Part shown: positions 1-64,000 of the stretch, piece by piece
How the letters are laid out: each line of letters opens with the position of its first letter
Numbering within the stretch: position 1 is the first letter of the stretch
Source of the DNA: Pseudomonas sp. BP8
GTDB lineage: Bacteria > Pseudomonadota > Gammaproteobacteria > Pseudomonadales > Pseudomonadaceae
Reading direction: 5' to 3'
Assembly: GCF_017875955.1 (NCBI RefSeq)
Contig: NZ_JAGINK010000001.1
Location: forward strand, 5,548,501-5,612,500
Length of the DNA: 64,000 nt
The notes under the pieces: generated by a model
What the model was told of the DNA's origin: nothing
What the model saw: the letters and a program-made list of their open reading frames with translations, nothing else
Database searches by the model: none
Made by a program: the position numbers and the translations under genes

Positions 1-926
1 ACCACCATCAGGCACAAGCCCGCCAGATAAGGCCCCAGCGCGCCACGCACGAGGCTGGTCAGCGGGTAGCGGTCAGCGATGCGGTTGATGATCAGGTTAC
101 CCAGGATCAGCCCAGCGAACACCGGCAGTTGCCACAACGCATAGGCCATCTTGCTCAGGCCCTCGTCGTGAATCAGCAACACCGGCGACAGGCCGATCCA
201 GCCGATCAGCGGCAGGCTAACCAAGCCCAGTGCCGCACTGCCGGCAACGAAACGGCGGTTGGCCAGCAACTGACCGTAACCCGCCAGCAGCGGCAGGAAG
301 TGGATCGGGGTAAACGCCAGACGGGAGCCATCGCGGCGCTCAACCCCCAGGGTTTCCGGCATCAACCGATACAGCAGCCACCAGGTCAGCGCCGCCCCCA
401 CAGCAAACGCGACGAACAGCCAGCGCCAGTCCAGCCATTGCAGCATCAGCGTGCCCAGCAGCGGCCCAAGCAGTGGCGACAGCAAGGCAATATTGGCCAG
501 CAGGGCCATCATGCGCACCGCATCGGCCTCGCTGAACGCTTCGTTGAGCGCCGGGTAGCTGACCGTGACCACGAAGCCCAGGCCGATCCCCTGAAGCAGG
601 CGCAGCAGGTTGAACAGGGCGATATCCTTGGCCCAGAAGGTTGCCAGGCACGCCACGCCAAAGATCACGCAGCCGCTCAGCAGCAGCGGACGCCGACCAT
701 AGCGGTCTGCCAGCGGCCCGATCAACCACTGCAGGAGCACACCGCCGAGCAGGTACAGGTTCAACGCATGGGGAATGAATTCCGCACTCGCGTTCATCTC
801 GGTGACCACGTCCGGCATGGCCGGCATGACGGCATCGCTGGCCAGGTAGGTAAGCAGCTCGAACAGGGCCAGGGTCAGGCCGAATAACAAGGCGCGGGCG
901 GGGGTGATGTACAGCAGTGGCTTCAT
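1..926 (-). CDS. MFS multidrug/proton antiporter, MdfA-like (partial)
   Basis: This is the N-terminal 308 codons of an inner-membrane major facilitator exporter; the gene runs off the left edge, so roughly the last quarter of a family-typical 400 residues is missing. The protein starts MKPLLYITPARALLFG. Its first helix carries an acidic residue (E23 in FELLTYLASD) matching the MdfA glutamate that couples protons and cationic drugs, motif A is GPLADRYGRRP (about residues 70-80), and R109 in LRLLQGIGLGF matches the essential MdfA arginine. It was read by translating the minus strand from the ATG ending at 926. Drug efflux is inferred from family; the real substrate cannot be read from sequence. 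Confidence 0.88.
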   Translation of the reverse strand, partial: MKPLLYITPARALLFGLTLALFELLTYLASDAVMPAMPDVVTEMNASAEFIPHALNLYLLGGVLLQWLIGPLADRYGRRPLLLSGCVIFGVACLATFWAKDIALFNLLRLLQGIGLGFVVTVSYPALNEAFSEADAVRMMALLANIALLSPLLGPLLGTLMLQWLDWRWLFVAFAVGAALTWWLLYRLMPETLGVERRDGSRLAFTPIHFLPLLAGYGQLLANRRFVAGSAALGLVSLPLIGWIGLSPVLLIHDEGLSKMAYALWQLPVFAGLILGNLIINRIADRYPLTSLVRGALGPYLAGLCLMV

Positions 927-1020
927 GAGGGACGTCGATGGGGTACGAAAAGGGTCAGGTTATATGCCAGAAATGGCCGTTTGAGGCTGTGAACAAGTGT
1001 AATTGTCCGCAAAACACAAC

Positions 1021-1095
1021 GTGGGAGCGGGCTTGCTCCGCGATAGCGCCAGACCTGTCTGGTCGGACGTCATCGCGGGGCAAGCCCGCTCCCAC
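1021..1095. repeat. REP pair (REPIN), inverted
   Basis: Two REP units face each other: the arm GTGGGAGCGGGCTTG at the left is the exact reverse complement of the arm CAAGCCCGCTCCCAC at the right, around a spacer of about 45 bases. It lies between the mscS stop and the start of the MFS gene. It matches the abundant P. putida-type extragenic palindromes; such hairpins can stabilise mRNA 3' ends or bind gyrase or IHF, but no role is shown here. Confidence 0.85.
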
Positions 1096-1120
1096 GCTGG
1101 ATCTTGCTGAAGCGGGCGGG

Positions 1121-1963
1121 TTACTGCGCGGCGGCTTCCTGCACCACGCGGATCACCCGCTGCGGAAACGGAATGTCGATGCCTTGGGCCTTGAGCCGGT
1201 CCCGGGCCATTTCGTTGAGCATGAACATTACATCCCAGTAATCGCCGGTTTTGGTCCAGAGCCGCAGCGACACGGTGATAGAACTGTCGCCCAGGGTCGA
1301 GATCACCGCCTGCGGTGCCGGTTCGGGCAGCACGCGCGGGTCATTGGCCAGCTCCAGCAATACACTACGCGCCTTCTGCAGGTCGGCCTCGTAATCGACA
1401 CCGACATCGAACACCACCTTGCGCGTAGGCTGGCGGTTAGTGTTGGTGATGATGCCGTTGGACAGGCTGCCGTTAGGCATGATCACGGTCTTGTTGTCAC
1501 CCGTGCGCAGTACCGTATGGAAAATCTGGATACTGTCGACGGTGCCGCTGACACCCTGCGCCTCAATCCAGTCGCCAATACGAAATGGCCGGAACAGCAA
1601 GATCAGCACGCCGCCGGCGAAGTTCGCCAGGCTACCCTGCAAAGCAAGGCCGATAGCCAGGCCGGCAGCACCGATGGCGGCAACGAACGAGGTGGTCTCG
1701 ATGCCGATCATCGACGCCACGCTGACCATCAACAGGACCTTCAGCACGATATTGGCCAAGGTGCTGATAAAGCCCTGCAGGGCCAGGTCGGCGTTGCGCA
1801 GGCCAACCAGCTTGCCCAGACGGGCACTGAGTTTGTTGGTGATCCACCAGCCGACAGCCAGGGTCAGCAGCGCCAGCAGCACACGGCTGCCGTATTCCAT
1901 TATCAAGGGGATCCAGGTCTGCGATTGGCGGACCAGCTGATCGACCTCAGCGTTCATATCCAT
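1121..1963 (-). CDS. mscS: Small-conductance mechanosensitive channel (MscS family)
   Basis: The 280-residue inner-membrane protein opens under membrane tension and releases solutes on osmotic downshock. It has three N-terminal helices (about 24-44, 62-85, 93-124); the pore-lining third helix shows the glycine/alanine pattern GAAGLAIGLALQGSLANF. A beta domain follows (FRPFRIGDWIEAQG) and then the soluble vestibule region. Its length is close to E. coli MscS (286). The reading frame is open to 2005, but the ATG at 1963 is chosen because AGGAG sits 6 bases upstream; ATGs at 1969 and 1957 are alternatives. It appears monocistronic, ending next to a REP pair. Confidence 0.93.
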   Translation of the reverse strand: MDMNAEVDQLVRQSQTWIPLIMEYGSRVLLALLTLAVGWWITNKLSARLGKLVGLRNADLALQGFISTLANIVLKVLLMVSVASMIGIETTSFVAAIGAAGLAIGLALQGSLANFAGGVLILLFRPFRIGDWIEAQGVSGTVDSIQIFHTVLRTGDNKTVIMPNGSLSNGIITNTNRQPTRKVVFDVGVDYEADLQKARSVLLELANDPRVLPEPAPQAVISTLGDSSITVSLRLWTKTGDYWDVMFMLNEMARDRLKAQGIDIPFPQRVIRVVQEAAAQ

Positions 1964-2077
1964 AGTCATCTCCTGATGCCAAGCGGCAAAAACACAAACA
2001 GGCAAGCCGCAGGATTTGGGCGGCCACTGGAAGCGATGGACCTCAGCAGGCCATCGATGTTCCGGACCGCCGCGGGA

Positions 2078-2563
2078 TCAGTCGCGGAAGTTGTTGAACT
2101 GCAGCGGCATATCGAATTCCTTGGCGCGCAGGGCAGCGATCGCCTCCTGCAGGTCGTCACGCTTCTTGCCGGTAACGCGCACCTGCTCACCCTGGATGGC
2201 CGCCTGGACCTTGAGCTTGGCGTCCTTGATGTGGGCGACGATCTTCTTCGCCAGCTCTTTGTCGATGCCCTCGCGGAAGGTGGCTTCCTGCTTCATTTCC
2301 TTGCCCGAAGCATAAGCGTCCTTGACCTCCAGGCACTTGACCTCGATCTTGCGCTTGACCAGCGCCCCGCGCAGGATCTCGATCATCGCCTCGAGCTGGA
2401 ACTCGGCCTCGGCGGTCAGCAGGACGGTCTGGTCCTTGTCCTTGAATTCGAAGCTACCCTTACCCTTGAGGTCGTAGCGACGGTCCAGCTCCTTGATGGC
2501 GTTGTCGACAGCGTTCTGCACTTCGTGCTTGTCCAGTTCCGATACCACGTCGAACGAAGGCAT
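2078..2563 (-). CDS. yajQ: YajQ family nucleotide/cyclic-di-GMP binding protein
   Basis: A 161-residue cytosolic protein that is full length for the YajQ (DUF520) family, which has two ferredoxin-like folds. It begins [20 protein letters not shown] and contains the family signatures [18 protein letters not shown] and [15 protein letters not shown], and ends LQFNNFRD. Family members bind cyclic-di-GMP in Xanthomonas and Pseudomonas and affect virulence gene expression, and others bind RNA or nucleotides; which applies here is not visible. It is transcribed divergently from the panE-like gene across a 100-base gap. Confidence 0.95.
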
Positions 2564-2627
2564 GGTTACTCTCCAAAATTAGAGCGCGCTCGGCATGAAG
2601 ATGGAGCGCGGCGGGTTTGATGGTTAA

Positions 2628-3581
<954 letters not shown>

Positions 3582-3620
3582 CGCCACCCCCTTCAACCGG
3601 ATACGGACACTGCCTTGCCC

Positions 3621-5651
3621 ATGACCCTGCGCCAACGCCTGGACAACCTCCCGGTCGGGCAGAAACTGCTGGCGGCCCTGCTGGTGCTGCTGGTCACCAT
3701 CCTGCTGGTGGCCAACCTGACGTTCATCAGCGCCGCGTACTGGATTACCCAGGAGAGCATGGCGCCCCAGGCCCTGCAAACCATTGGCCGACTGGTGGCC
3801 AATCCGCAGCTGGCCTCGCGCGCCGGTGATTCAGCAGAGACGGCCAACGCCCTGCTCGCTGAGCTCGACAGCTACACCCCGCTGCGCGCTGCCGCCGTAT
3901 ACGGCAGCGACGGCCGCATGCTGGCGCAACTGCAGCACGGCGAACCGCTGGCCCTGCCCAAGCGCTACCGCAACATCGATGGCTGGCGCCTGATGGAGTT
4001 TCGCAGCACCCAGTTGATTCGCCTGCCGCGTGCTGCCAACCCGCCCGCCCATCTGCTCCTGGTCGCCAGCAGCGAGCTGCCGACCGCGTTCTACACCGGC
4101 ACCCTCACCGCCAGCCTGGCCATCCTGGTGTTCAGCATCCTGCTCTGGCTGGTCGTCGCCCGGCAGATCAAGCGCTTGATCACCCAGCCGATCAACCAGC
4201 TCGAAGAGCTCAGTCGCCAGGTCACCCGTGAAGAGAGCTATGCCCTGCGCGCCCAGCGTGGCAACGACGACGAGATCGGCAGCCTGGCCAACGCCTTCAA
4301 TACCATGCTCTCGCGCATCGAGGCCCGCGAGCACCAGCTCAAGCGCACCCGCGACGAATTCCAGACGGCCTATGACCAAGCCCAGGGGCTGGCCGAGGAA
4401 ACCCGCCATACCAATCGCAAGCTGGAGCTGGAAGTGCAGGTGCGCAGCAAGATCGAAAAAAAGCTCACCGGCTTTCAGAACTACCTCAACAGCATCATCG
4501 ACTCGATGCCCTCTGCCCTGATCGCACTCGACGAGCAGCTCTACGTCACCCAGTGGAACCACGAAGCCACGGTGCTTTCCGGCACGCCGCTGGACGAGGC
4601 GCTGAACCAGCCGATCTTCATCGCTTTCGAGCCGCTCAAACCGTTCCTGCCCCAGCTCAAGGAAAGTGTCGAAAAGCACCGCGTGGCGAAAATCGAGCGG
4701 GTGACCTGGCTCAAGGACGACGAGCCCCGTCACTACGCCCTGACCTTCTACCCGCTGATGGGCGGTGGCGGCCGTGGCGTGGTGATCCGCATCGACGACA
4801 TTACCCAGCGGCTGTCACTGGAAGAGATGATGGTGCAGTCGGAGAAGATGCTCTCGGTCGGTGGTCTGGCGGCAGGCATGGCCCACGAGATCAACAACCC
4901 GCTGGGTGCCATCCTGCACAACGTGCAGAACATCCGCAGGCGCCTTTCACCAGAGCTGCCACGCAACCAGGAGCAGGCCAGCGAGCTGGGCATCGATCTG
5001 GGGGTGGTCAACCACTACCTGGCAAGTCGCGAGGTGCCGCAGTTGCTCGACGGTATCCAGCAAGCCGGAGCGCGGGCGGCAAAAATCGTTACCCACATGC
5101 TCAGTTTCAGCCGCTTGAGCAACCGCCAACTGGCCCCCTGCGACCTGCCCGGGTTGATCGATCAGGCGCTGGAAATTGCTGGTAACGACTTCGACCTGGC
5201 ACTGGGCTTCGACTTCAAGGGCCAGGCGATCGTCCGCCAGTTCGATCCGCGCCTGGGGCCGGTGCCGTGCACTGCCAACGAGCTCGAACAGGTCTTGCTC
5301 AACTTGCTGAAGAACGCCGCCCAGGCCATCCACCTGCGCCCGCAACCGAGCGAGCCAGGGCGGATTACCCTGCGCACCCGGCTCAATCCACCGTGGGCCG
5401 AGATCCAGGTCGAAGACAACGGCATCGGCATGCCCGAGGCCGTGCGCAAGCGGACCTTCGAGCCGTTCTTTACCACCAAGGAGATCGGCCAGGGTACCGG
5501 GCTTGGCCTGTCGGTCTCGTACTTCATCATTACCAACAACCACAAGGGGCAGATGGAGGTGCACTCCACCCCAGGCCAGGGCACTTGCTTCACCCTGCGC
5601 TTGCCCCTCAACTCGTCGGTGCCAGCAGCCTCGACGAAAACGGAGGCATGA
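3621..5651 (+). CDS. Membrane-bound PAS sensor histidine kinase (orphan)
   Basis: A 676-residue inner-membrane kinase. In order: first helix (about 16-38), a periplasmic sensor of about 115 residues, second helix (about 157-182), HAMP, a coiled coil, a PAS domain (about 288-400; SMPSALIALDEQLYVTQW), a dimerisation/phosphoacceptor helix with H422 in GMAHEINNPLGAI, and an HATPase_c domain with the N box (ELEQVLLNLLKNAAQAI), G1 (VEDNGIGM) and G2 (GQGTGLGLSV). There is no receiver domain and no adjacent response regulator. The ATG at 3621 is chosen over an in-frame TTG at 3615. The stop lies one base before the next start, so the adenosyltransferase is translationally coupled. Signal and partner are unknown. 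Confidence 0.92.
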   Translation: MTLRQRLDNLPVGQKLLAALLVLLVTILLVANLTFISAAYWITQESMAPQALQTIGRLVANPQLASRAGDSAETANALLAELDSYTPLRAAAVYGSDGRMLAQLQHGEPLALPKRYRNIDGWRLMEFRSTQLIRLPRAANPPAHLLLVASSELPTAFYTGTLTASLAILVFSILLWLVVARQIKRLITQPINQLEELSRQVTREESYALRAQRGNDDEIGSLANAFNTMLSRIEAREHQLKRTRDEFQTAYDQAQGLAEETRHTNRKLELEVQVRSKIEKKLTGFQNYLNSIIDSMPSALIALDEQLYVTQWNHEATVLSGTPLDEALNQPIFIAFEPLKPFLPQLKESVEKHRVAKIERVTWLKDDEPRHYALTFYPLMGGGGRGVVIRIDDITQRLSLEEMMVQSEKMLSVGGLAAGMAHEINNPLGAILHNVQNIRRRLSPELPRNQEQASELGIDLGVVNHYLASREVPQLLDGIQQAGARAAKIVTHMLSFSRLSNRQLAPCDLPGLIDQALEIAGNDFDLALGFDFKGQAIVRQFDPRLGPVPCTANELEQVLLNLLKNAAQAIHLRPQPSEPGRITLRTRLNPPWAEIQVEDNGIGMPEAVRKRTFEPFFTTKEIGQGTGLGLSVSYFIITNNHKGQMEVHSTPGQGTCFTLRLPLNSSVPAASTKTEA

Positions 5652-5652
5652 C

Positions 5653-6219
5653 ATGGGCTTTCGCCTGTCAAAGATCTACACACGCACCGGAGACAAAGGC
5701 GAAACCGGCCTGGGCGATGGCCGCCGCGTGCCCAAGGACCATCCTCGGATCGAGGCGATTGGCGAGGTCGACAGCCTCAACAGTCAGCTTGGGGTACTCC
5801 TCGCAGGGTTGAGCGAGGCCGGGCTTGCAGAGCTGATCGAGGTCTTGGCGCCTTGCCAGCACCGGCTGTTCGATTTGGGTGGAGAACTGGCAATGCCCAG
5901 TTATCAGGCGCTGAGCCAGGCTGAGGTCGAGCGGCTGGAGGCGGTGATCGATCAGTGGAACGAAGAGCTGGGGCCGCTGGAAAACTTCATTCTGCCCAGC
6001 GGATCGATGTTGGTAGCGCAGGCGCATGTCTGCCGCAGCCTGGCGCGCAGTGCCGAGCGGCGGTGTCAGGCGCTGAATGCGCTGGAGCCGTTGCAGGGGG
6101 TTGGGTTGGCGTATATCAATCGGCTGTCGGATTTGCTGTTTGTCGCAGCGCGGATCATCGGCCGCCGACAGGGGGTGGCTGAGGTGTTGTGGCAGCCTGC
6201 GAGCAAGCCGCAGGCTTGA
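5653..6219 (+). CDS. Cob(I)alamin adenosyltransferase, PduO type
   Basis: A 188-residue cytosolic enzyme that transfers the adenosyl group of ATP to cob(I)alamin to make adenosylcobalamin. PduO-family motifs are the N-terminal ATP loop KIYTRTGDKGETGLGDG (residues 7-23), IEAIGEVDSLNSQLG, and the C-terminal arginine-rich helix RSLARSAERRC followed by YINRLSDLLFVAAR. The ATG at 5653 is preceded by GGAGG inside the end of the kinase gene; the frame is open further upstream but that part overlaps the kinase. I see no cobalamin riboswitch ahead of it. Why it is coupled to a histidine kinase is unclear. Confidence 0.93.
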   Translation: MGFRLSKIYTRTGDKGETGLGDGRRVPKDHPRIEAIGEVDSLNSQLGVLLAGLSEAGLAELIEVLAPCQHRLFDLGGELAMPSYQALSQAEVERLEAVIDQWNEELGPLENFILPSGSMLVAQAHVCRSLARSAERRCQALNALEPLQGVGLAYINRLSDLLFVAARIIGRRQGVAEVLWQPASKPQA

Positions 6220-6227
6220 GATCGCCG

Positions 6228-6244
6228 GGGCCGCTTTGCGGCCC
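6228..6244 (+). terminator. Short GC hairpin after the adenosyltransferase gene
   Basis: GGGCCGC-TTT-GCGGCCC forms a 7-bp stem with a 3-base loop nine bases after the stop codon. There is no uridine tract after it, so it may protect the mRNA end rather than terminate intrinsically. Confidence 0.4.
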
Positions 6245-6308
6245 TATCCCACCGATCCACCTTGTGGGAGCAACTGTCTTGCACTAAACCTCAAGCTGGC
6301 GCGGTACC

Positions 6309-6352
6309 TGTGGGAGCGGCCTTGTGTCGCGAAAGGGCCGCGATGCGGCGCC
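6309..6352. repeat. Repetitive extragenic palindrome, GCGGCC variant
   Basis: The block starts TGTGGGAGCGGCCTTGTGTC, continues with GCGAAAGGGCCGCG and ends in a short GC palindrome. It resembles REP-like repeats common in pseudomonads but differs from the caagcccgctcctac type found elsewhere in the window. It lies between two convergent genes, just after the Nudix gene stop. Confidence 0.6.
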
Positions 6353-6365
6353 TGGAACTACCCAC

Positions 6366-7310
6366 TCAAATCTCAGGCCAGAAGGCCCGAATCCCCGCCA
6401 CACCCTGCGCCCCCACCTGCCAGGCACGCTCGCGGTGATCAGCAGCAACGCCGCCCAGCAGGAACACCGGACGACCAGCGCTCGCAATCAACCGTTCAGC
6501 CTCGTCCCAGCCCAGCGGCAGCGCCTCGGGATGGGTCTGAGTCGCCTGCACAGGCGACAGGGTGACAAAATCCACCCCCATCTGTTCAGCGAGTGCCAAC
6601 TCCTCGGCATTGTGGCAAGACGCCGCCAGCCAGCGATGCGCCGGAAACGGTCGGCCATTGGCCGCGTACTTGCGCAGTTGCGCAGCGGTCAGGTGCCAGC
6701 CCGCCGAGGGAAAGTCGCCCAACCATTCCAGCGGGCCCTTGAGCATCAACTGCGCCTTGCCCGCACACAGACCGGCCGCATCTACCGCGACGTCGCGATA
6801 CTTGGGGTCGTACATGTCCGGCGCACGCAGCTGGATCAGCCTGATGCCGTTGGCCACCGCCTTCTGGATGCCGCGCAGCATCTGCGGTACCTCTAGCCCC
6901 TCGGGGGTGATCAGGTACTGGTCCGGCAAACGCGCGGCAGCAACGATCGGCTTGTTTGCCTGCGGGAAGTCATACTGGTCAAGATCGCGCGGGGCGACCC
7001 AGGCCAGCGGTTGCCCCTCGGCACCATGCGGCTCACCGCTAAAGGCATCGACCTCACGTACATCCAGCAAGACCTGCTTGTCTGGGTAGTCGTGACTGAT
7101 CTTGATCAGCGGTCGCGACTGCGTGACCTCGATACCGAGCTCCTCGCGCAGCTCACGGGCCAGTGCCGCCTCGACGCTCTCACCCTCCTCCAGCTTGCCG
7201 CCGGGGAACTCCCACAGGCCCCCCTGGTGCTGGGTGTCGGCACGACGAGCGATCAGGATGCGCCCATCGACGCCACGAATAACGGCTGCCACTACATGAA
7301 TCCGTTTCAC
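6366..7310 (-). CDS. Nudix hydrolase (MutT type) fused to a thiamine-phosphate-synthase-like domain
   Basis: A 314-residue two-domain protein. The N-terminal half (about 1-130) is a MutT-type Nudix hydrolase with the full box GX5EX7REUXEEXGU from G38 to I60 (PGGKLEEGES...RELREELGI), expected to hydrolyse 8-oxo-dGTP and so prevent A:T to C:G mutations. The C-terminal part (about 135-314) resembles ThiE/TenI (QLRAPDMYDPKYRD, FVTLSPVQATQTHPEA, GRPVFLLGGV). The start is a GTG at 7310 whose GTGA overlaps the GST stop by 4 bases. The fusion recurs in gammaproteobacteria; the ThiE-like half is probably not the main thiamine-phosphate synthase. Confidence 0.9.
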   Translation of the reverse strand: MKRIHVVAAVIRGVDGRILIARRADTQHQGGLWEFPGGKLEEGESVEAALARELREELGIEVTQSRPLIKISHDYPDKQVLLDVREVDAFSGEPHGAEGQPLAWVAPRDLDQYDFPQANKPIVAAARLPDQYLITPEGLEVPQMLRGIQKAVANGIRLIQLRAPDMYDPKYRDVAVDAAGLCAGKAQLMLKGPLEWLGDFPSAGWHLTAAQLRKYAANGRPFPAHRWLAASCHNAEELALAEQMGVDFVTLSPVQATQTHPEALPLGWDEAERLIASAGRPVFLLGGVAADHRERAWQVGAQGVAGIRAFWPEI

Positions 7311-7939
7311 GCTTCGCGCTCCGCCAGTCCAGCCCGCTGCCAGGCCTGGAAGGCCGGCCACTGGTAAATGGTCTCGATATAGCTGGCGGCTTCAGCCGGC
7401 ACTTCAACCCGGTAGGTGCGCAGACGCACCGCCACCGGGGCGAAGAAGGCGTCGGCCAGGCTCGGCTTGCCGAACAGGTACGGGCCGCTGTCCTTGCTGG
7501 CCAGACGGCATTCGGACCACAGCGCGACAATGCGGTCGATGTCGATCTGCACATCCAGCGGCAGCTGTTCCAGCGCTTCATCGCGGGAAAGGTCGAACGG
7601 CATGGTGCTGCGCAGGGCCATGAAGCCGCTGTGCATCTGTGCGCACGCCGAACGTGCCTGAGCCCTGGCGGCAACGTCCGCTGGCCACAACTGAGCCTGC
7701 GGGTGCTGCTCGGCCAGGTACTCGCCAATCGCAAGCGAGTCGGCGACCACGCCATGCGCGGTTTTCAACAACGGCACTTTACCCGTGGTAGAAAACGCCA
7801 GAATGCGCGCGCGGGTATCGGCTTGCTTGAGTTTGATCAGGGTTTCTTCGTAGGGCTCGCCAGCCAGTTCGAGGGCCAGGGCGGCGCGCAGCGACCAGGA
7901 GGAATACAACTTGTCGCCGATGATCAGGTGATAACTCAT
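7307..7939 (-). CDS. Glutathione S-transferase family protein
   Basis: A 210-residue cytosolic protein with an N-terminal thioredoxin-like domain beginning MSYHLIIGDKLYSSWSLRAA and the glutathione-binding signature GKVPLLKTAHGVVADSLAIGEYL (split: V-P at about 54-55, D-S at about 66-67), then the all-helical GST C-terminal domain. The SSW motif near residue 14 supplies the likely glutathione-activating serine. It overlaps the Nudix gene by 4 bases, so the two are co-translated. Substrate unknown; a detoxification role is inference. Confidence 0.9.
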   Translation of the reverse strand: MSYHLIIGDKLYSSWSLRAALALELAGEPYEETLIKLKQADTRARILAFSTTGKVPLLKTAHGVVADSLAIGEYLAEQHPQAQLWPADVAARAQARSACAQMHSGFMALRSTMPFDLSRDEALEQLPLDVQIDIDRIVALWSECRLASKDSGPYLFGKPSLADAFFAPVAVRLRTYRVEVPAEAASYIETIYQWPAFQAWQRAGLAEREA

Positions 7940-7972
7940 GGTTCGGCTCCATTGAGATCTTTGGCAATGCGG

Positions 7973-7999
7973 GGCTGGGGCTGCTATGCAGCCCCAGCC
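7973..7999 (-). other. Perfect 12-bp hairpin between argJ and the GST gene
   Basis: GGCTGGGGCTGC-TAT-GCAGCCCCAGCC is a perfect 12-bp stem with a 3-base loop, 7 bases beyond the argJ stop. No uridine run follows it on the minus strand. It could be a Rho-dependent pause or 3' protective structure that separates argJ expression from the GST-Nudix pair. Confidence 0.6.
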
Positions 8000-8006
8000 A
8001 TTCAGA

Positions 8007-9224
8007 TCAGGTCCGGTACTCGGCGTTGATCTTCACATACTCGTGGGACAGGTCAGTGGTCCAGATCGTCTCGCTGCACTGGCCACGGCCAAGCTCGATG
8101 CGAATGGTGATTTCTTCCTCGGCCATGACCTTGGAGCCCTGCTCTTCGGTATAGCTCGGGCTGCGCCCGCCTTTGCTGGCAATGCATACGTCACCGAGGA
8201 AGACGTTGATCAGGCTGACATCCAGCGCTGGCACCCCGGCACGGCCGACGGCGGCAAGAATGCGCCCCCAGTTCGGATCGGAAGCGAACAACGCGGTCTT
8301 GATCAGCGGCGAGTGGGCCACGGCGTAGCCGACGTCCAGGCATTCCTGGTGGTTGCCACCGCCGTTGACCTGCACGGTGACGAACTTGGTGGCGCCTTCG
8401 CCGTCACGGACGATGGCCTGGGCCACTTCCATGCACACCTCGAACACAGCCTTTTTCAGCGCGTCGAACAACGCGCCGGCGGCCTCGGTCACTTCAGGCA
8501 CATTGGCCTTGCCGGTGGCGATCAACATGCAGCAATCGTTGGTCGAGGTGTCGCCATCGATGGTGATGCGGTTGAACGACTTGTTGGCGCCATCGAGGAT
8601 CAGATCCTTGAGCACCGCTGGGGCGACCTTGGCGTCGGTGGCGATGTAGCCGAGCATGGTCGCCATGTTCGGGCGAATCATGCCGGCGCCTTTGCTGATC
8701 CCGGTGACGGTAATGGTCTGGCCGTCGAATTGGAACTGGCGGCTGGCACCCTTGGGCAGGGTGTCGGTGGTCATGATGCCGGTGGCGGCCTCGGCCCAGT
8801 GATCCTCGGACAGATCGTCCAGTGCTGCCTGCAGCGCACCTTCGATCTTCTCGACCGGCAGCGGCTCACCAATAACGCCGGTCGAGAACGGCAGGACCGC
8901 CTGGGCATCGACGCCGGTCAGCTCAGCGAGCTTGGCGCAGGTGCGCTCGGCAGCCGCCAAGCCTGGTGCGCCGGTACCGGCGTTGGCATTGCCGGTGTTG
9001 GTCAGCAGGTAGCGCACGCTGCCCTGCACGCGCTGCTTGGCAAGAATCACCGGAGCGGCACAGAACGCATTGAGGGTGAATACGCCGGCAACGCTGGAGC
9101 CTTCGGCGCAGCGCATTACCACCACGTCCTTGCGCCCAGGGCGCTTGATGCCCGCCGAAGCGATGCCGAGCTCGAAACCGGGAACCGGGTGCAGGGTGGG
9201 CAAAGGACCAAGACCAACAGCCAT
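8007..9224 (-). CDS. argJ: Bifunctional ornithine acetyltransferase / N-acetylglutamate synthase
   Basis: A 405-residue cytosolic enzyme of the cyclic arginine pathway: it moves the acetyl group from N-acetylornithine to glutamate and can also use acetyl-CoA. ArgJ proteins cleave themselves before a nucleophilic threonine; here the site is KGAGMIRPNMATMLG with T189 after A188. Other family motifs are TNTGNANAGTG and PFSTGVIGEPLP. The ATG at 9224 follows AGGAG; the upstream in-frame extension lacks similarity. The gene lies downstream of secA with a 125-base gap that I read as carrying its own promoter, though I do not see a convincing one. Confidence 0.96.
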   Translation of the reverse strand: MAVGLGPLPTLHPVPGFELGIASAGIKRPGRKDVVVMRCAEGSSVAGVFTLNAFCAAPVILAKQRVQGSVRYLLTNTGNANAGTGAPGLAAAERTCAKLAELTGVDAQAVLPFSTGVIGEPLPVEKIEGALQAALDDLSEDHWAEAATGIMTTDTLPKGASRQFQFDGQTITVTGISKGAGMIRPNMATMLGYIATDAKVAPAVLKDLILDGANKSFNRITIDGDTSTNDCCMLIATGKANVPEVTEAAGALFDALKKAVFEVCMEVAQAIVRDGEGATKFVTVQVNGGGNHQECLDVGYAVAHSPLIKTALFASDPNWGRILAAVGRAGVPALDVSLINVFLGDVCIASKGGRSPSYTEEQGSKVMAEEEITIRIELGRGQCSETIWTTDLSHEYVKINAEYRT

Positions 9225-9349
9225 GAATGCGCTCCTAAAAAATGTGCCGCAGAAAATACGGCCAGGCGTGAGATGGAACAACGCCGCGAAGGTCAAAGCC
9301 CTTCGCGGCGCAGTAGTTCAGTTGTCAGGGTGCAGCAGGAACAGCTCGA

Positions 9350-12091
<2,742 letters not shown>

Positions 12092-12475
12092 ATCGGCAGG
12101 ATCTTCCACACTTAGGGATGGAGGGCGGCCCCATGAGTCGCCCGAGCAGCCCTTGGGCCGCATGCGAACGAGCATTCTACCCGGAAACGATGGTGAGGAA
12201 AGTGGTGGATTTCCACGATGCTGGCACAGCGCTAGGGTGGGGACGTCTCTAACATAAGGACTTTTTTCCCAAGTTCAAGGTGTGGCGAAGATGAAACCTA
12301 TTGAGAATGACTCTCGCCCTATTGATCGACTCTGGCCTCTTCGCGGGCAAACTCGCGCCCACAAGGTTTACTGCGGCCTGCAGGAGCAGGTTTAGCCGCG
12401 AGGACGCCACAGCGACCAATGCAAAACCCGCCTTCTGTTAACATGGCGATTCTGTAACTTCCTGCGTATTCGCCC
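12092..12475. other. secA / dciA divergent intergenic region with degenerate REP
   Basis: These 384 bases separate the divergent secA and dciA genes and must hold both promoters. On the minus strand TAGAAT (12174-12179) with TTTCCT 16 bases upstream is a weak sigma-70 candidate for secA. A degenerate REP (GGCCTCTTCGCGGGCAAACT, from 12335) and a partial mate around 12378-12408 lie nearer dciA. I see no open reading frame or riboswitch. Confidence 0.5.
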
Positions 12476-12937
12476 ATGGCCTACAAACCTTCGCCCGCCC
12501 GGCCACCGGCCGCGCTCTTGCGCGGAGCCCGGCCCTTGCGCCTGCTACTGAACCAGGCCGAACGCCTGGCACACCTGCAGCGCCTGCTGGAAAGCCAACT
12601 GCAGCCGGCCGCCCGCGCCCACTGCCACTTGGCGTCCTGGCGCGATGGGGTGTTGCTGCTGGTCGTCACCGATGGCCATTGGGCTACGCGCCTGCGTTAT
12701 CAGCAAAAGCGTTTGCAACGTCAGTTGCTGGCGCTGGAGGCGTTTGGCAATTTGCACCGGATCCTGTTCAAGGTGCAGCCGCCGGTGACGCCGGCCAAGC
12801 GAAGCGGGCACGCGGCTGAGCTGTCCAGCGATGCTGCCGAGAGCATTCGCGATACTGCCGCTGGGATCAGTGATCCCAAGCTGAAGGCGGCACTTGAGCG
12901 GCTGGCTGCGCATGGCAAGGCCAAAGTACCGCGCTGA
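12476..12937 (+). CDS. dciA: DciA-like replicative helicase loader (DUF721)
   Basis: A 153-residue basic cytosolic protein of the DUF721/DciA family, the ancestral operator of DnaB helicase in bacteria that lack DnaC/DnaI. The conserved N-terminal KH-like region runs about 20-105 (LNQAERLAHLQRLLESQLQP, HLASWRDGVLLLVVTDGHWA, RLRYQQKRLQRQLL); the tail is poorly conserved. The position between secA and lpxC is the usual pseudomonad place for this family. Assignment rests on domain and context; helicase loading is known from homologues only. Confidence 0.85.
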   Translation: MAYKPSPARPPAALLRGARPLRLLLNQAERLAHLQRLLESQLQPAARAHCHLASWRDGVLLLVVTDGHWATRLRYQQKRLQRQLLALEAFGNLHRILFKVQPPVTPAKRSGHAAELSSDAAESIRDTAAGISDPKLKAALERLAAHGKAKVPR

Positions 12938-13018
12938 CCAGGCGCATGCCTTGCTGCTGAGCCACGCGCCTTACCCAGCACCCGGACATATAAAGGTTCT
13001 TCCCGGATTGTCTGGTTC

Positions 13019-13042
13019 TGGGGCTGGGGCTGGTTTTTGGGG
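13019..13042 (+). other. Guanine-tract head of repeat copy A
   Basis: The run TGGGGCTGGGGCTGGTTTTT followed by GGGG has three runs of four guanines and one of two. It could form a weak or two-layer G-quadruplex and directly abuts the left end of the modular repeat. Confidence 0.45.
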
Positions 13043-13368
13043 CTTATCCATTTGATGTGGTGCCACCACTGGCCCCTTCCGCCCTTACGGCGGGTCACTT
13101 TTTTTCTTGGAAAAAAGTAACCAAAAACCGCCTGCTCCTGCATCCGGCCCTTCGCTCCGGTCTTGCTCCGGGAGGACCGCGCTGTACGGCCCATCCTGGG
13201 CCTCAGCGCTTTCCGGCCATCCATGGCCTCCACCTCCCTGCGCAAGACCTCCACTCGGCCTCCTGAAGTCGCGAAGTTACGGGCGGCGTCTGAGCTGGCG
13301 TTGTCTTCGATAGTGGCAGGTGTGGGGGATATTCGGGCCTCTTCGCGGGGCAAGCCCGCTCCTACAGG
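13039..13368 (+). repeat. Modular dispersed repeat, copy A (3' module type 1)
   Basis: This copy fills most of the gap between convergent dciA and lpxC. Order of parts: GGGGCTTATCCATTTGATGT left end; CTTACGGCGGGTCAC box; hairpin ACTTTTTT-TCTTGG-AAAAAAGT (13097-13118); a GC-rich core with GGTCTTGCTCCGGGAGGACC and GGCCATCCATGGCC; CTCGGCCTCCTGAAGTCGCG; type 1 3' module beginning GAAGTTACGGGCGGCG; terminal REP (13334-13368). Compared with copies B, D and E it lacks about 20 bases of the core, probably lost between short CCCTC/CGCT repeats. Open frames across it exist on both strands and are not conserved as proteins. Confidence 0.85.
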
Positions 13369-13408
13369 TTTTTGCGTCGAATCCAAAATCTGCGCCAATC
13401 CTGTTGGT

Positions 13409-13444
13409 GCGGCGGTGCGGCGATCCGACATGCCCCGCGAAAAG
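13409..13444. repeat. Short GCGGTGCGGCGATCCGA repeat
   Basis: The sequence GGCGGTGCGGCGATCCGA followed by a purine/pyrimidine change and GCCCCGCGAA recurs near 36883-36915. Both copies sit beside copies of the modular repeat, so they may be a further accessory module or an independent REP variant. Confidence 0.55.
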
Positions 13445-13449
13445 GCCAT

Positions 13450-13476
13450 AAAAAAGGCCACCCGAAGGTGGCCTTA
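13450..13476 (-). terminator. Rho-independent terminator of lpxC
   Basis: On the minus strand AAGGCCACCTTCGGGTGGCCTT forms a 9-bp or longer stem with a TTCG-like loop, followed by six thymines. It lies 23 bases past the lpxC stop and closes the dcw cluster. Confidence 0.9.
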
Positions 13477-13498
13477 ATGAACTAGAGAGTGTTCGAAC

Positions 13499-14446
<948 letters not shown>

Positions 14447-14462
14447 TCAACAAAGGCTGGGG

Positions 14463-14471
14463 ATGATAACA
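14463..14471 (-). promoter_or_regulatory. Possible extended -10 promoter for lpxC
   Basis: TGTTATCAT on the minus strand fits an extended -10 (TGnTATnAT) in the 112-base ftsZ-lpxC gap, about 50 bases before the lpxC start. No clear -35 is seen. It would let lpxC be transcribed apart from ftsZ. Confidence 0.35.
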
Positions 14472-14522
14472 GACCCGACCTTTGCTGAATACCAATCACC
14501 TTTATACCCCTGATAAATTCCA

Positions 14523-15719
14523 TTAATCAGCCTGGCGACGCAAGAATGCCGGGATATCCAGGTAGTCCAAGTCATCCTGAGGGTTCAGTTTAGCTGCCGC
14601 GGCGGCGCCTGCATGAGCCTGGTTGCGCATCACGGTAGGACGCTCCAGGTCACGGTAGTTGACCGCTGGCTGCTCCTGACGGGCAGGTGCCGGGTTAGAC
14701 GCCTCGTAGGCCGCGTGCGCGGTCTGCAGGGTGTTGTCGACGATCTTCACCGGCTTCTCGATGCGCGCACCCAGGCCAGTAGCGACCACGGTGACGTGCA
14801 GCTCGTCGCGCATGTCCGGATCGATCACCGTGCCGACCTTGACCATCGCGTGGTCCGAGGCAAAGGCTTCGATGATGCTACCCACATCGGAGTACTCACC
14901 CAGCGACAGGTCAGGACCTGCGGTGATGTTCACCAGGATACCGCGTGCACCCTGCAGGTTGACGTCTTCGAGCAGCGGGTTGCGAATGGCCGCTTCGGTA
15001 GCCTCGCGCGCACGGTTAGGACCGCTGGCGCAGCCGGTCCCCATCATGGCCATGCCCATCTCGCCCATTACGGTACGTACGTCGGCGAAGTCGACGTTGA
15101 TCATGCCCGGACGCTTGATGATGTCGGAAATACCGCGCACGGCGCCGGCCAGCACGTCGTCAGCCTTGGCAAAGGCGGACAGCAGGCTGGCATCCTTGCC
15201 CAGGATGGTCAGCAGCTTCTCGTTGGGGATGGTGATCAGCGAGTCGACGCTCTCAGCCAGCATGCGGATGCCTTCATCGGCAATCTGCATGCGCTTGCGG
15301 CCTTCGAACGGGAACGGACGGGTCACCACGGCGACGGTGAGGATGCCCATTTCCTTCGCTACTTCAGCGATGATCGGCGCCGCACCGGTACCGGTACCGC
15401 CACCCATGCCAGTGGTGATGAACACCATGTTGGTGCCCTGCAGCACTTCGGCAATGCGCTCACGGTCTTCCAGCGCGGCCTGACGACCGACTTCCGGATT
15501 GGCGCCGGCGCCAAGACCCTTGGTCACGCCGGTACCCAGTTGCAAAATGGTCCGCGCGCCGATGCTTTTCAGCGCTTGAGCATCGGTGTTGGCGCAGATG
15601 AATTCCACGCCTTCGATGCTGCTCTTGACCATGTGATTGACGGCGTTACCGCCGCCACCACCGACGCCGATCACCTTGATGACCGGACTTTGCGGGACGT
15701 TGTCTACGAGCTCGAACAT
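14523..15719 (-). CDS. ftsZ: Cell division GTPase FtsZ
   Basis: The 398-residue tubulin homologue polymerises into the Z ring. It shows the tubulin GTP signature GGGTGTG (106-112), an N-terminal GVGGGGGNAVNHM loop, the T7 catalytic loop INVDFADVRTVM, a variable linker rich in A/Q/P, and the conserved C-terminal peptide DYLDIPAFLRRQ that binds FtsA and ZipA. GGAGAGGG lies just before the ATG. It follows ftsA after 55 bases. Confidence 0.99.
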   Translation of the reverse strand: MFELVDNVPQSPVIKVIGVGGGGGNAVNHMVKSSIEGVEFICANTDAQALKSIGARTILQLGTGVTKGLGAGANPEVGRQAALEDRERIAEVLQGTNMVFITTGMGGGTGTGAAPIIAEVAKEMGILTVAVVTRPFPFEGRKRMQIADEGIRMLAESVDSLITIPNEKLLTILGKDASLLSAFAKADDVLAGAVRGISDIIKRPGMINVDFADVRTVMGEMGMAMMGTGCASGPNRAREATEAAIRNPLLEDVNLQGARGILVNITAGPDLSLGEYSDVGSIIEAFASDHAMVKVGTVIDPDMRDELHVTVVATGLGARIEKPVKIVDNTLQTAHAAYEASNPAPARQEQPAVNYRDLERPTVMRNQAHAGAAAAAKLNPQDDLDYLDIPAFLRRQAD

Positions 15720-15774
15720 TTTCCCTCTCCTTACAGTTCTCTAGTTGTCGCGCCTACCACTACTGCTTTGAAAC

Positions 15775-17037
15775 TTAGAAATTGCCCTGGACCCAACGCT
15801 TGAATCGCTCAAGCACTGGAGCCTTCGGTTCATCGCCATAGCTGTTGTTGCTGCTGTTGCTGTTACCGGTCAGGATCAGGTCTTCGGACTGCTTGAGCAG
15901 GCCGTAGGTGAGCAAGCCCACACCGGTGGAATAGATCGGGTTGCGCACCACGTCGCTGAGCCCCCGAACGCTGTGCGGTACGCCCAGGCGTACCGGCATG
16001 TGGAAGATTTCCTCGGCCAGTTCAACGGCGCCTTCCATCTTCGCGGTGCCGCCGGTCAGGACGATGCCGGCAGGCACCAGGTCCTCGTAGCCGCTGCGGC
16101 GCAGCTCGGCCTGGATCAGGGTGAACAGCTCGTCGTAACGCGGCTCGACCACTTCGGCCAAGGCCTGGCGCGACAGCTCGCGCGGCGGACGGTCGCCGAC
16201 GCTTGGCACCTTGATGGTTTCGCCGGCACCGGCCAGCTTGGCCAGGGCGCAGGCGTAGCGGATCTTGATTTCTTCGGCGTACTGGGTCGGCGTGCGCAGG
16301 GCCATGGCGATGTCGTTGGTGACCTGGTCGCCAGCAATCGGGATCACCGCGGTGTGGCGGATCGCGCCTTCGGTGAAGATGGCGATGTCGGTGGTACCGC
16401 CGCCAATGTCCACCAGGCACACGCCCAGTTCTTTCTCGTCATCGGTCAGCACCGAGTAGGCCGAAGCCAGTTGCTCGAGGATGATGTCGTCGATTTCCAG
16501 GCCGCAGCGGCGCACGCACTTCTCGATGTTCTGCGCGGCGTTGACAGCGCAGGTCACCACGTGGACCTTGGCTTCCAGACGCACCCCCGACATGCCCAGT
16601 GGCTCGCGCACGCCTTCCTGGTTGTCGATCACGTAGTCCTGCGGCAGGGTGTGCAGCACCCGCTGGTCAGCCGGGATGGCCACTGCCTGCGCAGCATCGA
16701 GCACCCGTTCGAGGTCGGCGGCGCTGACTTCACGATCACGGATGGCGACGATGCCGTGGGAGTTCAGGCTGCGGATATGGTTACCGGCAACACCGACGAA
16801 CGCCGAGTGGATCCGGCAACCAGCCATCAGCTGGGCCTCTTCGACAGCGCGCTGGATCGACTGCACGGTCGACTCGATGTTGACTACCACGCCCTTTTTC
16901 AGGCCGCGGGACGGGTGGGTGCCGATACCGACAATCTCCAGGGTACCGTCTTCGCCGACTTCACCCACCAGCGCCACCACCTTGGAGGTGCCAATGTCGA
17001 GCCCGACGATCATTTTGCCGCTATGCGCGTTTGCCAT
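15775..17037 (-). CDS. ftsA: Cell division actin-like protein FtsA
   Basis: A 420-residue actin-family ATPase that tethers FtsZ to the membrane. Phosphate-1 loop VGLDIGTSKVVALVGE, the 1C domain with SHGIVAIRDREVSAADLERV, phosphate-2 CLVDIGGGTTDIAIF, and adenosine motif GIVLTGGTAKMEG are visible. The end VLERFKRWVQGNF is the amphipathic membrane-targeting helix. Length equals E. coli FtsA (420). It lies between ftsQ (14-base gap) and ftsZ. Confidence 0.99.
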   Translation of the reverse strand: MANAHSGKMIVGLDIGTSKVVALVGEVGEDGTLEIVGIGTHPSRGLKKGVVVNIESTVQSIQRAVEEAQLMAGCRIHSAFVGVAGNHIRSLNSHGIVAIRDREVSAADLERVLDAAQAVAIPADQRVLHTLPQDYVIDNQEGVREPLGMSGVRLEAKVHVVTCAVNAAQNIEKCVRRCGLEIDDIILEQLASAYSVLTDDEKELGVCLVDIGGGTTDIAIFTEGAIRHTAVIPIAGDQVTNDIAMALRTPTQYAEEIKIRYACALAKLAGAGETIKVPSVGDRPPRELSRQALAEVVEPRYDELFTLIQAELRRSGYEDLVPAGIVLTGGTAKMEGAVELAEEIFHMPVRLGVPHSVRGLSDVVRNPIYSTGVGLLTYGLLKQSEDLILTGNSNSSNNSYGDEPKAPVLERFKRWVQGNF

Positions 17038-17051
17038 GGTCCTGCCTCTCT

Positions 17052-17921
17052 CTAATTCTTCGCAACGGCGGGTTGGGCCGTCGTCGGTGCAATCGGTTCC
17101 CGCCAGCCAACAGCCAATCCGTTGGCGTAACGCAGATCAACGCGGGCGATATTGGTGATCTGCTCTTTGAGTGTCTTGTCGTAAATGGCAATGAAACGGC
17201 GCATCTTTTCCACCAGATGGTCGCGCCCCAACAGCAGCTCGATGCCAGGACCGGCGCTACCGGCACCGGTGGTCAGGAACCAGCTGCCGCGCTCGCGCAG
17301 CTCCAGGCGAGCAATGGAAAAGCCCATCGGGCGCAGCATCTGGCTCAATACCTGATACTGCTGCATGACTTGTTGCTGAGCGCGCTGCGGCCCGAACAGC
17401 TGCGGCAGGTGCTCATAATTGGCCAGCTCGCGCGGGGTGAATGCCTGGCCCTGGTTGTTGAGCAAGGCTTCGGCACCCCAGCGTGCCACTGGCAGTTGTT
17501 CTTCGAGGCGGATCACCACTTCGTCCGGCCACACCCGCCGCACTTCGGCATGGGCGATCCAGGGCATCTGCTCGAGCTCGGCGCGCATCGCGCTGAGGTC
17601 GACACTGAAGAAGCTGGCTGCGGTGAACGGCGCAATGCGCTGCTGCACCGCCTGCTGGCTGATGTAGCTGAGGTCGCCCTGCACGGCGATCTTGGTGATC
17701 GGCCGGTCGGCGTAGGGCATCAGGCGGATCGCACCTTCGTAGGCAGCAAAACCTGCAGCGACCAGCAGCACCGGCCACAGCAGACGCTTGAACACACTGA
17801 AGTTGGCCTTCGGCAGGCGCGCCGACATCGGCTCCTGGGCCACCATTCGGCTGGCGCCACGGGGCACCGGCTTGTTACGGCCGGGAGCGGGTTGCTGATG
17901 TCGAAGCATCGCGCCTTGCAT
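17052..17921 (-). CDS. ftsQ: Cell division protein FtsQ
   Basis: A 289-residue bitopic divisome protein that binds FtsB and FtsL in the periplasm. A basic cytosolic tail of about 48 residues precedes one membrane helix (about 48-66, [19 protein letters not shown]), then the POTRA domain (about 73-140; [20 protein letters not shown]) and the beta domain ending in [13 protein letters not shown]. The ddlB stop is 5 bases upstream, consistent with co-translation. Confidence 0.97.
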
Positions 17922-17926
17922 GATGG

Positions 17927-20326
<2,400 letters not shown>

Positions 20327-20334
<8 letters not shown>

Positions 20335-21406
20335 GGGCCACCTCCAGGCAGATATCGACCACGGTGCTGGTTGCGGCAGGCTTGGCCAGGCGCCGTGCGG
20401 TGCCAGCCATGGTGTTGAGTTTCTCGGGTTGCATCAGCACCTCGTTCAGGCGTTCAGCGAGCTGCGCTGCGCCAGTTGTCGCTTGTGGCATGAGGAAGGC
20501 AGCGCCTTCCCGAGCCAGATAATGGGCGTTGTGGGTCTGGTGGTCGTCGATGGCGTGGGGCAAAGGCACCAGCATCGAGGGCAGGCCTGCCGCCGCGAGT
20601 TCGCTGACGGTCAGGGCACCGGCCCGGCATACCACCATGTCGGCCCAGCCATAGGCGTGGGCCATGTCCTTGATGAAGGGCTCTACCTGAGCCTCGACCC
20701 CGGCTTCGCGATAACGCTCGGCGGTGATCGGTGCATGCTGCTTGCCAGCCTGGTGAAACACCTCTGGGCGTAGCGCTGCAGACACCTCCGACAGGGCCTT
20801 AGGTAGCAATTTGTTCAATGGTTCCGCACCCAGGCTGCCGCCGAGTACCAACAGCCGCGCACGGCGCTCGCTCAGGGGCGCACGCTGGGCCTCGAGGAAC
20901 AGTTCCGGGCGTACCGGGTTGCCGGTGGTCCGGCGCTTGTCGCTGGCGGCAAAAGTGTCCGGGAAAGCTTCGCAGACACGCGCCGCCAGCGGCACCAGCA
21001 GGCGATTGGCGGTACCCGCGCGGGCATTCTGTTCGTGGATCACCAGCGGTACACCGCAGAGCTTGGCAGCCACGCCGCCTGGCCCGGTGACATAGCCGCC
21101 GAAGCCGATCACGCAGACCGGTTTCAGTTGGCGAATGATCGTGCGCGCCTGCAGCACGGCCTTGATCAGGGTGAACGGCGCCTTGAGCAGCGACAGCTTG
21201 CCCTTGCCACGCAGGCCGCTGACCTGGATCAGGTGCAAGGGCAAGCCGGCTTGCGGGACCAGTTCGTTCTCGATCCCACGCGGGGTGCCTAGCCAGTGCA
21301 CGCTGTAGCCGCGCGCCTGGAACTCACGGGCGCAGGCCAGCGCCGGGAACACATGGCCACCGGTGCCGCCCGCCATGATCAAGACGTTTTTGCCGTCAGC
21401 GGCCAT
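20327..21406 (-). CDS. murG: UDP-GlcNAc:lipid I N-acetylglucosaminyltransferase
   Basis: The 359-residue peripheral membrane GT-B enzyme makes lipid II from lipid I. It has the N-terminal glycine loop [17 protein letters not shown], the lipid-binding [26 protein letters not shown], and the donor-sugar site [19 protein letters not shown] plus LPHAIDDHQ. The ATG at 21406 follows GAGGAG at good spacing; the open frame to 21445 lies inside ftsW. The start overlaps the ftsW stop by 11 bases. Confidence 0.98.
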
Positions 21407-22610
21407 GAGTGGTCTCCTCGGCAAAATCGCTTTCATTGAATTCATGCTCTTCGCTGCCCAGGTGGGTGCGACTCTCCCACTCGATCCTTAACAGCAGCCC
21501 GACACAGGCACAGCAGATCACCAGCGAGCTGCCGCCGTAACTGAGGAAAGGCAGGGTCAGGCCCTTGGTCGGCAGCAGGCCGACGTTCACCCCGATGTTG
21601 ATCAGGAACTGACCAATCCACAGGAAGGCCAGGCCAAACGCCATGTAGGCGGCAAAGTATTGCTTGGCCTTTTCTGCCCACAGGCCGATGTACAGCGCCC
21701 GCACGGTGACGAACACGAACAGCGCCACGGTGCACAGCGTACCGACCACACCCAGCTCTTCGGCCAGAACCGAGAAGACGAAGTCGGTGTGCGCCTCAGG
21801 CAGGTAGAACTGCTTCTGCACGCTGTTGCCCAGGCCAACGCCCAGCCACTCGCCACGACCAAAGGCGATCAGCGCCTGGGTCAGCTGGTAGCCGGAGCCG
21901 AACTGATCCGACCACGGGTCGGTAAAGGTGATCAGACGCGCCATTCGATAGGGCTGCGCCTGGACCAGGACAAACACCGCGACCACCGCCAGGACCACCA
22001 TCAGCGAGAAGCGGAACAGCCCCACCCCGCCAAGGAACAGCATCGCCGCCGCGGCGCCCATCATCACCACAGTGGCGCCGAAGTCCGGCTCCATCAGCAG
22101 CAGGCCGGCCATTGGCAGGAGGACGATGAACGGCTTGAAGAAGCCCATCCAGCTCTCGCGCACTTCCTGCTGGCGACGCACCAGGTAACCGGCCAGGTAG
22201 ATGACCACGAAGACCTTGGCGATCTCCGACGGCTGCACGTTGAAGAAGCTGAAGCCGATCCAGCGCATCGAACCGTTCACTTCACGGCCAATACCCGGCA
22301 CCAGCACCAGGAACAGCAAGCCAAAGGCACCGAGCAGCATCAGGAAGCCCATGCGCTGCCAGGTGGCGATCGGCACCATCATGGTCATGCCACAGGCCAC
22401 CAGGCCCAGAGCGACGTAAATCAGGTGGCGGAACATGTGATAGAGCGGGTTGCCCGACTGCACCGCAGCCACTTCCGACGAGGCCGAGGTGATCATCACC
22501 AGGCCCAGGCCAAGCAGCGCCAGGCAGCCAGCGAGGAAGGCAAAGTCGAGATCGATGCCACGGCCACTGATCAGCGGCGACGGGTACGGCTTGAGGATGC
22601 CGAAGATCAT
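21396..22610 (-). CDS. ftsW: Lipid II polymerase FtsW (SEDS family)
   Basis: A 404-residue polytopic membrane glycosyltransferase that polymerises septal peptidoglycan with FtsI. About ten helices are evident; SEDS signatures are GREVNGSMRWIGFSFFNVQP, LEPDFGATVVM and the ending LPTKGLTLPFLSYGGSS. The chosen start (MIFGILKPYPSPLISGRG) gives ATGA overlap with murD; the longer open frame lies in murD. The upstream cytosolic tail is about 20 residues. Confidence 0.97.
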   Translation of the reverse strand: MIFGILKPYPSPLISGRGIDLDFAFLAGCLALLGLGLVMITSASSEVAAVQSGNPLYHMFRHLIYVALGLVACGMTMMVPIATWQRMGFLMLLGAFGLLFLVLVPGIGREVNGSMRWIGFSFFNVQPSEIAKVFVVIYLAGYLVRRQQEVRESWMGFFKPFIVLLPMAGLLLMEPDFGATVVMMGAAAAMLFLGGVGLFRFSLMVVLAVVAVFVLVQAQPYRMARLITFTDPWSDQFGSGYQLTQALIAFGRGEWLGVGLGNSVQKQFYLPEAHTDFVFSVLAEELGVVGTLCTVALFVFVTVRALYIGLWAEKAKQYFAAYMAFGLAFLWIGQFLINIGVNVGLLPTKGLTLPFLSYGGSSLVICCACVGLLLRIEWESRTHLGSEEHEFNESDFAEETTHGR

Positions 22611-23953
22611 GCCAGACCTCCCGCCGCCTGGGCGAACAGGCGCCCACGCTCTTCGAAGTTCTTGAACATGTCGAGGCTGGCACAGGCCGGCGAGAGCAAT
22701 ACCGCGTCGCCGGATTGCGCCAGCGCTGCGCACTGCTGCACGGCCTCGTCGAGGGTCTGCACACGAACCTGCTGCACGCCCTCGCCCAAGGCTTGAGCGA
22801 GTCGCTCGGCATCACGACCGAGCAGAACCACGGCGCGGCAATAACGGCCGACCGGCTCGCGCAGGGCCGAGAAGTCGGCACCCTTGCCGTCGCCACCGGC
22901 GATCAACACCAGCTTGCCGTCGATATCGGCGCCCAGGCCTTCGATGGCCGCCAGCGCGGCACCGACATTGGTAGCCTTGGAATCGTCGTACCAGTTGACG
23001 CCATTGCGCTCGCGCACCCACTGGCAACGATGGGCCAGGCCGCCGAACTCGCGCAGGGCCTCGAGCATCGGCTCAAAAGGCAAACCCACGGCATGGCCGA
23101 GGGCCAGCGCCGCCAGGGCGTTGCTCTGGTTGTGAGCGCCGCGGACTTTCAGCTCGCGCACCGGCATCAGGGTCTGGAACTCGAATGCCAGGCACTTCTC
23201 GCCGTCGACTTCACGCAGGCCAAAGGCCTTGAAGTCTGGCGCGTTCAAGCCAAAGCTCCAGCACGGGCGACCTTCAACCGGCAACGGCCGGCTAAGGGCG
23301 TCCTGGCGGTTCACCACGACCTGATTGGCACCGCGGAAGATGCGGTGCTTGGCCAGGTGATAAGCCGGCAGGCCACTGTAGCGATCCATGTGGTCTTCGC
23401 TGATGTTGAGCACGGTGGCCACTTCGGCATTGAGCTGATCGGTGGTCTCCAGCTGAAAACTGGACAGTTCCATCACGTACAGCTCGACGCTGTCGTCGAG
23501 CAGGTCAAGCGCTGGCGTACCCAGGTTGCCGCCAACCGCGACGCGCTTGCCGGCCTTGGCCGCCATCTCACCGACCAGGGTGGTCACCGTGCTCTTGGCG
23601 TTCGAGCCACTGATGGCAATGATTGGCGCCTTGGTGTTACGCGCGAACAGCTCGATGTCGCCGGACAGCTTGACGCCACGCGCGGCTGCTTGCTGCAGGG
23701 CCGGGGTGGCCAAGGCCAGACCCGGGCTCACGTACAACTCGTTGGCGCGGCAGAGGAAGTCCACGTCGAGTTCGCCACAGCGTACTTCCACCTGCGGGTA
23801 GTCACGGCGCAGGGTGTCCAGTTCCGGCGGTTGCTCGCGAGTGTCGGCGACCGCAAAGGCAATGCCCCGGCTCGCCAGGAAGCGAACCAGGGACATGCCG
23901 CTCTTGCCGAGGCCGACAACGATGCGGAATTGGTCGGAAGCGATCAGTGACAC
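22607..23953 (-). CDS. murD: UDP-N-acetylmuramoyl-L-alanine--D-glutamate ligase
   Basis: The 448-residue cytosolic Mur ligase adds D-glutamate. It has the N-terminal Rossmann fold (RIVVGLGKSGMSLVRFLA), the ATP loop SGSNAKST (115-122), LNISEDHMDRY and WYDDSKATNVGA. It starts with GTG (reads VSLIASD), six bases after mraY. Confidence 0.98.
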   Translation of the reverse strand: MSLIASDQFRIVVGLGKSGMSLVRFLASRGIAFAVADTREQPPELDTLRRDYPQVEVRCGELDVDFLCRANELYVSPGLALATPALQQAAARGVKLSGDIELFARNTKAPIIAISGSNAKSTVTTLVGEMAAKAGKRVAVGGNLGTPALDLLDDSVELYVMELSSFQLETTDQLNAEVATVLNISEDHMDRYSGLPAYHLAKHRIFRGANQVVVNRQDALSRPLPVEGRPCWSFGLNAPDFKAFGLREVDGEKCLAFEFQTLMPVRELKVRGAHNQSNALAALALGHAVGLPFEPMLEALREFGGLAHRCQWVRERNGVNWYDDSKATNVGAALAAIEGLGADIDGKLVLIAGGDGKGADFSALREPVGRYCRAVVLLGRDAERLAQALGEGVQQVRVQTLDEAVQQCAALAQSGDAVLLSPACASLDMFKNFEERGRLFAQAAGGLA

Positions 23954-23959
23954 GCTCGT

Positions 23960-25042
23960 CTACCTCAGTTTCAGGGTTGCAAGGCCGATCAGCACCAGGA
24001 TCACGGTGATAATCCAGAAGCGGACGATCACCCGTGGTTCAGGCCAACCCTTGAGTTCAAAGTGGTGGTGAATCGGCGCCATACGGAATACGCGCTTGCC
24101 GGTCAACTTGAACGACGCGACCTGGATAACCACCGACAGGGTTTCCATGACGAACACGCCACCCATGATGAACAGGACGATTTCCTGGCGCACGATCACG
24201 GCGATGGTGCCCAGCGCGGCGCCCAGTGCCAGTGCACCGACGTCACCCATGAAGACCTGGGCCGGATAGGTGTTGAACCAGAGGAAGCCCAGCCCGGCAC
24301 CGATCAGGGCGCCGCAGAACACGATCAGTTCGCCGGCACCGGGTACGTAAGGGATCAGCAGGTATTCGGCGAACTTCACGTTACCCGACAGGTAGCAGAA
24401 GATGCCCAGCGCACCCCCGACCATCACGGTGGGCATGATCGCCAGGCCATCGAGGCCGTCGGTCAGGTTGACCGCGTTGCTCGAGCCGACGATGACGAAA
24501 TAGGTCAGCACCACGAAGCCGATACCCAAGGCAATCGTGACGTCCTTGGCGAATGGCACGATCAGCGTGGTTTCGACGCTGGTCGGTGCAGTCATGTACA
24601 GGAAGATCGCCGCGCCCAGGCCGAACACCGACTGCCAGAAGTACTTCCAGCGGCTCGGCAGGCCACGCGAATTCTTTTCGATTACCTTGCGATAGTCGTC
24701 GACCCAGCCGATGGCACCAAACAGCAGGGTCACGATCAGTACGACCCAGACATAGCGGTTGCTCAGGTCAGCCCAAAGCAAGGTGCTGATGGCGATGGCC
24801 GACAGGATCAAGGCGCCACCCATGGTCGGCGTACCCGACTTGGACAGGTGCGATTGTGGACCGTCGTTGCGCACAGCCTGACCGATCTGACGGATCTGCA
24901 GGGTACGAATCATCCAAGGGCCCAGCCACAGCGACAGCGACAGCGCGGTCAGTACACCGAGAATCCCGCGCAGGGACAGGTACTGGAAGACCGCGAAGCC
25001 TTTGTGGAACTGCTGCAGATACTCAGCCAACAGCAAAAGCAT
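23960..25042 (-). CDS. mraY: Phospho-MurNAc-pentapeptide translocase MraY
   Basis: A 360-residue membrane enzyme with about ten helices that links phospho-MurNAc-pentapeptide to undecaprenyl phosphate to make lipid I. The catalytic signatures are [20 protein letters not shown] (Asp-Asp pair), [14 protein letters not shown] and [14 protein letters not shown]. The ATG shares one base with the murF stop (TAATG), so it is coupled. The open frame extends slightly upstream into murF but is not conserved there. Confidence 0.98.
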
Positions 25043-26409
25043 TAATGTTTCTCCCCGCTGGCACCGCACAATGCCGCCACGACGTTTTCCATCGCAGCGC
25101 TGCGCGAGCCCTTGATCAAGATAGTGGTGTCGCTGGCGCTCTCGCCGCTTACAGCGTCGATCAGCTCAGCTTGAGTTGCGAAATGACGGCCATTGGCGCC
25201 GAACGCGGTAACCGCATGGGTCATGTTGCTGCCCACTGCGTACAGGGCGTCAACCTTGCCGCGGGCGTAGTCGCCCACCTGCCGGTGTCCTTCCTGCGCC
25301 CATTGCCCCAGTTCGCCGATATCCCCGAGCACCAGAACGGTGCGACCGGAAAAGCCGGCGAGTATATCAATGGCGGCGCACATCGAGGTGGGATTTGCGT
25401 TGTAACTGTCATCGATGACCCGCACACCGTTTGCCGCAATCTGCGCCACGGTGCGGCCCTTGACCGGCTGCACAGCATTCAGGCCAGCGCCGATGCCGGG
25501 CAGGCTGATGCCCAGGGCATGGGCAGCGGCGGCGGCGGCCAGGGCGTTGCTGACGTTATGCGTACCGAGCAGGTTCAGTTGCACCGGCACCGAGCCACCT
25601 GGGCCGTGCAAGGTGAAGGCAGGGCAACCACGCGCGTCGCGACCGATGTCGCTGGCGTGGAAATCGGCCTGAGGGTTGTTCAAGGCGAAACTGAGGATGC
25701 GCTGGCTACCGGCACGCTTCTGCCAGATGGCAAACGCCTTGTCGTCCAGGTTGAGGACGGCCGTACCACCCTCACCCAGGCCTTCGAGGATCTCGCCCTT
25801 GGCTTCGACGATTTTTTCCGGACCGCCGAACTCGCCTACGTGCGCAGTACCGGCGTTGTTGATGATCACGACCTGCGGCTGGGTCAGGCCAACCGTGTAA
25901 CGGATCTCGCCAATGCGCGAAGCGCCCAGCTCGATCACCGCCGCACTGTGTTCGGCAGCAATCTCCAGCAGGGTCAGCGGCGCACCCAGGTCATTGTTGA
26001 GGTTGCCACGCGTGGCCAGCACCGGGCCACGGGTGCGCAGGATGCAGGCAAGCATCTCTTTCACCGTGGTCTTGCCACTGGAGCCGGTAATGGCGGCGAC
26101 GGGCTTGTCGAACAGCGCGCGGTTCAGTGCGCCCAGCTGGCCCAGCGCCAGGCGGCAATCGGCGACTACCAGTTGTGGCAGGTCGACACCGGCCACCTCG
26201 CGCTCCACCAGCGCCGCTACGGCGCCCTTGGCCTGGACATCGGCCAGGTAATCGTGGCCATCGAAACGTGGGCCAGTGAGGGCCACGAACAATTGACCGC
26301 CAGCGACTGTGCGGCTGTCGATGCTGACACCGCAGAAGCTGATATCGGCGCCCACCTGCCGCGCCTGCAACGGCGCGGTCAGTTGGCTGAGGGTCATGGG
26401 CTCAAGCAT
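25042..26409 (-). CDS. murF: UDP-MurNAc-tripeptide--D-alanyl-D-alanine ligase
   Basis: The 455-residue Mur ligase finishes the UDP-MurNAc pentapeptide using the dipeptide from DdlB. Signatures: [19 protein letters not shown]-loop GSSGKTT (109-115), [12 protein letters not shown] and [11 protein letters not shown]. The start at 26409 follows GGGAGG at 6 bases and overlaps murE by 8; an ATG four codons in is the alternative. Confidence 0.98.
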
Positions 26410-27888
26410 GTGCAGCCTCCCAGGTAGCCAGTGCCTTCTCGGCCTCGACCAGATCGGAGAAATCGTGACGCTCGCCGTTGATTTCCTGGTAATCCTCGTG
26501 ACCCTTGCCAGCCAGGACGATAACGTCGTCGGCCGCTGCGCTGGCGATCAGATGGGCGATGGCCGCGCCGCGGCCACTGATGAACTCGACGTCACCCGGC
26601 TGGGCGAAACCCGGGCGGATGTCGTCGAAGATCAGCGCGGGGTCTTCGCTGCGCGGATTGTCGTCGGTGACCAGCACGCGATCAGCCAGGCGTTCAGCCA
26701 CTTCAGCCATCAACGGACGCTTGCCGCGGTCCCGGTCGCCGCCGCAGCCGAACAGGCACAGCAGCTTGCCATGCGCGTGCGGGCGCAGCGCTTCGAGGAC
26801 CTTCTCCAGCGCGTCGGGGGTGTGCGCGTAATCGACCACCACCAACGGCTTGTCACCACCGCCCAGGCGTTGCATACGGCCAACCGGCCCTTGCAGCTGC
26901 GAGGTCACCTTGAGGATTTCATCCAGCGAGTAGTCCAGCGCCAACAGGCTCGCTACCGCAGCGAGCATGTTGCTCAGGTTGAAGCGACCGAGCAGTTGGC
27001 TACGCAGGGTACGCTCGCCCTGCGCGGTTACCAGAATGGCGCGTACGCCATCGTCGTCGAACGTGGCTTCACGGCAGAACAGCGACGCCTCGGGGTCTTC
27101 CAGGCTGTAGCTGAGCAGACGGGTCTCGACGTGATCGGCAGTCGGCAGGCGAGCGAAGTCGGCCGCCAGGCGACGACCGAAGCCATCATCGAGGTTGACC
27201 ACCTGGCTGCGCAGGTTGGGCCAGGCGAACAACTTGGCCTTGGCCGCTTCGTAGGCCTGCATGCTGCCATGGTAGTCAAGGTGATCGCGCGAGAGGTTGG
27301 TCATCACCGCAATATCAAAGGCCAGCGCGGCAACCCGCCCCTGTTCCAGGGCGTGCGAAGACACTTCCATGGCCACAGCCTTGGCGCCGCTCTTCCTCAA
27401 GTCATAGAGGGTTGCCTGCACGGCAATCGGGTCCGGCGTGGTCAACCGACCGCTCTGCAGTTCGCCGTAGAAACCGGTACCCAGGGTGCCGATCAACCCG
27501 CAGCGCTGCCCCAGCACATCAAGTGCCTGCGCCAGCAACTGGGTGACGCTGGTCTTGCCGTTGGTGCCGGTCACACCGATCAGGTTCAGCTGACGACTCG
27601 GTTCGCCATAGAAACGCCCGGCGATCTCCGACAGCTGGCCAATCAGGCCCTTGACCGGGATCAGCGCCACGTCGGTCAGCGGCAACACGGTGGCGCCTTG
27701 TTCTTCATAGGCGACCGCGGCAGCGCCACGGGCCAGGGCATCGGCAATATGGTCACGGCCGTCGACCTTGGCGCCTGGCACAGCCAGGAACAGGTCACCC
27801 GGACGCACGGCGCGGCTGTCCAGGGTCAATTCGCGGATCAGCGGATCGCGGCTGGCATGGGCGAACAGCTTGCTCAGTGGCATCGTCA

Positions 27889-27889
<1 letters not shown>
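26402..27889 (-). CDS. murE: UDP-MurNAc-L-Ala-D-Glu--meso-diaminopimelate ligase
   Basis: A 495-residue Mur ligase adding the third residue of the stem peptide. P-loop GVTGTNGKTS (about 105-114) and, importantly, the DNPR motif in LVTDDNPRSEDP, which selects meso-diaminopimelate and so predicts Gram-negative A1-gamma peptidoglycan. The ATG at 27889 shares a base with the ftsI stop; TTG at 27892 and ATG at 27883 are alternatives. Confidence 0.98.
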
Positions 27890-29926
<2,037 letters not shown>

Positions 29927-29930
<4 letters not shown>

Positions 29931-30874
29931 CGCAATTTCTCCGCCACCCGCATGACAGCGCTACGCGCCCGCGGGTTGGCTTTGAGTTCTGCGTCAGAGG
30001 CGAACTGCGCCTTGCCGATCAGGCGTACTTTCGGTTCGAAGACTTTGTGCTGCACCGGCAGGTTGCGCGGCAGGTTGTCTGCCTCGCCCTTGACCAGCTT
30101 GCGCATGAACAGCTTGACGATGCGGTCTTCCAGCGAATGGAAGCTGATCACCACCAGGCGACCGCCGATTTCCAGCGCCTCGAGGGCGGCTTCCAGGCCG
30201 GTTTCAAGGTCGCCCAGTTCGTTGTTGACGTGGATGCGCAGCCCCTGGAAGGCCCGGGTCGCCGGATTCTTGCCTTTTTCCCAGGCCGGGTTGGCGACCT
30301 TGAGCACTTCGGCCAGGTCGGCGGTGCGCTCGAACGGTTTGATCACACGGCGTTCGACCACCGCACGCGCCATCCGTCCGGAAAAACGCTCTTCGCCGTA
30401 TTCCTTGAACACGCGGGCGATTTCTTCGACGGGTGCGCTGGCGATGAACTCGGCAGCGCTGATGCCCTGGCCAGGGTTCATGCGCATGTCCAGCGGGCCG
30501 TCATTCAGAAAGCTGAAACCACGCGACGCATCGTCGAGCTGCGGCGAAGAGACGCCCAGGTCAAGCAGTACCCCGCTGACCTTGCCTGCCAGGCCGCGCT
30601 CGGCGAACTCATCGCCCATTTCAGCAAAGCTGCGCTGCACAATGACGAAGCGGCCGTCTTCGGCCGCCAGCGTTTGCCCCGTGGCAATCGCTTGAGGATC
30701 TTTATCGAACCCCAGCAGATGCCCCTGCGGCCCCAATTTACTGAGGATCAGACGACTGTGCCCACCGCGGCCGAAGGTGCCGTCGACGTAGCAACCGTCG
30801 GCGCGCAGGGCCAGTGCCTCGACAGCTTCGTCGAGCAGCACGGTGATGTGGTTGAAGCCGCTATCTATGGTCAC
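29927..30874 (-). CDS. rsmH: 16S rRNA (cytosine(1402)-N(4))-methyltransferase
   Basis: A 315-residue SAM-dependent methyltransferase (formerly MraW) that modifies C1402 in the ribosomal P site; RsmI, encoded nearby, methylates the ribose of the same nucleotide. Motif I is [16 protein letters not shown]; others are [20 protein letters not shown] and [13 protein letters not shown]. It starts with GTG whose GTGA overlaps the mraZ stop by 4 bases. Confidence 0.98.
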
Positions 30875-31341
30875 AGGATCAGGTCACGCAATTCATCGGG
30901 CATGGCGCCCGGTTGTTGAATAGCTGCAAGATCGGCTGCCGAAACCGCGTTCCAGGCATCCTCATCCCACAGCTGGAATTTGTTCAGTTGCCCCACCAAC
31001 ATCGCCTTCTTGTCGAGCTTGGCGTACTCACGCAGGCGGGGCGGTACCAAAAAACGACCACTGCCATCGAGCTCCAGGTCAACCGCGTTACCGATCAGCA
31101 AGCGCTGAAGGCGGCGGTTTTCCTCACGCAACGACGGCAAGGCACGCAACTTGGCTTCTATCTGTTCCCACTCATCGAGCGGGTATACGCATAAGCAGGG
31201 GTCGACCGCGTCAATGGTGACGATCAGCTGGCTGCGGCATCGCGAATCAAGCTCGTCACGGTACCGACTCGGCATGGCGAGTCTGCCCTTTGCATCGAGG
31301 CTGACGGCGTTGGCTCCGCGGAACACGGCTGTGATCCCCAC
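30871..31341 (-). CDS. mraZ: Transcriptional regulator MraZ
   Basis: A 156-residue DNA-binding protein with two SpoVT-AbrB-like domains, each with a DxxxR box: [16 protein letters not shown] (about 16-31) and [16 protein letters not shown]. It forms ring oligomers that bind phased TGGG boxes and repress the dcw operon in E. coli. The start is GTG. Exactly such boxes lie just upstream here, so autoregulation is well supported. It is the first gene of the cluster. Confidence 0.97.
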
Positions 31342-31367
31342 AATATTAGCGTTTTTGTGTCAGAAAA

Positions 31368-31392
31368 CCCACTTCATCCCACTTTCTGCCAC
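31368..31392 (-). promoter_or_regulatory. MraZ operator: three phased GTGG(G/C) boxes
   Basis: Read on the minus strand: GTGGC, GTGGG, GTGGG, spaced exactly 10 bases start to start (boxes at 31388-31392, 31378-31382, 31368-31372). This matches the known MraZ operator (TGGGN boxes separated by 5 bases, one per helical turn). They lie between the predicted promoter and the mraZ start. Confidence 0.85.
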
Positions 31393-31400
31393 TTGCGCAC

Positions 31401-31430
31401 ACTATAGGAATCCGCCCGCCACACCGTCAA
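31401..31430 (-). promoter_or_regulatory. Sigma-70-like promoter of the dcw cluster
   Basis: TTGACG (31425-31430) and TATAGT (31401-31406) on the minus strand, with an 18-base spacer. Predicted start of transcription is near 31394, which places the MraZ boxes at about +2 to +27, suitable for repression. Confidence 0.7.
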
Positions 31431-31634
31431 GGCACGCTCGTAGGGAAATCCCTTACATGGCGGAGATTTAGCTCAACAAGGCGATGATAAAGGAGTAATA
31501 GCTAGGGATTACGGGACGAAAAACCGTATGCACTCAGATGGATAGAGTGTGAAGTTAATGTAATTTATGAGGAGTAAGATTTTTTCGGTATTACCAACGC
31601 GGTCCTGCTATCGATTCAAGCAGGGAGGGGAAAA
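31431..31634. other. AT-rich spacer between the mraZ promoter and rnpB
   Basis: About 200 bases, clearly richer in A+T than the surroundings, with no credible gene. It holds small dyads: CCTGCT-N9-AGCAGG (31604-31624), possibly the rnpB transcript end, and CACTC-N9-GAGTG near 31531. I see no further structure I can name. Confidence 0.4.
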
Positions 31635-31995
31635 GGTGGAGAGTCGATCTATAAGCCGGGTTTTGTCGAGGACAGTCATTCCTCTACGACGGCCATCACT
31701 GGACGCCTCTAGCAACCTACCCGGTTCCGACGCGGGCCACGCCTAATGGAACCCTATTTGGTCTTGCTCCGAGTGGGGTTTACCTAGCCACGAACTGTTG
31801 CCAGACGTGCGGTGCGCTCTTACCGCACCTTTTCACCCTTACCGGCACCGAAGTGCTTAGGCGGTTATTTTCTGTGGCACTTTCCGTAGGCTCGCGCCTC
31901 CCAGGGGTTACCTGGCACTCTGCCCTATGGAGCCCGGACTTTCCTCCCCCCTCTTTTGCGGAACAAAAGAAGGCAGCGACTGTCCAATCGACTCT
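31635..31995 (-). ncRNA. rnpB: RNase P RNA, class A
   Basis: The catalytic RNA subunit that trims tRNA 5' leaders. The minus strand begins AGAGTCGATTGGACAGTCGC and ends near AACCCGGCTTATAGATCGAC plus TCTCCACC; the two ends pair (GAGTCGAT / ATCGACTC) to form helix P1. Conserved class A sections are GGAGGAAAGTCCGGGCTCC (CR-I), AGAGTGCCAGGTAAC, GGTAAGGGTGAAA and GAGGAATGACTGTCC with ACAAAACCCGGCTTA. Ends are approximate within a few bases. It is in the usual pseudomonad place between rsmI and mraZ. Confidence 0.97.
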
Positions 31996-32004
31996 CCGCC
32001 GACA

Positions 32005-32033
32005 AGGTTAACGGCACGCGCGCCCAAGAACAA
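32005..32033 (-). promoter_or_regulatory. Candidate rnpB promoter
   Basis: TTGTTC (32028-32033) and TAACCT (32005-32010) on the minus strand with a 17-base spacer, 9 bases before the RNA 5' end and with a GC-rich discriminator typical of stable RNA genes. Confidence 0.5.
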
Positions 32034-32070
32034 GTGATATAGCAGACTAAATCGTCTGAATCGCCTGCGC

Positions 32071-32946
32071 TTACTGGGTTTTCTGTTTTTCCAGGGCCGC
32101 CTGATACAGCAGGTTCTTGCGCACCCCGGTAATTTCCGCAGCCAAGGCCGCTGCCCGCTTCAGCGGCAGTTCGGCCAACAGCAGATCCAGCACCCGCTGC
32201 GCCTCGGCACTGATTGCCTGCTCGTCTGCCGGGGCGCTCCAGCCGCCGACCAGGACCACGCACTCGCCCCGCTGCTGATTACTGTCGGCGGCGACGAAGG
32301 CGTGCAGTTCAGCCAACGGCAGGCCCTTGAGGGTCTCGAACGTTTTGGTCAGCTCACGCCCCAGCAGTGCCGGACGCTCCCCGCCAAAGACCGCCGCCAT
32401 GTCCTCGAGGCACTCGAGAATGCGATGCGGCGCTTCATAGAAGATCAATGTGCGCGGCTCTTCCTTGACCTGCTCCAGCCGCGCACGGCGTCCGGCCGTC
32501 TTGGCCGGCAAGAAGCCCTCGAAGATAAACCGGTCAGACGGCAGCCCGGCAGCCGACAGCGCAGCGATCAGCGCACACGCCCCCGGCACCGGCACAACCT
32601 GCACCCCGGCCGCCCGCGCTTGACGCACCAAGTGGTAACCCGGGTCGGAGATCAGCGGGGTGCCGGCGTCGGATACCAGCGCCACATCGTCACCGGCCAA
32701 CAGCCGGGTGATGAAGCGACTGCCCTCGTCACGCTCATTATGCTCATGGCAGGCGGCCAGCGGCGTACCAATACCGAAATGTTGCATCAGGCGCACCGAG
32801 TGGCGGGTATCTTCGGCAGCGATCAGGGCAACATCGGCCAGCACCTTGAGGGCCCGCGCACTGATGTCATCGAGGTTGCCGATGGGCGTTGCGACCACGT
32901 ACAGCGTACCTGTGGTGGATTTCGAAGCCCCTGCTACATCTGTCAC
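32071..32946 (-). CDS. rsmI: 16S rRNA (cytidine(1402)-2'-O)-methyltransferase
   Basis: A 291-residue SAM-dependent tetrapyrrole-methylase-fold enzyme that methylates the ribose of C1402, the partner reaction of RsmH. Signatures: [49 protein letters not shown] and [19 protein letters not shown] at 32946 is chosen; another in-frame GTG at 32955 is possible and neither has a strong Shine-Dalgarno. It is divergent from lpoA. Confidence 0.95.
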
Positions 32947-33133
32947 TGCGCGCACCTGTCTTTCGGATCAAAGGCGCCATTGTAGCCCGAGCCTTTGCAA
33001 TAGGGCGCAATGAACTTCACCCGCGCTCGGCTCCAGGCGACCTATAGTGAAGGTTCCGCGTCAGCAACATCGCGCCCCGGCCAGTGGTTGGGTACAATTG
33101 CCGGCCAACTTGATCGAGTAACAGGACTTTTAC

Positions 33134-34947
33134 ATGATCGCTTGCCTGCGGCTGTTTTCAGCCCTCTGCCTCGCTGCCCTGCTGGCGGCCTGCGCCAGCT
33201 CGCCCTCATCCAGCCTGGGCGAACTCCCGCGCACCCCGGATGCCAGCATCGAGCAACTGCTCGAAAAAGCGGCAACCAGCAAGTCGCCGGAGGACGCCGC
33301 CCTGCTGCGCCTGAGCGCCGCCGACCTGGCCTACACGCAGAAGGACTACCCACGCGCCGCACGCATCCTCGAGCAGGTTCCGCTGGAGCCGCTCAAGCCT
33401 GCGCAGCAAGTGTTCGCCAGCACCCTGAGCGCTGAACTGGCCATGAGCCGCAACCAGCCCAAGGCCGCCCTCAGCGCTCTCGCCCACCCCAGTCTGCAGC
33501 GCCTGAGCGAGCTGCCGCCGGAGCAGCAGGTGCGCACCTACAGCGTCCACGCTGCCGCCCTCGAGGCCGACGGCCAGACCCTCCCGGCTGCGCAACAGCG
33601 GGTGCTGCTTGCGCCGCTGCTCAGCGGCCAGGCCGCCACCGCCAACAACGATGCGATCTGGTCGCTGGTCGCCGCATTGCCGGCCGAGCAACTGCAAGCT
33701 GGCGGCACCGATGTCCTGGCTGGCTGGACCAGCCTGGCCCTGGCCGTGAAAAGCGCCGGCACCCTCGAACAGCAGCAGGCTGCGATCGACACCTGGCGCA
33801 GTCAGCACGCCGATCACCCGGCCGCCCAGCAACTGCCGAGCGCCCTGGTCAAGCTCAAGGAGCTGGCCAGCCAGCCATTGACCAAGATCGCCCTGCTGCT
33901 GCCCCAGGAAGGCCAGTTGGCCGGTGTTGCCCGCGCCCTGCGCGACGGCTTCATGGCTGCCCACTTCCAGGCCCAGCAATCCGGTCAACCCGCACCTGCC
34001 GTGCAGGTGTTCGACAGCTCGCGTATCAGCTCGCTGGATGACTTCTACCGCCAGGCCCAGGCCAGTGGCGTGCAACTGGTCATCGGCCCGCTGGAAAAAC
34101 CGCTGGTGAAAAAGCTCGCTGCCTACCCGCAGCTGCCGATCACCACCCTTGCCCTGAACTATGCCGACGCGGGCCAGAAAGCGCCGCCGCAGCTGTTCCA
34201 GTTCGGCTTGGCCGCAGAAGACGAAGCGCGCGAAGTCTCGCGCCGCGCCCGCGCCGACGGCAAGGTCCGCGCCGTCGCCCTGGTACCGAGTGGTGAGTGG
34301 GGCGACCGCGTCCTGGCCGCTTTCCGCAGCGACTGGGAAAGCAATGGCGGCACCCTGCTGGCCGCTGAGCGCATCGCCCAGCCGGTTGCCCTGGCCCAAC
34401 AGATCGCCGAGCTGTTCCAGCTGCGCCAGAGCGAAGGTCGCGCCAAGAGCCTGCAGAGCACCGTGGGCGGCAACATCGCCGCACAGCCGTCACGTCGCCA
34501 GGACATCGATTTCCTCTTCCTCGCCTCGACCCCACAGCAGGCCCAGCAGATCAAGCCGACGCTGAACTTCCAGTACGCCGGTGACGTGCCGGTCTACGCC
34601 ACCTCGAACCTGTACAGCGCCAGCGGTGACGTCAACCAGTACAACGACATGAACGGCATTCGCTTCTGCGAAACGCCTTGGCTGCTCGACACCAGCAACA
34701 GCCTGCGCCAGCAAGTTGTCCAGCAGTGGCCACAAGCGGCCGGCAGCCTTGGCCGCCTGTATGCGATGGGGGTTGATGCCTATAGCCTGGCGCCACGCCT
34801 GGGCCAACTGAAGGCCCTGCCCGACAACCGCGTCGAAGGGCTTTCCGGCAGCCTGAGCATGAACCCCAACCAGCGCATCGAACGCCAACTGCCGTGGGCA
34901 GAGTTCAGCGGTGGTCAGGTCAAGCGCCTGCCGGACACCCCGCGCTG

Positions 34948-34948
<1 letters not shown>
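33134..34948 (+). CDS. lpoA: Outer-membrane lipoprotein activator of PBP1 (LpoA)
   Basis: A 604-residue lipoprotein: signal peptide with lipobox LLAAC (modified C20), an N-terminal helical TPR-like domain (about 35-250), then a periplasmic-binding-protein type I fold (about 255-600; TKIALLLPQEGQLAGVARAL). In Enterobacteriaceae LpoA crosses the peptidoglycan to stimulate PBP1A; in P. aeruginosa PBP1A uses the unrelated LpoP, and the role of LpoA is less certain. It heads an envelope operon; yraN begins in the TGATG overlap. Confidence 0.92.
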
Positions 34949-36576
<1,628 letters not shown>

Positions 36577-36637
36577 GCCGCACCTGGCGGGCGCGCTGAG
36601 CGTGCCCGCCCTCCTCTCGTGATTCAGGAAATACCCC

Positions 36638-36856
36638 ATGACCAAGTACCTGCTGCCCGCGCTGTTAATCGGCGCCTGCGCGACCCTGGCCGGCTGCTCC
36701 ACGCCGAGCTTGATCATCATGAACGATGGCCGTGAGATCCAGGCGATCGATCAACCGCATTATGATCGCGCCTCGGGGTTTTATGAGTACGAGCAGCTGG
36801 ATGGCAAGCGCAGCCGGATCAACAAGGATCAGGTTCGCACCATCAGCGAACTCTGA
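36638..36856 (+). CDS. Small YgdI/YgdR-like lipoprotein (DUF903)
   Basis: A 72-residue lipoprotein with signal peptide and lipobox TLAGC (C20). The mature part SLIIMNDGREIQAIDQPHYD...YEQLDGKRSRINKDQVRTI is the SH3-like DUF903 core. AGGAA lies before the ATG. It is 61 bases downstream of dolP and probably shares its transcript. Function of the family is unknown. Confidence 0.93.
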   Translation: MTKYLLPALLIGACATLAGCSTPSLIIMNDGREIQAIDQPHYDRASGFYEYEQLDGKRSRINKDQVRTISEL

Positions 36857-36882
36857 GGCCCACGCCGAACCTCCGGGAGTGG

Positions 36883-36915
36883 CGGTGCGGCGATCCGATT
36901 TTGCCCGCGAACGGG
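36883..36915. repeat. Short GCGGTGCGGCGATCCGA repeat, second copy
   Basis: GGCGGTGCGGCGATCCGA then TTTTGCCCGCGAA; matches the element at 13409-13444 and, like it, lies beside a copy of the modular repeat. Confidence 0.55.
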
Positions 36916-36983
36916 CGGGCACTGCCCCACCATAAGAAAGTTTCTAATGATCTTTTGGTTTGGCTGGCTGGCTTAGGAATTGT

Positions 36984-37332
36984 GGGCTTATCCATTTGAT
37001 GTGGAGGCGCCACTGGCCCCTTCCGCCCTTACGGCGGGTCACTTTTTTTCTTGGAAAAAAGTAACCAAAAACCGCCTGCTCCTGCATCCGGCCCTCCGCT
37101 GCGCTACGGGTTCCCTCGCTCCGGTCTTGCTCCGGGAGGACCGCGCTGTACGGCCCATCCTGGGCCTCAGCGCTTTCCGGCCATCCATGGCCTCCACCTC
37201 CCTACGCAAGACCTCCACTCGGCCTCCTGACGTCGCGAAGTTACGGGCGGCGTCTGGGCTGGCGTTGTTTTTGATAGTGGCATGGGTGGTGGATATTCGG
37301 GCCTCTTCGCGGGGCAAGCCCGCTCCTACAGG
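36984..37332 (+). repeat. Modular dispersed repeat, copy B (3' module type 1)
   Basis: Full copy in forward orientation after the small lipoprotein gene. Left end GGGCTTATCCATTTGATGTG, hairpin ACTTTTTT-TCTTGG-AAAAAAGT (37041-37062), full core including the CCGCTGCGCTACGGGTTCCC segment missing in copy A, type 1 3' module (GAAGTTACGGGCGGCG...) and terminal REP. Apart from that core gap it is near identical to copy A, over 20 kb away. Confidence 0.88.
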
Positions 37333-37397
37333 ATTTGCGCCGAACTCAAAATTTGCGCAATACCTGTAGGAGCGGGCTTGTCCCGCGAAGAGGCCGG
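37298..37397. repeat. REPIN joining repeat copies B and C
   Basis: Forward REP CCTCTTCGCGGGGCAAGCCC with CGCTCCTACAGG, then after 30 bases its inverted mate CCTGTAGGAGCGGGCTTGTC with CCGCGAAGAGGCCGG. A nearly identical REPIN lies 435 bases further right. Confidence 0.9.
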
Positions 37398-37649
37398 TAC
37401 TGCCAATACAAATCGCAGGGCGCAGCCCTGCCAGCCAACCCACAAATCCGCTGGTAAATAAACAAAAGCGAGAGCGCAGCGATTCGCCAGCAGTTGCCCT
37501 GGCTGTTGATCTTGATCTGGCTCTTGATCTACCAGCGACTTCAGGAGGCCGAGTGGAGGTCTTGCGCAGGGAAGTGGAGGCCATGGATGGCCGGAAAGCG
37601 CTGAGGCCCAGGATGGGCCGTACAGCGCGGTCCTCCCGGAGCAAGACCT
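37363..37649 (-). repeat. Modular repeat, copy C left part (reverse, 3' module type 2, truncated)
   Basis: Reverse-oriented copy that begins (reading leftwards) inside the core at GGTCTTGCTCCGGGAGGACC, and carries CTCGGCCTCCTGAAGTCGCT followed by the type 2 module (TGGTAGATCAAGAGCCAGAT, GAATCGCTGCGCTCTCGCTT, TTGTTTATTTACCAGCGG) and a terminal REP. The 5' third with the hairpin is absent: it stops at GCAAGACCT, where forward sequence takes over. Confidence 0.85.
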
Positions 37650-37767
37650 ACGCTCGGCCTCCTGAAGTCGCGAAGTTACGGGCGGCGTCTGGGCTGACGT
37701 TGTCTTCGATAGTGGCATGGGTGGTGGATATTCGGGCCTTTTCGCGGGGCAAGCCCGCTCCTACAGG
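37641..37767 (+). repeat. Modular repeat, copy C right part (forward, 3' module type 1)
   Basis: Forward fragment starting at GCAAGACCT, then CTCGGCCTCCTGAAGTCGCG, the type 1 module and a REP. The nine bases GCAAGACCT are shared by both parts, which fits an inversion or recombination through microhomology. Confidence 0.8.
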
Positions 37768-37831
37768 ATCTGCGCAAATTTGAATTCGGCGCAGTACCTG
37801 TAGGAGCGGGCTTGTCCCGCGAAGAGGCCGG
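37733..37831. repeat. REPIN joining repeat copies C and D
   Basis: Same layout as the REPIN at 37298-37397: forward REP, 29-base spacer, inverted REP. Offset from the first is 434-435 bases, and the similarity continues to the right for about 350 bases, showing tandem duplication. Confidence 0.9.
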
Positions 37832-38224
37832 CACTGCCAATGCAAATCGCAGGGCGCAGCCCTGCCCAGCCACCCCACAATTCCGCTGATAAATAAACAA
37901 AGCGAGAGCGCAGCGATTCGCCAGCCGTTGCCCTGGCTGTTGATCTTGATCTTGCTCTTGATCTACCAGCGACTTCAGGAGGCCGAGTGGAGGTCTTGCG
38001 CAGGGAGGTGGAGGCCATGGATGGCCGGAAAGCGCTGAGGCCCAGGATGGGCCGTACAGCGCGGTCCTCCCGGAGCAAGACCGGAGCGAGGGAACCCGCA
38101 GCGCAGCGAAGGGCCGGATGCAGGAGCAAGCGGTTTTTGGTTACTTTTTTCCAAGAAAAAAAGTGACCCGCCGTAAGGGGGGAAGGGGCCCAGAAAAGTC
38201 ACCACACCAAATGGATAAGCCCCC
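37797..38224 (-). repeat. Modular dispersed repeat, copy D (reverse, 3' module type 2)
   Basis: Complete reverse copy: reading from 38224 leftwards it has GGGGCTTATCCATTTGGTGT, hairpin (38143-38164), full core, CTCCTGAAGTCGCTGG, type 2 module and terminal REP. The left end is preceded by guanine runs (GGGGG, GGGG, GGG, GGGGG on the minus strand). It is 428 bases long, compared with about 350 for type 1 copies. Confidence 0.88.
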
Positions 38225-38272
38225 AACCTACAAAACCCACCCCATCGCGCCCCCAGACAACCCAAAAGACCA

Positions 38273-38306
38273 ATAAAAAAAAGGCGACCTCTGCAGATCG
38301 CCTTTT
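38273..38306 (-). terminator. Rho-independent terminator of sspAB
   Basis: Minus strand AAGGCGA-N10-TCGCCTT stem followed by eight thymines, just after the sspB stop. Confidence 0.88.
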
Positions 38307-38310
38307 CTCA

Positions 38311-38742
38311 TTACTTGACCACTTTCAGACTAGGCCGCCCAGTCGGACGCGGCGGTTGCCCACCCCCCTCCGGCGGACCATCATCATCCGGCTCCACAGC
38401 CTCATCCTCGAACGCTTCGTCTTCCATCAGCGAAGGCTCCAGCTCAAAGACCATACCCTGGCCATTCTCCCGAGCGTAGATGCCCAGGATCGCGCTCACG
38501 GGCACATACAGCGAGTGAGCAACACCGCCAAAGCGGCCCTCGAAGCTCACCGCCTCATTGTCCATGTGCAGGTTACGCACCGCACTGGGCGAGACATTCA
38601 AGACAATCTGACCGTCACTGGCAAAGCCCTGCGGCACCTGGACCGCCGGATACTCGGCATTGACCAGCATATGGGGCGTGCAATCGTTGTCGACGATCCA
38701 CTCGTACAGTGCTCTAACCAGATAGGGGCGACTGGAGTTCAT
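38311..38742 (-). CDS. sspB: ClpXP specificity factor SspB
   Basis: A 143-residue adaptor that delivers ssrA-tagged stalled products to ClpXP. The substrate-binding domain (about 5-110) includes RPYLVRALYEWIVDNDCTPH and GRFGGVAHSLYVPVSAILGI; an acidic linker (about 112-128) leads to the ClpX-binding C-terminal tail RPSLKVVK. The ATG at 38742 follows AAGGAG; the longer frame lies in sspA. It follows sspA by 10 bases. Confidence 0.97.
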   Translation of the reverse strand: MNSSRPYLVRALYEWIVDNDCTPHMLVNAEYPAVQVPQGFASDGQIVLNVSPSAVRNLHMDNEAVSFEGRFGGVAHSLYVPVSAILGIYARENGQGMVFELEPSLMEDEAFEDEAVEPDDDGPPEGGGQPPRPTGRPSLKVVK

Positions 38743-38752
38743 CAACGGCTCC

Positions 38753-39376
38753 TTAAAGCTTGCGCATTTCACGTTCAGCAGCAGACAGGCTCGCCTGGAA
38801 AGGCTCGCGGGCGAACTGTCGCTCCATATAATCAAGCAGCGGCTTGGCTTGCCGCGGCAATTCGATACCCATTACCGGCAAACGCCAGAGTATGGGCAAT
38901 AGACAACAATCGACCAGGCTTTGCTCATCACTCATGAAGCAGGCCATTTCGCCGAATAACGGCGCAACACCGGTGAGGCTCTCACGCAGCTCCTTGCGCG
39001 CTTGCGTACGCGCAGCGTCAGCACTGCGCTTGTCGAGCAGCACATCAGCCAGCGCACACCAGTCACGCTGGATCCGGTGCATGAGCAAGCGACTGTTGCC
39101 ACGCCCGACCGGATATACCGGCATCAGCGGCGGGTGTGGATAACGCTCATCGAGGTATTCCATGACCACGGTCGATTCGTACAGTGCCAAATCCCGGTCG
39201 ACCAGGGTTGGCACACTGCCATAAGGGTTCACTTCAACCAGCTTGGGTGGCAGACGCCCAGGATCGACGTCAATGATCTGCACGCTGATCGCCTTCTCGG
39301 CGAGCACAAGGCGCACGCGATGAGAGTAGTGATCAGCGGGATCGGAATAGCAGGCTAACCTGTTGGTTACGCCCAT
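38753..39376 (-). CDS. sspA: Stringent starvation protein A (SspA)
   Basis: A 207-residue GST-fold protein that binds RNA polymerase and sigma-70 during stationary phase and stress; in Pseudomonas it affects virulence and stress genes. N-terminal thioredoxin-like domain ([39 protein letters not shown]) and helical C-terminal domain. The ATG at 39376 has GAGGAG upstream, and the upstream extension of the open frame is not similar to the family. Confidence 0.96.
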
Positions 39377-39419
39377 GAAGCGCCTCCTCGCATGGGGATG
39401 CTTGCGAAACTGAAATGCA

Positions 39420-39472
39420 AACGCGCCCTGGGAGACCCCTCCACTGTCGCGGGGGGCGCCCCAGGGCGCGTT
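39420..39472 (-). terminator. Long hairpin between petC and sspA
   Basis: AACGCGCCCTGGG pairs with CCCAGGGCGCGTT (13 bp) around a GC-rich loop of 27 bases. It lies 25 bases past petC and 44 before sspA. The following T content is modest, so it may attenuate rather than fully end petABC transcription. Confidence 0.55.
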
Positions 39473-39497
39473 CAACTAACCAGAAACTACTGCGTGA

Positions 39498-40277
39498 TCA
39501 GTGCACGTCCTTCCAGTATTCGCGCTTGAGCAAGTAGGCGAACACGAAGAAGAAAGCCAGGTACAGCAACACGTAAGTACCGATGCGCTGGCTCTCCAGT
39601 TTGACCGGGTTGGCCGAATAGGCCAGGAAGGTCACCAGGTTCTTGACCTTCTCGTCGAACTGCTCGGGCGTCAGGGTACCGGATTTCGGCTCGATGGTCA
39701 GCTGGTCACACGCTTCATGGGTCAAAGGACTCCCGGTCAACGGGTCATACTGCTTCTTGCCCTTGACCACGCTCTGCACCTGTTTGCAGCCAATCACCTG
39801 ATTGCCCTGCAGACCGACCAGCACGTTCGGCATGCCGACATTGGGGAAGACCTTGTTGTTGACCCCATAAGGGCGCGACTTGTCCTCGTAGAAGCTGCGC
39901 AGATACGAATACAGCCAATCGTTGCCGCGCACCCGCGCCACCAGGGTAAGGTCAGGTGGCGCCGCACCAAACCAGGTCTTGGCGTCACCTGGCTGCATGC
40001 CGATCTTCATGTGGTCGCCGATCTTGGCACCGGTGAACACCAGGTTTTCCAGCATCAGCTCATGCGGGATGCCCAGATCATCGGCAACGCGCTCGTAGCG
40101 CTGAAACTTGGCACTGTGACAACCCATGCAATAGTTGGCGAAGGTACGTGCACCGTCCTGCATGGCGGCCTTGTCGGCCAGATCGATATCGACCTTGTCC
40201 AGCTCCAGGCCGTGTTCCGCGGCAAAGGACAAGGCAGGCATCACTGCCAGGAACAATACTGCAATCAGCTTTTTCAT
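39498..40277 (-). CDS. petC: Ubiquinol-cytochrome c reductase, cytochrome c1
   Basis: A 259-residue subunit of the bc1 complex passing electrons from the Rieske protein to cytochrome c. It has a signal peptide (MKKLIAVLFLAVMPALSFAA), haem c site CMGCH (50-54), the axial methionine region KIGMQPGDAKTWFG, and a C-terminal anchor helix (about 233-251). The ATG shares one base with the petB stop. Confidence 0.97.
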   Translation of the reverse strand: MKKLIAVLFLAVMPALSFAAEHGLELDKVDIDLADKAAMQDGARTFANYCMGCHSAKFQRYERVADDLGIPHELMLENLVFTGAKIGDHMKIGMQPGDAKTWFGAAPPDLTLVARVRGNDWLYSYLRSFYEDKSRPYGVNNKVFPNVGMPNVLVGLQGNQVIGCKQVQSVVKGKKQYDPLTGSPLTHEACDQLTIEPKSGTLTPEQFDEKVKNLVTFLAYSANPVKLESQRIGTYVLLYLAFFFVFAYLLKREYWKDVH

Positions 40278-41488
40278 CAGCCAGTCACCCTTTCCGGAAC
40301 CGGTTTGGTCTTCTCGATCCTGGTGTAGAACGGCATCAGCAGGAAGTAGGCGAAGTACAGCACGGTGCAGACCTGCGACAGCAGGGTCCGCCCCGGCGTA
40401 GGCGCCAACACCCCCAGCACACCGAGAATCACGAAGGCCACGCAGAACACCAGCAGCCAGATCTTGCTCAGCCAGCCCTTGTAGCGCATGGAGCGTACCG
40501 GGCTGCGGTCGAGCCAGGGCAACACGAACAGCACAGCGATGGCGGCGCCCATGGCGATGACGCCGAACAGCTTGTCAGGGACCGCACGCAGGATCGCGTA
40601 GAACGGCGTGAAGTACCAGACCGGCGCAATATGCTCGGGCGTCTTGAACGCGTTCGCTTGCTCGAAGTTGGGTTTTTCCAGGAAGTAACCACCCATTTCC
40701 GGGAAGAAGAACACCACAGCGCAGAACACGAAGAGGAACACCACCACGCCGACAATGTCCTTGACGGTGTAATACGGGTGGAACGGAATACCGTCGAGGG
40801 GGATGCCGTTCTCGTCCTTTTTCTTCTTGATGTCGACGCCATCAGGGTTATTCGAACCGACTTCGTGCAAGGCCAGAATATGCAGCACGACCAGGCCCAG
40901 GATCACGATCGGCAAGGCGATCACGTGCAAGGCAAAGAAGCGGTTCAAGGTGATCCCGGAGATCAGGTAGTCACCGCGAATCCACTGGGTAAGGTCATCA
41001 CCAATCAGCGGAATGGCGCCGAACAGCGAGATGATCACCTGGGCACCCCAATAAGACATCTGCCCCCAGGGCAACAGGTAGCCCATGAACGCCTCGGCCA
41101 TCAGCGCCAGGTAGATCAGCATGCCGAACAGCCAGACCAGCTCCCGCGGCTTCTGGTACGAGCCATACATCAGTCCACGGAACATGTGCAGGTAGACCAC
41201 GATGAAGAACGCTGAGGCGCCGGTCGAGTGCAGATAGCGCAGGATCCAGCCGTACTCGACGTCACGCATGATGTACTCGACCGAGGCAAACGCCTCCTCC
41301 GCCGAGGGGGTGAAGCTCATGGTCAGCCAGACACCGGTGACGATCTGGTTGACCAGCACCAGCAACGCCAGGGAGCCGAAGAAGTACAGGAAATTGAAAT
41401 TCTTCGGCGCGTAATACTTGCTCAGGTGGTCTTCCCACATCTTGGTCGCCGGGAAGCGCGCATCAATCCACTCCATGAACTTGCTCAT
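40277..41488 (-). CDS. petB: Ubiquinol-cytochrome c reductase, cytochrome b
   Basis: A 403-residue polytopic protein with two b haems and both quinone sites. Haem-ligand histidines lie in the helices containing YLHSTGASAFFIVVYLHMFR and RFFALHVIALPIVILGLVVL; the Qo-site motif is PVWYFTPFYAIL (the usual PEWYF is altered to PVWYF). A second ATG three bases upstream is also possible; both overlap the petA stop. Bacterial length without the fused c1 seen in Bradyrhizobium. Confidence 0.97.
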   Translation of the reverse strand: MSKFMEWIDARFPATKMWEDHLSKYYAPKNFNFLYFFGSLALLVLVNQIVTGVWLTMSFTPSAEEAFASVEYIMRDVEYGWILRYLHSTGASAFFIVVYLHMFRGLMYGSYQKPRELVWLFGMLIYLALMAEAFMGYLLPWGQMSYWGAQVIISLFGAIPLIGDDLTQWIRGDYLISGITLNRFFALHVIALPIVILGLVVLHILALHEVGSNNPDGVDIKKKKDENGIPLDGIPFHPYYTVKDIVGVVVFLFVFCAVVFFFPEMGGYFLEKPNFEQANAFKTPEHIAPVWYFTPFYAILRAVPDKLFGVIAMGAAIAVLFVLPWLDRSPVRSMRYKGWLSKIWLLVFCVAFVILGVLGVLAPTPGRTLLSQVCTVLYFAYFLLMPFYTRIEKTKPVPERVTG

Positions 41489-42081
41489 CATGCGTTCTCC
41501 TGATCGACGCCGATGACAATGATGTCGTCCGTCTCATATGAGTGCGGCGGCACTGGCAGGTTGAGAGGCGCCGGTTGCGACTTGTAGACACGGCCAGCGA
41601 GGTCGTAATGGGAGCCATGGCACGGGCAGAAATAGCCGCCTACCCACTTTGGACCAAGGTCGACGGGCGCCACTTCAGGACGGAACGTCGGCGAGCAACC
41701 CAGATGAGTGCAGAGGCCGACCAGGAGGAGGATTTCAGGCTTGATCGAACGTACTTGCGGGTCGACGTAAGTCGGCTGCACCGAAGCTTTTGATTCTGGA
41801 TCGGAAAGCTCGCCGACGATTTTCTTGAGATTCCCGAGGATCTCTTCCGTTCGCCGCACGATGAAGACTGGTTGACCCCGCCACTCCGCCACCATCTGCT
41901 GGCCCGGCTCAACCTTGGCAATGTTGACCTTCACCGGTGCACCTGCGGCCTTCGCCTTGGCACTGGGAAACCATGACCCCACGAACGGTACCGCAGCCCC
42001 CACAGCCCCCGCTGCACCCACCACGGACGTGGCGGCTACGAGGAAGCGGCGCCGGCCTGCGTTGACGCCGTCATTACTCAT
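41488..42081 (-). CDS. petA: Ubiquinol-cytochrome c reductase, Rieske iron-sulfur subunit
   Basis: A 197-residue subunit with a Tat-type N-terminus (GRRRFLVAATSVVGAAGAVG) that serves as the membrane anchor, then the Rieske fold with 2Fe-2S ligands in CTHLGC (124-129) and CPCHGSHY (152-159). First gene of petABC, with petB and petC overlapping in turn. Confidence 0.98.
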   Translation of the reverse strand: MSNDGVNAGRRRFLVAATSVVGAAGAVGAAVPFVGSWFPSAKAKAAGAPVKVNIAKVEPGQQMVAEWRGQPVFIVRRTEEILGNLKKIVGELSDPESKASVQPTYVDPQVRSIKPEILLLVGLCTHLGCSPTFRPEVAPVDLGPKWVGGYFCPCHGSHYDLAGRVYKSQPAPLNLPVPPHSYETDDIIVIGVDQENA

Positions 42082-42106
42082 TCAGTCCTCTCCCATCAGC
42101 TGCTAT

Positions 42107-42124
42107 GGCCTGTTGAATCAGGCC
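42107..42124 (-). other. Hairpin in the petABC leader
   Basis: GGCCTG-TTGAAT-CAGGCC, a 6-bp palindrome 26 bases before the petA start. It could be an operator or an mRNA leader hairpin; no regulator can be named. Confidence 0.4.
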
Positions 42125-42163
42125 TTTAATTAGTTAAGTCTGTGGCGTTGAAAAGTGGTCGCC

Positions 42164-42193
42164 ATGGTAAGAAACAAATCCACACGCTGACAA
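42164..42193 (-). promoter_or_regulatory. Candidate petABC promoter
   Basis: TTGTCA (42188-42193) and TACCAT (42164-42169) on the minus strand with 18 bases between them, about 80 bases before petA. Confidence 0.5.
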
Positions 42194-42291
42194 GGTGATT
42201 ACCCCCTGGCCGGGCTACAACCCTCGCTTTGCTTGATCTGCGTCTATATGGTGCCGCGTCACCGACATGCTGACAGGTTAGTTCAAGACAT

Positions 42292-42324
42292 AAAAAAAGC
42301 CCGGTTCCAAGGAACCGGGCTTTT
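42292..42324 (-). terminator. Rho-independent terminator of rplM-rpsI
   Basis: Minus strand AAAAGCCCGGTTCCTTGGAACC then GGGC and seven thymines: a 10-bp GC-rich stem with U-run, 20 bases after the rpsI stop. Confidence 0.93.
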
Positions 42325-42343
42325 CTCGACTGCCGAAGCGAAA

Positions 42344-42736
42344 TTAACGCTTGGAGTACTGAGGACGCTTACGTGCTTTACGCAGACCCACTTTCTTACG
42401 CTCAACTTCACGAGCGTCGCGGGTAACGAAGCCAGCGCGGCGCAGAGCCGGGCGCAGGGTTTCGTCGTAGGCCATCAGAGCGCGGGTGATACCGTGACGG
42501 ATCGCACCGGCTTGACCGCTGACACCACCACCGGAAACGGTGACGTAGATGTCAAACTTGGCAACGTTCTCGGTCAGCTCGAGCGGCTGGCGAACAACCA
42601 TGCGAGCGGTTTCGCGACCGAAGAAGGTGTCCAGAGGACGGTTGTTGATGGAGATGTTACCGGTACCCGGACGCAGGAAAACGCGAGCGGTTGCGGTCTT
42701 GCGACGGCCAGTGCCGTAATTTTGAGTCGCCGACAT
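42344..42736 (-). CDS. rpsI: 30S ribosomal protein S9
   Basis: A 130-residue ribosomal protein with typical [20 protein letters not shown] start, [20 protein letters not shown] centre, and the basic tail [12 protein letters not shown] that reaches the P-site tRNA. Last gene of the rplM-rpsI operon, 14 bases after rplM. Confidence 0.99.
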
Positions 42737-42750
42737 AATGAACTATCCCC

Positions 42751-43179
42751 TTAGATCTTCAGTTCTTGAGGCTGCTGAGCAGTGTGTGGGTGAGCTGCAC
42801 CCGCGTACACTTTCAGCTTGCGGTACATGTCGCGACCCAGCGGGTTCTTAGGCAGCATGCCTTTGACCGCGGTCTCGATGACACGCTCAGGGGCTTTGGC
42901 GATCAGCTTGTCGAAGCTGATTTCCTTGATGCCACCTGGGAAGCCGGAGTGGGAGTAGTACATCTTGTCAGTAAACTTGGCACCAGTGACACGTACCTGC
43001 TCGGCGTTGATAACGACGATGTAGTCGCCGGTGTCAACGTGAGGGGTGTATTCAGCTTTGTGCTTGCCGCGCAGGCGCAGTGCGATTTCGGTAGCCAGAC
43101 GACCCAGGGTCTGACCAGCGGCGTCGACGACGAACCAGTCGCGCTTTACTGTTTCTGGTTTAGCAGTAAAAGTTTTCAT
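42751..43179 (-). CDS. rplM: 50S ribosomal protein L13
   Basis: A 142-residue early-assembly protein of the large subunit. It begins [20 protein letters not shown], with [19 protein letters not shown] and [19 protein letters not shown] as family signatures. First gene of the two-gene operon with a good promoter upstream. Confidence 0.99.
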
Positions 43180-43224
43180 TATCTCTAAAGCCTCAGAGGC
43201 CGCCCAGCGAAAAATAGACGGCGA

Positions 43225-43253
43225 ATCTTACTGGATAGTGCACAGCTTGACAA
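43225..43253 (-). promoter_or_regulatory. Promoter of rplM-rpsI
   Basis: TTGTCA (43248-43253) and TAAGAT (43225-43230) on the minus strand with a 17-base spacer, giving a leader of about 40 bases before rplM. Confidence 0.75.
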
Positions 43254-43439
43254 GCAAGCGCGCAGCCGGATACGGACGCTATTGGGGGCTCGGGTCGGGC
43301 ACGTCCAATATTCGGCGGGGTTACTCTCGTAAAGCGGTGCATCACTTCCGCAGAACGGAGAGGGGCAGAATTATCCAGATTGCGGAAAAAATTTCAACCT
43401 GATTTGATGGGATTTATTTCCCCAAGGAGCGCCACCCGC

Positions 43440-44480
43440 ATGGAACACCGCAAGCTAGGCCGTACCGACCTCCACGTCAGCGCCCTGTGCCTGGGCACGA
43501 TGACCTGGGGTGAGCAGAACGATCAGGCCCAGGCCTTCGCCCAGATCGCCCGGGCCAAGGCCGGCGGAATCAACTTCATCGACACCGCCGAGATGTATCC
43601 GGTGCCGCCCCGCCCGGAAACCTACGCGGCCACCGAGCGCATCATCGGCAACTGGTTCAAGGCCAACGGCGATCGTGACGACTGGATCCTGGCGAGCAAA
43701 GTCGCCGGCCCCGGCAACGGCATCAGCCATATCCGCGACGGCCAGCTCAAGCACAACCGCCAGCACATCGTTGCTGCGCTGGATGAAAGCCTCAAGCGCC
43801 TGCAGACCGATCGCATCGACCTGTACCAGTTGCACTGGCCGGAGCGCAGCACCAACTTCTTCGGCAAGCTGGGCTATCAGCACCTGCCCCAGGACCACTT
43901 CACGCCCCTCGAAGAAACCCTGGAGGTGCTCGACGAGCAAGTGCGTGCCGGCAAGATCCGCCACATTGGCCTGTCCAACGAAACGCCCTGGGGCACGATG
44001 AAGTTCCTGCACCTGGCGGAAAGCCGCGGCTGGCCGCGGGCGGTGTCGATCCAGAACCCTTACAACCTGCTCAACCGCAGCTTCGAGGTCGGCCTGGCCG
44101 AGGTCGCGATCCGCGAACAATGCGGCCTGCTGGCCTACTCGCCACTGGCGTTCGGCATGCTCTCGGGCAAATACGAAAACGGCGCGCGCCCCGAAAACGG
44201 CCGCCTGACCCTGTTCAACCGGTTTGCCCGCTACTCCAACCCGCAGACGGTTGCCGCCTGCAGCCGCTATGTGCAGGTGGCGCGTGATCACGGCCTGGAT
44301 CCGGCGCAGATGGCCCTGGCGTTCGTGACCCAGCAGCCATTCGTGACCAGCAATATCATCGGCGCGACCAGTCTCGAGCAGTTGGAGAGCAACCTGGCGA
44401 GCGCCGAGTTGCAGCTCAGCGATGAGCTGTTGGCAGCGATCGAGGCCGTGCACCAGGATCAGCCTAATCCGGCGCCTTGA
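43440..44480 (+). CDS. Aldo/keto reductase, Tas-like
   Basis: A 346-residue TIM-barrel NADPH-dependent reductase. Catalytic tetrad appears as D and Y in INFIDTAEMYPVP, K in WILASKVAGPG and H in LYQLHWPERSTNFFG; cofactor end QPFVTSNIIGATSLEQLE. The signature WPERSTNFFG is typical of E. coli Tas. AAGGAG precedes the ATG at 43440, so this start is preferred to the upstream in-frame codon at 43380. Physiological substrate unknown. Confidence 0.93.
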   Translation: MEHRKLGRTDLHVSALCLGTMTWGEQNDQAQAFAQIARAKAGGINFIDTAEMYPVPPRPETYAATERIIGNWFKANGDRDDWILASKVAGPGNGISHIRDGQLKHNRQHIVAALDESLKRLQTDRIDLYQLHWPERSTNFFGKLGYQHLPQDHFTPLEETLEVLDEQVRAGKIRHIGLSNETPWGTMKFLHLAESRGWPRAVSIQNPYNLLNRSFEVGLAEVAIREQCGLLAYSPLAFGMLSGKYENGARPENGRLTLFNRFARYSNPQTVAACSRYVQVARDHGLDPAQMALAFVTQQPFVTSNIIGATSLEQLESNLASAELQLSDELLAAIEAVHQDQPNPAP

Positions 44481-44621
44481 TCATTGCCTGAAGACTTGCG
44501 GGAGGGCGCATGTGCGCTCCCGCGAGCAAGACTCAAGCGGCGCCAATCCAGCGGGGTAGACACAATCGCCAAAAAATAAGACGATCCAGCCGGTGATTGA
44601 CCACTCTACCCTATAAGAACA

Positions 44622-45626
44622 ATGACAATGATGTTTACCCAACCCTCCGCTTCACTGCGGCGCGTCAGCATTCTGGCTGTCGACAACGTGTTCGCATCGA
44701 CACTGATGCAGGCCAAGGATTTCTTCCACCTGGCCAGCCTGCGCTACGGCAAACAGCTGGGCCTGGGCCTGCAACCGATGTTCGAGATCTGCCTGGTGAG
44801 CCCTGACGGCCAGCCCGTGGACAGCTTCAGCAATGTGCAGGTGCCGGTCGACGGCGGCCTGGGCGACGCCGATGTGATCATCCTCCCAGCCTTCTGGGAC
44901 GACTTCGACAATCTCAAGCAACACTACCCCCAGGTCCTGCCCTGGCTGCGTGAGCAGCATGCGCGTGGCGCTGTGCTCTGCGGTGAAGCCAGTGGCGTGT
45001 TCTGGTTGGCCGAAGCCGGCCTGCTCGATGGCAAGGAGGCGACCACCTACTGGCGCTTCTTCAGCAGCTTCGCCGAGCGCTTCCCCAATGTACGCCTGAA
45101 TCAGGACAAGCACCTGACCGACGCCGACAACCTGTACTGCGCCGGCGGTACCACTTCGGCCTGCGACCTGTACATCTATCTGATCGAGCGCTTCTGCGGG
45201 GCCAACGTCGCCCGTACGGTTGCCCGCGACATCCTGTATGAGGTGCAGCGCAGCTATACCCCGGGGCGCATGGGTTTTGGCGGGCAGAAGCTGCACCAGG
45301 ACCTGATCATCCTGCAGATCCAGCATTGGCTGGAAGAACACTTCGCCGACAAGTTTCGCTTTGAAGACGTGGCCCGCAATCACGGCATGAGCATCCGCAA
45401 CTTCATGCGCCGCTTCCAGACCGCCACCGGTGACAAGCCCCTGCACTACCTGCAACGGCTGCGCATCGAGACGGCCAAGGGGCTGCTGTCGAGCACACGC
45501 AAGAGCATCAAGACCATCAGTTACGAGGTGGGTTACGACGATGCCAGCTTCTTCGCCCGCCTGTTCCGCCAGCACACCGAGCTGTCGCCGAACCAGTATC
45601 GCCAGCAGTTCATGCAGGAAGCCTGA
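44622..45626 (+). CDS. GlxA-family transcriptional regulator (DJ-1/PfpI plus AraC)
   Basis: A 334-residue regulator. N-terminal DJ-1/PfpI-like domain (about 15-185) is followed by a C-terminal AraC double helix-turn-helix (about 225-330; FRFEDVARNHGMSIRNFMRR and ISYEVGYDDASFFARLFRQH). The nucleophile elbow reads LCGEASGVFWLAEAG in place of the usual cysteine-bearing CTG, so it is a sensing rather than a catalytic domain. ATGs at 44622, 44628 and 44631 are all possible. It sits 141 bases after the aldo/keto reductase in the same direction, which could be a target. Ligand unknown. Confidence 0.9.
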   Translation: MTMMFTQPSASLRRVSILAVDNVFASTLMQAKDFFHLASLRYGKQLGLGLQPMFEICLVSPDGQPVDSFSNVQVPVDGGLGDADVIILPAFWDDFDNLKQHYPQVLPWLREQHARGAVLCGEASGVFWLAEAGLLDGKEATTYWRFFSSFAERFPNVRLNQDKHLTDADNLYCAGGTTSACDLYIYLIERFCGANVARTVARDILYEVQRSYTPGRMGFGGQKLHQDLIILQIQHWLEEHFADKFRFEDVARNHGMSIRNFMRRFQTATGDKPLHYLQRLRIETAKGLLSSTRKSIKTISYEVGYDDASFFARLFRQHTELSPNQYRQQFMQEA

Positions 45627-45639
45627 AGGCTCTGAGATC

Positions 45640-45745
45640 CCTGCAGGAGCGGGCTTGCCCCGCGAAGAGGCCGGTCCAGCCACCGTGGTGTATGGCACCG
45701 GCTGTGCAGGTTTCGCGGGTCAAGTCGAACCGCCGCTCCTACAGG
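45640..45745. repeat. REPIN between the GlxA-like gene and zapE
   Basis: CTGCAGGAGCGGGCTTGCCC with CGCGAAGAGGCCGG, then a spacer containing GTATGGCACCGGCTGTGCAG, then a degenerate inverted mate ending GCCGCTCCTACAGG. The spacer motif GTGTATGGCACCGGCTG also occurs at 49627, so these two REPINs belong to one subfamily. Located between convergent genes. Confidence 0.8.
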
Positions 45746-45758
45746 ATTAGCGTGATGG

Positions 45759-46853
45759 CTACGGCTTGTGCGCGCGCGACAGGAACTCGTGCGACTGCAT
45801 CTCCAGCAACCGGCTCAGGGTCCGCTGGAACTCGAAGCTCAGGCGCCCACCGGTATACAGGTCCTTGAGCTCGACTTCGGCCGAGATGATCAGCTTGACG
45901 TTACGGTCGTAAAACTCGTCGACCATATTGATGAAGCGCCGGGCGATATCATCGGTGGCCACGCCCATCTGCTCGACGTTGCTCAACAGCACCGCATGGA
46001 AGATCTTGCCCAGCTCGATGTAGTCGTTCTGGCTGCGTGGACCGTCGCACAGGGCGCGGAAGTCGAACCAGGCGACGTCGTCGCAGGTACGCAGTGCGTG
46101 GATCTCGCGGTTCTCGATCACCAGCACGTCGTTTTCGACAGCCTGGGTGCACTCCGGCGTCAGCGCCTTGAAGCTCTGGCGCAGGCTTTCGTGGGCGGCG
46201 GCGTCGAGCGGGAAGTGGAACAGTTCGGCCTGCTCCAGGTGGCGCAGACGATAGTCGACGCCGCTGTCGACGTTCACCACGTCGGTGAACTGCTTGATCA
46301 TGGCGATTGCCGGGAGGAAACGCGCCCGCTGCAAGCCATCCTTGTACAAGCCGTCCGGAACGATGTTGGAGGTTGCCACCAGCGAGACGCCGTTCTTGAA
46401 CAACTCTTCCATCAGCGTGCCGAGGATCATCGCGTCAGTGATGTCGGAGACGAAGAATTCATCAAAGCAGATCACCCGAGCTTCCTGGGAGAAGCGCTTG
46501 GCAATCACGGTCAGGGGGTTCTTTTCACCCTTGAGCGTGCGCATCTCTTCGTGCACGCGCTTCATGAAGCGGTGGAAGTGAGTACGCATCTTCTGCTGGA
46601 ACGGCAACGCCTCGTAGAAGGTGTCGACCAGGTAGGTCTTGCCCCGGCCTACCCCGCCCCAGAAATACAGACCCTTGACCGGCGTCTGGTCTTTCTTGCC
46701 GAACAGTTTGCCGAACATGCCGGGCTTGTTGTTCTGCGCCGCGACCAGATCGTCGTACAGACGCTGCAAATGACGCACCGCTGTTTCCTGCGCCGCGTCA
46801 TGGAAGAAATCGGGACGTTTCAGATCTGCTTGATATCGTTCTAAGGGCGTCAT
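45759..46853 (-). CDS. zapE: Cell division ATPase ZapE (AFG1 family)
   Basis: A 364-residue cytosolic AAA-like ATPase that interacts with FtsZ and destabilises rings late in division in E. coli, needed under low oxygen or heat. Walker A is GGVGRGKT (66-73), Walker B RVICFDEFFVSDITDAMIL, sensor-type VATSNIVPDGLYKDGLQRAR. The start ATG begins MTPLERYQADLKRPDF. It is downstream of trpS with a terminator-like hairpin between them. Confidence 0.95.
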   Translation of the reverse strand: MTPLERYQADLKRPDFFHDAAQETAVRHLQRLYDDLVAAQNNKPGMFGKLFGKKDQTPVKGLYFWGGVGRGKTYLVDTFYEALPFQQKMRTHFHRFMKRVHEEMRTLKGEKNPLTVIAKRFSQEARVICFDEFFVSDITDAMILGTLMEELFKNGVSLVATSNIVPDGLYKDGLQRARFLPAIAMIKQFTDVVNVDSGVDYRLRHLEQAELFHFPLDAAAHESLRQSFKALTPECTQAVENDVLVIENREIHALRTCDDVAWFDFRALCDGPRSQNDYIELGKIFHAVLLSNVEQMGVATDDIARRFINMVDEFYDRNVKLIISAEVELKDLYTGGRLSFEFQRTLSRLLEMQSHEFLSRAHKP

Positions 46854-46870
46854 AATTCGTTAGCGAGGTA

Positions 46871-46905
46871 ACAAAAGCGGGCCGTCACTGTAGCGACGGG
46901 CCCGC
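46871..46905 (-). terminator. Hairpin terminator between trpS and zapE
   Basis: Minus strand GCGGGCCCGTC-N6-GACGGCCCGC with one bulged base, followed by TTTTGTT. It ends about 18 bases before zapE, so zapE expression may depend on read-through or a promoter I cannot see. Confidence 0.6.
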
Positions 46906-46936
46906 ATAATGGCAATCAGACTTGCGGCGAAATGCC

Positions 46937-48286
46937 TCAGTCCTGTTGCGGTTGGAGTGCAGTACGCAGGGCCAGCACGGCGGCGTCACGGGCCTGGGCG
47001 TCGGCGAACTGCGGGCCGTCGGCAACCTGCTCGCCCTCCAGCCAGAGGGCGAAGCCCAAGCCGTCGACCCGTACGTCGGCCTCACCGCCCTGCTGCAGTT
47101 GCTTGCTCACCGCGCCGGCGCTCTTGCCGTCGGCGAAGCTGCGCGAGAGCAGCAACTGCTCGCCGTCGGCCGCCAGCAGGCGGAAGCGGAAGCTGCCGTC
47201 TTCATCGCGGAAGCTGACAAAGCGGGCGTTCTTGGCGGCCTTTTTCTTCACTTCACCGGTGCTTTGCACACTGCTGCGGAACGAGCGAAGACCGACCGCT
47301 TCGCGCAGTTGCTCAAGGAACGGCGTGGCACTTTTACGCGCCTTGGCGGCGCCGGCCAGAAGGATGTCCTCGAGATCGGCCGGGCGTGCGATCAACTGGT
47401 GATAGTGCTCGCGCGGCGCGGCCAGTTGGCTATCGAGCAAGTGGAACAGGCGCTGCTTGGCCTCACCCCAACCGATGCCCTGCAACAGCTCTTCACGGAA
47501 CTCGGCCGCTTGCGCTGGGGTGGCGAAGGCCTGGAACAGGGTGAACAGGTGCGCGTTGTCGGGATCCTTGGCTTCGCCCGGTGCACGCGAATCGGTGACG
47601 ATGCGCGAAATGGCGTCTTTCATGTCCTTGGCGCTGGAGAACAGCGGGATGGTGTTGTCGTAGCTCTTGGACATCTTGCGACCGTCCAGGCCTGGCAGGG
47701 TTGCCACGCTCTCTTCGATCACCGCTTCCGGCATGGCAAAGAAGTCCTTGCCCTGGCCGAACAGATGATTGAAGCGCTGGCCGATGTCGCGGGCCATTTC
47801 CACGTGCTGGATCTGGTCACGGCCAACCGGCACCTTGTGTGCATTGAACATGAGGATGTCGGCGGCCATCAGCACCGGGTAGCTGAACAGTCCCATGGTC
47901 ACGCCGGCGTCCGGGTCTTCGCCGTTTTCCAGGTTCTTGTCCACCGAGGCCTTGTAGGCATGAGCGCGGTTGAGCAGGCCTTTGCCGGCAACGCAGGTCA
48001 GCAGCCAGGTCAGTTCGGGAATCTCGGGGATATCCGACTGACGATAGAACGTCACCTTGTCCGGATCGAGACCGCCGGCCAGCCAGGTGGCGGCGATTTC
48101 CAGGCGCGAACGCTGGATGCGCAGCGGGTCGTCGCACTTGATCAGCGCGTGATAGTCGGCCAGGAAGTAGAACGAGTCGGCACCGGGCTGCTGGCTGGCG
48201 AGGATGGCCGGGCGGATGGCGCCGGCGTAGTTGCCCAGGTGCGGGGTGCCGGTGGTGGTGATACCGGTAAGAATGCGCGTAGTCAT
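46937..48286 (-). CDS. trpS: Tryptophanyl-tRNA synthetase with extra C-terminal domain
   Basis: A 449-residue class I synthetase charging tRNA-Trp. ATP-site HIGH-like motif [12 protein letters not shown] (11-22) and KMSKS (204-208) are present. The normal enzyme ends near residue 335; here about 110 residues follow, including [20 protein letters not shown] with [20 protein letters not shown], which resembles a single DUF1508/YegP module, and a second weaker unit. Only 25 bases separate it from the upstream hydrolase gene. The role of the extra domain is unknown. Confidence 0.95.
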
Positions 48287-48311
48287 GGGTAATCGCTTGA
48301 TCAGGCTTGGC

Positions 48312-48947
48312 TCAGTTCGAGAGACGCGGCAGCACCAGATCTTTCAGATCGGTCAGCTTGCCATGGAAAAAGTGTCCGCATTCTGCCACTTTCAGCAGCT
48401 CATGGGGGCGCGACAGGCTGTCGGACCATTCGTATACCAACTGCGGATCGACCACTTCGTCGGCATCCGGCTGGATCACCGTAAGCGTGCAGCGCTGCGG
48501 CAGTGGGAAGTCATCATTGAGGCGCATGACAGCAGGGGCAACCATGAACAGCTGCTGCAGCGTCTCGCCCTGGGCCTCCAGGCGGCCGGCCAGGCTGGCG
48601 GCGACAAACCCACCGAACGAGAAGCCCATCAGCACCAGCGGCAGCTGCGGATGGTTCGCGCGCACCCAAGCGGCCACCGCTTCGGCGTCCTGCACTTCGC
48701 CCGCGCCCATGTCATGGCTGCCGGCGCTCTGGCCGACACCGCGGTAGTTGAAGCGTAACGTGCTGTAACCGGCATCGCGGGCGGTGCGCTGCAGGGTCGA
48801 AACCACCTTGTTGAGCATGGTGCCGCCCTGGACCGGATTGGGGTGGCAGATCAGCACGATGCCGCGCGCATCGGCGACGTCCAACTGCAGGGCTTCCAGT
48901 TGGCCGCAGGGGCCATCGATGAACAAAGGGGTTTCGCGGATAAGCAA
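48312..48947 (-). CDS. Alpha/beta hydrolase (YfhR/YqiA-like dienelactone hydrolase type)
   Basis: A 211-residue serine hydrolase: oxyanion region [19 protein letters not shown], nucleophile elbow [13 protein letters not shown] (Ser of GFSFGG), then D in [11 protein letters not shown] and H in [11 protein letters not shown]. The best start is TTG at 48947 ([15 protein letters not shown]), with CGGAG upstream; the open frame continues far upstream without similarity. Probably co-transcribed with trpS. Substrate unknown. Confidence 0.88.
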
Positions 48948-49100
48948 GGTAGTACTCCGTGACCTCGGGTCCGTGACCTCGGGAAGGGTCGACTCGTCTA
49001 GCTGATGAATTCTGTTCTGATATATTTGCGATCGCTCGCGGTATACAGCGCAGGTCTGAGCCGTTAACGTAAAGCAAAGCCGTTTATAGAGGAAGGACTC

Positions 49101-49538
49101 GTGGAACTCTCGCTCCTTGTTTGGTTGTTGCCGACCCTGGCCCTGGTCGTCGGTGTAGTCGTCGGCTTCGTCGTGGCCCGCCTGCTGCCCAACGCTGCCC
49201 CGAGCAGCACCCAACGCCAGCTGGATGATATCCAGCAGCGTTTCGACAGTTATCAGAACGAAGTGGTCACCCACTTCAACAGCACGGCAGCCCTGGTCCA
49301 GCGACTGACCCAGAGCTACCAGGATGTCCAGGATCACCTGGCCGATGGCGCCAACCGCCTGGCCCTCGACGAACTGACCCGTCAGCGTCTGCTGGCCGCC
49401 TTGCACTCGGAAGCGGCGCAGGGTCCCCGTGACCGCCTGACCCCGCCGAAAGACACAGCCGAAGTGCCGCGTGACTACGCGCCCAAGACGCCCAACTCGC
49501 CGGGCATGCTCGACGAGAGCTACGGGCTCAAGCGCTGA
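49101..49538 (+). CDS. zapG: YhcB/ZapG family inner-membrane division protein (DUF1043)
   Basis: A 145-residue protein with one N-terminal helix (about 4-27, LLVWLLPTLALVVGVVVGFV) and a cytosolic coiled coil (about 35-100; QRQLDDIQQRFDSYQNEVVT) then a proline-rich disordered end. YhcB coordinates cell size with envelope synthesis in E. coli. The start is GTG with GAGGAAG upstream. Monocistronic with its own terminator. Confidence 0.93.
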   Translation: MELSLLVWLLPTLALVVGVVVGFVVARLLPNAAPSSTQRQLDDIQQRFDSYQNEVVTHFNSTAALVQRLTQSYQDVQDHLADGANRLALDELTRQRLLAALHSEAAQGPRDRLTPPKDTAEVPRDYAPKTPNSPGMLDESYGLKR

Positions 49539-49551
49539 TCTGGATGTACTG

Positions 49552-49578
49552 AAAAAGGCCTCGTGAGAGGCCTTTTTT
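49552..49578 (+). terminator. Rho-independent terminator of zapG
   Basis: AAAAAGGCCTC-GTGA-GAGGCCTTTTTT: an 11-bp stem with a GNRA loop and a T-run, 13 bases after the stop. Confidence 0.95.
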
Positions 49579-49626
49579 GGTTTTGCTGGCGGGGTCAGGG
49601 GCATTATTGCCGCGAGGCAGACCGCT

Positions 49627-49716
49627 GTGTATGGCACCGGCTGCGCCGGTGTTCGCGGGGCAAGCCCGCTCCTACAGGGGCTTGCCGTCCGCCTGGCTTG
49701 CCCCGCGAAGAGGCCG
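49627..49716. repeat. REP pair between zapG and mdeA
   Basis: Forward REP GTTCGCGGGGCAAGCCCGCT with CCTACAGGGG, preceded by GTGTATGGCACCGGCTGCGC, followed by a degenerate inverted REP ending CTTGCCCCGCGAAGAGGCC. It lies between convergent genes. Confidence 0.75.
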
Positions 49717-49742
49717 CCATTGTCACACCCAATCCCCGCACC

Positions 49743-50933
49743 TCAGGCTCGCAACGCCTGCCCAATATCCGCAATCAGATCGTCCACATCCTCCAGCCCC
49801 ACCGACAACCGCACCAGCCCCTCAGAGATACCATGCTCCGCCCGCTCCTGCGGCGTATAGCTCGAATGCGTCATGCTCGCCGGATGCTGCGCCAGCGACT
49901 CGGCATCCCCCAGGCTCACTGCCCGGCTGAACAGCTGCAGAGCATTCATGAAACGCCTGCCGGCCTCTATACCGCCCTTGAGCTCAAACGCAATCATGCC
50001 GCCCGGCAAACGCATCTGCCGCTGCGCCAATGTGTACTGACGGAAGCTAGGCAGTCCAGGGTAGTGCAACAGCTCGACCTCAGCCTGCTCATCCAGGAAT
50101 GCCGCCACCTGCGCGGCATTGGCGCAATGCCGATCCATGCGCAGGGCCAGCGTCTTGATCCCACGCATCAACAATGAGGCATCGTGCGGCGACAGCACGG
50201 CGCCAGTCATGTCCTTCAGCCCTACCAGGCGTATCCGATCAACCAACGCCTTGCGACCGACCACCAGGCCCGCCGTGATGTCGCCATGGCCACTGAGGTA
50301 CTTGGTCGCCGAATGCACCACCAGGTCCGCGCCTATCTCCAGTGGCCGCTGCAAATAGGGCGTACAGAAAGTGTTGTCGACCACCACCAGGATCGCCTGC
50401 TCGCGGGCAACGCTTACCACCGCAGCGATATCGACCAGTTGCAGGGTGGGGTTGGCCGGTGATTCGAAGTAGATCATCCGCGTCTTCGGCGTGATCGCAG
50501 CGCGCAGGGCCTGCACATCGTTGAGGTCGACATGCTGGACCTTGATGCCGAACTCGCCGATGCCGTGGTGCAGGAAAGCAAAGGTACAGCCATACAGCGT
50601 GCGCCCGACAATCAGCTCGTCGCCGGGGCGCAGCAGGGTCCACAAGGTTGATGTGATGGCGCCCATCCCCGACGCCAGCGCAAGACCGGCCTCCCCGCCC
50701 TCCAGCGAGGCCATGCGCTGCTCCAGCAGGGCCAGGGTCGGGTTGGAAATACGGCTGTAGAAGTGCCCCTGCTCTTCCCCGGCAAAGCATGCAGCACCGT
50801 ACTCAACGGAAGGAAACGCATAAGTCGCCGTCTGGTAAACCGGTGGCACCAAGGCGCCGCCGTGAGACTGCGGGTCGTAACCGTGGTGGATCGCCCGCGT
50901 GGAAAACCCTGAATTATTGTCGCAGTCGCGCAT
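49743..50933 (-). CDS. mdeA: L-methionine gamma-lyase
   Basis: A 396-residue PLP enzyme cleaving methionine to methanethiol, 2-oxobutyrate and ammonia. It closely follows P. putida MdeA: FSTRAIHHGYDPQSHGGALV, LASGMGAITSTLWTLLRPGD, the specificity cysteine C116 in LYGCTFAFLHH, and the PLP lysine K211 in HSATKYLSGHGD. C116 separates gamma-lyases from cystathionine enzymes, so the assignment is strong. It is divergent from an Lrp-type gene (mdeR). The mdeB oxoacid dehydrogenase gene that follows mdeA in the classical P. putida operon is absent; the next feature is a REP pair. Confidence 0.93.
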   Translation of the reverse strand: MRDCDNNSGFSTRAIHHGYDPQSHGGALVPPVYQTATYAFPSVEYGAACFAGEEQGHFYSRISNPTLALLEQRMASLEGGEAGLALASGMGAITSTLWTLLRPGDELIVGRTLYGCTFAFLHHGIGEFGIKVQHVDLNDVQALRAAITPKTRMIYFESPANPTLQLVDIAAVVSVAREQAILVVVDNTFCTPYLQRPLEIGADLVVHSATKYLSGHGDITAGLVVGRKALVDRIRLVGLKDMTGAVLSPHDASLLMRGIKTLALRMDRHCANAAQVAAFLDEQAEVELLHYPGLPSFRQYTLAQRQMRLPGGMIAFELKGGIEAGRRFMNALQLFSRAVSLGDAESLAQHPASMTHSSYTPQERAEHGISEGLVRLSVGLEDVDDLIADIGQALRA

Positions 50934-50988
50934 GGCAACAGCCTCGTGTGGTTTGTAATAAGCTTATGCCAATGACCACCGGGGATTT

Positions 50989-51025
50989 TTCCAAAGTAGC
51001 CCACGCAAGCGGGTGACTCTTGGAA
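50989..51025. promoter_or_regulatory. Candidate MdeR operator, imperfect dyad
   Basis: TTCCAAAGTAGCCCACGC on the left mirrors GCGGGTGACTCTTGGAA on the right, with outer half-sites TTCCAA and TTGGAA. It is centred between mdeA and mdeR. Lrp-family proteins bind such dyads; assignment to MdeR is inference. Confidence 0.5.
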
Positions 51026-51060
51026 CAAAAACAATAATTACCGACTCAGGAGGGCAAAAC

Positions 51061-51540
51061 ATGCCTTCAGGCCTCGACCGCACCGACCGCGCCCTGCTCG
51101 CAGCCTTGCAGGACAACGCCCGCCTCACCGTATCCGAGCTCGCCGACCAGGTTGCGCTGACCACCTCGCCCTGCTGGCGGCGGGTCAAGTTGCTTGAGGA
51201 CAACGGCTACATCACCGGCTATCAGGCCATCCTCTCCCCCAAGTCACTAGGGTTTGGCGTGACCGCATTTGTCAGCATCATGATGGATTCGCACACCAAG
51301 GAGATGGCCCTGGCGTTCGAGAAACGGCTGTTGGAAATTCCCGAGATCGTGGTGTGCCACAACATTTCCGGGCGATATGACTTCTTGCTGGAGATTCTGG
51401 CGAGGGACTTGGAATCGTTTGGGGAATTTACCCGCGAGGTGTTGCAGCGGTTGCCCGGGGTGAAGGAGATCTACTCGAGTTTTTCGTACAAGGCGGTGAA
51501 GGAACGGCGGGTGATTCCGGTGTCGGAAAAGCACATATGA
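51061..51540 (+). CDS. mdeR: Lrp/AsnC-family regulator MdeR
   Basis: A 159-residue regulator: N-terminal winged helix (LDRTDRALLAALQDNARLTV; VALTTSPCWRRVKLLEDNGY) and C-terminal RAM ligand domain (about 70-150; FVSIMMDSHTKEMALAFEKR, VCHNISGRYDFLLEILARD). In P. putida MdeR activates mdeAB in response to methionine. Its ATG is preceded by AGGAGG; the longer frame is not needed. Divergence from mdeA supports local control. Confidence 0.9.
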   Translation: MPSGLDRTDRALLAALQDNARLTVSELADQVALTTSPCWRRVKLLEDNGYITGYQAILSPKSLGFGVTAFVSIMMDSHTKEMALAFEKRLLEIPEIVVCHNISGRYDFLLEILARDLESFGEFTREVLQRLPGVKEIYSSFSYKAVKERRVIPVSEKHI

Positions 51541-51559
51541 GGCCTTGGTGGACACTCGG

Positions 51560-51673
51560 TCCTGTTCGCGGGGCAAGCCCGCTCCTACAGGTTATGCGCG
51601 GCTTTCAAGACTGGCGCTGTACCTGCCGAAGGTAGCGCAAAACCTGTAGGAGCAGGCTTGCCCCGCGAAGAGG
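51560..51673. repeat. REPIN between mdeR and cysNC
   Basis: Forward REP GTTCGCGGGGCAAGCCCGCT CCTACAGG and inverted mate CCTGTAGGAGCAGGCTTGCC CCGCGAAGAGG about 50 bases apart, between convergent genes. Confidence 0.9.
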
Positions 51674-51710
51674 CAGGTATTGCCACTACCTACCCCTTGG
51701 TCGCGCGCAC

Positions 51711-51735
51711 AAAAAACCCCGCCGAAGCGGGGTTT
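51711..51735 (-). terminator. Rho-independent terminator of cysDNC
   Basis: Minus strand AAACCCCGCTTCGGCGGGGTTT followed by TTTT: an 8-9-bp stem with a TTCG loop, 19 bases after the cysNC stop. Confidence 0.93.
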
Positions 51736-51753
51736 ATCAGGCAACACCAGCGC

Positions 51754-53655
51754 TTAGATCGCGCCGCGCTTGCGCAGCAGATCCAGCACTTGCTTGACGC
51801 CTTCTTCTACACCGGTGCTCTGGGTATCGATCACCAGGTCGGCATCCAGCGGCACATCGAACGGGAAGCTTTCACCCGGGATGTTGTCGCCGCCGGCGGC
51901 ATACAAGCCCTGCGGATCACGCTCACGGCAGGCAATCGGCGATGCCTGGACGTAAACGGTCAGCAGACGCTCCTTGCCAATCAGTGCCTTGGCCTGTTCG
52001 CGGCCTTCGGCATCCGGAGCAACAAAGGCAGCCAGGGTCAGCAGGCCGGCTTCGTTGAACTGGCGCGCCACGTGGGCGGCACGACGCCAGTTCTCGGTGC
52101 GACCGGCGCGGTCCTGCGGCAGACCCTTGTTCAGGTCATGACGCAGGTTCTGGCCGTCGAGCACGTAGACCGCACGGCCCATGTCGAACAACTTGCGTTC
52201 CACGGCATAGGCCAAGGTGCTCTTGCCCGCGCCGGAGAGGCCGCTGAACAGTACGGTAGCTGGCTGCTGGCCGAAGCGCAGTGCACGCTCTTCAGTAGCA
52301 ACGTGGGCCTGCTTGCCATGGTGGCCGGTGCTGCCATGCGGCAGAACAGGCTGGGCGATGATCATGCCGGCGCCGACGGTGCCGTTGGTCAGGCGGTCGA
52401 TGACGATGAATGCACCGGTGGTGCGGTTGCTCTCGTAACCATCCAGAGCGATAGCGCTGTCGAGGCTGACCTTGACCTGGCCGATCTCGTTCAGCTGCAG
52501 CGCGCTGGCAGTGCCTTTCTCGAGGGTGTTCACATCGACCTTGTGGGTGATGCTGGCTATCGAGCCCGGCACGTAGCTGGTAGCGCGCTTGATGTCGTAT
52601 TTCTTGCCCGGGAGCATTGGCTCCTCAGCCATCCACACGAGCATGGCATCGAACTGGTCGGTCACCGGCGGGACGTTGTCGGCATGTACCAACAGGTCGC
52701 CACGGGAGATATCGATCTCGTCTTCCATGGTCAGGGTAACGGCTTCGCCTGGGCCGGCTTTTTCCAGCTCACCTTCATAGGTGACGATGGACTTGACCCG
52801 GCTGCTCTTGCCCGACGGCAGCACGACGATTTCATCGCCCTTGTGCACAACGCCGCTGGCGAGGGTACCGGCGAAGCCGCGGAAGTTCAGGTTCGGGCGG
52901 TTGACGTACTGCACCGGGAAACGCAGGTCGGTGAAGTTGCGATCGGCGGCGACTTCGACGGTCTCGAGGATTTCCATCAAGGTCTGGCCGCTGTACCACG
53001 GCGAACGCTCGCTGCGGTTGACCACGTTGTCACCCTTGAGCGCCGACATCGGCACGAAGTGCAGGCTGCTCGGGGTCAGGTTGATGGCATCGGCAAACTG
53101 CAGATAGTCAGCCTTGATCGACTCGAACAGCTGCTCGTCAAAGCCTTTGAGGTCCATCTTGTTGATCGCGACGACGATGTGCTTGATGCCCAGCAGCGAG
53201 GCGATGTAGCTGTGCCGACGGGTCTGGGTCTGCACGCCGTAGCGGGCATCGACGAGGATGATCGCCAGGTCGCAGGTCGAGGCGCCGGTAGCCATGTTGC
53301 GGGTGTACTGCTCATGGCCCGGGGTGTCGGCGATGATGAACTTGCGCTTGGCGGTGGAGAAGTAGCGATAGGCGACATCAATGGTGATGCCCTGCTCGCG
53401 CTCGGCCTGCAGGCCGTCGACCAGCAGCGCCAGGTCGACTTCTTCGCCGGTGGTGCCGGATTTTTTCGAGTCGCGGGTGATCGCTTCGAGGTGGTCCTCG
53501 TAGATCATCTTGGAGTCGTGCAGCAGGCGCCCGATCAGGGTGCTCTTGCCGTCATCCACGTTGCCACAGGTGAGGAAACGCAGCAGTTCTTTGCGCTCGT
53601 GCTGAGCCAGATAAGCGACGATGTCTTCGCTGATCAAATCGGATTGGTGCGACAT
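51754..53655 (-). CDS. cysN: Fused ATP sulfurylase GTPase subunit / adenylylsulfate kinase
   Basis: A 633-residue bifunctional CysNC. N-terminal CysN GTPase (1-450) has the P-loop GNVDDGKST (31-39), [12 protein letters not shown] and NKMDL; with CysD it makes APS from sulfate and ATP. C-terminal CysC (about 455-633) has P-loop GLSGAGKST (472-480) and phosphorylates APS to PAPS. The usual phosphoserine position (FISP in E. coli) is alanine (A546 in FVAP). The chosen start [12 protein letters not shown] lies 17 bases after cysD; the longer frame is inside cysD. Confidence 0.96.
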
Positions 53656-53671
53656 GGAGTAACCCTGAAAA

Positions 53672-54589
53672 TTAGAAGTAGCCCTGACGTTTTTTGTCTT
53701 CCATGGAGCCGGCGCCATCGTGGTCGATGACACGGCCCTGGCGCTCGGAAGTGCGCGTCAGGAGCATTTCCTGAATGATATCGGTCAGGCTCTCGGCCTC
53801 CGATTCCACCGCGCCCGTCAACGGGTAGCAGCCGAGGGTACGGAAACGCACCTTCTTCTTGACGATGCGGGCTTTCTCTTCGTCGCTGAGGTGCTCGAGG
53901 ATGCGCTCGTCGTCGATCATGATCAGGGTGCCGTTCTTCTCGATGACTTCACGCTCGGCAGCGAAGTACAGCGGCACGATCGGGATGCCTTCGAGGTAGA
54001 TGTACTGCCAGATGTCCAGCTCGGTCCAGTTCGACAGCGGGAAGACCCGGATCGACTCGCCCTTGTTGACCTTGCCGTTGTACACGTTCCACAGCTCAGG
54101 GCGCTGGTTTTTCGGGTCCCAGCGGTGCTTGCTGTCACGGAACGAGTACACTCGTTCCTTCGCCCGGGACTTCTCTTCGTCACGGCGAGCACCACCGAAG
54201 GCGGCGTCGAAGCCGTGCTTGTCCAGCGCCTGCTTGAGGCCCTGGGTCTTCATGATGTCGGTGTGCTTGGAGCTGCCATGGGTGAACGGGTTGATGCCCT
54301 GCGCCACCCCTTCAGGGTTGACGTGGGTGATCAACTCCAGGCCCATTTCCTCGACCATCTTGTCGCGGAAGCTGTACATCTCCTGGAATTTCCACTGGGT
54401 GTCGACGTGCATCACCGGGAACGGCAGTTTGCCCGGGAAGAAGGCCTTGCGCGCCAGGTGCAGCATCACGGCGGAATCCTTGCCGATCGAGTACAGCATC
54501 ACCGGGTTATCGAACTCGGCGGCCACCTCGCGGATGATGTGGATGCTTTCCGCCTCCAGCTGTTTCAAGTGCGTCAGTTTGTCGACCAT
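53672..54589 (-). CDS. cysD: Sulfate adenylyltransferase subunit 2
   Basis: A 305-residue PP-loop nucleotidyltransferase; the loop is [20 protein letters not shown] (about 31-50), with [15 protein letters not shown] following. With CysN it forms the GTP-driven sulfurylase that starts assimilatory sulfate reduction. First gene of cysDNC. The 168-base upstream region has no site I can assign to CysB. Confidence 0.97.
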
Positions 54590-54757
54590 GGCTACTCACG
54601 TAAAACGATCTTATGGACGGCCAGCGGGCCGTGTTCGAGCGAGCCACTCTATCACAGCGACTGCTTCTATTTAGGAGGGTGGCTAGATCGAAACGGTCTA
54701 ACCATATGACTGAGGGTTTGGGCTGGTTGAGGCCGCTGGGCGGCCCCACCACACCGA

Positions 54758-55516
54758 TCAGATCGGATTCGGGCAATCGATGAACAGGTGCTCCACGGCA
54801 AACCGCCGCGCCAGGTAATCGCCCAATGCCTGCACACCATAGCGCTCGGTCGCATGGTGCCCGGCGGCGATGAAGCTGATGCCGTTTTCCCGCGCGCTGT
54901 GGAAGGTCTGTTCGGATGCCTCGCCACTGATGAACAGGTCGACCCCAGCGGCAATCGCCGTGTCGATGTAGCCCTGACCGCCGCCAGTGCACCAACCGAT
55001 ACGCCGCACCAGTTGCTCACCTTCAACCAACAGCGGCTCGCGGCCCAAGGCGTCTTGCACGCGACGGGCAAAATCACGCGCCGACATGGCTTCATCAAGG
55101 GAGCCGACCATGCCGACTACCTTTGGGTTGTTCGGGTCCAGTGGGCCCTCGACGGTAATCCCCAGCTGATGCGCCAACTGCACGTTGTTACCAACTTCCG
55201 GGTGCACATCCAGCGGCAAATGGAACGCCAGCAAGCTGATATCGTGCTTGAGCAAGGTCTTCAAACGACGCTGCTTGATGCCGGTGATGCACGGGTTCTC
55301 ACCTTTCCAGAAGTAGCCGTGGTGCACCAGCACGAGGTCAGCCTCGGCTTCGACGGCGGCGTCGAGCAGCGCCTGACTGGCGGTGACGCCTGTGACGATG
55401 CGGCTGACGTGGGGGCGCCCTTCGACCTGCAGGCCATTGGGGCAGTAATCCTGGATCTTGGCGCTGGACAGATAGCGCTCGGCTTCCTCGACCAGGGTGC
55501 TGAGGGCGACGGCCAT
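54758..55516 (-). CDS. Nif3-like dinuclear metal-center protein (YbgI family)
   Basis: A 252-residue cytosolic protein of the Nif3/YbgI family, which forms hexameric toroids with two metals per subunit. Metal ligands are in VLVHHGYFWKGE, LLAFHLPLDVH and AAGHHATERYG. Some members have GTP cyclohydrolase-like or phosphatase activity; the true function is unsettled. The ATG at 55516 follows GAGGAG. It is divergent from algW. Confidence 0.93.
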   Translation of the reverse strand: MAVALSTLVEEAERYLSSAKIQDYCPNGLQVEGRPHVSRIVTGVTASQALLDAAVEAEADLVLVHHGYFWKGENPCITGIKQRRLKTLLKHDISLLAFHLPLDVHPEVGNNVQLAHQLGITVEGPLDPNNPKVVGMVGSLDEAMSARDFARRVQDALGREPLLVEGEQLVRRIGWCTGGGQGYIDTAIAAGVDLFISGEASEQTFHSARENGISFIAAGHHATERYGVQALGDYLARRFAVEHLFIDCPNPI

Positions 55517-55732
55517 GGAAAATCTCCTCGAAATCTGCACGTTCGGCGGGCTCAACGCCCGTATAATGGCGGCCATTATGGGCCGTCGCCGGCTTCGGGG
55601 AAACCGGCGGCAGTCGCCTGGGGGACAGCCAGTCCAGCCGTCGCCGATCGTCCTGTTCCGGTGTATGATCGCGCGCGCTTGCGTCCCGGGCCGCTCTGCA
55701 ACGGCCCTTGCCCTACTCCCAGGATTCATTCG

Positions 55733-56893
55733 ATGCTCAAGGTTCTGCGTTACTTTGGCTGGCCACTGCTTACCGGCACGCTGATTGCCCTGCTGGTCAT
55801 CCAGCGCTTCCCCGAGTGGGTCGGCCTGCCCAGCCAGGACGTCAACCTGCAACAGGCCCCACAGACCACGCAGATCATGCAGGGCCCGGTGTCCTATGCC
55901 GATGCCGTGACCCTCGCTGCGCCAGCGGTGGTCAACCTGTACACCACCAAGGTGGTGAACAAGAGCGCTCACCCGCTATTCGAAGACCCGCAGTTCCGCC
56001 GTTTTTTCGGCGACAACCTGCCCAAGCAGCGCCGCTGGGAGTCGAGCCTGGGCTCGGCGGTAATCATGAGCCCGGAAGGTTACCTGCTGACCAACAACCA
56101 CGTCACCAGCGGCGCCGACCAGATCGTGGTGGCCCTCAAGGATGGCCGCGAGACCCTCGCACGGGTGATCGGCAGCGACCCGGAAACGGACCTCGCGGTG
56201 CTCAAGATCGACCTCAAGAGCCTGCCGGCGATCACCATCGGCCGCTCTGACAACATTCATATCGGCGATGTCTCGCTGGCCATCGGCAACCCGTTCGGGG
56301 TTGGCCAGACGGTGACCATGGGGATCATCAGTGCCACCGGCCGTAACCAGCTGGGCCTGAACAACTACGAAGACTTCATCCAGACCGATGCCGCGATCAA
56401 TCCCGGCAACTCGGGTGGCGCGCTGGTCGATGCCAACGGCAATCTGGTCGGCATCAACACGGCGATCTTCTCCAAGTCCGGTGGCTCGCAAGGCATCGGT
56501 TTCGCCATCCCGGTCAAGCTGGCACTGGAGGTGATGAAGTCGATCATCGAGCATGGCCAGGTGATCCGCGGCTGGCTGGGCATCGAAGTGCAGCCACTGA
56601 GCGAAGAGCTGGCAGAGTCGTTTGGCCTGGAGGGACGTCCCGGAATCGTTGTAGCAGGGATCTTCCGTGATGGCCCGGCGCAGCGTGCCGGGTTGCAGCT
56701 GGGTGACGTGATCCTCAGCATCAACGGCGAGCCGGCCGGTGATGGCCGCAAGTCGATGAACCAGGTGGCGCGGATCAAGCCGACCGACAAGGTGGCCATC
56801 GAGGTCATGCGCAACGGGCAGCAGCTGAAGCTGATTGCCGAGGTAGGGCTGCGGCCGCCACCGGCGCCGGTGGCCAAGACCGAAGAGAAGTGA
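55733..56893 (+). CDS. algW: Periplasmic serine protease AlgW (DegS type)
   Basis: A 386-residue inner-membrane-anchored HtrA protease: N-terminal anchor (about 9-25), trypsin-like domain with triad H123 (TNNHVTSG), D153 (DPETDLAVLK) and S227 (NPGNSGGALV), and one PDZ domain (about 275-375). In P. aeruginosa AlgW senses misfolded outer-membrane proteins and cuts MucA to release AlgU (sigma-22). S227 matches the P. aeruginosa residue number. Only one PDZ domain agrees with DegS/AlgW rather than DegP. It is monocistronic, divergent from the Nif3 gene. Confidence 0.96.
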   Translation: MLKVLRYFGWPLLTGTLIALLVIQRFPEWVGLPSQDVNLQQAPQTTQIMQGPVSYADAVTLAAPAVVNLYTTKVVNKSAHPLFEDPQFRRFFGDNLPKQRRWESSLGSAVIMSPEGYLLTNNHVTSGADQIVVALKDGRETLARVIGSDPETDLAVLKIDLKSLPAITIGRSDNIHIGDVSLAIGNPFGVGQTVTMGIISATGRNQLGLNNYEDFIQTDAAINPGNSGGALVDANGNLVGINTAIFSKSGGSQGIGFAIPVKLALEVMKSIIEHGQVIRGWLGIEVQPLSEELAESFGLEGRPGIVVAGIFRDGPAQRAGLQLGDVILSINGEPAGDGRKSMNQVARIKPTDKVAIEVMRNGQQLKLIAEVGLRPPPAPVAKTEEK

Positions 56894-56902
56894 TGTGAGG
56901 TA

Positions 56903-56923
56903 TGGGGCCGCTAAGCGGCCCCA
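56903..56923. terminator. Hairpin between algW and aapP
   Basis: TGGGGCCGC-TAA-GCGGCCCCA, a 9-bp perfect stem between convergent genes. There are no T-runs, so termination in either direction is uncertain. Confidence 0.45.
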
Positions 56924-56929
56924 GTTGCA

Positions 56930-57694
56930 TCAATGCAAGATCTGGCTCAAGAACAACTTGGTCCGGTCACTGCGCGGCCGATCAAAGAAGTCATCCGGCG
57001 CCGCCTGCTCGACGATCTCGCCCTTGTCCATGAAGATCACCCGGTTCGCCACCGTCCGGGCAAAGCCCATCTCGTGGGTCACGCAGAGCATGGTCATGCC
57101 GTCTTCGGCCAGGCCGACCATGGTATCCAGCACCTCTTTGACCATCTCCGGGTCGAGCGCCGAGGTCGGCTCATCGAAGAGCATGATCTTCGGCTTCATG
57201 CACAGCGCGCGGGCAATCGCCACACGCTGCTGCTGACCACCGGACAACTGCCCGGGAAACTTGTGCGCCTGCTCCGGAATCCGTACCCGCTCCAGATAGT
57301 GCATGGCGATTTCCTCGGCCTTGCGCTTGGGCATCTTGCGCACCCACATCGGCGCCAGGGTGCAGTTCTGCAGGATGGTCAGGTGCGGGAACAGGTTGAA
57401 GTGCTGGAACACCATGCCCACCTCACGGCGGATCGCCTCGATCTGCTTGAGGTCGTTGGTCAGCTCGACACCATCGACCACGATGCGCCCCTGCTGGTGC
57501 TCCTCCAGGCGGTTGAGGCAGCGGATGGTGGTCGACTTGCCCGAGCCCGAAGGCCCGCAGAGGACAATGCGCTCGCCCTGGCGGACGTTGAGGTTGATGT
57601 CCTTGAGCACGTGGAACTGGCCATACCATTTGTTCACGCCCTGCATCTGGATGATGCCTTCGGGGCCAGCAGGCTGCTTGATCGCTTCACTCAT
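56930..57694 (-). CDS. aapP: General amino-acid ABC transporter, ATPase subunit
   Basis: A 254-residue ATPase of the polar amino acid class. Walker [15 protein letters not shown] loop, signature [15 protein letters not shown], Walker [17 protein letters not shown] and H loop VTHEMGFA are all present. It is the last gene of aapJQMP, with AGGAG before the ATG. Confidence 0.96.
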
Positions 57695-57704
57695 TTCGAA
57701 ACTC

Positions 57705-58802
57705 CTAACGCTTGTGGCCAGTGTCCAGCTTGCGCTCCAGGTGCATGGAGTAGCGGGACATACCGAAACAGAAAATCCAGAACACCAGGGCCGCGAACAC
57801 GTAGCCCTCGGTCGCCATACCCAGCCAGGCTGGGTCAGCTGCCGCCTGCTTGACGCTGTTGAGCAGGTCGAACAGGCCGATGATGATCACCAGGCTGGTG
57901 TCCTTGAACAGGGCAATGAAGGTGTTGACGATGCCGGGGATGACCAGCTTGAGCGCCTGCGGCAGGATCACCAGGCCCATGGCGCGCCAATAGCCCAGGC
58001 CCATCGCCGCAGCGGCCTCGTACTGGCCCTTGGGAATGGCCTGCAGGCCACCGCGCACCACCTCGGCGATGTACGCCGACTGGAACAGGATCACGCCGAT
58101 CATGGCCCGCAGCAGCTTGTCGAAGCTCATGCCCTCAGGCAGGAACAGCGGCAGCATTACCGACGACATGAACAGCACGGTGATCAACGGCACGCCGCGC
58201 CAGAACTCGATGAAGGTCACGCAGACCACCTTCACCGCGGGCATGTTCGAGCGTCGTCCCAGTGCCAGCAGGATGCCCAATGGCAATGCCCCGACGATGC
58301 CGACAGTTGCGATCACCAGGGTCAGCATCAGCCCGCCCCACTGGTTGGTCGGCACCGTGGCCAGGCCCAGGCTGCCGCCATGCAGCAGCAGATAGGCAAG
58401 GATCGGGTACAGCACCAGGAAGCCCAGGCCGTAGATCGCCTTGCGCGGGAAGCGCTTGATGAACAGTGGCGCAGCACCGATCACCGCCAGCCATACCGTC
58501 AGGTCGACCCGCCAGCGCAGCTCAGGTGGGTAGTAGCCATACATGAACTGGCCGAAACGTTGCTGGATGAACACCCAGCAGGCGCCATCCTTGGTGCAGT
58601 CGGCGCGGGTCGTGCCGACCCAGTTGGCATCGATCAGCGACCATTGCAGCAGCGGCGGCACGATCAGCCATACCAGGTACAGGGCGAACAGGGTCAGCAG
58701 GCTGTTGAGCCAGCTGGAGAACAGGTTTGCACGCATCCATGCGAGCACGCCGACGGTTTTGACCGGTGGCGGCATATCGGGTTTGAAAACGTGGGCATTC
58801 AC
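57705..58802 (-). CDS. aapM: General amino-acid ABC transporter, permease AapM
   Basis: A 365-residue inner-membrane permease. A long N-terminal part (about 1-160, with two or more helices) precedes the HisM-type core of five helices; the coupling motif is [29 protein letters not shown] (E-A-A...G). It starts with GTG, 11 bases past aapQ. Typical Aap length exceeds that of single-substrate permeases such as GltJ. Confidence 0.95.
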
Positions 58803-58812
58803 GGTCGTATCC

Positions 58813-59991
58813 TCACCGCTCGATCAGCGCAATGCGCTTGTTGTACCAGTTCATCAGCAGCGAAATGCTGATGCTGATGGCGAGATAGACACTCATGGTG
58901 ATGGCAATCACCTCGATCGCCTGGCCGGTCTGGTTGAGTACCGTGCCGGCGAACAACGAGACCATTTCCGGGTAGCCGATACCGGCCGCCAGCGACGAGT
59001 TCTTCGCCAGGTTCAGGTATTGGCTGGTCAGTGGCGGAATGATCACCCGCAGGGCCTGGGGGATGATCACCTTGCGCAGGGTCGGGCCTTCGCGCAGGCC
59101 AAGCGAACGGGCTGCTTCGGTCTGGCCATGGCTGACCGAACGGATCCCGGAACGGACGATCTCGGCAATGAATGCCGCGGTATAGATAGTCAGGGCCAGG
59201 GTCAATGCCAGCAGCTCCGGGATCAGTACCCAGCCGCCAACGAAGTTGAAGCCCTTGAGCTGGGGCATTTCCCAGTGTACCGGGCTGCCGAACAGCACCG
59301 CGCAAACTCCAGGGATACCCAGCAACAGCAACAGGCCGACCCAGAACTTGTGAAACGGCTCGCCGGTGTCGTTGAAGCGCTTGTTGGCCACCTTGACCAT
59401 CAGCACCACCGCGATGATCGCCACTGCCACGGCGAGCACAAATGGCCAGAAACCCTCGGACATGGTTGCGCCGGGCATGTTCAGGCCGCGGTTGCTGATG
59501 AAGAACATATCGTCGATGTTGATGCTGCCGCGCGGCCCAGGCAGGGTCAGAAACACCGCGAAGTACCAGAACAGGATCTGCAGCAGCGGCGGTATGTTGC
59601 GGAAGGTCTCCACGTACACCGTGGCCAGCTTGCTGATCATCCAGTTCGGCGACAGCCGCGCCACGCCGATGATGAACCCGAGCAAGGTCGCCAGAACGAT
59701 GCCGATGAAGGTCACCAGCAAGGTGTTGAGCAGGCCGATGACAAACACCCGCGCATAGCTGTCGGATTCCACATAGGGAATCAGGTGCTGAGCGATGCCG
59801 AAGCCGGCGCTGCGTTCAAGGAAGTCGAAGCCGGAGGTGATGCCCCGGTGTTGCAGGTTGGTCTGGGTGTTGTGGAACAGGTACCAGCCCAGACCGACCA
59901 CGAACAGCACCGTGAGGATCTGGAACAGCCAAGCGCGCACACGAGGATCGCTCAGGGAAAAACCCTTCTGTGCGCCGATTCTATTTTGCAT
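58813..59991 (-). CDS. aapQ: General amino-acid ABC transporter, permease AapQ
   Basis: A 392-residue permease with a long N-terminal region (about 1-190) and the HisQ-like core: AFIAEIVRSGIRSVSHGQTE followed by AARSLGL is the ATPase-coupling (EAA) loop. The ATG at 59991 starts MQNRIGAQKGFSLSDPRVRA; the longer frame enters the gap with aapJ. With AapM it forms the heterodimeric channel. Confidence 0.95.
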   Translation of the reverse strand: MQNRIGAQKGFSLSDPRVRAWLFQILTVLFVVGLGWYLFHNTQTNLQHRGITSGFDFLERSAGFGIAQHLIPYVESDSYARVFVIGLLNTLLVTFIGIVLATLLGFIIGVARLSPNWMISKLATVYVETFRNIPPLLQILFWYFAVFLTLPGPRGSINIDDMFFISNRGLNMPGATMSEGFWPFVLAVAVAIIAVVLMVKVANKRFNDTGEPFHKFWVGLLLLLGIPGVCAVLFGSPVHWEMPQLKGFNFVGGWVLIPELLALTLALTIYTAAFIAEIVRSGIRSVSHGQTEAARSLGLREGPTLRKVIIPQALRVIIPPLTSQYLNLAKNSSLAAGIGYPEMVSLFAGTVLNQTGQAIEVIAITMSVYLAISISISLLMNWYNKRIALIER

Positions 59992-60003
59992 GAAGTGCCC
60001 CGG

Positions 60004-60049
60004 AAAAAAGGGATCAGAACAGCCTGCGACGGCGGGATGCCGCCGCAGG
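60004..60049 (-). other. Stem-loop between aapJ and aapQ
   Basis: On the minus strand CCTGCG...CGCAGG encloses a smaller GCGG/CCGC hairpin, followed 12 bases later by TTTTTT. Such structures after binding-protein genes keep the aapJ message more abundant than the permease part. Confidence 0.45.
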
Positions 60050-60059
60050 GTGCCGCCAA

Positions 60060-61088
60060 TCAGCGCACAGGTGGCGCGTACTGGATGCCGCCGTTGTTCC
60101 ACAGGGCGTTCATGCCACGGTCGATCTCAAGCGGAGTGCCCTTGCCAAGGTTCTTCTCGAACACTTCGCCGTAGTTGCCCACTTGCTTGACGATCTGCAC
60201 TACCCAGTCTTTGGGCAGCTTGAGGTCTTTGCCGTACTCACCGTCGCCGCCGAGCAGACGTGCGTTGTCCGGGTTCTTGGTGGACTTGGCTTCGGCTTCG
60301 ACGTTCTTCGAGGTGATGCCCGCCTCTTCGGCGTTGAGCATGGCGAACAGGGTCCACTTGACGATGCTGAACCACTCTTCATCACCCTTGCGCACGACCG
60401 GGCCGAGCGGCTCCTTGGAGATGGTCTCAGGCAGTACCACGTAATCGGTCGGCCCAGCCAGCTTGGAGCGCTGTGCGTAGAGCTGCGACTTGTCCGAGGT
60501 AAGCACATCGCAGCGGCCGGATTCGAGCGACTTGGCGCTCTCGTCAGAAGTATCGAAGGTGATCGGAGTGTACTTCAGGCCATTGGCGCGGAAGTAGTCG
60601 GAGACGTTCAGTTCGGTGGTGGTACCGGCCTGGATGCACACCGTGGCACCGTCGAGCTCCTTGGCGCTGGAGACGCCGAGCTTCTTGTTGACCAGGAAAC
60701 CGATGCCGTCGTAGTAGGTGACGCCGGCAAACACCAGGCCCATGCCCGAGTCACGGGAGCTGGTCCAGGTGGTATTGCGCGAGAGTACGTCGACTTCGCC
60801 GGACTGCAGCGCGGTGAAGCGCTCCTTGGCGTTGAGCTGGCTGAACTTGACCTTGGTCGCGTCGCCGAACACGGCAGCTGCGACAGCACGGCAGACATCG
60901 GCATCGATGCCGACGATCTTGCCGGTGGAGTCAGGTACCGAGAAACCGGGAAGGCCATCACTCACGCCACACTGGACGAAGCCCTTCTTCTTTACCGCAT
61001 CCAGCGTGGCACCGGCGTGGGCCATGCCCACCGAGCCCAGCGTGGCGGCAGCAGTCAGGACTGCCAGGGTGGTTTTCAACATCTTCAT
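60060..61088 (-). CDS. aapJ: General amino-acid ABC transporter, periplasmic binding protein
   Basis: A 342-residue solute-binding protein with a Sec signal peptide (about 1-25, MKMLKTTLAVLTAAATLGSV; cleavage after AHA). The family 3 signature is GIDADVCRAVAAAVFGDATK; other marks are QLNAKERFTALQSGEVDVLS and NTTWTSSRDSGMGLVFAGV. It takes a broad range of L-amino acids by homology with Rhizobium AapJ. First gene of aapJQMP, following a leader of about 170 bases and a sigma-54-type promoter. Confidence 0.96.
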   Translation of the reverse strand: MKMLKTTLAVLTAAATLGSVGMAHAGATLDAVKKKGFVQCGVSDGLPGFSVPDSTGKIVGIDADVCRAVAAAVFGDATKVKFSQLNAKERFTALQSGEVDVLSRNTTWTSSRDSGMGLVFAGVTYYDGIGFLVNKKLGVSSAKELDGATVCIQAGTTTELNVSDYFRANGLKYTPITFDTSDESAKSLESGRCDVLTSDKSQLYAQRSKLAGPTDYVVLPETISKEPLGPVVRKGDEEWFSIVKWTLFAMLNAEEAGITSKNVEAEAKSTKNPDNARLLGGDGEYGKDLKLPKDWVVQIVKQVGNYGEVFEKNLGKGTPLEIDRGMNALWNNGGIQYAPPVR

Positions 61089-61192
61089 TCACAACCTCCA
61101 AATCGCTCTTGTTGTATCGAGCCGGAATCGCACCGCACCCTTTTGAGGCGCATCCGACCCTTGTTGGCTTGTTATTGGGTCAATTGGCGCAA

Positions 61193-61211
61193 TGGGCTGT
61201 TCTATGACAGC
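61193..61211 (-). other. Small dyad in the aapJ leader
   Basis: GGCTGT-N7-ACAGCC lies in the predicted untranslated leader, about 105 bases before the start codon. It may be an mRNA hairpin. Confidence 0.35.
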
Positions 61212-61272
61212 CTTGGATCCGCGCTAGGGGTGTTACCGTTGCAGGTGAAACCCTTCGCATCACTCGATTCAT

Positions 61273-62081
<809 letters not shown>

Positions 62082-62176
62082 GCCCGGCCCGCTTGTAGTT
62101 GCCTGTGCATTCCGCTACGCCGCGCCTGATTCTTGCATTACACTGCCCGGCGTACATTCCTTAATCAATTGATGAG

Positions 62177-63616
62177 ATGACCGTGCTCAAGGCACTGAAA
62201 AAAATATTCGGCAAGGGAGACGCCGTGCCTCAGGCCGTCGAACCCGATGCCCACGTGATTATGCCCGTGCCCGCGGCTCAGCCGCCGGTTCCCGAGGCCA
62301 AGGCCAGCCCCCAGGTTGAGCCCCCTGCCAGCCCCCGCGTCGACAAGCCTGTCCAGGACAAGCCGCGTCGCGAGCGCAAGCCCAAGCCACAGGCCAGCCT
62401 GTGGAAACCGGAAGATTTCGTCGTCGAACCCCAGGAAGGCAAGACCCGCTTCCACGACTTCAAGCTCTCCAACGAACTGATGCATGCCATCCAGGACCTG
62501 GGTTTCCCCTACTGCACGCCAATCCAGGCGCAAGTGCTGGGTTACACCCTGCGTGGCCAGGACGCCATCGGCCGCGCCCAGACCGGTACCGGTAAAACCG
62601 CGGCCTTCCTGATCTCGATCATTTCCCAGCTGCAGCAGACGCCACCGCCCAAAGAGCGCTACATGGGCGAGCCGCGCGCGCTGATCATCGCGCCGACCCG
62701 TGAGCTGGTGGTGCAGATTGCCAAGGACGCCGCCGACCTGACCAAGTACAGCGGCCTGAACGTGATGACCTTTGTCGGCGGCATGGACTTCGACAAGCAG
62801 CTCAAGGCCCTTGAAGCGCGGCACTGCGACATCCTCGTGGCCACCCCAGGGCGCCTGCTGGACTTCCACCAGCGTGGCGAAGTGCACCTGGACATGGTCG
62901 AAGTGATGGTGCTGGACGAAGCCGACCGCATGCTCGACATGGGCTTCATTCCCCAGGTGCGGCAGATCATTCGCCAGACCCCGCCGAAGAGCGAGCGCCA
63001 GACGCTGTTGTTCTCCGCGACCTTTACCGACGACGTGATGAACCTGGCCAAGCAATGGACCACCAACCCGGCGATTGTCGAGATCGAACCGGAGAACGTT
63101 GCCAGTGAGACTGTCGAGCAGCATGTGTATGCCGTGGCCGGCAGCGACAAGTACAAGTTGCTGTACAACCTGGTGACCCAGCAGAAGTGGGAACGGGTGA
63201 TGGTCTTTGCCAACCGCAAGGACGAAGTACGGCGCATCGAAGAGCGCCTGGTGCGCGACGGCATCAATGCTGCTCAGCTGTCGGGCGACGTGCCGCAGCA
63301 CAAGCGTATTCGTACGCTGGAGAACTTCCGCGAAGGACGCATCACCGTGCTGGTGGCGACCGACGTGGCGGGGCGTGGGATTCATATCGATGGCATCAGC
63401 CATGTGATCAACTTCACCCTGCCGGAAGACCCCGACGATTACGTGCACCGGATTGGCCGTACTGGCCGGGCTGGGGCTGCGGGGATATCGATCAGCTTTG
63501 CTGGCGAGGATGACTCGTATCAGTTGCCGGCGATCGAGACGCTGCTGGGGCGCAAGATCAAGTGCGAGATGCCGCCGGATGAGCTGTTGCAGGCGGTACC
63601 GCGCAAGCATTCCTGA
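62177..63616 (+). CDS. rhlB: DEAD-box ATP-dependent RNA helicase RhlB
   Basis: A 479-residue helicase. A disordered proline- and lysine-rich extension (about 12-78) precedes the helicase core: Q motif (F95 to Q117), AQTGTGKT (134-141), [13 protein letters not shown] (247-250), SAT (280-282), and in domain 2 [12 protein letters not shown] and [10 protein letters not shown]. RhlB unwinds RNA in the RNase E degradosome. An overlapping ATG lies 5 bases before the chosen one in another frame. The C-terminus lacks the basic tail of E. coli RhlB (421 residues). Confidence 0.93.
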
Positions 63617-63626
63617 TCTTTGAACT

Positions 63627-63648
63627 GGGGCTTGGGCTTGGGCTTGGG
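63627..63648 (+). other. Canonical G-quadruplex motif after rhlB
   Basis: GGGG-CTT-GGG-CTT-GGG-CTT-GGG: four runs of at least three guanines with identical 3-base loops, 10 bases past the rhlB stop on the coding strand. Both DNA and the rhlB mRNA tail could fold into a three-layer quadruplex. It abuts repeat copy E. Confidence 0.8.
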
Positions 63649-63659
63649 CTTGTAGGTTG

Positions 63660-64000
63660 GGGGCTTATCCATTTGATGGGGTGCTGCTACTGGCCCCTTC
63701 CGCCCTTACGGCGGGTCACTTTTTGGCAAACGCCCCAAAAAGTAACCAAAAAGGTCTCCGCTCCGTCATACGGCCCTCCGCTGCGCTACGGGTACCCTCG
63801 CTCCGGTCTTGCTCCGGGAGGACCGCGCTGTACGGCCCCTCCTGGGCCTCAGCGCTTTCCGGCCATCCATGGCCTCCACCTCCCTGCGCAAGCCCTCCAC
63901 TCGGCCTCCTGAAGTCGCTGGTAGATCAAGAGCCAGATCAAGATCAACAGCCAGGGCAACGGCAGGCGAATCGCTGCGCTCTCGCTTTGTTTATTTACCA
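63660..64000 (+). repeat. Modular dispersed repeat, copy E (3' module type 2, cut by window edge)
   Basis: Left end GGGGCTTATCCATTTGATGG, CTTACGGCGGGTCAC box, a hairpin with changed sequence but retained pairing (ACTTTTTGG/CCAAAAAGT, 63718-63743), full core, CTCCTGAAGTCGCTGG and the type 2 module up to TTGTTTATTTACCA at the window end. The REP expected next lies outside the window. Confidence 0.85.

Follow-up and report, generated by a model that had tools for sequence, protein, structure and literature searches.

A hairpin with a selected fold in a dispersed Pseudomonas repeat is very probably part of an extended TwoAYGGAY-type RNA and may act within an Rsm decoy

The hairpin described here, termed S1, is real and conserved, and its fold is selected. 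Structurally, it very probably represents the 3′ hairpin of a larger RNA of an extended TwoAYGGAY type, which the minus strand encodes within a repeat element of the Pseudomonas sp. BP8 genome. The window, i.e., the whole stretch of 64,000 nucleotides analysed, contains the left arm of one such element and the start of its interior at 63640..64000 (+, head outward); the element itself extends outside the window and ends near genome position 5612983. The best explanation overall, to which we give an even chance, is that this extended TwoAYGGAY-type RNA acts as a dispersed Rsm decoy. Here, transcription of the element, Rsm binding, titration and mobility are what we infer. New are the extension by S1, the third AYGGAY motif, the setting within a repeat and a mirror tract that covaries with S1.

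An earlier note on this DNA had reported a hairpin at 63718-63743, which is present as described. With its full base it spans 63714..63747 and reads GGTCACTTTTTGG-CAAACGCC-CCAAAAAGTAACC in plus-strand letters, while the RNA strand (minus) reads GGUUACUUUUUGG-GGCGUUUG-CCAAAAAGUGACC. It is adjoined by hairpin a at 63700..63714 (CCGCC-CTTAC-GGCGG on the plus letters), which on the RNA strand (minus, CCGCC-GUAAG-GGCGG) is the 3′ neighbour of S1 and whose inner pair varies between C-G and U-A across other genomes. The extension of the S1 stem by its flanks with one mismatch was likewise found, and this mismatch, C.A on the plus strand, becomes a U.G wobble when the minus strand is read. The stem that the note had given for its copies A, B and D, ACTTTTTT-TCTTGG-AAAAAAGT, was confirmed in the copies at 13112, 37056 and 38149 (minus). 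Between these and the present hairpin, its copy E, pairing is indeed kept. As the loop is replaced as well, the copies are better seen as two subfamilies than as a single clean compensatory substitution.

The hairpin occurs in many copies. The pattern GGGTNACTTTTN{2,32}AAAAGTNACC has 113 matches (59 + 54) in the 6.0-Mb single-contig genome and none in a reversed control, and the 15-base 3′ part AAAAAGTAACCAAAA (at most 2 mismatches) occurs four times in the window with 0.05 expected. Of 125 full arms in this genome, 89 have the exact stem type TTTTTT-TCTTGG-AAAAAA and nine the exact E type TTTTTGG-CAAACGCC-CCAAAAA, while S1 is mutated or missing in 27. The E type is also present in P. putida HAI-2, P. 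plecoglossicida NBRC 103162, P. sp. GM84 and P. sp. UFMG81. Therefore, copy E is no chance replacement, a possibility that the note had raised against itself. A protein-coding repeat was rejected, since the two core types of this genome, with 18 and 22 bases, differ by four bases and keep no frame. Many species have a small hairpin inserted into the loop of S1 (CCGGAATGCCGG type) with S1 pairing kept (L157, L264, L274, L385, L389, L392 and others). Pairing of the loop with upstream sequence, as a pseudoknot or alternative hairpin, was dropped from the main claim because by eye it is absent from both types of this genome; in other genomes, such pairing of at least 5 bp is present in 21 of 56 distinct loops against 11.3 expected (1 of 5000).

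The proposal that sequence change with kept pairing marks a selected fold was examined by a covariation test with shuffled and slid partners on many copies, and it was borne out. In 59 distinct cores from other genomes, the stem runs 2.81 bp past the fixed TTT/AAA, compared to 1.31 bp with shuffled partners (0 of 10,000). The loop CAAACGCC alone is found on six stems, TTTTGG, TTTTGA, TTTTT, TTTTTA, TTTTTC and TTTTTGG, each with a matching 3′ arm. For an alignment of 53 distinct short-loop cores (A3), the covariation score is 0.167 against 0.068 in shuffles (0 of 500) and a maximum of 0.138 for slid partners, and 93.5% of the cells are paired against 86.9% in shuffles; further pair types are no more numerous there than in the shuffles (248 of 500). 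A subset of 42 of the 53 cores, which omits one core from another genome and 10 from this genome, several of which have disrupted pairs, is 94.0% paired and scores 0.183. Both alignments exclude cores of more than 24 bases from long loops. RNAalifold on a smaller alignment (A1) agrees on S1.

The pattern used to search 149 genomes fixed GGGTNAC/GTNACC and TTT/AAA, which leaves only the inner pairs informative. Since the outer stem was thereby fixed, the covariation test was repeated on sequences reached via the Rfam family RF01731 and not via the hairpin, a set that avoids this constraint. Here, 18 distinct sequences gave a score of 0.252 versus 0.075 in shuffles (0 of 500) and a slid maximum of 0.105, with 98.3% of the cells paired; the underlying alignment (A2) omitted 6 of 28 for long-loop cores. 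Double compensatory changes were found at 6 of the 16 pairs of S1 and hairpin a (0 of 500 shuffles), and the seemingly invariant outer pair turned out to be G-C in 12 and C-G in 6 of the distinct sequences. The shuffles in all of these tests ignore kinship among the sequences.

The evidence favours, short of proof, a minus-strand RNA over DNA as the folded molecule. When read from the minus strand, the stem has its wobble as U.G in 47 of 53 sequences of one alignment and in 18 of 18 of the other. At the pairs that the two strand models share, A.C on the plus strand (G.U on the minus strand) outnumbers G.T by 165 to 128, a modest excess. With RNA parameters, the present arm folds better as the minus strand (z −3.22 versus −2.21), while as DNA both strands fold equally well (z −2.06 for the minus strand versus −2.11). 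A joint fold of 84 arms from other genomes by RNAalifold contains 78 pairs on the RNA strand, 63 of them with more than one pair type. It reaches −148 compared to −39 with shuffled columns (15 shuffles), a lenient control because shuffling breaks up neighbouring columns; the plus strand is nearly as good with −140. The sets of 84 and 108 foreign arms used in this study include two arms from IMG/VR contigs. Alternatively, a transcript that spans a pair could fold with one arm against the other.

The element is linked to TwoAYGGAY RNA, RF01731. This family, with a gathering cut-off of 43 bits, scores above that threshold in 119 of 199 genomes of Pseudomonas and in none of 14 controls. In the best loci of 30 Pseudomonas genomes, S1 lies 36-43 nt downstream of RF01731 on the same strand in 28, the two others being L363, where the contig ends, and L373. 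On arms of other Pseudomonas, RF01731 lies on the strand opposite to the coordinates of the present hairpin. The present arm itself scores 21.0 bits (core 63820-63877), below the cut-off. Its TwoAYGGAY-like domain at 63805..63895 (minus) has a closing stem (63805-63821/63879-63895) around two hairpins with GGA loops, of which H1 has the loop AUGGAU, an AYGGAY motif, and H2 the loop AGGAG, which keeps GGA and is not AYGGAY. Another element of the window matches RF01731 at 37528..37678 (+) with 47.4 bits, above the Rfam cut-off.

Arms in other genomes bridge the gap between the present arm and the family. Five of them (L142, L174, L175, L176 and L315; L174 and L175 from P. putida HAI-2, L176 from P. 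sp. UFMG81) are 80-84% identical to it over 217-251 bases, and RF01731 is over cut-off in these arms with 45.6-51.6 bits. Three of the eight bridging records (L152, L173 and L290) are without an RF01731 match despite arms that match the present one, among them the closest of all, L173 with 86%. In the genus run, no RF01731 match was found in the BP8 genome among the 13 of 398 candidates scored. Matches of TB8Cs3H1, Six3os1_4 and L31-Firmicutes on the arm were below cut-off and taken as chance; microRNA matches from Rfam at 37.3 and 37.8 kb, also below cut-off, lie by eye on REP pairs.

The element shares with TwoAYGGAY RNA (RF01731, PMC2864571) the strand and the two GGA-loop hairpins within a closing stem. 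In contrast, S1, hairpin a, the covarying U-tract and the third AYGGAY motif lie past the stretch matched by Rfam at these loci; moreover, the sequence occurs here as a multi-copy inverted repeat whose present arm is under the cut-off. The available text of PMC2864571 lists TwoAYGGAY as probably an RNA and probably neither cis-regulatory nor a switch, whereas the Rfam type label of RF01731 is cis-regulatory. It is further mentioned in PMC11701678, PMC7657543 and PMC11661157. Among the matches listed in a full-text search on the name, the portions available do not discuss the Pseudomonas repeats, and the literature found, as far as its text was available, assigns no tested function to TwoAYGGAY RNA.

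The GGA motifs suggest what such a function may be. According to the fold of the arm, H1 (63861..63874, minus; GGCC-AUGGAU-GGCC) contains CAUGGAUG, and H2 (63825..63855, minus) has the loop AGGAG here and AGGAU in most copies of this genome. A motif search across arms revealed a third AYGGAY motif (AUGGAU) 3′ of hairpin a at 63667..63672 (minus). Hairpins with GGA loops are enriched on the RNA strand, with 2.23 per arm in 100 arms of this genome (1.03 when shuffled) and 1.92 in 108 foreign arms (0.98 when shuffled), and on this strand only, since the other strand has 0.28 and 0.06, respectively. At least two of them are kept on the RNA strand in 78 of the 100 arms of this genome, where C-AUGGAU-G has 75 and C-AGGAU-G 65 matches. 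In foreign arms, the loops vary (AUGGAU, AGGAC, AGGGAU, AAGGAU), while GGA and the closing C-G pair are kept. Among the arms of this genome, 78 of 100 have the third motif, as do 91 of the 108 from other genomes, compared to 3.3 and 7.8 in shuffled sequences.

These motifs match the published RsmA/RsmE target ANGGAN. In the available text of the respective studies, ANGGAN loops are the target of RsmA/RsmN (PMC3791407), and the 8-mer of H1, CATGGATG, equals a proven site of repression of cfcR by Rsm proteins (RsmA/RsmE/RsmI) in P. putida (PMC6849547). Binding of TwoAYGGAY by CsrA has been proposed earlier for Clostridia, according to the part available of PMC4333381. Based on the motifs, an Rsm-binding role of the arm RNA is plausible, its chances falling slightly short of even, and an Rsm-binding RNA, possibly a decoy, would be the best-supported mechanism.

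Such an arm RNA would consist, from 5′ to 3′, of the closing stem with its two GGA-loop hairpins, a linker, the U-tract, S1, hairpin a and the third AYGGAY motif, the GGA loops of this genome being predicted mostly as C-AUGGAU-G and C-AGGAU-G. Once transcribed, it would bind the CsrA-family proteins RsmA/RsmE/RsmI at the GGA motifs and so act as a dispersed decoy; between the GGA motifs, S1 and hairpin a may serve as a stable spacer that keeps them apart. RsmX/Y/Z and CsrB/C are separate sRNA genes with their own promoters. As in these CsrA/RsmA decoy RNAs, each of which by the available accounts has several ANGGA motifs located in its hairpin loops (PMC4333381, PMC3791407), multiple ANGGA-type motifs lie in loops of the RNA strand. 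Unlike them, the element is present in many dispersed copies, binding is predicted, and a sigma-70-like promoter was not found in the two elements scanned. A literature search on Rsm together with sponges or repeats listed no such report among its matches, as judged by title and the start of the abstract.

If this were true, a repeat element would tune a global regulator through its copy number, and the dose of the Rsm decoy would differ widely among species. The hairpin pattern is present in 73 of 149 genomes of the genus, this genome included, with 0 to 111 matches per genome. For TwoAYGGAY RNA, described in 2010, the high-copy REP-containing repeat of Pseudomonas makes the proposed role directly testable in laboratory strains, and the identity of one arm loop with a proven RsmA/RsmE/RsmI site adds to this.

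In this genome, a profile search of stretches revealed at least 74 sites of the element between genes, measuring 382-1815 bases and derived from about 100 of the 113 pattern matches. A full arm in each direction is present at 57 of the 74 (56 measured, plus the present site with its partner outside the window), the heads face outward in 56 of 56 measured pairs, with the plus arm left of the minus arm, and 72 of the 74 sites contain a REP-like core. Besides the present arm, sequence and profile searches located in the window an arm of the TCTTGG type at 36980..37236 (+), its inverted partner with part of the interior at 37887..38244 (−) and a single arm at 13018..13272 (+). In none of 99 cases was the partner the nearest relative of an arm, and mean identity is 0.80 within sites and 0.835 between them, which gives no support to local duplication as the origin of the arms. 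Arms in inverted pairs that enclose REP sequences have probably spread as units into intergenic gaps, often between convergent genes.

The history of the present site can be read from its neighbours. The hairpin is located downstream of a gene for an RhlB-type RNA helicase that ends at 63616 (NCBIfam NF002340; Pfam helicase domain), and on its far side, outside the window, lies moaE on the opposite strand. The helicase gene was searched against 398 genomes of the genus; among the loci of the best 29 relatives, 26 keep the helicase-moaE neighbourhood, and the element is absent from the gap in all 26. There, the gap measures 26-205 bases, by eye a REP pair or less, compared to 943 bases here. 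One of these relatives (G057) has the empty site and copies of the element elsewhere in its genome. By this comparison, the site was filled in this lineage. At the nearest empty sites, the flanking genes are about 90% identical and the gap is too different to define the ends or a target-site duplication.

Inverted-repeat ends together with presence and absence among relatives are features of REPIN/MITE-like elements, and a purely DNA-level account is conceivable. RAYTs are REP-associated transposases. A transposase, for instance one of this kind, would recognise the folded ends as single-stranded DNA hairpins or terminal inverted repeats, and the structure would be kept for movement. The paired outward arms, the REP-like cores, the empty sites and the lack of support for local duplication of the arms all speak for this, and DNA hairpins also accommodate G.T pairs. 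However, the GGA loops and the third GGA motif are kept on one strand only and would be unneeded by a transposon end. Furthermore, head-inward pairs exist too: other genomes yielded 17 outward and 2 inward pairs (L174, L175), next to 111 loci with a single S1, many of them cut by contig ends, and two more inward pairs are L142 and L315. We regard movement as the reason for the structure as a possible, though on balance unlikely, account; the decoy and the mobile element can both hold.

REPINs are about 100 bp long. The element resembles them (PMC3116915) in the REP pairs within it, which by eye stand alone at this site in most relatives, and differs from them in its arms. The P. fluorescens repeats R178 (101 bp, including an inverted repeat of 11 bp inside it) and R200 (320 bp), compared by their description in the accessible text of PMC2718517, are also intergenic, and a tail-to-tail bias of repeats is described there too. 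Among the matches listed in a literature search by element sequence, nothing was relevant by title.

Several variants of this architecture were observed. The largest elements of this genome, at 1737878 (1763 bp) and 2514839 (1815 bp), contain several tandem interior modules in alternating orientation. In six loci of this genome (L057, L068, L125, L127, L133, L017) and one of another species (L306), the usual head is swapped for a recurrent flank, AAAGACCTTGAAAGGGATGGCCC or similar, and this alternative flank joins the same hairpin a and S1. L174 and L142, whose arms face inward, are flanked by extended simple repeats (AAGCAAAAGC, AGAGCGAAGAGCGA); in L174, an additional double change of the outer stem (GGTTCC/GGGACC) is found in the left S1. 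Several draft contigs (G122, G140 and others) end within about 200 bases of S1, as is expected if the repeat breaks assemblies.

Gene orientation around the sites brings in a further explanation, a bidirectional transcription terminator or insulator between convergent genes. Convergent neighbours flank 35 of 73 sites of this genome compared to 5 of 50 gene pairs of the window (Fisher p ~1e-5, on rough gene calls from a simple codon-usage caller), 28 of 56 sites with both neighbours within 350 bp, and 21 of 37 single-arm loci elsewhere. Hairpin a followed by the T-run resembles a terminator from either flank. Nevertheless, of the eight two-arm loci in other genomes only two lie between convergent genes, the T-run is down to three T in several variants that still keep the pairing, and it is interrupted in the forms of other genera (TTTCTCTTG). 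With its varying T-run, the element lacks the immediate conserved T-run that follows the G/C stem of an intrinsic terminator. Termination would also leave the GGA loops and the 300-base fold unexplained, and we consider it quite improbable. Beside co-directional genes, single arms (among the 37 loci) show no strand preference with 7 versus 8, which speaks against a role in 3′-UTRs.

The divergence of the BP8 arms from RF01731 and the arms with a damaged or lost S1 mentioned above would also suit a relic, i.e., a formerly functional RNA that was passively spread and is now functionless in this genome. Since most arms of this genome keep at least two GGA hairpins on the RNA strand as well as the third motif (78 of 100 in each case), such a decay appears quite unlikely.

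Outside the genus, 369 genomes of other gammaproteobacterial genera were searched and yielded seven clear S1 hairpins in six genomes; two further matches were not hairpins, and a reversed control gave 8 matches. Additional searches added more such hairpins (loci in all L237, L238, L240, L241, L244-L246, L336-L359). None of four such loci examined has a TwoAYGGAY match alongside S1, which argues against tying S1 too closely to GGA binding, and four arms show no excess of GGA loops (0.50 versus 0.55). Two IMG/VR contigs carry the exact hairpin pattern and none the other-genus form. A cargo of phages or plasmids was rejected, as only a partial relative (17% of the query) was found in 1 of 72,556 plasmids and none in 50,697 phages.

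The forms of other genera bear on a second feature, a U-tract at 63748..63752 (minus; an A-tract on the plus strand) directly 5′ of S1 on the RNA, whose covariation comes from other genomes and which may be a mirror 'third strand'. This pyrimidine tract would run parallel to the purine arm of S1 and match it (U.A-U, C.G-C). The mirror run of tract and arm is 4.42 against 3.79 in shuffles (0 of 10,000) for 60 distinct cores and 4.09 against 3.87 (0 of 10,000) for 53 Pseudomonas cores. In Pseudomonas stems with TTTCG and TTTTTC, the tract changes along with the stem. In other genera, arm and tract pair off on the plus strand as CAAGAGAAA with AAAGAGAA, CAAAAGAAA with AAAGAAAA and CAAAGAAAA with AAAAGAAA; eight bases match in 5 of 7 cores, and in L359 the match by eye fails beyond five. 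The match runs across a base of six pairs in nearly all forms, and about six pairs is the distance that a short linker can bridge along the deep groove of an RNA helix. Since the tract is a mirror and not a direct repeat, Watson-Crick competition is no full explanation, although seven bases could pair in register.

On the RNA strand, tract and S1 would form a parallel pyrimidine triple helix. A far-reaching version puts S1 at the centre of a natural triple helix of RNA, by which the 3′ portion would be stabilised in a mobile RsmA/RsmE decoy that has spread genome-wide to over 70 sites and so shifts the Rsm balance of the cell; taken as a whole, this version appears improbable to us. The available text of PMC4666352 describes intrastrand triplex motifs (PIT/TM) and not a motif of the S1 type. 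Common to both is the Y-R-R layout, in which a third segment forms a mirror on the plus strand; the motif characterised there is G/C-rich and about 36 nt long, whereas the element here is A/T-rich with a pyrimidine third strand on the RNA.

Two other structured RNAs were noted in passing. In another Pseudomonas, a C4 antisense RNA (RF01695) lies near the element at 2379-2464 (+) of L156, with an a1b1 target just below the cut-off. In the window itself, RNase P RNA class A (RF00010) is present at 31636-31995 (−) with 340 bits.
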